A stretch of 35,974 bases of DNA, taken from positions 1 to 35,974 of the forward strand of contig JAJPZA010000031.1 of the NCBI GenBank assembly GCA_021204625.1, given 5' to 3'. The notes beneath the pieces were generated by a model. The model was not told where the DNA came from. It saw nothing but the letters and a program-made list of their open reading frames with translations, and did no database searches. A program made the translations under genes and the position numbers. Origin of the DNA: Clostridia bacterium (GTDB lineage: Bacteria; Bacillota; Clostridia; Christensenellales; Borkfalkiaceae). Positions 1-35,974 of the stretch are shown here, piece after piece; position 1 is the stretch's first letter, and every line of letters begins with the position of its first letter.

Positions 1-234
1 TTATTCATCCAAGTGGCAAAAAGTGGCGATAAACTTCAAAAAAGTGGCGATAAACTTCAAAAAAGTGGCGATAAACCTCAAAAAGTGGCGATAAACCTCA
101 AAAAAGTGGCGATAAACTTCAAAAAAGTGGCGATAAACCTCAAAAAAGTGGCGATAAACCTCAAAAAAGTGGCGATAAACCAAAAAAATGGCGATAAACC
201 ACAAGGGCACTGCAGGATCGTCAGTGCCTTTTAG
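1..234 (+). CDS. Possible C-terminal tail of a protein that starts left of the window; low-complexity KSGDKxQ / KVAINxK repeats
   Basis: The + frame is open from base 1 (LFIQVAKSGDKLQKSGDK...VAINQKNGDKPQGHCRIVSAF*). Similar GDK/VAIN-type low-complexity tails are, from memory, found on some AlbA_2-type ATP-binding proteins. The coding part is not in view. Confidence 0.3.
   Translation, partial: LFIQVAKSGDKLQKSGDKLQKSGDKPQKVAINLKKVAINFKKVAINLKKVAINLKKVAINQKNGDKPQGHCRIVSAF
14..200. repeat. Tandem array, about 9 copies of a 20-21 bp unit (AAAAAAGTGGCGATAAACYTC)
   Basis: Direct reading: GTGGCGATAAAC recurs with 20-21 bp period. A 20-bp unit in the middle shifts the reading frame (SGDK to VAIN). 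Confidence 0.95.
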
Positions 235-236
235 AA
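203..236. terminator. Hairpin after the 21-bp array (AAGGGCACTG...CAGTGCCTTTT)
   Basis: Inverted repeat GGCACTG/CAGTGCC followed by TTTT. Confidence 0.5.
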
Positions 237-418
237 TGCCTGTTGTTTGAGCTGTGGGCATCATATCGTCATCTCACACGTTTCCCTTAATGATAGGCTT
301 TTCCCATAAAATCGGCTCCATATAAAGGGATGAAGGCAGAATTAAGGGAAAGAATAAGGGCATGTACAGTCACAGGAAGGATGGGGGTAGCCCGTACATA
401 CAGTTAGCAGAGTCTTTT

Positions 419-480
419 TTTGGCTCCAAATTTGGAAATCAGAGCCAAATTATGGCTCTGAATTCGATAATTAGAGCCAA
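419..480. repeat. Left bracket repeat: 2 units, 32-bp period, TGGCTC...AGAGCCA
   Basis: TGGCTC at 421 and 453; AGAGCCA at 441 and 473. Same motif and same period as the block at 2111-2186. Confidence 0.85.
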
Positions 481-634
481 CTCAGGAAAAACCAGCCGTT
501 CAGACCAATTGCAATGAATCAAGTACTTTATCGCGCTAAAGAGCTAAAGTGAATGGACCAGAGTAGAAACATATGTTTCTAATTTTGCCCATTTGTAAAC
601 AGATATTAACTTCTTATAAGATTTTTTATAGCAG

Positions 635-662
635 AAAGCGGGCATTGCTGCCCGCTTTAAAT
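635..662 (-). terminator. Rho-independent terminator of the ATPase gene
   Basis: AAAGCGGGCA-TTGC-TGCCCGCTTT just downstream of the minus-strand stop. Confidence 0.7.
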
Positions 663-2021
663 CTTCTGGTTTTTGCTCAGTTCATCCAATGCAAGACCAA
701 TCAGTTTGTCTGTTTTGTCTGCCAGATACAGCGGGATGTTAAGCACTTTCCCGTCAAGCTTTAGATTAAGAAGAGAGTATCTTACTATGAGTTTTGTAAC
801 ATCTCCATAGGACTTAAGATAAGCCTTCATGCTGGCCTTTTTGTCATCGGTTCCGGATTTTATTTCAACCGGAATAATGTCGTTTTTCCTTTGGATCAGC
901 ACATCGACGTCATATGAGCCGTCTTTCCAGTATCCGATATCCTTAAGACCCTGGGATAAAAGCGACTGGATAACATAGTTTTCCATCATGGCACCTTTGA
1001 AATTACCAATGAGCCTGATATTTGCTGAGAAGAACGACGTGTCAAGATGCGACATTTTCCTGAGCAACCCCACATCACACATGTAGATTTTAAATATAAA
1101 CTCGTCACGGAATCTTTTTAAGGGGAGACCGGGCGCTTTTATCCTGTACAATATCTTGACATCGCTGACACGAGACAGCCAGTCTATAGCATAATAATAC
1201 TCTCTTGACCGTATGCTTTCTTTCTGGGTGTTCGGGTTGTTTTCTTTGATATCCTTGTAAGAGAACCTGTTGTATTCCTTGGCAAGCTGTTCCGGTATTG
1301 AGTTCCAGACATGCATTATCCTGTCATAATTAACTTTATCGTTATGCTTGCCGAAGTCAGACTGAAATCCAGACAGCACATCATCAATTGCGTTGTCGGC
1401 ACTTACGGGATCCAGCTTCTCTGTCAGATAATGGACAGGCTCAGGCATTCCGCCAAATGTGCAATATATCTTAAGCTTGTCATATAAATCATCTGCGAAG
1501 AATTGCGGAACCTGCTCAATCTTGTCTATGCTGTTCATATAGTTGACCAGGTTGGCATTGCCGTTTGCAATCAGAAACTCTTCAAAGGACATTGGCCACA
1601 TGTCGAAAAAATCAACTTTGCCCGCAGGGAAGCCGGCTGACAACCGCAGTCCCAGCAATGATCCTGCGGCAACAACATATATTTCCGGAGCATTTTCACA
1701 GAAGTATTTCAATGCATTAAGAGCATTGTTGCAGGTTTGGATCTCATCAAAGATGAAAAGAGTGTCAGGCGTTATTGGCTCTCCGCACAGGATTGCCAGA
1801 TTCTTAATAATGGTATAGGGATCAATGGTATATGAAAAAAATTCATCATACTGCCTGTTGGGAACATCAAAGTTCACATACACGGTATTGGTAAAATACC
1901 TTTTTCCGAATTCCTTCATGATCCACGTCTTGCCAGTCTGTCTTGCGCCGCGAATGACAAGAGGTTTCCTTTCACTGGAATTCTTCCATTCCACTAAACG
2001 GTTCATTATAAGGCGTTCCAT
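657..2021 (-). CDS. AAA-family ATP-binding protein with DUF4143-like C-terminus
   Basis: Walker A RGARQTGKTW, Walker B LFIFDEIQ, C-terminal DVLIQRKNDIIPVEIKSG typical of the AAA_14/DUF4143 family. Confidence 0.9.
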   Translation of the reverse strand: MERLIMNRLVEWKNSSERKPLVIRGARQTGKTWIMKEFGKRYFTNTVYVNFDVPNRQYDEFFSYTIDPYTIIKNLAILCGEPITPDTLFIFDEIQTCNNALNALKYFCENAPEIYVVAAGSLLGLRLSAGFPAGKVDFFDMWPMSFEEFLIANGNANLVNYMNSIDKIEQVPQFFADDLYDKLKIYCTFGGMPEPVHYLTEKLDPVSADNAIDDVLSGFQSDFGKHNDKVNYDRIMHVWNSIPEQLAKEYNRFSYKDIKENNPNTQKESIRSREYYYAIDWLSRVSDVKILYRIKAPGLPLKRFRDEFIFKIYMCDVGLLRKMSHLDTSFFSANIRLIGNFKGAMMENYVIQSLLSQGLKDIGYWKDGSYDVDVLIQRKNDIIPVEIKSGTDDKKASMKAYLKSYGDVTKLIVRYSLLNLKLDGKVLNIPLYLADKTDKLIGLALDELSKNQKI

Positions 2022-2110
2022 ATCTTATCCTCCAGTGTACAGTTAATGCGGATATTAATTATACTGGCATTATACACTCCCTTGACCGTTTGAGTCAATG
2101 AAAAATCATA

Positions 2111-2186
2111 ATCAGAGCCATTTATTGGCTCCAAATTCATAAATTAGAGCCATTTATTGGCTTCAAATTCAAAAATTAGAACCAAA
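2111..2186. repeat. Right bracket repeat: 3 half-units, 32-bp period, TTGGCTCCAAATTCATAAATTAGAGCCATTTA
   Basis: AGAGCCA/AGAACCA at 2114, 2146 and 2178. Confidence 0.85.
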
Positions 2187-2273
2187 CAACAGTTTCTAAA
2201 TAAAACCATGTACACATAAACTATTTTTGTTTCATGACGAAGCCGTGGTTCTGCGGGCGTGAAACGGCAACAG

Positions 2274-2298
2274 AAAAGCGGGCAGAATGCCCGCTTAT
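2274..2298 (-). terminator. Terminator-like hairpin of the flavin reductase-like gene
   Basis: AAGCGGGCA-GAA-TGCCCGCTT downstream of the minus-strand ORF. Confidence 0.5.
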
Positions 2299-2331
2299 GT
2301 GCATGTTTTCCGGTGTGTGGGGAAGGATGGG

Positions 2332-3282
2332 TCACTTCTTCTTGTTCTTTTCCTTGGAGCGCTTGTCGTTTATGATCTTCATGTGCTCTGCGGTTATGAG
2401 CTCAACGTTGTTTTCTTTGGCCCACTGGACGCAGCCCTTGAGGACGAGGGGCAGGAAGACGCGGGGAACGTTGAGGATGGTGCGGAGGGCGTCGTCCGTG
2501 AACTTTATCTTGTCATCGGCTCGGTTGGCGGCATAGCGGACGCTTATGAGGGACGCCTCGCGGACGGGCAGAAGCTCGGCGCGGGTCTTGGCCTTCCTGT
2601 GGAACCAGAAGTTCTTGCTGTCACGGTAGCCGTAGTCCACGGGAAGGGGAGGGAAGTCCTTGGCCTGAACGCCGTCTATGATTGCCTGGGCGTATTTGTG
2701 CTTCATGAGGATACGGTCTATGCGCAGGATGAAGTGTGCGCCGAACTCGGACGTAATTCCATTAAAGTTGCGGTAGGGTCCGGGGTATCCGGAGATGTCC
2801 TGGGAGTTGTCCAGTTCATCCAGTGGCTTGTCATCCTGGGCGCCGTCAAGCTCGCGCATCCATGTACATTCCATAACCTCTATGGCGTCCGCAAGAATCT
2901 GGGGACGCTTCTCGCCGGTCTCTTCCTCAATCTGGCTGGTCTCCAGGCGGAACTTGCACTGGGGCATCTTGTCCTCGGGCTTGTCTCCGGGCCATGAGAG
3001 CTTCACGCATTCCTTGAAGGTCTTGGGATTGTCATCCACAAAGTTCAGGGCGCATTTGCCGGAGCGCAGGATATTCTGCGCAGTGTTGGATGAGTTGCGG
3101 CACTGCAGAAGCATTGCGTAGTATCCCTTGCCTGCAACATAGTACGGCTGCACGAGGGAATACGGGCCGAGAGTGGTGGCCCCGTCCTTCGTGAGGGTGC
3201 TTATTACCACTGTGGGCATGGGGAAGTAGAAGGAAGTCTGGTAGAAGTTGTCTACCATCCTTAAGTTTTCAAAGCTGGACAT
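2332..3282 (-). CDS. Flavin reductase-like (FMN-binding split barrel) protein
   Basis: MSSFENLRMVDNFYQTSFYFPMPTVVISTLTKDGATTLGPYSLVQPYYVAGKGYYAMLLQCRNSSNTAQNI; GGAGG SD upstream of this start. Confidence 0.7.
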   Translation of the reverse strand: MSSFENLRMVDNFYQTSFYFPMPTVVISTLTKDGATTLGPYSLVQPYYVAGKGYYAMLLQCRNSSNTAQNILRSGKCALNFVDDNPKTFKECVKLSWPGDKPEDKMPQCKFRLETSQIEEETGEKRPQILADAIEVMECTWMRELDGAQDDKPLDELDNSQDISGYPGPYRNFNGITSEFGAHFILRIDRILMKHKYAQAIIDGVQAKDFPPLPVDYGYRDSKNFWFHRKAKTRAELLPVREASLISVRYAANRADDKIKFTDDALRTILNVPRVFLPLVLKGCVQWAKENNVELITAEHMKIINDKRSKEKNKKK

Positions 3283-3417
3283 TTGGTTTTTCCTCCGTAT
3301 CATTTGGATCTTGTGCTTTATGCAACAGCGCCGGCTCAAAGGGGTGAAGCGGCGCTGCAAAAGTCTGTATTATATAATATGGTAAGGGAATTTGGTAAGG
3401 TAATTGCGTCTGGCCGC

Positions 3418-4629
3418 TCACTTTATTGCCAGCAGGCGGTTCATGAGCTCATAGCCGTCGGGAAGATAGAGGCCCGTCTTTGCGGCGTCGTCTTCGGTGT
3501 AGCGGGAGGCGCCGTTGCCGAGGTCCTTCACGTTTGTGTAGATGAGGTAAGGGATGGGGTCGGAGACGTGAGTCTTGCAGGCGCAGGGAGTGGGATGGTC
3601 CGGGCAGACGAGGATGGCGAAGTCTTCGCCGGCGGCAGAGAGGCGGCTGACCAGGGTCTTTACGACCTTGCCGTCTATCTCCTCAATGGAGAACACCTTG
3701 TGAGCGGGGTCTCCATGGTGGCCGCACTCATCCGGGCCTTCCATGTGGATGTATACGAAATCCAGGCCGCCTAAAAGGGCGTCCACGGCATAGTCCGCCT
3801 TGCCCTGAAAATTGGTGTCATAGTTGCCGGTAATGTTTGGAACGTCTATAAGCTCCATGCCGGCCAGAAGGCCTATGCCCTTTACGAGGTCTACGGCGGA
3901 TATCACGCCGCCCTTGAGGCCGTGCAGCTTTTCAAAGCTCTCCATGCCGGGCTTTGTGCCCTCGCCCCAGAACCAGATGGAGTTGGCGGGGTTCTTGCCC
4001 TCCGCAATGCGCTTCTTGTTGACGGGATGGTCTTTGAGAAGCTCGTAGCTGCGCTTCATCATTGCAAGGTAAACGTCCGCATTGGGGCCCTTGGGAAGGT
4101 AGTCCGTTATCTTCCTGTCCGAGATGTCATGGGGGGGAGTAAGGTCACAGCCTGTGGGACCATTGTTTACTACCATGCAGTGACGGTATGAGACGCCGGG
4201 ATAGAGTGTGAAGGTATCGTCATCGAAGAACTTCTTGAGGTATGCGATGAGTTCCCCGGCCTCTTCCGTGGATATCTCTCCGGAGGAATAGTCCACCATG
4301 GTCTTCTGCTCGTAGGGCTCATCGTCTGAGAGGGTCACGACATTGGTGCGGATGGTCACGTCCGTGTCCCTGAGCTTTATTCCCATGGACACGGCCTCCA
4401 GAGGAGACCTGCCTGTGTAGAAGAGAGTGGGGTTGAAGCCCATTACGGACATGTTGGCAACGTCCGAGCCCGGCTTCATGCCGTCCGGGACGGTCTTGCA
4501 GAGCCCTATCTCCGCATGCGGGGCAAGGGAGTCCATGCAGGGGGTCTTGGCAGCCTCAAGGCATGTCCTGTCCCCTAAATCCTTGATCTTCCAGTCGGCC
4601 ATTCCGTCGCCGAGCACAACAGCGTATTT
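3418..4629 (-). CDS. apgM: 2,3-bisphosphoglycerate-independent phosphoglycerate mutase, archaeal type
   Basis: MKYAVVLGDGMADWKIKDLGDRTCLEAAKTPCMDSLA..., metal-binding HMEGPDECGHHGD, CPDHPTP. Confidence 0.88.
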   Translation of the reverse strand, partial: KYAVVLGDGMADWKIKDLGDRTCLEAAKTPCMDSLAPHAEIGLCKTVPDGMKPGSDVANMSVMGFNPTLFYTGRSPLEAVSMGIKLRDTDVTIRTNVVTLSDDEPYEQKTMVDYSSGEISTEEAGELIAYLKKFFDDDTFTLYPGVSYRHCMVVNNGPTGCDLTPPHDISDRKITDYLPKGPNADVYLAMMKRSYELLKDHPVNKKRIAEGKNPANSIWFWGEGTKPGMESFEKLHGLKGGVISAVDLVKGIGLLAGMELIDVPNITGNYDTNFQGKADYAVDALLGGLDFVYIHMEGPDECGHHGDPAHKVFSIEEIDGKVVKTLVSRLSAAGEDFAILVCPDHPTPCACKTHVSDPIPYLIYTNVKDLGNGASRYTEDDAAKTGLYLPDGYELMNRLLAIK

Positions 4630-4748
4630 CATAACAGTTATATACCTTCTTTGCAAAGAATTCATATATGCCTGCCGCCGGTCCGGCTCTTCATTTCCCG
4701 GACGGGTGAGACGGAGGAGAAGCGGCAGCAGTTCAGATTGCGTATGTT

Positions 4749-5420
4749 TCAGTCATTCAGATCCCAGTCCACAGGCTTTTTGCCGTGCTGGATGAGATAT
4801 GCGTTGGTTTTGGAGAAGTGCCTGCATCCGAAGAACCCGTTGTATGCGGAAAGGGGTGAGGGATGCACCGCCTGCAGGATGAGATGCCTGGAGGCGTCTA
4901 TGAGCGGAGTCTTGGACCTTGCGTTTCCGCCCCAGAGAAGGAAGACGGTGTTTTCCGTGTTCTCCGAGATTATCCGGATAACGCTGTCCGTGAACCAGCT
5001 CCAGCCGCATCTGGAGTGGGAGTTGGCCTGGTGCTCCCGGACGGTGAGGGTGGTGTTTAAAAGCAGCACGCCCTGGCGGGCCCATTTTGTGAGGTCCCCG
5101 CAGTCCGGCTCCGTGATGCCGAGGTCATCATGTATCTCTTTGAATATGTTCTGCAGGGAGGGCGGAAGCTTCACGCCGGGCAGCACGGAAAAGCACAGCC
5201 CGTGCGCCTGCCCCGGCTCATGATACGGGTCCTGCCCTAAAAGGACAACCTTGAGGTCTTTCACGGGCGTGTAGCGGAAACAGTTATAGAGGTCATACGC
5301 GTTCGGGTATATGACCTTTGTCCTGTATTCCTCCAGGAGGAAATTATGTATTTTGGTGTATCTCTCATCCTGGAAGAGGGGAGCGAGGAGCTCGTCCCAT
5401 CCGCCGCCCAGAGGCTTCAT
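4749..5420 (-). CDS. ung: Uracil-DNA glycosylase
   Basis: GQDPYHEPGQAHGLCFSV and HPSPLSAYNGFFGCRHFSKTN motifs; internal start MKPLGGGWDELL chosen. Confidence 0.95.
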   Translation of the reverse strand: MKPLGGGWDELLAPLFQDERYTKIHNFLLEEYRTKVIYPNAYDLYNCFRYTPVKDLKVVLLGQDPYHEPGQAHGLCFSVLPGVKLPPSLQNIFKEIHDDLGITEPDCGDLTKWARQGVLLLNTTLTVREHQANSHSRCGWSWFTDSVIRIISENTENTVFLLWGGNARSKTPLIDASRHLILQAVHPSPLSAYNGFFGCRHFSKTNAYLIQHGKKPVDWDLND

Positions 5421-5536
5421 GTCTTTCTCCCATGGTGCGCAAAATGCGCGCATATGTGCCGCATACGGCCTTTTACAAGGCCCATATGGCCCATATGGCC
5501 CTTTGCAGGGCCTGCGGCTGTCCTGGACAGCCCAGG

Positions 5537-6199
5537 TTAATTGCAGGCCGCGACTATGCTGCGTATCTCTCTGCGCTCCGTCTCGAAGCACAGGGCCTGG
5601 TTTTTCATGTACTGGTCCGGGGTGCTCTCTTCGCCGCCGGCTACGTCCGAGATAATCTTGAAGGAGTAGCAGGGGACGCAGCAGTGCATGCACACCTGCT
5701 TCACGGCCGCAAGCTCCATGTCCCGGATTCCGGCGCCCAAGGCCTTGGTAAGCAGTGTGAAGTCTGCGGGGTCGTCATTGAACCTGTCCCCGGAGCCAAC
5801 GATCTCCAGAGGATACAGGTCCGCGGTGTCCAGAGGAAGGAGGGGCTCTTCGCACTCGTTGAGCGTTCCGACTGGCGTGTGGTTTATCTGCACGAGGTCA
5901 AAATCATACTGCACCGCGCCGGAGACGCCGTAAATCTCAGCCACTTTCATGGAGGGCTTGAGCCCTCCGGCCACTCCGATGTTTATGATGACGTCCGCGC
6001 CAAGGACGGAGATGGCGTACTGCGTGGCCCTGCCGGCGTTCACCTTTCCTATGCCGGACACGAGCACGTACAGCTTCTCGCCGCCGATTGACCCCATAAC
6101 GAGATGGAATCCCCAGAGATTTTCATCCAGGTCCTTTGTCTCCATGGCCTCAATGACCGGGGCCGCCTCGCATTCCATGGCTATAACGAAGCACTTCAT
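5537..6199 (-). CDS. 5'-methylthioadenosine/S-adenosylhomocysteine nucleosidase-family protein
   Basis: MKCFVIAMECEAAPV, SGIGKVNAGRATQYAI, NIGVAGGL, DMELAAV motifs. Confidence 0.8.
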   Translation of the reverse strand: MKCFVIAMECEAAPVIEAMETKDLDENLWGFHLVMGSIGGEKLYVLVSGIGKVNAGRATQYAISVLGADVIINIGVAGGLKPSMKVAEIYGVSGAVQYDFDLVQINHTPVGTLNECEEPLLPLDTADLYPLEIVGSGDRFNDDPADFTLLTKALGAGIRDMELAAVKQVCMHCCVPCYSFKIISDVAGGEESTPDQYMKNQALCFETERREIRSIVAACN

Positions 6200-6203
6200 A
6201 ATA

Positions 6204-6716
6204 TTATAACCCCCTGTACGGGCTGTATATGCAGAGCACGCCCTTGTCTGTTGTCTGCTGGTATCTCTGGCCTCCAACGGACTCTCCCTTATAGAGGAGC
6301 GTTCCGCCCACGTACTCCAGGTCCTTGTACATGTCCGCGAGAGTTGAGCCCACCATTTTTATATATGCCTCTTTCACAGTCCAGTGGGTGTAAAAGTCCC
6401 GCTCGGACTGGATTTCGGCCTTTTCGCGGTCCGTCATATGGCGCAGGATGTGCGAATATGATTTTCCGGAGGGGAAGATTTCCATGTCTATGCCCACGGG
6501 GGCGTCAGAAACCGCCAGAACGGTCCTGTTCCGGCTGTGCGAGACGGAGAAGTAAAGGGGATTGCCGGGGATGTAGGGCTTGCCGTTTTCCGTGCGCTCT
6601 ATCTCCGGCACATATCCCAGCCTTTTTGCAAGGGCCTTGCGTATCTCCTCATGGGCCTCGTCTCTTGTGAGATTCTCATATAACGTAACTTTCAGATGGT
6701 CCAGATTGGCGATCAT
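6204..6716 (-). CDS. 4'-phosphopantetheinyl transferase (Sfp-type)
   Basis: PYIPGNPLYFSVSHSRN, VGIDMEIF, FYTHWTVKEAYIKMVG motifs. Confidence 0.88.
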   Translation of the reverse strand: MIANLDHLKVTLYENLTRDEAHEEIRKALAKRLGYVPEIERTENGKPYIPGNPLYFSVSHSRNRTVLAVSDAPVGIDMEIFPSGKSYSHILRHMTDREKAEIQSERDFYTHWTVKEAYIKMVGSTLADMYKDLEYVGGTLLYKGESVGGQRYQQTTDKGVLCIYSPYRGL

Positions 6717-7627
6717 AACATCAATGATTCTATGTACTCTATCTGCGCCTTTGTAGCGAGGTTTTTGGTGAAGGCGCAAGCGCTGCCCGCGGCAGTGGCA
6801 TAGTTGAGGGATGAGAAGTAATTCCCGGATCTCAAGTATTCATGAATGAAGCCGGCTATCATGGAATCCCCGGCTCCAACGGAGTTCACGAGCTGGCCCT
6901 TCGTGGCCCGGATGTACAGAGACTGCATGGTCTCGGTGACCATTATGGCTCCTCCGGAGCCCATGGAGACTATTACATTCCTTGCGCCCTGCTCCTGAAG
7001 CTTTCTCGCGCAGGCGAACAGCTCCTCGAGGTCCGACGGCACGCTCTTGTACCCGAATATCTCGCACAGCTCGTATATGTTGGGCTTTATCAGGAAGGGG
7101 TGGTACTGCAGGGTGTTGGTGAGAAGCTTTCCGCAGGCGTCCGCGACAATCTTCACGTCCTTCACGGATTTCAGCCTTCTGAAAAGGTCCGCGTACGCGG
7201 TGTCCGAAAGGGAGGGAGGGACGCTGCCCGAGACCACGAGCCAGTCTCCCGGCTGGATCTCTTTCTTGAGCTTCCTTGCAAGCTTCGCGACATCCTCGTC
7301 CGTAACTATAGCCCCGGAGCCGTTGATGTCCGTTTCGTTGTTGCTGCGTATCTTCACGTTTATACGGGTAAGCCCGTGGACTTCTATGAAATCACAGTCC
7401 AGGCCAAGCTCTTTTATCTTGTCCTTGATGTATTTTCCCGTAAAGCCGGCCACAAAGCCGAGGGCCTTGGTCTCCTCATCCAGTTCGCGGAGAGCGAGCG
7501 AGATGTTGATTCCCTTGCCGCCCACTTCCAGGCGTTCGCCCGTGGTCCTGTTGACCATGCCGGTCCTTACGTTATTCACGTTGACGTAATAATCCAGGGA
7601 AGGATTGAAAGTTACCGTATAAATCAC
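6713..7627 (-). CDS. fruK: PfkB-family sugar kinase, probably 1-phosphofructokinase
   Basis: MIYTVTFNPSLDYYVNV, EVGGKGINISLALREL, VNSVGAGDSMIAGFI motifs. Confidence 0.85.
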   Translation of the reverse strand: MIYTVTFNPSLDYYVNVNNVRTGMVNRTTGERLEVGGKGINISLALRELDEETKALGFVAGFTGKYIKDKIKELGLDCDFIEVHGLTRINVKIRSNNETDINGSGAIVTDEDVAKLARKLKKEIQPGDWLVVSGSVPPSLSDTAYADLFRRLKSVKDVKIVADACGKLLTNTLQYHPFLIKPNIYELCEIFGYKSVPSDLEELFACARKLQEQGARNVIVSMGSGGAIMVTETMQSLYIRATKGQLVNSVGAGDSMIAGFIHEYLRSGNYFSSLNYATAAGSACAFTKNLATKAQIEYIESLML

Positions 7628-7683
7628 GACTTAAACTTTAAGACTTTTCGCAATAAAAGTCAATGAAATTGCTTTTACATGCT

Positions 7684-7712
7684 TGCTTTTTGGCTTTTTT
7701 GCCTGTATACTT
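7684..7712 (+). promoter_or_regulatory. Sigma70-like promoter upstream of the GC-rich repeat leader/ssrA
   Basis: TTGCTT-N17-TATACT. Confidence 0.4.
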
Positions 7713-7755
7713 AATGGACTGAAGCGCAAAGCCTTCCGGCCCTCCGGGCCAGGCA

Positions 7756-7833
7756 CGAACGGCCGCACCCGAAGCCCGGCCCGAACGGCCGCACCCGAAG
7801 CCCGGCCCGAACGGCCGCACCCGAAGCCCGGCC
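7756..7833. repeat. Three perfect 26-bp GC-rich tandem repeats (CGAACGGCCGCACCCGAAGCCCGGCC)
   Basis: Exact copies at 7756, 7782 and 7808; degenerate continuation downstream. Confidence 0.95.
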
Positions 7834-8036
7834 CTCATAGGCCCGGCTCCAAAAAGCCCGGTCCGAAGAACGGCCCCCAAAACAAGGGCCGGTCCAAAAA
7901 CTCCGGCCTTAATGACGGCCCCTGTTCAAAGGCCCGCAGCAAAGTCCTTCTTCCGTGACGCCCACGGCAAGGAATCGGGAGCGGAAAGACAGGCGGAAGG
8001 GAGGGAGCGGAGCGCGGAGGAACTCATTTTCCATAT

Positions 8037-8421
8037 GGGCGAGTTACAGATTCGATTGCGTGCGGAGAATGGGAAAAGCATACCAAGTGTCCGGCCTTGT
8101 CAAAACGGAAACCTAAATTTAAACGCAGATTCTACAGAATCCAAGACGGTGGCTTTCCCCTCTTTCAGAGCTGAGAGCCTCGCCTGCGCAGCCTGACGGC
8201 TGTCCGTCACACCCCGTATCCCGCTTGCGGGGATGTGGCGTCATCTAAACGGGTAACTTCCCCTGGCGCGCTGCCTTGACGCCAGAGGATAGTATCAAGA
8301 GGCATGCTCCGAAAGGCGCCCGTTCGCCGGCACCTAAGGCTAAGACCATAGGCGGAATAAGTATGTAGAAAGCCCAGACAAACCATGTAAGACCAGGGTG
8401 CAAGTCCCTGCCCGTCCACCA
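8037..8421 (+). ncRNA. ssrA: Transfer-messenger RNA (tmRNA)
   Basis: 5' GGGCGAGTTACAGATTCGATTGCG; pseudoknot-like CAAG-TG-TCCG-GC-CTTG-TCAAAA-CGGA before resume codon; AATAAGTATGTAGAAAGC; T-arm CAGGG-TGCAAGT-CCCTG; acceptor CCCGTCC-ACCA with G3:U-type pairing. Confidence 0.87.
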
Positions 8422-8439
8422 GAGCCGCAAAGGCCGCAT

Positions 8440-8464
8440 GCCGCGCTTGGCACGCGGCTTTTTT
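8440..8464 (+). terminator. Terminator of ssrA
   Basis: GCCGCG-CTTGGCA-CGCGGC-TTTTTT. Confidence 0.8.
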
Positions 8465-8576
8465 GCTGTCTCCGAGGCCGCAAAACCCATTGTTCTGGCA
8501 TATATACGGCAATTTTTGCTACAAAATTATTTTTTTGAGCTGTTAAAATAGCGGCACATCCCAAGCTCCGGAAACG

Positions 8577-8606
8577 TTGAATTCCGCACGCTTTTTGCTG
8601 TATAAT
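8577..8606 (+). promoter_or_regulatory. Promoter of orphan gene A
   Basis: TTGAAT-N18-TATAAT. Confidence 0.6.
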
Positions 8607-8705
8607 GGCAGCGTGGGAGACCAGGGGTGCAACCCCGGTCCCTTACCAGAAAAGCCGCCCGCTGCAGGCAGGGCCGGCGCCGCAAAAGGCAGGAGGACAA
8701 GCAGG

Positions 8706-9410
8706 ATGGATGAGAAGAAAATTGACAGGGCAGCGGAAGACTGCATGAAGAACGAATACTGGAAAACCGAGGCGGCGGCCGCCCCTTCCGCGGATTCTGC
8801 AAGGCATCTGCGCCTTGAGATGTATTATGCATTCCACAACGGCTTTTCCGCGCCCAGGCTTTCCCGCCAGGAGATACTGGAGATCTTTGCGGAGATGTAT
8901 GAATCAGAGGACAGGTTCGCGCCCGCAGACTGGGCGTTTTTGAAGCGCCGCAGCGCCGGCACAACCTTCGCGCGCATCTGCGACTTTCGCAGCGAGCTTC
9001 TGGAGCGCGGCGCGCTCAGCTATCCCAAGTGGCGCTACATCTACAAATACATATCCAAGAAGAACCCGTTCCGCTCCGTGGCCAAAGAGCGCCTGGACAG
9101 ATTCACGGACCCGGCCTCCTATCCGGAGGAGCTCACGGAGAACCGCCGCATGCAGGAAGCCATATCCAAGGCATCCAGGGACTCTCACTGGAAGAGGATT
9201 TACGACTCCTGCCCCGGGCTGGACGAGCGCAGCCTCATGGAGCTCTGCGCATACTTTGCGGAGCAGCGCACACTGGGGCATTACATCCAGACTCTCATAT
9301 CCCTGCGCTATGACAAGGGAGGAAAGGCGTGGGAGTACCTTGAAGAGTCCGGGGTCTTCAACTACATGCGCATATCTTCGGACGATATGTTTGAGAGCGT
9401 GCGCTTCTAG
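8706..9410 (+). CDS. Hypothetical protein A, paralogue of the protein at 10806-11219
   Basis: MDEKKIDRAAEDCMKNEYW...; AGGAGG-type SD upstream; shares RLEMYYAFHNGFSAPRLSRQEILEIFAEM with RELSFYFMWYDGFHAPRLTDEEVEECFAEM of the paralogue. Confidence 0.8.
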   Translation: MDEKKIDRAAEDCMKNEYWKTEAAAAPSADSARHLRLEMYYAFHNGFSAPRLSRQEILEIFAEMYESEDRFAPADWAFLKRRSAGTTFARICDFRSELLERGALSYPKWRYIYKYISKKNPFRSVAKERLDRFTDPASYPEELTENRRMQEAISKASRDSHWKRIYDSCPGLDERSLMELCAYFAEQRTLGHYIQTLISLRYDKGGKAWEYLEESGVFNYMRISSDDMFESVRF

Positions 9411-9499
9411 TGTACGCCCAATGAATGTCGTATGACCTTTGTGTGAGCATAAATCATGATGCAAAGCCGGGCCTATGCCCGGCTTGAATTTCGGAGGAT

Positions 9500-9555
9500 C
9501 CTATAAATAACCTACAAATAACCTACAAATAACCTACAAAAGCTTGACTTGTAGG
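9500..9555. repeat. 4 x 11-bp direct repeats (AACCTACAAAT) ending in CCTACAA...TTGTAGG inverted repeat
   Basis: Exact 11-bp period over 9500-9543; inverted repeat 9533-9539/9549-9555. Confidence 0.9.
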
Positions 9556-9572
9556 AGGATCTGGAGGCATAC

Positions 9573-9956
9573 ATGAGGCATTATGGACTGGCAGGCCTCA
9601 GGTCTGCACTGGCAGAGGATACAGGGGCATGCGCAAGGAAGTTCATTGAAAAAGAGATAATAGACAAGATATATGAAGCACTACAGGTTTGCCACAAGAG
9701 TACAAAGGATCATATTGCAAAGATCTGCGGGCTTTCACGGGAAGAGCTGGCCGGCAGAGTTTACAGTTTCCTGGAGCAGGTGAGTGCCGGGAACAAAACA
9801 CAGATTGATGACAGGATAGAAGGCAAGATTTTTGAGTGCCTTGCGGAAATGGAAGTTGTCTCATCCGTCACGCAGAAATATTCCTGCGCTGAAGGCAGGA
9901 TAGCGCTGCTCATGCCCTGGCTTGCTGCGGCCTTTTCCGGTTGCGAGTGGTACTGA
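9573..9956 (+). CDS. Hypothetical protein (N-terminal half of a possible interrupted gene)
   Basis: MRHYGLAGLRSALAEDTG...SGCEWY*; SD AGGAGGATCTGGAGG; same frame as 9984-10361. Confidence 0.5.
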   Translation: MRHYGLAGLRSALAEDTGACARKFIEKEIIDKIYEALQVCHKSTKDHIAKICGLSREELAGRVYSFLEQVSAGNKTQIDDRIEGKIFECLAEMEVVSSVTQKYSCAEGRIALLMPWLAAAFSGCEWY

Positions 9957-9983
9957 ACCAAGGACTGGAAAGAGCGCACGCTC

Positions 9984-10361
9984 ATGAACATCATTCTCTG
10001 TGAGAACAGAAGGCTGTTCCAGGGAGAAGGATACGATATCCAATGCTGGAACAAGCCGGAGGATGCCGTGCCATGCATGCGGACCTGTCACAGCCCCCGT
10101 TTCGATGTTGACAGCTGGATTTATTATGAAGAGCTCACCCCGTACAGAGCCTTCACTGTACTGTACGGCGAAGAAATGGAGCTGGCTCTTAACTGTGTCA
10201 TAACGGATGAATCCATGAAGGAAAAGATGAATCGTTTTTTTGGCTACAGGCTGAAGAGATACATCCTGTATCTTGGAAAGACCTGCACAGATATTTCCGG
10301 TTTAAGATGGCTGAACATTGAGGAGTATCTCAAGGACCCCATAGACCCTGCAGCAATGTGA
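9984..10361 (+). CDS. Hypothetical protein (C-terminal half of a possible interrupted gene)
   Basis: MNIILCENRRLFQGEGYDIQCWNKPEDAVPC...; in frame with 9573-9956 through a single TGA. Confidence 0.5.
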   Translation: MNIILCENRRLFQGEGYDIQCWNKPEDAVPCMRTCHSPRFDVDSWIYYEELTPYRAFTVLYGEEMELALNCVITDESMKEKMNRFFGYRLKRYILYLGKTCTDISGLRWLNIEEYLKDPIDPAAM

Positions 10362-10370
10362 TACGCATAT

Positions 10371-10433
10371 AACCTACATTTAACCTGCTTTAAATCTGCA
10401 AGTAACCTGCATCCTTTCCAGGTGCAGGTTATC
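10371..10433. repeat. 4 x 11-bp degenerate direct repeats (AACCTRCATTT) ending in AACCTGCA...TGCAGGTT hairpin
   Basis: AACCTACATTT|AACCTGCTTTA|AATCTGCAAGT|AACCTGCATCC then TTTCCAGGTGCAGGTT; same period and orientation as 9500-9543. Confidence 0.85.
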
Positions 10434-10709
10434 TTCATTTAAGCCCGTTTTGCGTGGACATCAGGAATCCCACAGGACAGAAACAGCACCTGGCATGACA
10501 GAGGATATGAGGATTTCTGTGCAGTATGCACAAAGATAATCCGGACTATTATGCGGGCGTCTTCAAGGGGCCGGGCGGCGGAATTTCAACATGTTTTTGA
10601 CATGTGTCAATTTTAATTGTGCACATTGCATTATGAACGGAATTGACAGAAAAAGGCGGAAAATGGACAGTATGCCGCACAAATCGCAATATATGTTGAA
10701 TATTTGCTA

Positions 10710-10738
10710 TTGCACTCGCGGCTTATGGATGATATAAT
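10710..10738 (+). promoter_or_regulatory. Promoter of orphan gene B with overlapping inverted repeat
   Basis: TTGCAC-N17-TATAAT; GCAATA (10686) ... TATTGC (10708) overlaps the -35. Confidence 0.6.
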
Positions 10739-10805
10739 GCACAAATGTGGCATGAAGTGCCGTTTAATGCCGCTTCATGCCGGCTTTCAGCCGGGAGAGT
10801 GTATT

Positions 10806-11219
10806 ATGGATGAGAAGCGGGTCAAGCTGGCGGTACGGAGGTTCACGCAGGATCCGGCCATGAAAAAACAGTATCAGTCAGCTCCGTCCACTCCGGCGCG
10901 GAGACTCAGGGAACTGTCTTTCTACTTCATGTGGTATGACGGGTTCCATGCGCCAAGGCTCACGGACGAGGAGGTTGAGGAGTGCTTCGCGGAAATGATC
11001 CGCATGCAGCAGAAGATGACCCTCATAGACTGGTCCTATATCTGCAAGTGCACGATAAGCAAAAGCTTCAGGGAGCTGTGCCGCATACACGTGGAGCTTC
11101 TGCAGGGGCAGCCCGTGACACTGGAGATGTGGCAGTACGTTTATGACCATGCCATAGAAACGGATCCGTTCAGGGCGCTGGCCGAAGAGAAGATAGAAGA
11201 GCTCACAAGGCAGGGCTGA
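10806..11219 (+). CDS. Hypothetical protein B, paralogue of 8706-9410
   Basis: MDEKRVKLAVRRFTQDPAMKKQY...; GGGAGA SD; alignable to the N-terminal part of protein A. Confidence 0.8.
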   Translation: MDEKRVKLAVRRFTQDPAMKKQYQSAPSTPARRLRELSFYFMWYDGFHAPRLTDEEVEECFAEMIRMQQKMTLIDWSYICKCTISKSFRELCRIHVELLQGQPVTLEMWQYVYDHAIETDPFRALAEEKIEELTRQG

Positions 11220-11249
11220 AATAATAAAGGAAACTGGAGAAGATGTATG

Positions 11250-11283
11250 GGAAAGCAGGCAGCGCAGGCTGCCTGCTTTCTTG
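11250..11283 (+). terminator. Terminator after orphan gene B
   Basis: AAGCAGGCAG-CGCAG-GCTGCCTGCTT-TCTT. Confidence 0.75.
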
Positions 11284-11484
11284 TAATGGAGGCAGACGGG
11301 CGGACCGGGTATGCCCTGCTTTGCAGAATTCATTTGCAACAAAAATCAAACGGAATATGCCATAAATATTGCATTTTTGCCATAAATAGCTTGTTTTGTG
11401 GCAAAAATACAGTTCGGAACAGTATTGCATGGAGGAGGGATAAAAGAGTAAAGTAAATGTAGGTGTATTTTATCCTTGGACAGG

Positions 11485-11642
11485 CTTCCCGCGTAAGCGG
11501 AGAGGAAGGGCGGCTTCCTTGCGTATCCTTTGAGGCGCATCCGCTTGGGGAGGCGTGTGCGCTGACGGGGAGGGATTGTTCCGGCGCGCGCGGCGCAAAG
11601 GAACGGCCTTGGGCGGAGCCTTGAAGGCGAGGTACGCCTTTT
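11485..11642 (+). ncRNA. Candidate structured RNA or structured 5' leader upstream of the LytTR regulator
   Basis: Consecutive strong hairpins: CTTCC-CGC-GTAA-GCG-GAGA-GGAAG; GCGCA-TC-CGCTT-GGGG-AGGCG-TG-TGCGC; GTTCC...GGAAC; AAGGCG-AGGTA-CGCCTT-TT. No family recognised. Confidence 0.35.
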
Positions 11643-11652
11643 GAGGTATGGT

Positions 11653-12354
11653 TTGACAACTATCGCTATTGTTGAAGATGATGCGGAAGAGATTGAGCGG
11701 GACAAGAAAATGCTGCGCCAGTATGAACAGGAGTACGGGGTCAGTTTCAGCGTGACCGCTTTTACGGACACGGTCGAGTTCCTCGCCGGATACGCTCCCA
11801 AATACGACATCCTTCTAATGGACATAGAAATGCCCTACGTGAACGGCCTGGAGGCCGCCAAGAGGATCCGTGTTCTGGACAAGACGTCCGTCATAATATT
11901 CATAACCAACATGCCGCAGTACGCCATAAAGGGCTATTCTGTGGATGCTTTGGATTACATCATAAAGCCGGTCAGCTACTATACGCTTTCCACGGTCCTT
12001 TCGAAGGCGCTTCTGCGCCTCAGCAGGAACGAGGACAAGTCAATGGTGGTCCGGAATTCGGAAGGGATGTACAAGCTGTATCTTTCCCAGATACTGTACA
12101 TTGAAGTCATGGGCCACAAGTGCGTGTATCACACAAAGGACAAGGCCATAGAGGTGTACTCCACGATAAAGGGCATCGAGGAGTCTCTTCCGGACAAGGC
12201 CTTTGTGAGGGTCAGCAACGCTTACATCGCCAACATGAGGCATGTGGACTTTGTGGACAAGGACGGGGTGCACGTAGGGGACGCCGTTCTTACGCTTAGC
12301 CGCGCCAAGAGGAAGGATTTCATGGAGCAGCTTGCCGCGTACTGCGGAAGCTGA
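11653..12354 (+). CDS. LytTR-family response regulator (REC + LytTR)
   Basis: TTIAIVEDDAEEIERDKKML, DILLMDIEMPYVNG, VDALDYIIKPV, C-terminal LytTR domain ILYIEVMGHKCVYHT...FVRVSNAYIANMRHVD. TTG start uncertain. Confidence 0.88.
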   Translation: MTTIAIVEDDAEEIERDKKMLRQYEQEYGVSFSVTAFTDTVEFLAGYAPKYDILLMDIEMPYVNGLEAAKRIRVLDKTSVIIFITNMPQYAIKGYSVDALDYIIKPVSYYTLSTVLSKALLRLSRNEDKSMVVRNSEGMYKLYLSQILYIEVMGHKCVYHTKDKAIEVYSTIKGIEESLPDKAFVRVSNAYIANMRHVDFVDKDGVHVGDAVLTLSRAKRKDFMEQLAAYCGS

Positions 12355-12429
12355 AAAAAAACCCCTTCAGTGAGGGGCTTTGCATGAATGGTCCGTCCGT
12401 ATCTTTGGCCGGCGCGCGCATCCGGGGGA

Positions 12430-13761
12430 ATGATGAAAGAGACAGCTCTGTACTGGGTTATACTGTACATTGTCAGGCTCATAGACATACCCTTCATGGC
12501 AACGGTCATGTGCCTGTATGCGAACAAGTTCAATAGGAGAAACCGTTTCAGGGTGCGTATGGCAGGGTACATATGCATCCTTGTGGCCGTGCTTGTTGCA
12601 ACCAATCTGGTGTATGAGTTTCTGCTGCAGAGCTACATCACATCCCAGATTTTCGAGGTCATATTCATCCTCGCGCAGTTCCTCGGCATGTTCCTTTTGT
12701 ACAGGGAAAGCTGGAAAAAGATCCTCACGGCATACATCCTCGTATACCTGTCCACATTCATGACTTACAACATCCTGGAACTCATTTTCTCGTGCTGCGG
12801 AGTGAACTGGACGGAGGACATCTCATACATGCTGTATTACCTGGGCGGCGAAGCTGCCCTTGACATCGCATACGCATTCCCTCTGTACTTCATATATATA
12901 AAGAGGATAAGGGGGCTGCTGTCCAGTGACACGGACGGATGGATAATCGTGCTTCTTGTGTACAGCATCATAATAACGCTTGTGATGAGCGCGGTGCGCG
13001 AGGGGTATGTGGGGGCGTACAATTACAACATCCAGCCCATTAATATCTTCATCATAGCCCTAGGCATTCTCAACAGTCTGTTTGTCATGTACGCCGTGTA
13101 CATATACCTCAAGGGCAGGGCTTCGGCCCGCGAAAAAGAGGTCATCAATACAATGTGGAAGCAGGACAGAGCCAGGTATGAGGTGCGCAAGGAGAACATA
13201 GCCGCCCTCAACATAAAGTCCCATGACCTCAAGAACTATATAAACATGGCCCGTTTCCGCGGCCCCGTCGCGGAGGAGCTTGCGGACGAGATGGAGGAGG
13301 TTGTGCAAAGATACGATTCGGACATCCGCACCGGCAACGACGCCCTGGACGTGATCCTTTCGGAACACAGCGCGTACTGCAGCTCCCACGGCATAACCCT
13401 CAAATGCATCGCGGACGGGGAAGCTTTGTCCGGCATAAGCGGGGCGGACATCTACACCATGTTCGACAACATCCTCTTGAACAGCGAGGAGTACCTCTCC
13501 ACGGTGGAAGACCCGGACAAGCGCGTCTGCCTCATAGAGGTCAAAAAGGTCCGCGGGATGGTTCATATACACCAGGAGAATTATTTCTCCGGCTCACTTG
13601 TCCGTCAGGAAGGGGAGATTCAGACCACGAAGGAGGACCCTGTGAACCACGGGTACGGCCTCAAGAGCATAAGGGCCATAGCTGAAAAGTACGGCGGAGA
13701 GATGTCCGTGACAGCTTCCGGGGGGCTCTTCAACCTGGACGTCATCATGATGCCGTCATGA
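12430..13761 (+). CDS. Membrane sensor histidine kinase, GHKL/AgrC-like
   Basis: Multiple N-terminal hydrophobic segments; SHDLKNYINMARF (H box), MFDNILLNSEEY (N box), HGYGLKSIRAIAEKYGG (G box). Confidence 0.88.
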   Translation: MMKETALYWVILYIVRLIDIPFMATVMCLYANKFNRRNRFRVRMAGYICILVAVLVATNLVYEFLLQSYITSQIFEVIFILAQFLGMFLLYRESWKKILTAYILVYLSTFMTYNILELIFSCCGVNWTEDISYMLYYLGGEAALDIAYAFPLYFIYIKRIRGLLSSDTDGWIIVLLVYSIIITLVMSAVREGYVGAYNYNIQPINIFIIALGILNSLFVMYAVYIYLKGRASAREKEVINTMWKQDRARYEVRKENIAALNIKSHDLKNYINMARFRGPVAEELADEMEEVVQRYDSDIRTGNDALDVILSEHSAYCSSHGITLKCIADGEALSGISGADIYTMFDNILLNSEEYLSTVEDPDKRVCLIEVKKVRGMVHIHQENYFSGSLVRQEGEIQTTKEDPVNHGYGLKSIRAIAEKYGGEMSVTASGGLFNLDVIMMPS

Positions 13762-13941
13762 CAAAAAATCCGCAGGATGAGGAATGCCGCATGCCGAATC
13801 CGCTTATGCGGGATTGTTCCTATGCGCCGGCAGGCACCATTGTGGAGAGCGGCGACCGGCCAGGTTTTTTGTCAGATTTTGGCCGTATATAGTGCTAAAT
13901 TCACATTTTTTGTTACTATATACCAAAAAAATGATAATTAA

Positions 13942-13975
13942 AAGGCTGTTCATTGCAGAACGGTCTTTTTTTTGC
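13942..13975 (+). terminator. Rho-independent terminator downstream of the kinase
   Basis: AGGCTGTTC-ATTGCA-GAACGGTCT-TTTTTTT. Confidence 0.75.
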
Positions 13976-14223
13976 AGTTTCAACTTAAAAAATGTAAGGC
14001 GTGAGCGATTGGGCGCATCCTGCGACTGCCTATGGTGATTAGGACCCTTCGGGTCGGGTATACTGCTATACAGGTGATTTGGAATATCTGTCCGGCGTGC
14101 CAGGGCGGACTTTTTGTGAGGCATCCGGCCTGGATTTCAGGCAAGGGGACGGGTGCATCCGGCGCGGCCGGACGGTATTGCAGGCCTAATACAGCCTAAT
14201 AACAGGAGAGAATAGGGGAAAAG

Positions 14224-17200
14224 ATGTTAAAGCATAAAATACTTTGGCTTGTTCTCACTATCGTGTTCGCAGTGCTCATGATTGTCATGTTCATCGCGAA
14301 CCCGATCGTTTATTCATTGGGAGTGAACGTATCGCTGAACAACTACCTGCCCAACATCGTTACTTCCAAGAAAAAGGGAGGAGAGAATGCTCCCGATTAC
14401 TATACCAGCGCATGGGACAGCAAGGAAGACCTCGAAGCGTATGAGGACGAGATCTGCCAGCAGCTTGAAGGCGAAGGCGCGGCTCTTCTCATGAACAACT
14501 ATGTAGAGGATGAGGACGAGTACGCTCTTCCGCTCCATGATGGAGACAACCTGTCTGTCTTCAGCATTTCATCATATGATTTCATGTACGGCGGCACAGG
14601 CTCCGGCGCCGTGAAGACGGACACTGCCGAGGACCTTCCCAACGCACTGTTTGACGCCGGATTCGGAATCAACGGATCGCTTGCCGGAAAATATTACCAG
14701 CTTACCACAAGGTACAAGAGAGAGGTTGCCGGTGCAACCGGCGGCTATTCCAGGGACTACAAGATCAACGAGGCTCCCGTGGATGAGCTGAGCTCCTGTG
14801 AGTCATTCTACGAGCAGTACGGCGATGCGGCCATCGTAACGCTTGCCCGTTCCGGCGGCGAGGGCGCAGACCTTCCCAGAGGAACAAGCGTGGCGGAAGG
14901 TTCCGGCGATTCCACGGATCTCAACAACGGCGATTACCTCGTTCTCAATGATGACGAGATAGAGCTTCTGGAATATCTCAGGGATTTCAAGGAAGACGGA
15001 ACGTTCAGCAAGATAATCGTTCTTCTCAACACATCCAATCCCATCCAGCTGGACTTCCTTAAGAAAGCGGAGGAGGATTACGGCATAGACGCAGTACTCT
15101 GGGTAGGAGACGTAGGCCAGTCCGGAATCACGTCCGTCGTAAACATCCTCAAGGGAGACATCAACCCTTCCGGCCGCATTGTGGACACCTTCCTCAATAA
15201 CAACCAGTCATCACCCGCAATGGCAAACTTCGGCATCTATGAGTACACCAACACCAAAGATCTAGGCCTTGCCTCCGCACAGAACAACTCGGACACAGCC
15301 ACGGCTTCAGAGGATCCGGATTCCACGACAGACTCGGACATCACAAAACTCAATTCCAGATATGTGGTGGAGGAAGAGGGCATCTATGTAGGCTACAAGT
15401 ACTACGAGACCCGTTATGAAGACTACGTTCTCGGCCAGGGCAATGCCGGAGAATACGAATACAGCTCGGATGTTGCATATCCTTTCGGCTTCGGCCTGTC
15501 CTATCTTGATGAAGATGGCAAGGACTACACCGGATCATGGGATTACAGCGAATTCAGTATGACTGAGAATGAGACTACGGACACATTCGATTTCTCAATC
15601 AAAGTCACTAACGGCACAGGCGTTGCAGGCAAGCACACAGTGCAGATTTACATGCAGTCTCCGTACACGGATTATGACAAGAACAATCTCGTGGAGAAGT
15701 CTTCCGTAGAGCTTGTCGGCTTTGAGAAGACTCAGACCCTTGCTGCAGGCGCTTCAGAGACACTCACCATCAAAGTAAACAGATCCGAGATGGCGTCATA
15801 TGATTCCAACGGGGCAAAGACATACATTGTGGATCCCGGCACGTATTACTTCACAGCAGGCAGGGATGCCCATGACGCCATCAACAACATCCTTGCTCAG
15901 AAAGCTTTAGACAACAAAACAACATATGAGAAGATGGACGCATCCGGAGACACTTCAGTAGTTGTCAAGCATACAGAGATTCTTGATACCAATTCCAGCA
16001 ATATTTACACGGACGGCTCCAACAGCTATGACGCAAACGCTGTGAAGTCCGTAAACCTTACATACAACACATCCGCTGCCACAGGCGTTGCCATCACCAA
16101 CCAGTTTGACTGCGCAGACGTAAACAATTACACAGGCACCGGCACCGGAAATGAAGAGGTCACATATCTTACCAGAAACGACTGGCAGGGAACATGGCCT
16201 TCAACTTATTCCATGACCGTTACAGAGCAGATGTGGGAAGACGGACTGGCATCGGATGACAGCTCAGTGGGCCCGGACAGAAGCACAGTGGGCTCAACCG
16301 TAAGGCAGAATCTCATATCTTCTGCAAAAGAGACGTTCAGCGCATATTATGAATCCAGGTACGGAACGGCCATAACGGAAGTGCCGGCAATGGGACAGGA
16401 CGGAGACATGCAGCTCTTCAAGGACATGGTCACCGCGAAACAGAATGCGGACGGCACGTATACGCTTACAAGGGTTGACATAAAGGATGATTCCTGGAAC
16501 AAGCTTCTTTCACAGGCAACGTACGCAGATATGACCAACCTCATTTACAACGGATTCAGAAACACGGCAGCCATTGACTCCATAGGCCTTCCCTCAACGA
16601 TAGACTTCAACGGACCTCAGGGATTCACAAACGCCATCACAGGCAGCCAGTCCGGAATGGCATACACGTCAGAGGACGTCATGGCCGCAACATTCAACCG
16701 CGATCTCGTCAGTGAGATGGGCGCATGCATGGGCGAGGACTTCCTTGACGCAGACTGCGCAGGCATCTACGGCCCTGGCGGAAACATCCACAGGACACCT
16801 TACTGCGGCAGAAACTTCGAGTATTACTCAGAGGACGGATTCCTCGGATCTGAGATGGCTTCCGTGGAGTGCGCAGCCATTGAGTCCAAGGGCGTATACG
16901 TTTACATGAAGCACTGCGTGCTCAACGACATGGAGAGCGGCAGATACGGACTTTCCACATTCGCAAACGAGCAGGCAATCCGCGAGATATATCTCAGGCC
17001 TTTCGAGGGCGCGGTTGAGAGCGGAGACATGGTAGGTGTCATGACGTCATTCAACCGTCTCGGCGTTGTATGGTCCGGCGCAAACTTCAATCTCATTACC
17101 GGAGTTCTTCGTGAGGAGTTCGGAATGATGGGACAGGCGATAACCGACTGCACGATGTTCGCAACAGCTTGTGATTACCGCCTCGGCGTTCTGGCAGGCC

Positions 17201-17496
17201 AGAACATCTGGGACGGCATGAGCATGGGCATGGCCCAGTTGGACGGCCTTGACAATGATGCTGTCATTGTTACAGCGGTCCGCGAAGGCGTAAAGTGGAT
17301 AGCTTACACGATAAGCGGATCCCTTGCGATGAATGGCATTGACGCGAGCACGAGAGTCGTTTCCGTGCTTCCTTGGTGGTCCAAGCTCATCTGGGGCCTC
17401 GGCGCCGTATTTGCAGTCCTGACAGTTGCCGGCGTGGTTCTTACAGTTCTTTCTTACAGGAAGGCAAAGCAGAACAAGGCGGCGGGCAAAAAATAA
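14224..17496 (+). CDS. Membrane-anchored GH3 glycosidase with permuted domain order
   Basis: N- and C-terminal TM segments; C-terminal-type alpha/beta sandwich (GEGAALLMNN, VLWVGDVGQSG) and Fn3-like region precede the TIM barrel (FNGPQGF, ATFNRDLVSEMG, MKHCVLNDMESGR, AITDC). Confidence 0.85.
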   Translation: MLKHKILWLVLTIVFAVLMIVMFIANPIVYSLGVNVSLNNYLPNIVTSKKKGGENAPDYYTSAWDSKEDLEAYEDEICQQLEGEGAALLMNNYVEDEDEYALPLHDGDNLSVFSISSYDFMYGGTGSGAVKTDTAEDLPNALFDAGFGINGSLAGKYYQLTTRYKREVAGATGGYSRDYKINEAPVDELSSCESFYEQYGDAAIVTLARSGGEGADLPRGTSVAEGSGDSTDLNNGDYLVLNDDEIELLEYLRDFKEDGTFSKIIVLLNTSNPIQLDFLKKAEEDYGIDAVLWVGDVGQSGITSVVNILKGDINPSGRIVDTFLNNNQSSPAMANFGIYEYTNTKDLGLASAQNNSDTATASEDPDSTTDSDITKLNSRYVVEEEGIYVGYKYYETRYEDYVLGQGNAGEYEYSSDVAYPFGFGLSYLDEDGKDYTGSWDYSEFSMTENETTDTFDFSIKVTNGTGVAGKHTVQIYMQSPYTDYDKNNLVEKSSVELVGFEKTQTLAAGASETLTIKVNRSEMASYDSNGAKTYIVDPGTYYFTAGRDAHDAINNILAQKALDNKTTYEKMDASGDTSVVVKHTEILDTNSSNIYTDGSNSYDANAVKSVNLTYNTSAATGVAITNQFDCADVNNYTGTGTGNEEVTYLTRNDWQGTWPSTYSMTVTEQMWEDGLASDDSSVGPDRSTVGSTVRQNLISSAKETFSAYYESRYGTAITEVPAMGQDGDMQLFKDMVTAKQNADGTYTLTRVDIKDDSWNKLLSQATYADMTNLIYNGFRNTAAIDSIGLPSTIDFNGPQGFTNAITGSQSGMAYTSEDVMAATFNRDLVSEMGACMGEDFLDADCAGIYGPGGNIHRTPYCGRNFEYYSEDGFLGSEMASVECAAIESKGVYVYMKHCVLNDMESGRYGLSTFANEQAIREIYLRPFEGAVESGDMVGVMTSFNRLGVVWSGANFNLITGVLREEFGMMGQAITDCTMFATACDYRLGVLAGQNIWDGMSMGMAQLDGLDNDAVIVTAVREGVKWIAYTISGSLAMNGIDASTRVVSVLPWWSKLIWGLGAVFAVLTVAGVVLTVLSYRKAKQNKAAGKK

Positions 17497-17596
17497 GATG
17501 CCCTGCATGACATGAACCGCATCTTTTCATGATGCATGATTGATACGGCGGAAGGGCCGCCGGCAAGCGCCCTTTGCCGCAAACCAGATTAAAGCC

Positions 17597-17637
17597 CGGC
17601 ATTGCGGTTCCGGGATGAACCCGGAACCCGATGCCGC
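17597..17637. other. Nested perfect hairpin between the GH3 gene and the lipoprotein gene
   Basis: CGGCAT-TGC-GGTTCCGGG-ATGAA-CCCGGAACC-CG-ATGCCG. Confidence 0.7.
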
Positions 17638-17746
17638 TGACCGGAAAATCCATTGTCCTGAAGATCCGGACAAAATACGGATATGACGGGATTTCCATAT
17701 TCACAGCTTTAGAATTTTGTCGAGAGTGAGAGAAAAATTTAATGAT

Positions 17747-19195
17747 ATGAAAAGATTAGCGAGAATTGTTACCGGTGCTGTCCTTGCGGTTGCTTTAGTC
17801 GGCTCCGTTGCGGCGTTCTCAGCCTGCGGCTCTAAGGACATTCAGTATCAGTTCCAAGGATACTGCTATGACCACAGCTGCTGGGGCATCTTGACGCTTT
17901 ATTCTGACAACACCATGGATGGATACATGTTCGGCGCATATTCATCCGACAACACATATGCCGGCACATGGGAAATTGAGGAGAACAGATTCTATACCGG
18001 ACTTACCGTAACCTATACGACAGTCAAGAACACAGGCACAGGAGAGGTGTCCAATGACGAGGTCGTAATCAGTGCGGTGGCGGATGAGAACGGAGACTTC
18101 GCATTCGGAACTTTCAACCTGCCGATGTACGTGGACAACTATGCAGTCATGTCCGGATGCTCAAGCACTTACAGCGAGAGCATATCGGCGGACAATTACT
18201 GGACGGATTATTCCGCATGGAAGGCATCCGTTGAGGGGACCACACCTGTAAAGCCGGCTTCTTCCCTTGTATCAGTCACTGGCACAGCCACAGGTGAGAC
18301 AGATGAAACTAATTATTCAATAACGTTCCTGAATGACCTTACGGTTAATTTAACTGCCGGCGATAACGAGTATGCCGGAACATGGGGCTTTGCTGCAGGC
18401 AAACTTGCCATTACAATGGAAGACAGCAGCATATCCTGCGTTGTCAGTGAAGAAACGACAACCGATGAAGATGGCAATGAATCCTCAACCGGCAATTATA
18501 TAGTTACTTACAAATCCGGTGATACGGAGAAAGCCACATTCACACTTAAGGCAAGCAAGATTAAAAAACTCAAGAATGCAGCTGTCACCACTGTTGCAAC
18601 TTTCACAGGAAGCACAACTGATGGCGTGAATGTAACTGCGACATTGTCCAGTGACGGGACATTCGTCATAGAAAACGACTCTTCCACCTTGTCGGCAATG
18701 TCATCAGACGGCACATGGGCATATACGGAAAGCAATGGCGAAGGCTCGCTTACATTCTCATTGAACGGCAGCATGTCCACAATCACAGACGTGTCCGTTT
18801 CCAGCAGTTCCGTATCATTTACATATACAATCTCCATGTATGGTTCTACTTTATTGACGTGCACGCTGACATGCACTGACAAAGCTCAGATTGCGGCAAT
18901 CATGGGTGAAGATATCACAGTTGTAGCTACATTCACAGGCCAGAACGGAGATAATACGATAACTCTTACAATGTACAGTGACGGATCCGCAATATGCGAC
19001 AACGGTCTGGGATATAATTCTGACCTGACGTGGACATATTCAGACGGAACGCTCACCGTAAAGCTCAACGGAACAACTTCACTTACCACAAACTTCACCG
19101 GCACTTTGGCAACAATATCATATGAAAACAGCACATTCGGCATCTCCACAGCAATAACGCTTACCTGTGATGATGTCACTGGCATAATCGGCTAA
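17747..19195 (+). CDS. Putative lipoprotein with about four beta-rich internal repeats
   Basis: Signal peptide MKRLARIVTGAVLAVALVGSVAAFSAC (lipobox); recurring D(G/N)T...GTW...L pattern. Confidence 0.75.
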   Translation: MKRLARIVTGAVLAVALVGSVAAFSACGSKDIQYQFQGYCYDHSCWGILTLYSDNTMDGYMFGAYSSDNTYAGTWEIEENRFYTGLTVTYTTVKNTGTGEVSNDEVVISAVADENGDFAFGTFNLPMYVDNYAVMSGCSSTYSESISADNYWTDYSAWKASVEGTTPVKPASSLVSVTGTATGETDETNYSITFLNDLTVNLTAGDNEYAGTWGFAAGKLAITMEDSSISCVVSEETTTDEDGNESSTGNYIVTYKSGDTEKATFTLKASKIKKLKNAAVTTVATFTGSTTDGVNVTATLSSDGTFVIENDSSTLSAMSSDGTWAYTESNGEGSLTFSLNGSMSTITDVSVSSSSVSFTYTISMYGSTLLTCTLTCTDKAQIAAIMGEDITVVATFTGQNGDNTITLTMYSDGSAICDNGLGYNSDLTWTYSDGTLTVKLNGTTSLTTNFTGTLATISYENSTFGISTAITLTCDDVTGIIG

Positions 19196-19299
19196 CTGCT
19201 TCATATGGGTTGTTCCGGCCAGTCAAGGCAAGGAACGGCGGATATAAGCAATAACAGGATTTTCAGCAACAGCTATGGCATATGCATCTTTTCCAGGCT

Positions 19300-19325
19300 G
19301 CATCCGGGGCCCTTTCTCCGGATGC
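19300..19325. other. Perfect 8-bp hairpin GCATCCGG...CCGGATGC
   Basis: Direct reading, downstream of the lipoprotein gene. Confidence 0.5.
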
Positions 19326-19592
19326 GGCGGGAAAAGGCAGCCTCCCCCGAGGCCTTGGCCTCCGTCATCCGCAAACGCCTGTGTTTAAAGCAGGCGCTGG
19401 AAACTGAAGCCCTCATGACTATTGAACTGAAATGAACTGAACGGCAGAGGTCAGGAGAGAGAGGCAGGGAACGAACATCATTCCGTAGGTATTCACATAT
19501 CAATTGAAGTCCGTATGCAGCCTTCCCCGGCTCTGCGGGCTTTTATTGCGCCCGGTTTTCATGCCGGCTCCTTCCGGCATGAATGGAGGTAT

Positions 19593-19624
19593 GAAGAAAC
19601 GCACCCGTAAAAGGGTGCGTTTTG
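19593..19624. terminator. Bidirectional terminator at the 3' side of pyk
   Basis: AAACGCACCC-GTAAAA-GGGTGCGTTTT. Confidence 0.8.
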
Positions 19625-19650
19625 GATAATATATGCTGCAATTTTGAGGC

Positions 19651-21099
19651 TTAGATGGTCTCCACGTTTATGAGGTTGGAGTTGCCGCTCTTGCCGTTCG
19701 GGGTGCCGCCGCAGAGGACGATGCGGTCTCCTTTTTCAACGAGGCCGGAGGCGATGGCCGCCTTTTTGGCGTAATGGAAGAGGACGTCCACGGAGTAGAA
19801 CTCTTCGCTCATCACGGGGATTACGCCCCAGCTTAAGGCGAGCTTTCTGTATGCCTCTTCGGACGTGGTCATGCCGATGATGTCGATGTCCGGGCGGAAG
19901 CGGGAGATCTTGCGGGCCGTGGCGCCTGTCCTTGTGCAGGCCACTATGACCTTCGCGCCTATGTCATGGGCAAGGGTGCAGGCGGAGTGGGAGATGGCCT
20001 CGGCAAGGGTTGTGGTCACATAGTCGTTCGGGTCTATGTAGGCAATGTAGGATGTCTCCTCGGCCTCCATGGCAATCCTGGACATGGCCTTAACGGCTTC
20101 GGCGGGATATTTGCCGACCGCCGTCTCGCCGGAGAGCATGATGGCGGAAGTGCCGTCATAGACTGCGTTGGCTACGTCCGAGATTTCCGCTCTTGTGGGC
20201 CTGGGGTTGTTTATCATGGACTCCAGCATCTCGGTGGCCGTGATGGAGCGCTTGCCGCAGAGGCGGCATTTGCGGATCATTGTCTTCTGGATGGCGGGAA
20301 GCTCTTCGTAAGGCACTTCAACACCCAAGTCTCCGCGGGCAACCATTATGCCGTCCGCTTCCTCAAGGATTGCGTCCAGGTTGTTTATTCCGGCCCTGGA
20401 TTCGATTTTTGCGATTAAGTCCACGGTGCCGTCCGGGTAGCCTATGGAGCGGATGTAATTCTTTACATCTATGATATCCTGCGCGCAGGATACAAAGGAG
20501 CAGGCTATGAAGTCTATGCCCTGCTCAATGCCGAACTTGATGTCGGACTTGTCCTGCTCGGAGAGGTATGTGAGCTTGAGCTCCTTTTCGGGGAAGAACA
20601 TGCTCTTTCTGTCCGAAAGGGTGCCGCCCACGACAGTGTTGCATATTACGTCCGGGGCCTTGACTTCCTTGACCTCGAATATCATGAGGCCGTTGTTTAA
20701 AAGAATCCTGTCCCCGGGGTTCATCTGTTCGCAGATGCCCTTGAATGTGACGGAGACCCTTTTCTCGTTGCCCACGATCTCGTCCGTCGTGAAGGCGAAC
20801 TCGTCCCCGTCCTTGAGTGTGATTTTGCCTTTCTCAAATGTCTTGATTCTGAACTCCGGTCCCTTGGTGTCCAGCATGATCGCTATGGCGGCATTCTTTT
20901 CTTCGCGGACTTTCTTCACCGCCGCAATTTTCACAGCATGCTCTTCATGCGTACCGTGCGAGAAGTTGAGTCTCGCTACATTCATTCCTGCGTCCACAAG
21001 GGAGGCGAGGACATTGATGTCATCCGTGGCCGGTCCCAGCGTGCAGATGATCTTTGTCTTTTTCACGCGTTCGTACTCCTGTTTAATGTCCATCTTCAT
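19651..21099 (-). CDS. pyk: Pyruvate kinase
   Basis: KTKIICTLGPATDD, MNVARLNFSHGTHEEH, MLDTKGPEFR, IMVARGDLGVEVP, RAEISDVANAVYDGTSAIMLSGETAVGKYP. Confidence 0.97.
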   Translation of the reverse strand: MKMDIKQEYERVKKTKIICTLGPATDDINVLASLVDAGMNVARLNFSHGTHEEHAVKIAAVKKVREEKNAAIAIMLDTKGPEFRIKTFEKGKITLKDGDEFAFTTDEIVGNEKRVSVTFKGICEQMNPGDRILLNNGLMIFEVKEVKAPDVICNTVVGGTLSDRKSMFFPEKELKLTYLSEQDKSDIKFGIEQGIDFIACSFVSCAQDIIDVKNYIRSIGYPDGTVDLIAKIESRAGINNLDAILEEADGIMVARGDLGVEVPYEELPAIQKTMIRKCRLCGKRSITATEMLESMINNPRPTRAEISDVANAVYDGTSAIMLSGETAVGKYPAEAVKAMSRIAMEAEETSYIAYIDPNDYVTTTLAEAISHSACTLAHDIGAKVIVACTRTGATARKISRFRPDIDIIGMTTSEEAYRKLALSWGVIPVMSEEFYSVDVLFHYAKKAAIASGLVEKGDRIVLCGGTPNGKSGNSNLINVETI

Positions 21100-21176
21100 C
21101 AAACCTCCGCACTTATCTCTTGCCTTCATTCTACATTTTCCGCCATCAAAAAGCAACTTTGCAAGGTGAAAATGAG

Positions 21177-21205
21177 TTGATATTTTATGCGTGTTGTGCT
21201 AAAGT
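21177..21205 (+). promoter_or_regulatory. Promoter of rnpB
   Basis: TTGATA-N17-TAAAGT, about 8 nt before the predicted RNA 5' end. Confidence 0.55.
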
Positions 21206-21213
21206 TCATATGA

Positions 21214-21573
21214 TCTGAGTTAGCCGTGCGGCTGCGGACCGGGAAACCGGGATGAGGAAAGTCCGAGTATCGCAGGGCAGGACGCCTGTTAACGGCAGGT
21301 GGAGGCGACTCCAAGGAAAGTGAACAGAAATATACCGCTGCCCCCGCAAGAGGGCAGTAAGGGTGGAATGGCGAGGCAAGAGCTCACCGTCTTCCTGGCA
21401 ACAGGGAGAGCCAGTTAAACCCCGTCCGATACAAGATTGGGCTGCAGGCTTGCTTCAATGCAGAGGCTGCCCGTCTGCCTGCAGCCGTCAATATCGCTTG
21501 AGCTTGCTGGCGACAGCAAGACTAGATAAATAGCCGCACCAGACAGAACTCGGCTTACAAGCTAATCTCAGAT
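21214..21573 (+). ncRNA. rnpB: RNase P RNA (class A-like)
   Basis: Core GATGAGGAAAGTCCGAG...GGCAGGACGCC...AAGGGTGGAATGGCGAGGCAAGAGCTCACC...AACCCCGTCCGATACAAG; P1 helix CTGAGTTAGC/GCTAATCTCAG. Confidence 0.93.
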
Positions 21574-21579
21574 CTTCAT

Positions 21580-21617
21580 AAGCGCCCCGGCGTACATCAC
21601 CGCCGCGGCGCTTTTTC
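21580..21617 (+). terminator. Terminator of rnpB
   Basis: AGCGCC...GGCGCTTTTT GC-rich stem. Confidence 0.65.
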
Positions 21618-21646
21618 TTTGCAAAAATATCATCATATATGGCAAT

Positions 21647-21720
21647 TGCAGGCATATTTACTAATTCCGGTGCAGGCATCATAATATAATCCGGTGCGGG
21701 CACTTTATACGTGCGGGCAC
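21647..21720. repeat. Iteron-like cluster of four TGC-RG-GCA palindromes (strongest form GTGC-GG-GCAC)
   Basis: Copies starting at 21647, 21671, 21695 and 21712 (spacing 24, 24, 17). Confidence 0.75.
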
Positions 21721-21961
21721 TATATAATTATATAATATGGTATAAAGGCCATGCGGCCGGCCGCCCGGGCCGCCGGCAAAGGATATGGATTTTTCCGCAT
21801 GCATGCTGTATACTGTATATGAGGCATAAGGCATGCAGAGCATGCGCAGGCCGTTTTCCGGACGGGAAAATGAATCCCGCACGCAACCATCCGGGCCATG
21901 TTCCGTACTAATATGCAGAGGCCGCTTTTGCGGCGGCAAATTTCAATGCTGGAGATAATGC

Positions 21962-24672
21962 ATGCTGGAAATAAAGCATCTCACAAAGACATACAAAACC
22001 GGATCCAGGGGCGGGGCGGAAGCTGCGGCCCTGCAGGACGTGTCCGTGTCCTTTGAAGACACCGGGCTTGTATTTCTTCTGGGAAAATCCGGCTGCGGGA
22101 AGAGCACTTTTTTAAACTGCGCGGGAGGCCTGGACGCCCCGTCTTCCGGGGAGATAATCGTGGACGGCAGAAGTTCAAAGGACTTCACGCAGGCAGACTG
22201 GGATTCATACCGCAACACCTGCGTGGGCTTCGTCTTCCAGGAATACAACGTCCTGGACGAATTCTCCGTTGCGGACAACGTGGCCCTCGCCCTGGAGCTC
22301 CAGGGCAGAAAGCATGAGAGGGAAAAGGTCCTGGAGATTCTGCGGGAGATTGGGCTGGAGGAGTTCGCGGACAGAAAGCCGGGCACCCTTTCCGGCGGGC
22401 AGAAGCAGAGGGTGGCCATAGCCCGTGCCCTTGTGAAGGCCCCCAAAATAATAATGGCGGACGAGCCTACAGGCGCCTTGGATTCCGGAACCGGCAGGCA
22501 GATACTGGACCTTCTCAAAAGTCTCTCCAAAACAAGGCTCGTTATAGTCGTTTCCCATGACCGGGAGTTTGCGCGGAGCTTCGCGGACAGGATAATAGAG
22601 CTGGCAGACGGCCGCATAGTCCCGGACACTTCCGGAAGCCTTTGCCAGGACCCTGCAAAGGGTAAGGAAAAGCAGCAGTCCGCAGGCTCCGGAAACAGCT
22701 TTATTCGCTCCAGGCTTCCCATTGGCAGAGCCATACGGATGGGCTTGTCCGGGCTCAAGGTCAAGCCCGTGCGGCTTGTCATAACCATGATCCTTTCCGT
22801 CGCGGCCTTTGTGATCTTCGGCCTCCTGTCATGCCTCATGATGTACAACGGGGCCACCGTGGCCGCCAATACGTTCGCCACAGGGGATGAGAATTACTTC
22901 GCCCTTCTGAAGGCGTACAGGCAGTTTAACACCTGGACCTATTATGACGGCAGCGGGCAGGCCGTGACAGAGAGCAGAGTGTACAGCTTCTTCGGTCCGG
23001 AGGACGCCCCGTATTTCGGCTGTTCCTCAAGCGAGGTCCTGTACGGCTGCGATTATTACTCGCCGATAGAAGGCGTCTCATGGAGCCTGGCGCCAAAGGA
23101 GACGCATACGAATACGCAGCCATCCGCAAGGCAATATACATTCCGGAAGGCAATTCCCTGCGGGACGGCATTGCGGGCTCATATCCGTCCGATGACAGCG
23201 AGATAGCCGTGAGCGAATATCTGGCGGATTATCTCATGCACTGCGCATTCGTCCAATACGGCGCAGACGGCGCAATATCCGCAAGCGCTCCTGAGACGGA
23301 AGAAGATCTTTTAGGCCGGACAATTGAGACGGAATACGGCTCATTCACAATCTGCGGCATAATCCGTACAGGGGACATTCCCGCGCAGTACAGCTACATG
23401 AAGACCCGGGAGGCTCTGAAGAGCGCAGACTTGGAAAACCTGAAGAATTACCTCATGGACGGCATAGACTGCGGAATCTTTGTGACCCCGGAATTCATCC
23501 AAAGCGTTTCAGAGGATTCCCCGTTCAGCGCGATGGATTATTTTGACGCCGTCACAGGCTCTTTGGACCTGTATTATGCAGGAACGTCTCCCGGCAATTC
23601 CCTGTGGGCGCAGACAACCAGGACCGCAGCCGTTTACGACGAGACCCGCGCAGGTTTCTTCAGCGCCGTCTTCGCGGACGGCCGCGCAAACCGCACGCTC
23701 TCGCAGGGAGAGATACTGATTTCCATGCCTTCCTTATGCGGCATAATCTCCGCCCGCTATGGGTCCGCGGATTCCGGGTGCGGGCTTGCAGGCGATTCCG
23801 CAACCGTTATGGAAGCCATGCAGGCGTATATGGAAGGAACTCTTACGGAGAATGAATGCCTGGAGACGGAGGATGCCGTCTGCGAATATCTCCGCAGGTA
23901 TCCCGTAAGCCTTGCCGTGTGCCAGAACACATCGTACAATGACCCGTCATATGCCGGGGCATATGACGTTGCCGGATTCTATTTCTCCGCAGAGATTGCG
24001 GACAGTGCGAACCCCGGGATATACATCTCGCAGGAAGACTTCAACACAGCCATTGAGATGGATTACAGGCTGGACAGGTCCTCGGACTATGAGCTGCCGG
24101 AAGACGCCGTGTACGAGTACATGTTCATCCCGATCCAAAAAAACCTCTCATGGGCAAAAAGCACCCTTGCGAAGCTCTTCACAACGGATGAGAAGACAGG
24201 GCTGTATTATTACATGAGCAACAGCATGTATTCGGACATAAATGAAACCGGCAGCGTGGTGGCGGTGCTGGACATCGTCTTCCTCGTGGCCGGCATAATC
24301 TTCGCCGTCTTCGCGGCCCTGCTGCTGTACAGTTTCATATCCGTCTCAATCACGGACAAGAAGAAGGAGATAGGGATCCTCAGGGCCCTCGGGGCGAAGG
24401 GAGGAGACGTGTTCAAGATCTTTTTTGCGGAGTCTGGAATTATCGCGGCCGTCTGCCTTGCGGCCTCCGTGATCCTCACAGCCGTACTGGCCGGCGTCTT
24501 CAACTCTGTGCTGTACTCCCTGTACGGAATCCTCGTGACAGTGGTGGTGTACACTCCGGTCTCCATTCTCATGATGCTCGCCATAGCCGCAACAGTGGCC
24601 TTCCCGGGGACCTTCATTCCGGTTCGCATCACAGCCGGAAAGAAGCCCGCGGACGCCATCCGGGAGCTGTAG
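21962..24672 (+). pseudogene. MacB-like ABC transporter (ATPase + FtsX-type permease), split by an apparent -1 frameshift near 23090-23100
   Basis: ORF 21962-23206 (GKSGCGKST, LSGGQKQRVAIARAL, MADEPTGALDS, TM) continues in the -1 frame as ORF 23080-24672 (FtsX C-terminus EIGILRALGAKGGDVFKIFFAES). Confidence 0.75.
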
Positions 24673-24707
24673 CGGGCCGTCAAAAACAAGGCGGAAATTA
24701 TCTGCAG

Positions 24708-24734
24708 GCGTCTCATGCCGGGACGCTTTTTTCA
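24708..24734 (+). terminator. Terminator of the ABC transporter
   Basis: GCGTCTC-ATGCC-GGGACGC-TTTTTT. Confidence 0.75.
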
Positions 24735-24965
24735 TGCTTGGAAAAGCCAGCGGAATTCCGGCAGAAGCAGAGGAAGAGAATCTGGACTCCACTCCGGCCG
24801 GTTCATTCGCGGCGGGCGGTAAAATTCTATCGCAGAATGCGGAAATATGCCCGCGAGACGCAAAAAAATGCGGAAATACGCCAATTTTATGATTTGCATA
24901 GTAATTTTTCGCAGGTGTGTAAAGTAATTTTTCAAAATTAAGAGAAATTTTATTTATGAAAACTA

Positions 24966-24994
24966 TTGACATCATTCCTTCTGTATGGTACACT
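24966..24994 (+). promoter_or_regulatory. Promoter upstream of the HTH-methyltransferase-like gene
   Basis: TTGACA-N17-TACACT. Confidence 0.65.
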
Positions 24995-25057
24995 CTAGCC
25001 GGTGAACGGAAATTAAACTGAATTATCAAATTTGCTAATTTCATGAAAAAAGTTTGC

Positions 25058-25085
25058 AGGGAAAAAAGTGTTTGCTTCTTTCCCT
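25058..25085. promoter_or_regulatory. Inverted repeat AGGGAAA-N14-TTTCCCT, possible operator
   Basis: Direct reading; adjacent to TATAAT at 25089. Confidence 0.5.
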
Positions 25086-25132
25086 TCGTATAATTTGTGC
25101 AATAAGATTCTTTGGAGGACTTGGGAGACATC

Positions 25133-26302
25133 ATGAAGAAGATAGATTCGGAGGGCAAGGTGAAGTATCTCTCCGTAAAGGAGACGGCGGCCAAGTGGGG
25201 CGTTACGGAGAGAAGGATTACGCAGATGTGCAACAAGGGCCTCATCAAAGGAGCCATACAGCGCGGCGAGGCAAAGAAGTACTGGCTCATTCCCACCTAC
25301 GCGAAAAAGCCCGAAGACAAGAGGGTCCGCACGGGAAGGTATTCCAAGGGCAAGGACGGAATCTTGGACAGGTTCATGAACGAGCTGTTCGAGACGGATC
25401 CCATCTCAAAGCTCAAGGAGCTTCCTGCAGGGTCTGTGGACATGATCATAACGGACCTTTCCTTTATGCAGCGGGATGAGAAGGACATGGAGTCTCTTCC
25501 CACAATGTGGTCTGAATGCAGAAGGGTTCTCAAGGACACAGGCATTGCCGTTGTATGCACGGAAGGCCCCAGGGGATTCAAGGTAATCGCCGGAAACGAA
25601 GGGTGGCTGAGGTACAAGTTCACATGGATATACAACAGCGGATGGATTGAACGCTGCCCCTCATTCATGCCCAGGCGTCATCATATGGATGTGTGGGTTT
25701 TTGCCAAGGATGACGAGACGGCCTCGCTCCGCGGCAAGGCTGCAGACTTTGAAGGGCTCGTGCATTACGGCTCCGATGATGCCGGATGCATCACGGATGT
25801 CATCTGCTTCCAGAAAAAAGACGGGAGCATGGTGACGGGGTTTGAAAGTGAGAAGGAGCTTTTGGGAAGGTTCCTCATCCGCACATACACGAAACCAGGG
25901 GACGTGGTTTTGGACAACGCATGCAGCATGCTGTCCTTCATAAAGGCAGCCCTTGGCGAGGGCAGGAATTTCATTGGCATGGAGGCCAGGAACTATCCGC
26001 TGAGCCGGGAGTACTATAAGGATGATGCCGGTTCAAGCGGGCTTCACATGGCAGACTCCGCTTCCATAAAAACGCGCTCATACATAGAGGACAACATGCT
26101 GGACCTGTACAAGGTATGGAAGGATCTTCCAATGAAGCAGCGCCTGAACATCGAATACGCCGGAGAGATAGCCGAGTTCGAGAGATACAATGACGACCTT
26201 TTCGAGCTGTATAACGCAGGCGAATATCCCGATTATTACGGATATTCGTTTGAAGAGTTTCGGAAAGGGCCGGAAGAAGGCACGGAGGATGAGAAGCAAT
26301 GA
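25133..26302 (+). CDS. HTH (excisionase/MerR-like) fused to a degenerate beta-class DNA methyltransferase-like domain
   Basis: N-term YLSVKETAAKWGVTERRITQMCNKGLIKGAIQRGEAKKYWLIP; then LKELPAGSVDMIITDLSF, KFTWIYNSG, LGRFLIRTYTKPGDVVLDNACSMLSFIKAALGEGRNFIGMEARNY matches the MTase scaffold. Confidence 0.8.
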   Translation: MKKIDSEGKVKYLSVKETAAKWGVTERRITQMCNKGLIKGAIQRGEAKKYWLIPTYAKKPEDKRVRTGRYSKGKDGILDRFMNELFETDPISKLKELPAGSVDMIITDLSFMQRDEKDMESLPTMWSECRRVLKDTGIAVVCTEGPRGFKVIAGNEGWLRYKFTWIYNSGWIERCPSFMPRRHHMDVWVFAKDDETASLRGKAADFEGLVHYGSDDAGCITDVICFQKKDGSMVTGFESEKELLGRFLIRTYTKPGDVVLDNACSMLSFIKAALGEGRNFIGMEARNYPLSREYYKDDAGSSGLHMADSASIKTRSYIEDNMLDLYKVWKDLPMKQRLNIEYAGEIAEFERYNDDLFELYNAGEYPDYYGYSFEEFRKGPEEGTEDEKQ

Positions 26303-27525
26303 CAGAAACCAGACTGGACAAATACGCAACCTTGCTTGTTAAAACCGGGCTCAACGTGAAGCCCGGGCAGGAAGTGATCATTCAGTGCGGCCTGGACCAG
26401 CCGGACTTCGTAACCCTTGTGGTGAAGAAGTGCTATGAGGCCGGCGCATCCAGGGTCACCGTTAAATGGGAGCACATGCCCGTCTCAAAACTCGGATATG
26501 AGTACCGCTCTTTGGAGACCCTTTCGGAGGTTTTGCCTCAGGAGACGGAGGAATGGAAGAGGCGCGCGGAAAAGCACGTGTGCTATCTGTGGCTGGATTC
26601 GGATGACCCGGACGGGCTGGACGGCACGGACAGCGAGAAGATCGCCAGGGCAAATATGGCCAGGTATCCGTACCTCAAGCCGTACAAGGATGCTTTGGAG
26701 AACAATTACCAGTGGTGCATAGCCGCCGTCCCCGGGAAGGCATGGGCCAGGAAGATTTTCCCGTCTTTGGATGAAGACGCCGCAGTGGAAAAGCTTTGGG
26801 AATACATACTTCTCTGTTCCCGTGTGGACGATGATCCTGTGGAGGCTTGGCGCAGGCACAATGAAGAGCTGGACATGCGCTGCGCCGTACTTAACAGGTA
26901 CCGTTTTGACCGCCTGGAATACAGGAGCCCGGGCGGCACGGATTTCACCGTATGGCTCAATCCCAAGGGCATTTTCTCCGCCGGCGGGGAGTATTCATTG
27001 AGCAACGGCGTGTACTTCAATCCAAATATTCCCAGCGAGGAAGTGTTCACGTCTCCCTTGAGCGGAAAGGCTGAAGGGAAGGTCGTTGCCACAAAGCCGC
27101 TGTCCTACCAGGGGAAGCTCATAGAGGATTTCTGGTTCGTCTTCAGGGACGGCGCCGTCTCCGAGGTCCATGCCCGCACCAACCAGGATGCCCTGGAAAA
27201 GATGGTGAAGATGGACGAAGGGGCCTGCAGGATTGGCGAAGTGGCCCTCATAGCCCTGGATTCTCCCGTGAACCTCACAGGGGTCCTGTTCTACAACACC
27301 CTGTTTGATGAGAACGCCAGCTGCCACATAGCCCTGGGGCGCGGGTTCAACGAGTGCCTTGAGGGATATGAGAGCATGACTGTGGAGGAGTGCGAAAAGG
27401 CCGGGGTGAACAATTCCATGATTCACACAGACTTCATGATAGGCTCTCCGGACCTCTGCATAACGGGCATCACAAAGGACGGAGAGAGGATCCCGGTGTT
27501 CATAAACGGCCGCTGGGCCTTTTGA
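26299..27525 (+). CDS. Aminopeptidase, M29 (thermophilic metalloprotease) family
   Basis: KYATLLVKTGLNVKPGQEVIIQCGLDQPDFV, GTDFTVWLNP, ALGRGFNEC, NNSMIHTDFMIGSPDLCITGITKDG. Confidence 0.92.
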   Translation: MTETRLDKYATLLVKTGLNVKPGQEVIIQCGLDQPDFVTLVVKKCYEAGASRVTVKWEHMPVSKLGYEYRSLETLSEVLPQETEEWKRRAEKHVCYLWLDSDDPDGLDGTDSEKIARANMARYPYLKPYKDALENNYQWCIAAVPGKAWARKIFPSLDEDAAVEKLWEYILLCSRVDDDPVEAWRRHNEELDMRCAVLNRYRFDRLEYRSPGGTDFTVWLNPKGIFSAGGEYSLSNGVYFNPNIPSEEVFTSPLSGKAEGKVVATKPLSYQGKLIEDFWFVFRDGAVSEVHARTNQDALEKMVKMDEGACRIGEVALIALDSPVNLTGVLFYNTLFDENASCHIALGRGFNECLEGYESMTVEECEKAGVNNSMIHTDFMIGSPDLCITGITKDGERIPVFINGRWAF

Positions 27526-27638
27526 CCCGCTTGCCGCATACCGGAACATGCCGATGCGGGAGCATGCCGCATACATATATGGGCATCATCTGAGGCTGCA
27601 TCCCTGCAGCCGTCCGGACGGATTGATACAGGAGGGAT

Positions 27639-28130
27639 ATGACAGTGCTTTATTTAGGAAAGCTTGAGGAGCTGGAGAACAGGCTCTATGAAAAGAAGCC
27701 GAAGCTTACCAGGGCGGAGCAGAGGATTATAGAAATGTACACGGAATCCAAGAAGTGCGGCTATGACTATCTGTGCGTGGACGCCATCTCGGTGGGCTGC
27801 CTGCTCTCCCGTTATGACAGAGTGAACACCGAGGCTCTGCAGTTCCAGATTGACGTCATAGAAGAGCTGAGAAAGCTCGGCGTCAGGCACGTGCTGTATA
27901 CAAGAGAGCCGGATTTTGTGAAGGATATGTATTTTTTTTGCTATATCTGCGGCTGCAAGGTGAACGCATTTGACCCATGGATCCGTCATGACGAGATGTG
28001 CTCATCCAGGGAAAGGGGCGTAATACTGGACCTGAACAGGAACGAGACGGAAATCATAACGCCCCAGATTCCCTCAAGGAATGAGTATTACAGCAACCGC
28101 GGCAGAGGGGATGCCACATATCTGGACTGA
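27639..28130 (+). CDS. Hypothetical protein
   Basis: MTVLYLGKLEELENRLYEKKPKLTRAEQRIIEMY...; GGAGG SD upstream. Confidence 0.65.
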   Translation: MTVLYLGKLEELENRLYEKKPKLTRAEQRIIEMYTESKKCGYDYLCVDAISVGCLLSRYDRVNTEALQFQIDVIEELRKLGVRHVLYTREPDFVKDMYFFCYICGCKVNAFDPWIRHDEMCSSRERGVILDLNRNETEIITPQIPSRNEYYSNRGRGDATYLD

Positions 28131-28160
28131 GTCCGGCAGGAACCGGCCTGCTTCAGGTTT

Positions 28161-28247
28161 GGGAAGCCGCCCGGGCTGCTGCGGCGGATTTATCAGGCCG
28201 GGCTGCTGCGTCGGATATATCAGGGTCCGTGCTGTTTCGGAGGATAT
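28161..28247. repeat. Imperfect tandem repeat, 3 x about 27-29 bp (CCGGGCTGCTGCGKCGGATWTATCAGG)
   Basis: Direct reading; last degenerate copy runs into the SD of the next gene. Confidence 0.75.
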
Positions 28248-28263
28248 ATTAGGAGGGAAAAGG

Positions 28264-29286
28264 ATGAGCAAGATACCGGAGCATGAGATTCATGTCACGC
28301 CCAATAAAAAGGGCAAGGGATATCTGTATGAGATAGATTTTGAGAATGAGCTCGGGAAGTTCTACGCCGTTGCCAATGACGCGGAGTCATGCGAAAAGGC
28401 CTTCCGCAAGCAGTACAGGCACGAGCTTAAGAAGGCCATGAGGGAATATGAAGGCACGGATGAAGAGCCGGAGGCAGGCGGGGAGCCGGAGGCGAGCCCC
28501 TCGGACCCGGACGCCGTGTACAGGATGCAGTCCTCGAAAAGCAAGATAAGGGTGGAGCTCAACCAGGACAATCTGCCAAGGGATCTGGGGTCTCTTGCGG
28601 ACCTGTTCTTTGACGTCGTGTACAAGCAGGACCCGGACATGCCACAGGAGGAGCTTGCCAAAAACAGGGACCTTTTCAACCTTTTGGTGGTAAGCGCCAA
28701 CGAGGACCGGAGCATGACGTATCTGGACTCGCATGACATCAAGGACACCTGCAAGACGCTGGTGGAGGATGACAATTCCGAAGTGGCGGAAATGATAGAG
28801 CAGATAGTCGTCAAGATGAAGAGCCTGGCTTCCGGCATCTATTCCATCCGCCGGGACATCCAGAATGACATGCGTGAGAAGTATGACATCATGACGGACG
28901 AAGAGATAGGGGAGCTCCTTTCCGGAACGGCCGGAACCAAGTTCCAGCTCATGTTCGCCGTCCCGCTGTTCATAGGGATAGACATCAGCCAAAGGCGCCA
29001 GATAAGGATTCACAAGGGTTACGTCTCCACGACCACGGACATGGACGAGAGGGATGAGATGAACATGAATCACTACACCATGACGGACAACCTGGACGGC
29101 TTCATCACGAAGAACACGGACAGGAAGCTCGGCAAGTACAGGGACAATGACGGGAAGATCTCAGACCACGCCATCGCCCTCACGATCGGAGACCCCTCGC
29201 AGCTCGAGGACATTCTCACGGAGCACTGCCCCGGCCACACTTTAAAGGACCTGTACGCAACCTTCTGGGTAAGAGGACTGGACTGA
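28264..29286 (+). CDS. Hypothetical protein
   Basis: AGGAGGG SD then MSKIPEHEIHVTPNKKGKGYLYEIDFENELGKFYAVAND... Confidence 0.8.
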   Translation: MSKIPEHEIHVTPNKKGKGYLYEIDFENELGKFYAVANDAESCEKAFRKQYRHELKKAMREYEGTDEEPEAGGEPEASPSDPDAVYRMQSSKSKIRVELNQDNLPRDLGSLADLFFDVVYKQDPDMPQEELAKNRDLFNLLVVSANEDRSMTYLDSHDIKDTCKTLVEDDNSEVAEMIEQIVVKMKSLASGIYSIRRDIQNDMREKYDIMTDEEIGELLSGTAGTKFQLMFAVPLFIGIDISQRRQIRIHKGYVSTTTDMDERDEMNMNHYTMTDNLDGFITKNTDRKLGKYRDNDGKISDHAIALTIGDPSQLEDILTEHCPGHTLKDLYATFWVRGLD

Positions 29287-29359
29287 AGGACGTCTTTTCC
29301 AGCCTCTTCCAGAGGCCTTCCAGAGAGCCCCACAGGGAGGGCAGGAACTTTGCGAAACA

Positions 29360-29390
29360 TAAAAGGGCGGCCCTTAAGCCGTCCTTTGCA
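29360..29390. terminator. Terminator-like hairpin between convergent genes
   Basis: AAAGGGCGGC-CCTTA-AGCCGTCCTTT. Confidence 0.55.
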
Positions 29391-29444
29391 GTCTAATACG
29401 ATAAAAAATTACTATGCAAAAAATGGATTGGAGCAAAAAAGGGG

Positions 29445-30608
29445 TCAGTCCACCTGCAGGACGTAGAATTTGAGGTAGCAGGTCTCGTCCATGGAAAGGC
29501 GGGCCGGATGGTCCGGAGCCTGGGTCCGGGTCTCCAGAATGCGGACGGTCTTGCCGGCCTCGCAGGCCGCTTCGGTAAGCATCTTCTCGAAGAGGGTCCG
29601 GGTCATGTAATGGGAGCAGGAACAGGTCACAAGGTAGCCGCCCGGGCGGACTATCTTCATTGCCGAGATGTTGATGTCCTTGTATCCCCGGCAGGCATCC
29701 TTCACTTCGTTGGCGCTCTTGCAGAAAGCCGGAGGGTCCAGGATTACGGTGTCAAAGGTTCTGCCGCTCCTGCGGAAATCGCGGAGAAGGTCGAAGACGT
29801 CCCCCTGCAGCGTGGAGATGTTGGCAAAGCCGTTAAGGTCCGCGTTGGCCTTCACATTGGACAGGGCAAGGGGCGAGATGTCGCAGGCGGTCACATGGGT
29901 GGCGGCCGTGGCTGCGTTCATGGAGAAGCCGCCGCTGTTGCAGAAGCAGTCCAGAACCTCGCCTTTGGAGTATCTCCGCACCGCGAAGCGGTTCTCTTTC
30001 TGGTCCAGAAAGTAGCCTGTCTTCTGTCCTTCCTTCACGTCCACGAGCATCTTCAGCCCGTTTTCCACAATGGGGCAGAAGTCCGGGACTTCGCCGTACA
30101 AGAGGCCTTTCACGGGTTCCAGGCCTTCTTTTTTCCGGACCGCAACGTCGCTGCGTTCGTATATGCCCTTCGGGCTGAAAATCTTCACAAGGCACCTGGT
30201 GACAAGGTCGCGCCTTAGGTCCATGCCAAGGGACAGAAGCTGGATTGAGAGGTAGTCCCCGTACCGGTCCACGATGAGGGCCGGAAGGTCGTCGGACTCG
30301 GCGAAAACCACGCGGTAGCAGTTTGTATAGCCCAGTTTTCTGCGGGCTTCGTTGCACTCGGAAATGCGCTTCAGGTAAAAGTCTTCAGTGTCAAGGGAAT
30401 CGTCCCGGATGAATATGCGCACAAGGATTTTGGACAGGTGGTTTATGTAGCCTTTGCCTATGAATCTGCCGTCATGGGAGTAGACGGAGGCCAGGGAGCC
30501 GTTTTTGTCCTTGCCATCTATGCGCTCAACTTCGTTGGCATAGACCCAGCTGTGGCCGGAAAGAAGCCGTTTTTCCTCGCTTTTTTTAAGAAAGATGTTA
30601 TAACCCAT
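29445..30608 (-). CDS. rlmI: Class I SAM-dependent 23S rRNA (cytosine) methyltransferase, RlmI-like
   Basis: PUA-like N-term (LLSGHSWVYANEVERI), VDVKEGQKTGYFLDQKENR, VLDCFCNSGGFSMNAA, VILDPPAFCKS, VTCSCSHYM. Confidence 0.88.
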   Translation of the reverse strand: MGYNIFLKKSEEKRLLSGHSWVYANEVERIDGKDKNGSLASVYSHDGRFIGKGYINHLSKILVRIFIRDDSLDTEDFYLKRISECNEARRKLGYTNCYRVVFAESDDLPALIVDRYGDYLSIQLLSLGMDLRRDLVTRCLVKIFSPKGIYERSDVAVRKKEGLEPVKGLLYGEVPDFCPIVENGLKMLVDVKEGQKTGYFLDQKENRFAVRRYSKGEVLDCFCNSGGFSMNAATAATHVTACDISPLALSNVKANADLNGFANISTLQGDVFDLLRDFRRSGRTFDTVILDPPAFCKSANEVKDACRGYKDINISAMKIVRPGGYLVTCSCSHYMTRTLFEKMLTEAACEAGKTVRILETRTQAPDHPARLSMDETCYLKFYVLQVD

Positions 30609-30667
30609 GCCATAAGTGTAGCAAAATAACACCCGGTTGGCAAACGTTTTAATAATAGGTAAAGTGT

Positions 30668-30697
30668 TTGATTTTTGCCGGAGGCGTATGCTATACT
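30668..30697 (+). promoter_or_regulatory. Promoter of the ABC exporter operon
   Basis: TTGATT-N18-TATACT; start ATG only 9 nt after the -10. Confidence 0.55.
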
Positions 30698-30706
30698 CTA
30701 TAAGAT

Positions 30707-32503
30707 ATGAGACTCATATTCAGGTATCTGAAAAATTACAAGGTCATGGCCATAATGGCGCCGCTGTTCAAGCTGCTGGAAGTCATCTTTGAGCTTCTGG
30801 TGCCCAAGTTCGTGGCGCAGATTATAAACGTCGGAATTAACGGGGATGCGGGCTGGCAGTATATTCTGGTCCGCTGCATCATCCTCGTGGTTTTCGGCAT
30901 AGTGGGATATGTAGTCGGAGTCATAGCCCAGTGGTTCGCGGCCAAGGCAGCCGTGGGGGTCTCAAAGGATTTAAGGGCGGACATGTTCCGCAAGATTGAA
31001 AGCCTCTCGTACGCGGACCTGGACAAGGCCGGCACGTCAACGCTCATCAACCGCATCACCAATGACGTCAACCAGATCCAGACTGGCGTCAACATGATGC
31101 TCCGTCTTTTCCTGCGTTCGCCCATCGTGGTCATCGGAGCCATGATAATGGCCTTCACGGTAAGCTGGAAGGCCGGCATCCTTTTCGCCGTGGTCATCTG
31201 CGTGCTTTTCGCCGTGGTCTTCGCTATCATGATCGTCACGATGCCCATGTACAAAAAAGTCCAGGGCAACATGGACGGCGTAACCCTTGCAACCCGCGAG
31301 ACGCTTGCAGGCTCCAGGGTAATCCGCGCGTTCTGCAAGGAAGAGGAGGAGATCTCCAATTACAATGAGAAGGTGGAGAAGCTCGCCAAGTCACAGAAGC
31401 ACGTGGGCCGCATCTCAGCCCTTCTCAATCCTCTTACATACGTAATCATAAACCTGGGCATAATAGCCCTCATATACACCGGCGTCCTTCAGTTCAACTC
31501 CGGAGAGCTCCTTCAGGGAGACATCGTGGAGCTGTACAACTATATGTCCCAGATACTCATTGAGCTCATAAAGGTCGCCAACCTGGTCATGATAATAACC
31601 AAGAGCCTAGCCTCTTCGTCAAGAGTCCAGGCCGTCCTGGACATGCAGCCCTCCTTAAAGCACGCCTTCGCGGCTCTTCCCGAAGGGGCGGCGCAGGAGG
31701 GAGCTCCTGCGGTTTCCGCTGAATCCGCAGCCGCAGCGCCTGCTCCGGCCCATGGGGCTCCGTTTGTAAGCTTCAGGAACGTTTCCATGAGATATTCGGA
31801 CGGAGCGGAAAGGGCACTTGCGGACATATCGTTCGAGGCCGAGAGGGGCCAGACGATAGGAGTCATCGGAGGCACGGGCTCCGGAAAGACAACGCTCATA
31901 AACCTCATCCCTCATTTCTATGACGCCACGGAGGGCGAGGTTGAGATAGACGGCGTGAACGTCAACGAATACCAGGATGAAAAGCTCCGCGACATGTGCG
32001 GCGTCGTTCCCCAGAAGGCCGTCCTCTTCCGCGGCACTCTTCGCGAGAACATGAAGTGGGGGGATGACAGCGCCACGGATGAAGAGATATATGAGGCCCT
32101 TGCGGCCGCGCAGGCCATGGACGTTGTGAAGGCCAAGGAAAAGGGCCTGGACGAGCCTGTGGAGCAGATGGGCAAGAACTTCTCCGGAGGCCAGAGGCAG
32201 AGGCTCACAATAGCCCGCGCCCTGGTCAAAAAGCCCGAGATCCTCATCCTGGATGACAGCGCCTCGGCGCTGGATTACGCCACGGACGCAAACCTAAGAA
32301 AATCCCTCAAGGACCTGTCTTTCAAGCCCTTGGTGTTCATTGTCTCCCAGAGAGCCTCGTCCGTCCGCAATGCGGACAAGATCATAGTTCTGGACGGAGG
32401 CAGGGCCGTAGGGATCGGTACTCATGATGAGCTTGTCAAAACCTGCGACGTATATAAAGAAATCTGTATGGCCCAGTACGGCAAGGAAGGAGGCGCCGCA
32501 TGA
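30707..32503 (+). CDS. ABC transporter ATP-binding/permease subunit 1 (heterodimeric exporter type)
   Basis: Exporter TMD; IGVIGGTGSGKTTL; FSGGQRQRLTIARAL; ILDDSASALD. Confidence 0.94.
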   Translation: MRLIFRYLKNYKVMAIMAPLFKLLEVIFELLVPKFVAQIINVGINGDAGWQYILVRCIILVVFGIVGYVVGVIAQWFAAKAAVGVSKDLRADMFRKIESLSYADLDKAGTSTLINRITNDVNQIQTGVNMMLRLFLRSPIVVIGAMIMAFTVSWKAGILFAVVICVLFAVVFAIMIVTMPMYKKVQGNMDGVTLATRETLAGSRVIRAFCKEEEEISNYNEKVEKLAKSQKHVGRISALLNPLTYVIINLGIIALIYTGVLQFNSGELLQGDIVELYNYMSQILIELIKVANLVMIITKSLASSSRVQAVLDMQPSLKHAFAALPEGAAQEGAPAVSAESAAAAPAPAHGAPFVSFRNVSMRYSDGAERALADISFEAERGQTIGVIGGTGSGKTTLINLIPHFYDATEGEVEIDGVNVNEYQDEKLRDMCGVVPQKAVLFRGTLRENMKWGDDSATDEEIYEALAAAQAMDVVKAKEKGLDEPVEQMGKNFSGGQRQRLTIARALVKKPEILILDDSASALDYATDANLRKSLKDLSFKPLVFIVSQRASSVRNADKIIVLDGGRAVGIGTHDELVKTCDVYKEICMAQYGKEGGAA

Positions 32504-34356
32504 AAAAGAAGCGCATGACACCTGCAGCAGCCATGGACCAGCAGAATGCAGCAAACGCCGCGGACGCCGCGCAGAAAAAGCCCGGCACCCTGATGCGTGT
32601 CATTCATGAGCTCGGACCGTACAAGTGGTTCGTGGTCCTTTCACTGTTTCTGGCTCTTCTGTCCGTGGCCGGAAACCTCACGGTGCCCATCCTGTTCGGA
32701 GACATCGTGAACGACGTCATAGACACCCAGGGCTTCACTTTAAACGCCATGGCCTTCGGCTCAGAGATGAGCGGCATGACCCTCCTGTGGATTTACATAG
32801 GAATCATAATCGCCGTTGTAATCGTGACTGCCGTCTGCCAGTGGCTCATGGGCGTCATCAACAACTTCATTGTATACAACACAGTCCGGGACGTGAGAAA
32901 GCGCGCCTTCGCCCATATCCAGGGCCTGCCCTTGAGCTACATAGACTCAAACGCAATAGGGGATATAGTAAGCCGCAACATAACGGACGTCGAGACATTC
33001 GCGGACGGGCTCATCCTTGGCTTCACGCAGCTTTTCACCGGAGTCATGACCATCGCGGGCACCCTGGTGCTCATGATAATATACAACTGGATAATTGCCA
33101 TCGTGGTGGTGGTGCTCACGCCGCTGTCCCTTCTTGTGGCCAGGTTCATAGCCACCCACACTTACTCCATGTTCAAGAAGACGTCCGAGATCCGCGGGGA
33201 GGAGACCGGATTCATCGAGGAGATGATAGGCAACCAGAAGACCGTCCAGGCCTTCGGAAGAGAGGATGAGAACAACGAGACATTTGACGAGATCAACGGC
33301 CGCCTTACGGACGCCGCCCTCAAGTCCACGTTCTATTCATCCCTCACAAATCCTTCAACCAGATTCATAAATGCCATCATATACGCCATTGTTGCATTCG
33401 TCGGCGCCATGTCCATAATCTATCCGGGCATGCTTCCGATAGCCTTCAACGTCGGCCGCCTCACAACCCTCTTAAGCTACGCGAACCAGTACGCGAAGCC
33501 CTTCAACGAAATCTCGGAAGTCGTCACGGAGCTCCAGAATGCGCTGGCCTGCGCAAAGCGAGTGTACGATCTTACGGACGAGCCGGAGCAGTCCCCGGAC
33601 GGCCCCGGAGAGCTGGAGAATGTGCAGGGCAACGTCACTTTCGAGGGCGTGGACTTCTCATATGACAAGGACCGCGAGCTCATAAAAAACCTCAACATAA
33701 CCGCCCTTGCCGGCAAGCGCATAGCGATAGTCGGACCCACCGGCTGCGGCAAGACCACCATGATAAACCTTCTCATGCGGTTCTATGACACGGACGCGGG
33801 AAGGATAACGGTGGACGGAACGGACACCCGCGACATCACCCGCCATTCCTTAAGGCGCAATTTCGGCATGGTGCTCCAGGAGACCTGGCTTCGCTCGGGC
33901 ACAGTCCGCGAAAACATCTGCATGGCCCGTCCGGACGCCACAGAGGAAGAGATGATCCGAGCCGCAAAAGCGGCCCACTCGCACAACTTCATAATGCAGC
34001 TTGAAAACGGCTACGACACCGTAATAGGCGAGGAGGGCGGCTCTCTTTCCCAGGGCCAGAAACAGCTTCTTTGCATAACCCGCGTCATGCTGGCTCTGCC
34101 GCCCATGCTCATTCTGGACGAGGCGACCTCGTCCATAGACGCCCGCACGGAGATCCGCATCCAGAAAGCTTTCAACCATCTCATGGAAGGCCGCACGTCC
34201 TTCGTTGTGGCCCACAGGCTCTCCACAATCCAGCACTCGGACCTGATCCTCGTCATGAGGGACGGCAAGGTCATAGAGCAGGGCACGCACGAATCGCTCC
34301 TTGCGCAGCACGGCTTCTACTACGAGCTGTACAACTCACAATTCGCTGTATATTAA
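32500..34356 (+). CDS. ABC transporter ATP-binding/permease subunit 2 (heterodimeric exporter type)
   Basis: 4-bp overlap (ATGA) with subunit 1; IAIVGPTGCGKTTM; LSQGQKQLLCITRVML; ILDEATSSID. Confidence 0.94.
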   Translation: MKKKRMTPAAAMDQQNAANAADAAQKKPGTLMRVIHELGPYKWFVVLSLFLALLSVAGNLTVPILFGDIVNDVIDTQGFTLNAMAFGSEMSGMTLLWIYIGIIIAVVIVTAVCQWLMGVINNFIVYNTVRDVRKRAFAHIQGLPLSYIDSNAIGDIVSRNITDVETFADGLILGFTQLFTGVMTIAGTLVLMIIYNWIIAIVVVVLTPLSLLVARFIATHTYSMFKKTSEIRGEETGFIEEMIGNQKTVQAFGREDENNETFDEINGRLTDAALKSTFYSSLTNPSTRFINAIIYAIVAFVGAMSIIYPGMLPIAFNVGRLTTLLSYANQYAKPFNEISEVVTELQNALACAKRVYDLTDEPEQSPDGPGELENVQGNVTFEGVDFSYDKDRELIKNLNITALAGKRIAIVGPTGCGKTTMINLLMRFYDTDAGRITVDGTDTRDITRHSLRRNFGMVLQETWLRSGTVRENICMARPDATEEEMIRAAKAAHSHNFIMQLENGYDTVIGEEGGSLSQGQKQLLCITRVMLALPPMLILDEATSSIDARTEIRIQKAFNHLMEGRTSFVVAHRLSTIQHSDLILVMRDGKVIEQGTHESLLAQHGFYYELYNSQFAVY

Positions 34357-34507
34357 CTTTTATTACGCAATTCAAGCCTGCATGAGCCATTTTTGCAATA
34401 AGCAGGCAAGCCTTCACAGGCTTTGCAAAAGCCTCCGGAAGGCTCCGGACAAGCCTGTATCCAAGGCAAAATGCATGCCCTTGTGCAGGGCCATATGACA
34501 ATCCCGT

Positions 34508-34533
34508 TAATCTGCAGTCCTGCTGCAGATTTT
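34508..34533 (+). terminator. Terminator of the ABC exporter operon
   Basis: AATCTGCAG-TCCTG-CTGCAGATT-TT. Confidence 0.65.
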
Positions 34534-34554
34534 CGCATAACTTGCTCCAAATCA

Positions 34555-34583
34555 TTGTTAAACGGCTCGGAGCGTGCTATACT
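34555..34583 (+). promoter_or_regulatory. Promoter of the ABC-F gene
   Basis: TTGTTA-N17-TATACT. Confidence 0.55.
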
Positions 34584-34614
34584 GTATGCGTAAATAATTT
34601 CGGAAGATGTTAAC

Positions 34615-35974
34615 ATGTTACAGGTAAACAACGTATCATTGCAGTACGGAAGCAAGAAGCTCTTCGAGGACGTCAATCTGAAGTTCACGAAGGGAAACTG
34701 CTACGGAATCATAGGCGCCAACGGCGCGGGAAAGTCCACGTTCCTCAAAATCCTGAGCGGCGAGGTAGAGCCGAACAAGGGAGACGTGTACATGGACAAG
34801 GGAGAAAGGATGTCCGTCCTGCAGCAGAACCAGAATGCGTACGACAATGTGACCGTGCTCCGCTGCGTGATGCTGGGCCACAAGAGGCTTGTGGACATCA
34901 TGGATGAAAAGGATGCCCTGTATGCAAAAGAGGATTTCTCCGAAGAAGACGGAATCCGCGCCAGCGAGCTGGAGAGCGAGTTCGCGGAGCTTGGCGGCTG
35001 GGAAGCCGAATACGAGGCCCAGTCTCTTCTCAACGACCTTGAAATCCCCGAGGAATGCCAGGACATGCTCATGGGCGACATAGACGCCAAGATGAAGATC
35101 AAGATTCTTCTCGCCCAGGCCCTTTTCGGAAATCCGGACATTCTGCTTCTGGACGAGCCCACGAACAATCTTGACATCCGCACCTGCCGCTGGCTGGAAA
35201 ATTATCTGCTCAATTTCGAGAACACCATAATAATCGTCTCCCATAACAGGCATTTCCTCAACAAGGTCTGCACCCATATATGCGATGTGGATTACGGACA
35301 CATCAACATGATGGTCGGAAACTACGATTTCTGGTACCAGACCTCGCAGCTCATCGCCCGCCAGCAGAGAGACCAGAACAAGAAGAATGAGCAGCGCGCC
35401 AAAGAGCTCCAGGATTTCATCCAGCGTTTCTCTGCAAACGCATCCAAATCCCGCCAGGCCACGTCCCGCAAGAAAGAGCTTGAAAAGCTCACCATAAACG
35501 ACTTCAAGCCCTCGCTCCGCAAGTACCCGTTCATAGAGTTCAAATTCGACCGCGACATAGGCAAGGACATTCTCATCGTCGAGCATCTCACCAAGAAAGG
35601 CTACTTCGAGGACGTCTCTTTCACCGTCCACAAGGACGAAAAGATTGGCATCGTGTCTGACAAGTCCACAACCGTCTCAATGCTCTACGAAATCCTCGTG
35701 GGCAAGGCAGAGCCCGATTCAGGCTCCGTGAAATGGGGCAAAACCATCCAGTTCGGCTATTTTCCCGAGAACAACAACGAGTTCTTCCAGGGCTGCGACC
35801 TGACTCTCGTCGAGTGGCTTTCCCAGTTCTCCAAGGATCATTATGAGGAATATCTCAGAGGCTGGCTGGGACGCATGCTTTTCTCCGGCGAAGAGGCCTT
35901 AAAGAAAGCCAAAGTCCTTTCCGGAGGCGAAAAGGTCCGCTGCATGCTTGCCAAGATGATGCTTGAGGGCGGCA
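34615..35974 (+). CDS. ABC-F family ATPase, YkpA/YbiT-like (truncated by window end)
   Basis: MLQVNNVSLQYGSKKLFEDVNLKF, GANGAGKSTFLKIL, LLLDEPTNNLDI, RFSANASKSRQATSRKKELEKL linker, VLSGGEKVRCMLAKMML. Confidence 0.92.
   Translation, partial: MLQVNNVSLQYGSKKLFEDVNLKFTKGNCYGIIGANGAGKSTFLKILSGEVEPNKGDVYMDKGERMSVLQQNQNAYDNVTVLRCVMLGHKRLVDIMDEKDALYAKEDFSEEDGIRASELESEFAELGGWEAEYEAQSLLNDLEIPEECQDMLMGDIDAKMKIKILLAQALFGNPDILLLDEPTNNLDIRTCRWLENYLLNFENTIIIVSHNRHFLNKVCTHICDVDYGHINMMVGNYDFWYQTSQLIARQQRDQNKKNEQRAKELQDFIQRFSANASKSRQATSRKKELEKLTINDFKPSLRKYPFIEFKFDRDIGKDILIVEHLTKKGYFEDVSFTVHKDEKIGIVSDKSTTVSMLYEILVGKAEPDSGSVKWGKTIQFGYFPENNNEFFQGCDLTLVEWLSQFSKDHYEEYLRGWLGRMLFSGEEALKKAKVLSGGEKVRCMLAKMMLEGG

Follow-up and report, generated by a model that had tools for sequence, protein, structure and literature searches.

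An HTH-fused DNA methyltransferase homologue that has lost its catalytic motifs and is retained under purifying selection: a probable transcription factor in a sublineage of Clostridia

The closest described precedents for a DNA methyltransferase (MTase) turned regulator are M.SsoII and M.Ecl18kI, C5 MTases with a fused helix-turn-helix (HTH) that act as transcription factors (PMC3978073, PMC3695355). Control of transcription by these proteins survives loss of methylation, with the C142A mutant binding the regulatory site more tightly (Kd of 35 versus 248 nM), and it requires the MTase domain (PMC3695355). Like the protein described here, they join an N-terminal HTH region of about 70 residues to an MTase domain; unlike it, they are 5mC enzymes with a C-protein-like HTH, are active in their natural forms, and belong to restriction-modification (R-M) systems. 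Because of their MTase class and HTH type, M.SsoII is an analogue of the present protein and not a homologue. METTL14 is a member of the eukaryotic RNA m6A complex with METTL3 as its obligate partner, and to our knowledge it has no HTH of the kind found here. It resembles the present protein in having kept the MTase fold despite losing features of catalysis and SAM binding (PMC5023411). The fold is also common to RsrI, CcrM, M1.HpyAVI, and rotifer N4CMT (Foldseek E values of 7e-13 to 5e-9), which differ in being active enzymes with intact motifs and without a fused HTH of this type.

The gene under study lies in a 35,974-nt stretch of DNA from a Clostridia bacterium, referred to throughout as the window (Table 1), and is a genuine open reading frame with the motif changes as first described. 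The body of its product matches N6_N4_Mtase in Pfam (residues 122-287; E of 4.5e-9, over the curated cutoff) and DNA methyltransferases in PHROGs (phrog_67, 2e-22) and PADLOC (MTase_II, 9.6e-20). Its N terminus is classed as an excisionase by PHROGs (3.3e-5) and matches HTH_17 over residues 12-54 with an E value of 0.0012, under the Pfam cutoff; NCBIfam returned no match over its cutoff for this protein. The original prediction of an HTH on a beta-class MTase scaffold is thus borne out, with the HTH score below threshold in Pfam, and its expectation of a retained fold agrees with modeling. AF2, run with the family alignment, gave a predicted structure with pLDDT 77 and pTM 0.70, reaching a pLDDT of about 86-93 over the HTH (residues 11-60), and the best Foldseek matches to this model are the beta-class MTases 8s9o, CcrM, MboIIA, M1.HpyAVI, and RsrI. 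A paralogue model (pLDDT 76) behaves alike. As both AF2 alignments included intact MTases, the fold result is supportive rather than independent.

Table 1. Features of the locus, in window coordinates
Feature	Position	Strand	Basis
Sigma-70-like promoter, TTGACA-17-TACACT	24966..24994	+	Consensus scan, 10/12; aligned in three species
Candidate operator, inverted repeat GAAATTA ... AATTTC	25008..25042	+	Alignment; constant spacing in three species
HTH-pseudomethyltransferase gene	25133..26302	+	ORF, ATG at 25133, TGA at 26300-26302, 389 aa; orthologues in two species, 53-55% identity
N-terminal HTH with wing, excisionase/MerR-like (residues 12-64)	25166..25324	+	HTH_17, PHROG, AF2
Degenerate beta-class MTase domain (residues 82-290)	25376..26002	+	Pfam, phrog_67, PADLOC MTase_II, Foldseek
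Former catalytic motif IV, DLSFMQ (residues 108-113) for DLPYGxT	25454..25471	+	Alignment with 19 intact MTases
Former HPTQKP position, FESEK (residues 237-241)	25841..25855	+	Alignment with 19 intact MTases
Former SAM motif I, DNACSML (residues 261-267) for DNACGSG	25913..25933	+	Alignment with 19 intact MTases
M29 aminopeptidase gene, downstream	26299..27525	+	Peptidase_M29, 9.4e-150 (Pfam); adjoins the pseudomethyltransferase gene in all three species

In the genomes searched, relatives that share the degeneracy are few. Among 94 genomes of the genus, an orthologue (family A, 53-55% identity) was found only in two sister species, G025 and G084, and the source genome itself (G000) encodes one clear paralogue, G000:C19, at 33% identity; this second family, B, is present in two of the three genomes, G000 and G084. 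Beyond the two sister species, a profile scan matched just one paralogue and one distant intact MTase, and a contig scan with the single window protein as the query gave no match. Across samples drawn from the order (396 genomes), the class (392), and the phylum (399), no further degenerate members turned up, only intact relatives. The five degenerate proteins form one clade, on one side of a branch with support of 99/98, and therefore their shared losses most simply predate the split between families A and B.

The extent of these losses is apparent from an alignment of the five proteins with 19 intact relatives, in which 52 columns are near invariant among the intact set. The five have all lost the intact residue at 24 of these columns and all kept it at 11, the remaining 17 being mixed. 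The columns lost throughout include H, T, Q, and P in HPTQKP, Tyr in DLPY, and the first Gly in GSG, while the columns kept throughout (S101, D103, W126, R131, K134, Y161, W165, F190, L244, D261, and R278) are plausibly structural. At motif IV neither (D/N/S)PP(Y/F/W) nor the family form DLPY is present: the window protein has TDLSFMQ where DLPYG is expected, its orthologues have TDLSFMQ and TDLYFLQ, and the paralogues have CELPNAR and SEIPLRE, giving DLSF or DLYF in family A and ELPN or EIPL in family B. The GxG loop of motif I is likewise absent, GSG having become SML, NHL, YHL, or YTG (DNACSML for DNACGSG in the window protein, DNACYHL and DNACNHL in its orthologues, DNAGYTG in the paralogues). 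HPTQKP, read as ESEK in the window protein, is gone from all five, and about 30 residues of the target-recognition region are deleted just before its position. The alterations recur at these positions in two paralogues and in two orthologues whose assemblies are independent, which excludes chance and sequencing error as their cause. Part of the target-recognition region has thus gone, and with it the catalytic, SAM-loop, and HPTQKP motifs. The alignment bears out what had been read from the window alone, namely the loss of motifs I, IV, and HPTQKP, and the degeneracy proved to be conserved in both sister species; orthologues with intact motifs, named at the outset as the main evidence to look for on the other side, were sought, and none was found among the true orthologues.

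The ancestry of the protein can be followed to an intact enzyme. In a genome of the same order and another family (G337), the HTH-MTase L070 and the window protein are collinear throughout, HTH and C-terminal helices included. L070 has the same HTH and the same MTase domain, and it has DLPYG, HPTQKP, and DNACGSGSFLVAALQEGRNFIG, the last of which aligns with DNACSMLSFIKAALGEGRNFIG of the window protein. The MTase domain is also that of the phage and plasmid site-specific DNA methyltransferases of phrog_67 and PADLOC PDLC03251, many of which match the L070 domain at roughly 40-75% identity, mostly without an HTH. The signatures LIRTY(S/T)xPGDxxLDNAC and EGRNFIG are common to the window protein and the L070/phrog_67 enzymes, which differ from it in their intact DLPY, HPTQKP, and GSG and their full target-recognition region. 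A gene for a Type IIG restriction enzyme (PADLOC, 2.6e-124) overlaps that of L070, and a large open reading frame that appears similar by eye also lies next to two other intact relatives, L126 and L127; the window gene, unlike L070, adjoins M29 rather than a IIG enzyme, and no homologue of the IIG neighbor of L070 was found in G000, G025, or G084. The window protein shares ancestry over its whole length with this kind of HTH-fused beta-class MTase that accompanies Type IIG enzymes.

Within the order this HTH type is common and is found fused to intact beta-class MTases (L007 and L014), to D12 MTases (read at 16 or more loci, with L008 confirmed by Pfam at 2.4e-63), and to Fic-like and N6_Mtase-like proteins. 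Given these fusions and the intact, collinear L070, the architecture is not new, contrary to the suggestion in the original prediction that it may be undescribed; a search of the open-access literature for bacterial DNA methyltransferases that carry a fused HTH or are catalytically dead yielded nothing pertinent. What is new is that catalysis has been lost while the gene is retained under selection. As a separate observation, one winged HTH type (seen at many loci of the order, for example L008, L010, L016, and L018) occurs in fusion with D12 MTases and with Fic-like, N6_Mtase-like, and ATPase-like proteins.

The chromosomal setting is partly shared among the species. The stop codon of the window gene and the start codon of M29 overlap as ATGA, a four-base overlap is also found in G084, and the genes are separated by a 17-nt gap in G025. 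The window and G084 have in common a gene order around M29 of what we take, from recognition of the sequences, to be a pyruvate kinase-like gene, an RlmI-like gene, and ABC transporters; M29 and one of the ABC transporters were confirmed by Pfam. M29 is a core gene (55/61 genomes), and among the other members of the genus that were examined, the neighbor upstream of it is an ABC permease or nothing recognizable, so that the pseudomethyltransferase gene was either gained before M29 in this sublineage or lost elsewhere. Downstream of M29, a conserved protein without a Pfam match is encoded at 28081-29286 (+), with a likely start near 28264, and is 55-56% identical to that at L035:7872-9050, which has the same position relative to M29 in its own species. 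Elsewhere in the window, the gene at 14224-17496 (+) encodes a GH3-family protein with a reversed domain order in Pfam, in which GH3_C (100-383) and an Fn3-like domain (471-548) precede GH3_N (814-985).

A 130-nt leader upstream of the gene, with its putative promoter and candidate operator, aligns in the three species. The exact inverted-repeat pattern occurs genome-wide only at the window site, with one single-mismatch site elsewhere, so a genome search for a regulon by this repeat gave only that one weak extra site; the repeat is absent from the promoters of family B. The notion of an exceptionally conserved operator was rejected, as conservation over the promoter region is 0.78 against 0.79-0.87 for five of six control promoters and 0.73 for the sixth, most of the controls (5/6) being conserved equally or better. 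A riboswitch or structured leader was also rejected, with no Rfam match and folding no better than that of shuffled sequences. Further upstream, between genes and ahead of the promoter, two 16-nt direct repeats, AATGCGGAAATAYGCC, lie 31 nt apart at 24836-24882.

The explanation we favor, and consider rather probable, is that the protein is a domesticated, catalytically dead HTH-DNA methyltransferase that serves as a DNA-binding, probably autoregulatory, transcription factor. The HTH would bind a specific operator, the dead MTase domain may add nonspecific grip on DNA, dimerization, or both, and the protein would most likely regulate its own promoter and therefore also control the presumably cotranscribed aminopeptidase, adjacency being the one observation that suggests a regulatory link to M29. 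Weighing against this reading are the unexceptional conservation of the promoter region and the failure of the inverted-repeat search to yield a regulon. By analogy, it looks like a natural counterpart, in a different MTase class, of the catalytic knockout of M.Ecl18kI/M.SsoII. If this is true, we would have a natural M.SsoII-like catalytic knockout that still regulates and a bacterial counterpart of METTL14-type pseudoenzymes. More speculatively, and with doubt on our part, both families could make up a class of pseudomethyltransferase transcription factors, domesticated and duplicated from R-M HTH-MTases, in which a remodeled pocket senses a ligand or DNA modification and controls host operons. 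In any case, the status of the protein as a pseudoenzyme is well supported, its intact relative is clear, and the protein itself is rare in the genomes searched. The path from a traceable R-M enzyme to a probable regulator can be followed through an intact ancestor-like form, a dead form, duplication, and continued selection, all of them visible. Annotation pipelines will label such genes as active DNA methyltransferases.

An alternative, which we regard as unlikely, is that the protein is a noncatalytic partner of an active beta-class MTase encoded elsewhere, supplying DNA binding or stability much as METTL14 does for METTL3. Beta-class MTases often dimerize, and the source genome does encode an intact relative (G000:C193, 40% to P0002), both of which speak for such a partnership. 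So does the METTL14-like character of family B at motif IV, the specific point at which METTL14 resembles that family: L066 has EIPL. METTL14 has EPPL where METTL3 has DPPW (PMC5023411). However, neither G025 nor G084 has an equally strong counterpart of the G000:C193 MTase, and therefore the pseudomethyltransferase family has no consistent MTase partner; its gene moreover adjoins an aminopeptidase, not an MTase. Independently of this question, the likeness between EIPL of L066 and EPPL of METTL14 may reflect a convergent route to a dead MTase. The family B loci of two species (L036:11942-15467 and L034:3945-7732) adjoin a VirD4/TraG-like coupling protein (T4SS-DNA_transf in Pfam, 6e-43, in L036) and a large uncharacterized protein, and in both a shared gene, RadA-like by reading, lies nearby.

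A sensor function, with the HTH gated by binding of SAM, a nucleotide, or a modified base in the remodeled former SAM pocket, is improbable to a similar degree. It would fit the finding that conservation within the protein is highest (70-80% identity) around the former motifs IV and I, and the persistence in family A of D261 and E284, two acidic residues that the intact enzymes conserve, favors it and counts against a dead enzyme. Yet the first Gly of the motif I loop has become Ser, Asn, or Tyr in all five proteins, a change expected to crowd a SAM-like ligand. That the protein is instead an active MTase with unusual motifs is highly improbable: D108 and the aromatic F111 of motif IV do remain in family A, but HPTQKP and the GSG loop have disappeared jointly with the Pro of DLPY, a stretch of the target-recognition region is missing, and family B has lost the catalytic Asp as well.

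Returning to the favored transcription factor, we find that the loss of catalysis has not released the gene from constraint. Between orthologues, dN/dS is 0.29-0.32 by NG86 and 0.13-0.14 by maximum likelihood (ML) for two of the three pairs, the ML value of the third being left out because dS was saturated; family B gives 0.35 (NG86) and 0.16 (ML), and the neighboring M29 gives 0.04-0.08. By region, omega is 0.13-0.24 over the HTH and the N- and C-terminal halves of the MTase domain and looser over the target-recognition region and tail, with identities of 64-68% (HTH), 70-73% (N half), 76-80% (C half), and 43-44% (target-recognition region). The low omega of the two MTase halves, together with identity above that of the HTH, indicates that the dead domain itself is maintained. 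Low dN/dS overall and by region supports purifying selection, and two paralogous families have arisen, with the window gene retained by such selection before a core aminopeptidase gene. In neutral simulation with 0.2 changes per site per lineage, 1 of 1,000 runs kept the reading frame open. A decaying pseudogene is accordingly scarcely credible. The window gene does evolve at several times the rate of the adjacent M29 (omega of 0.13-0.3 versus 0.04-0.08), but three species and two paralogous families have kept the reading frame intact at dS >1, omega is low, and the chance of neutral survival of the frame is essentially nil.
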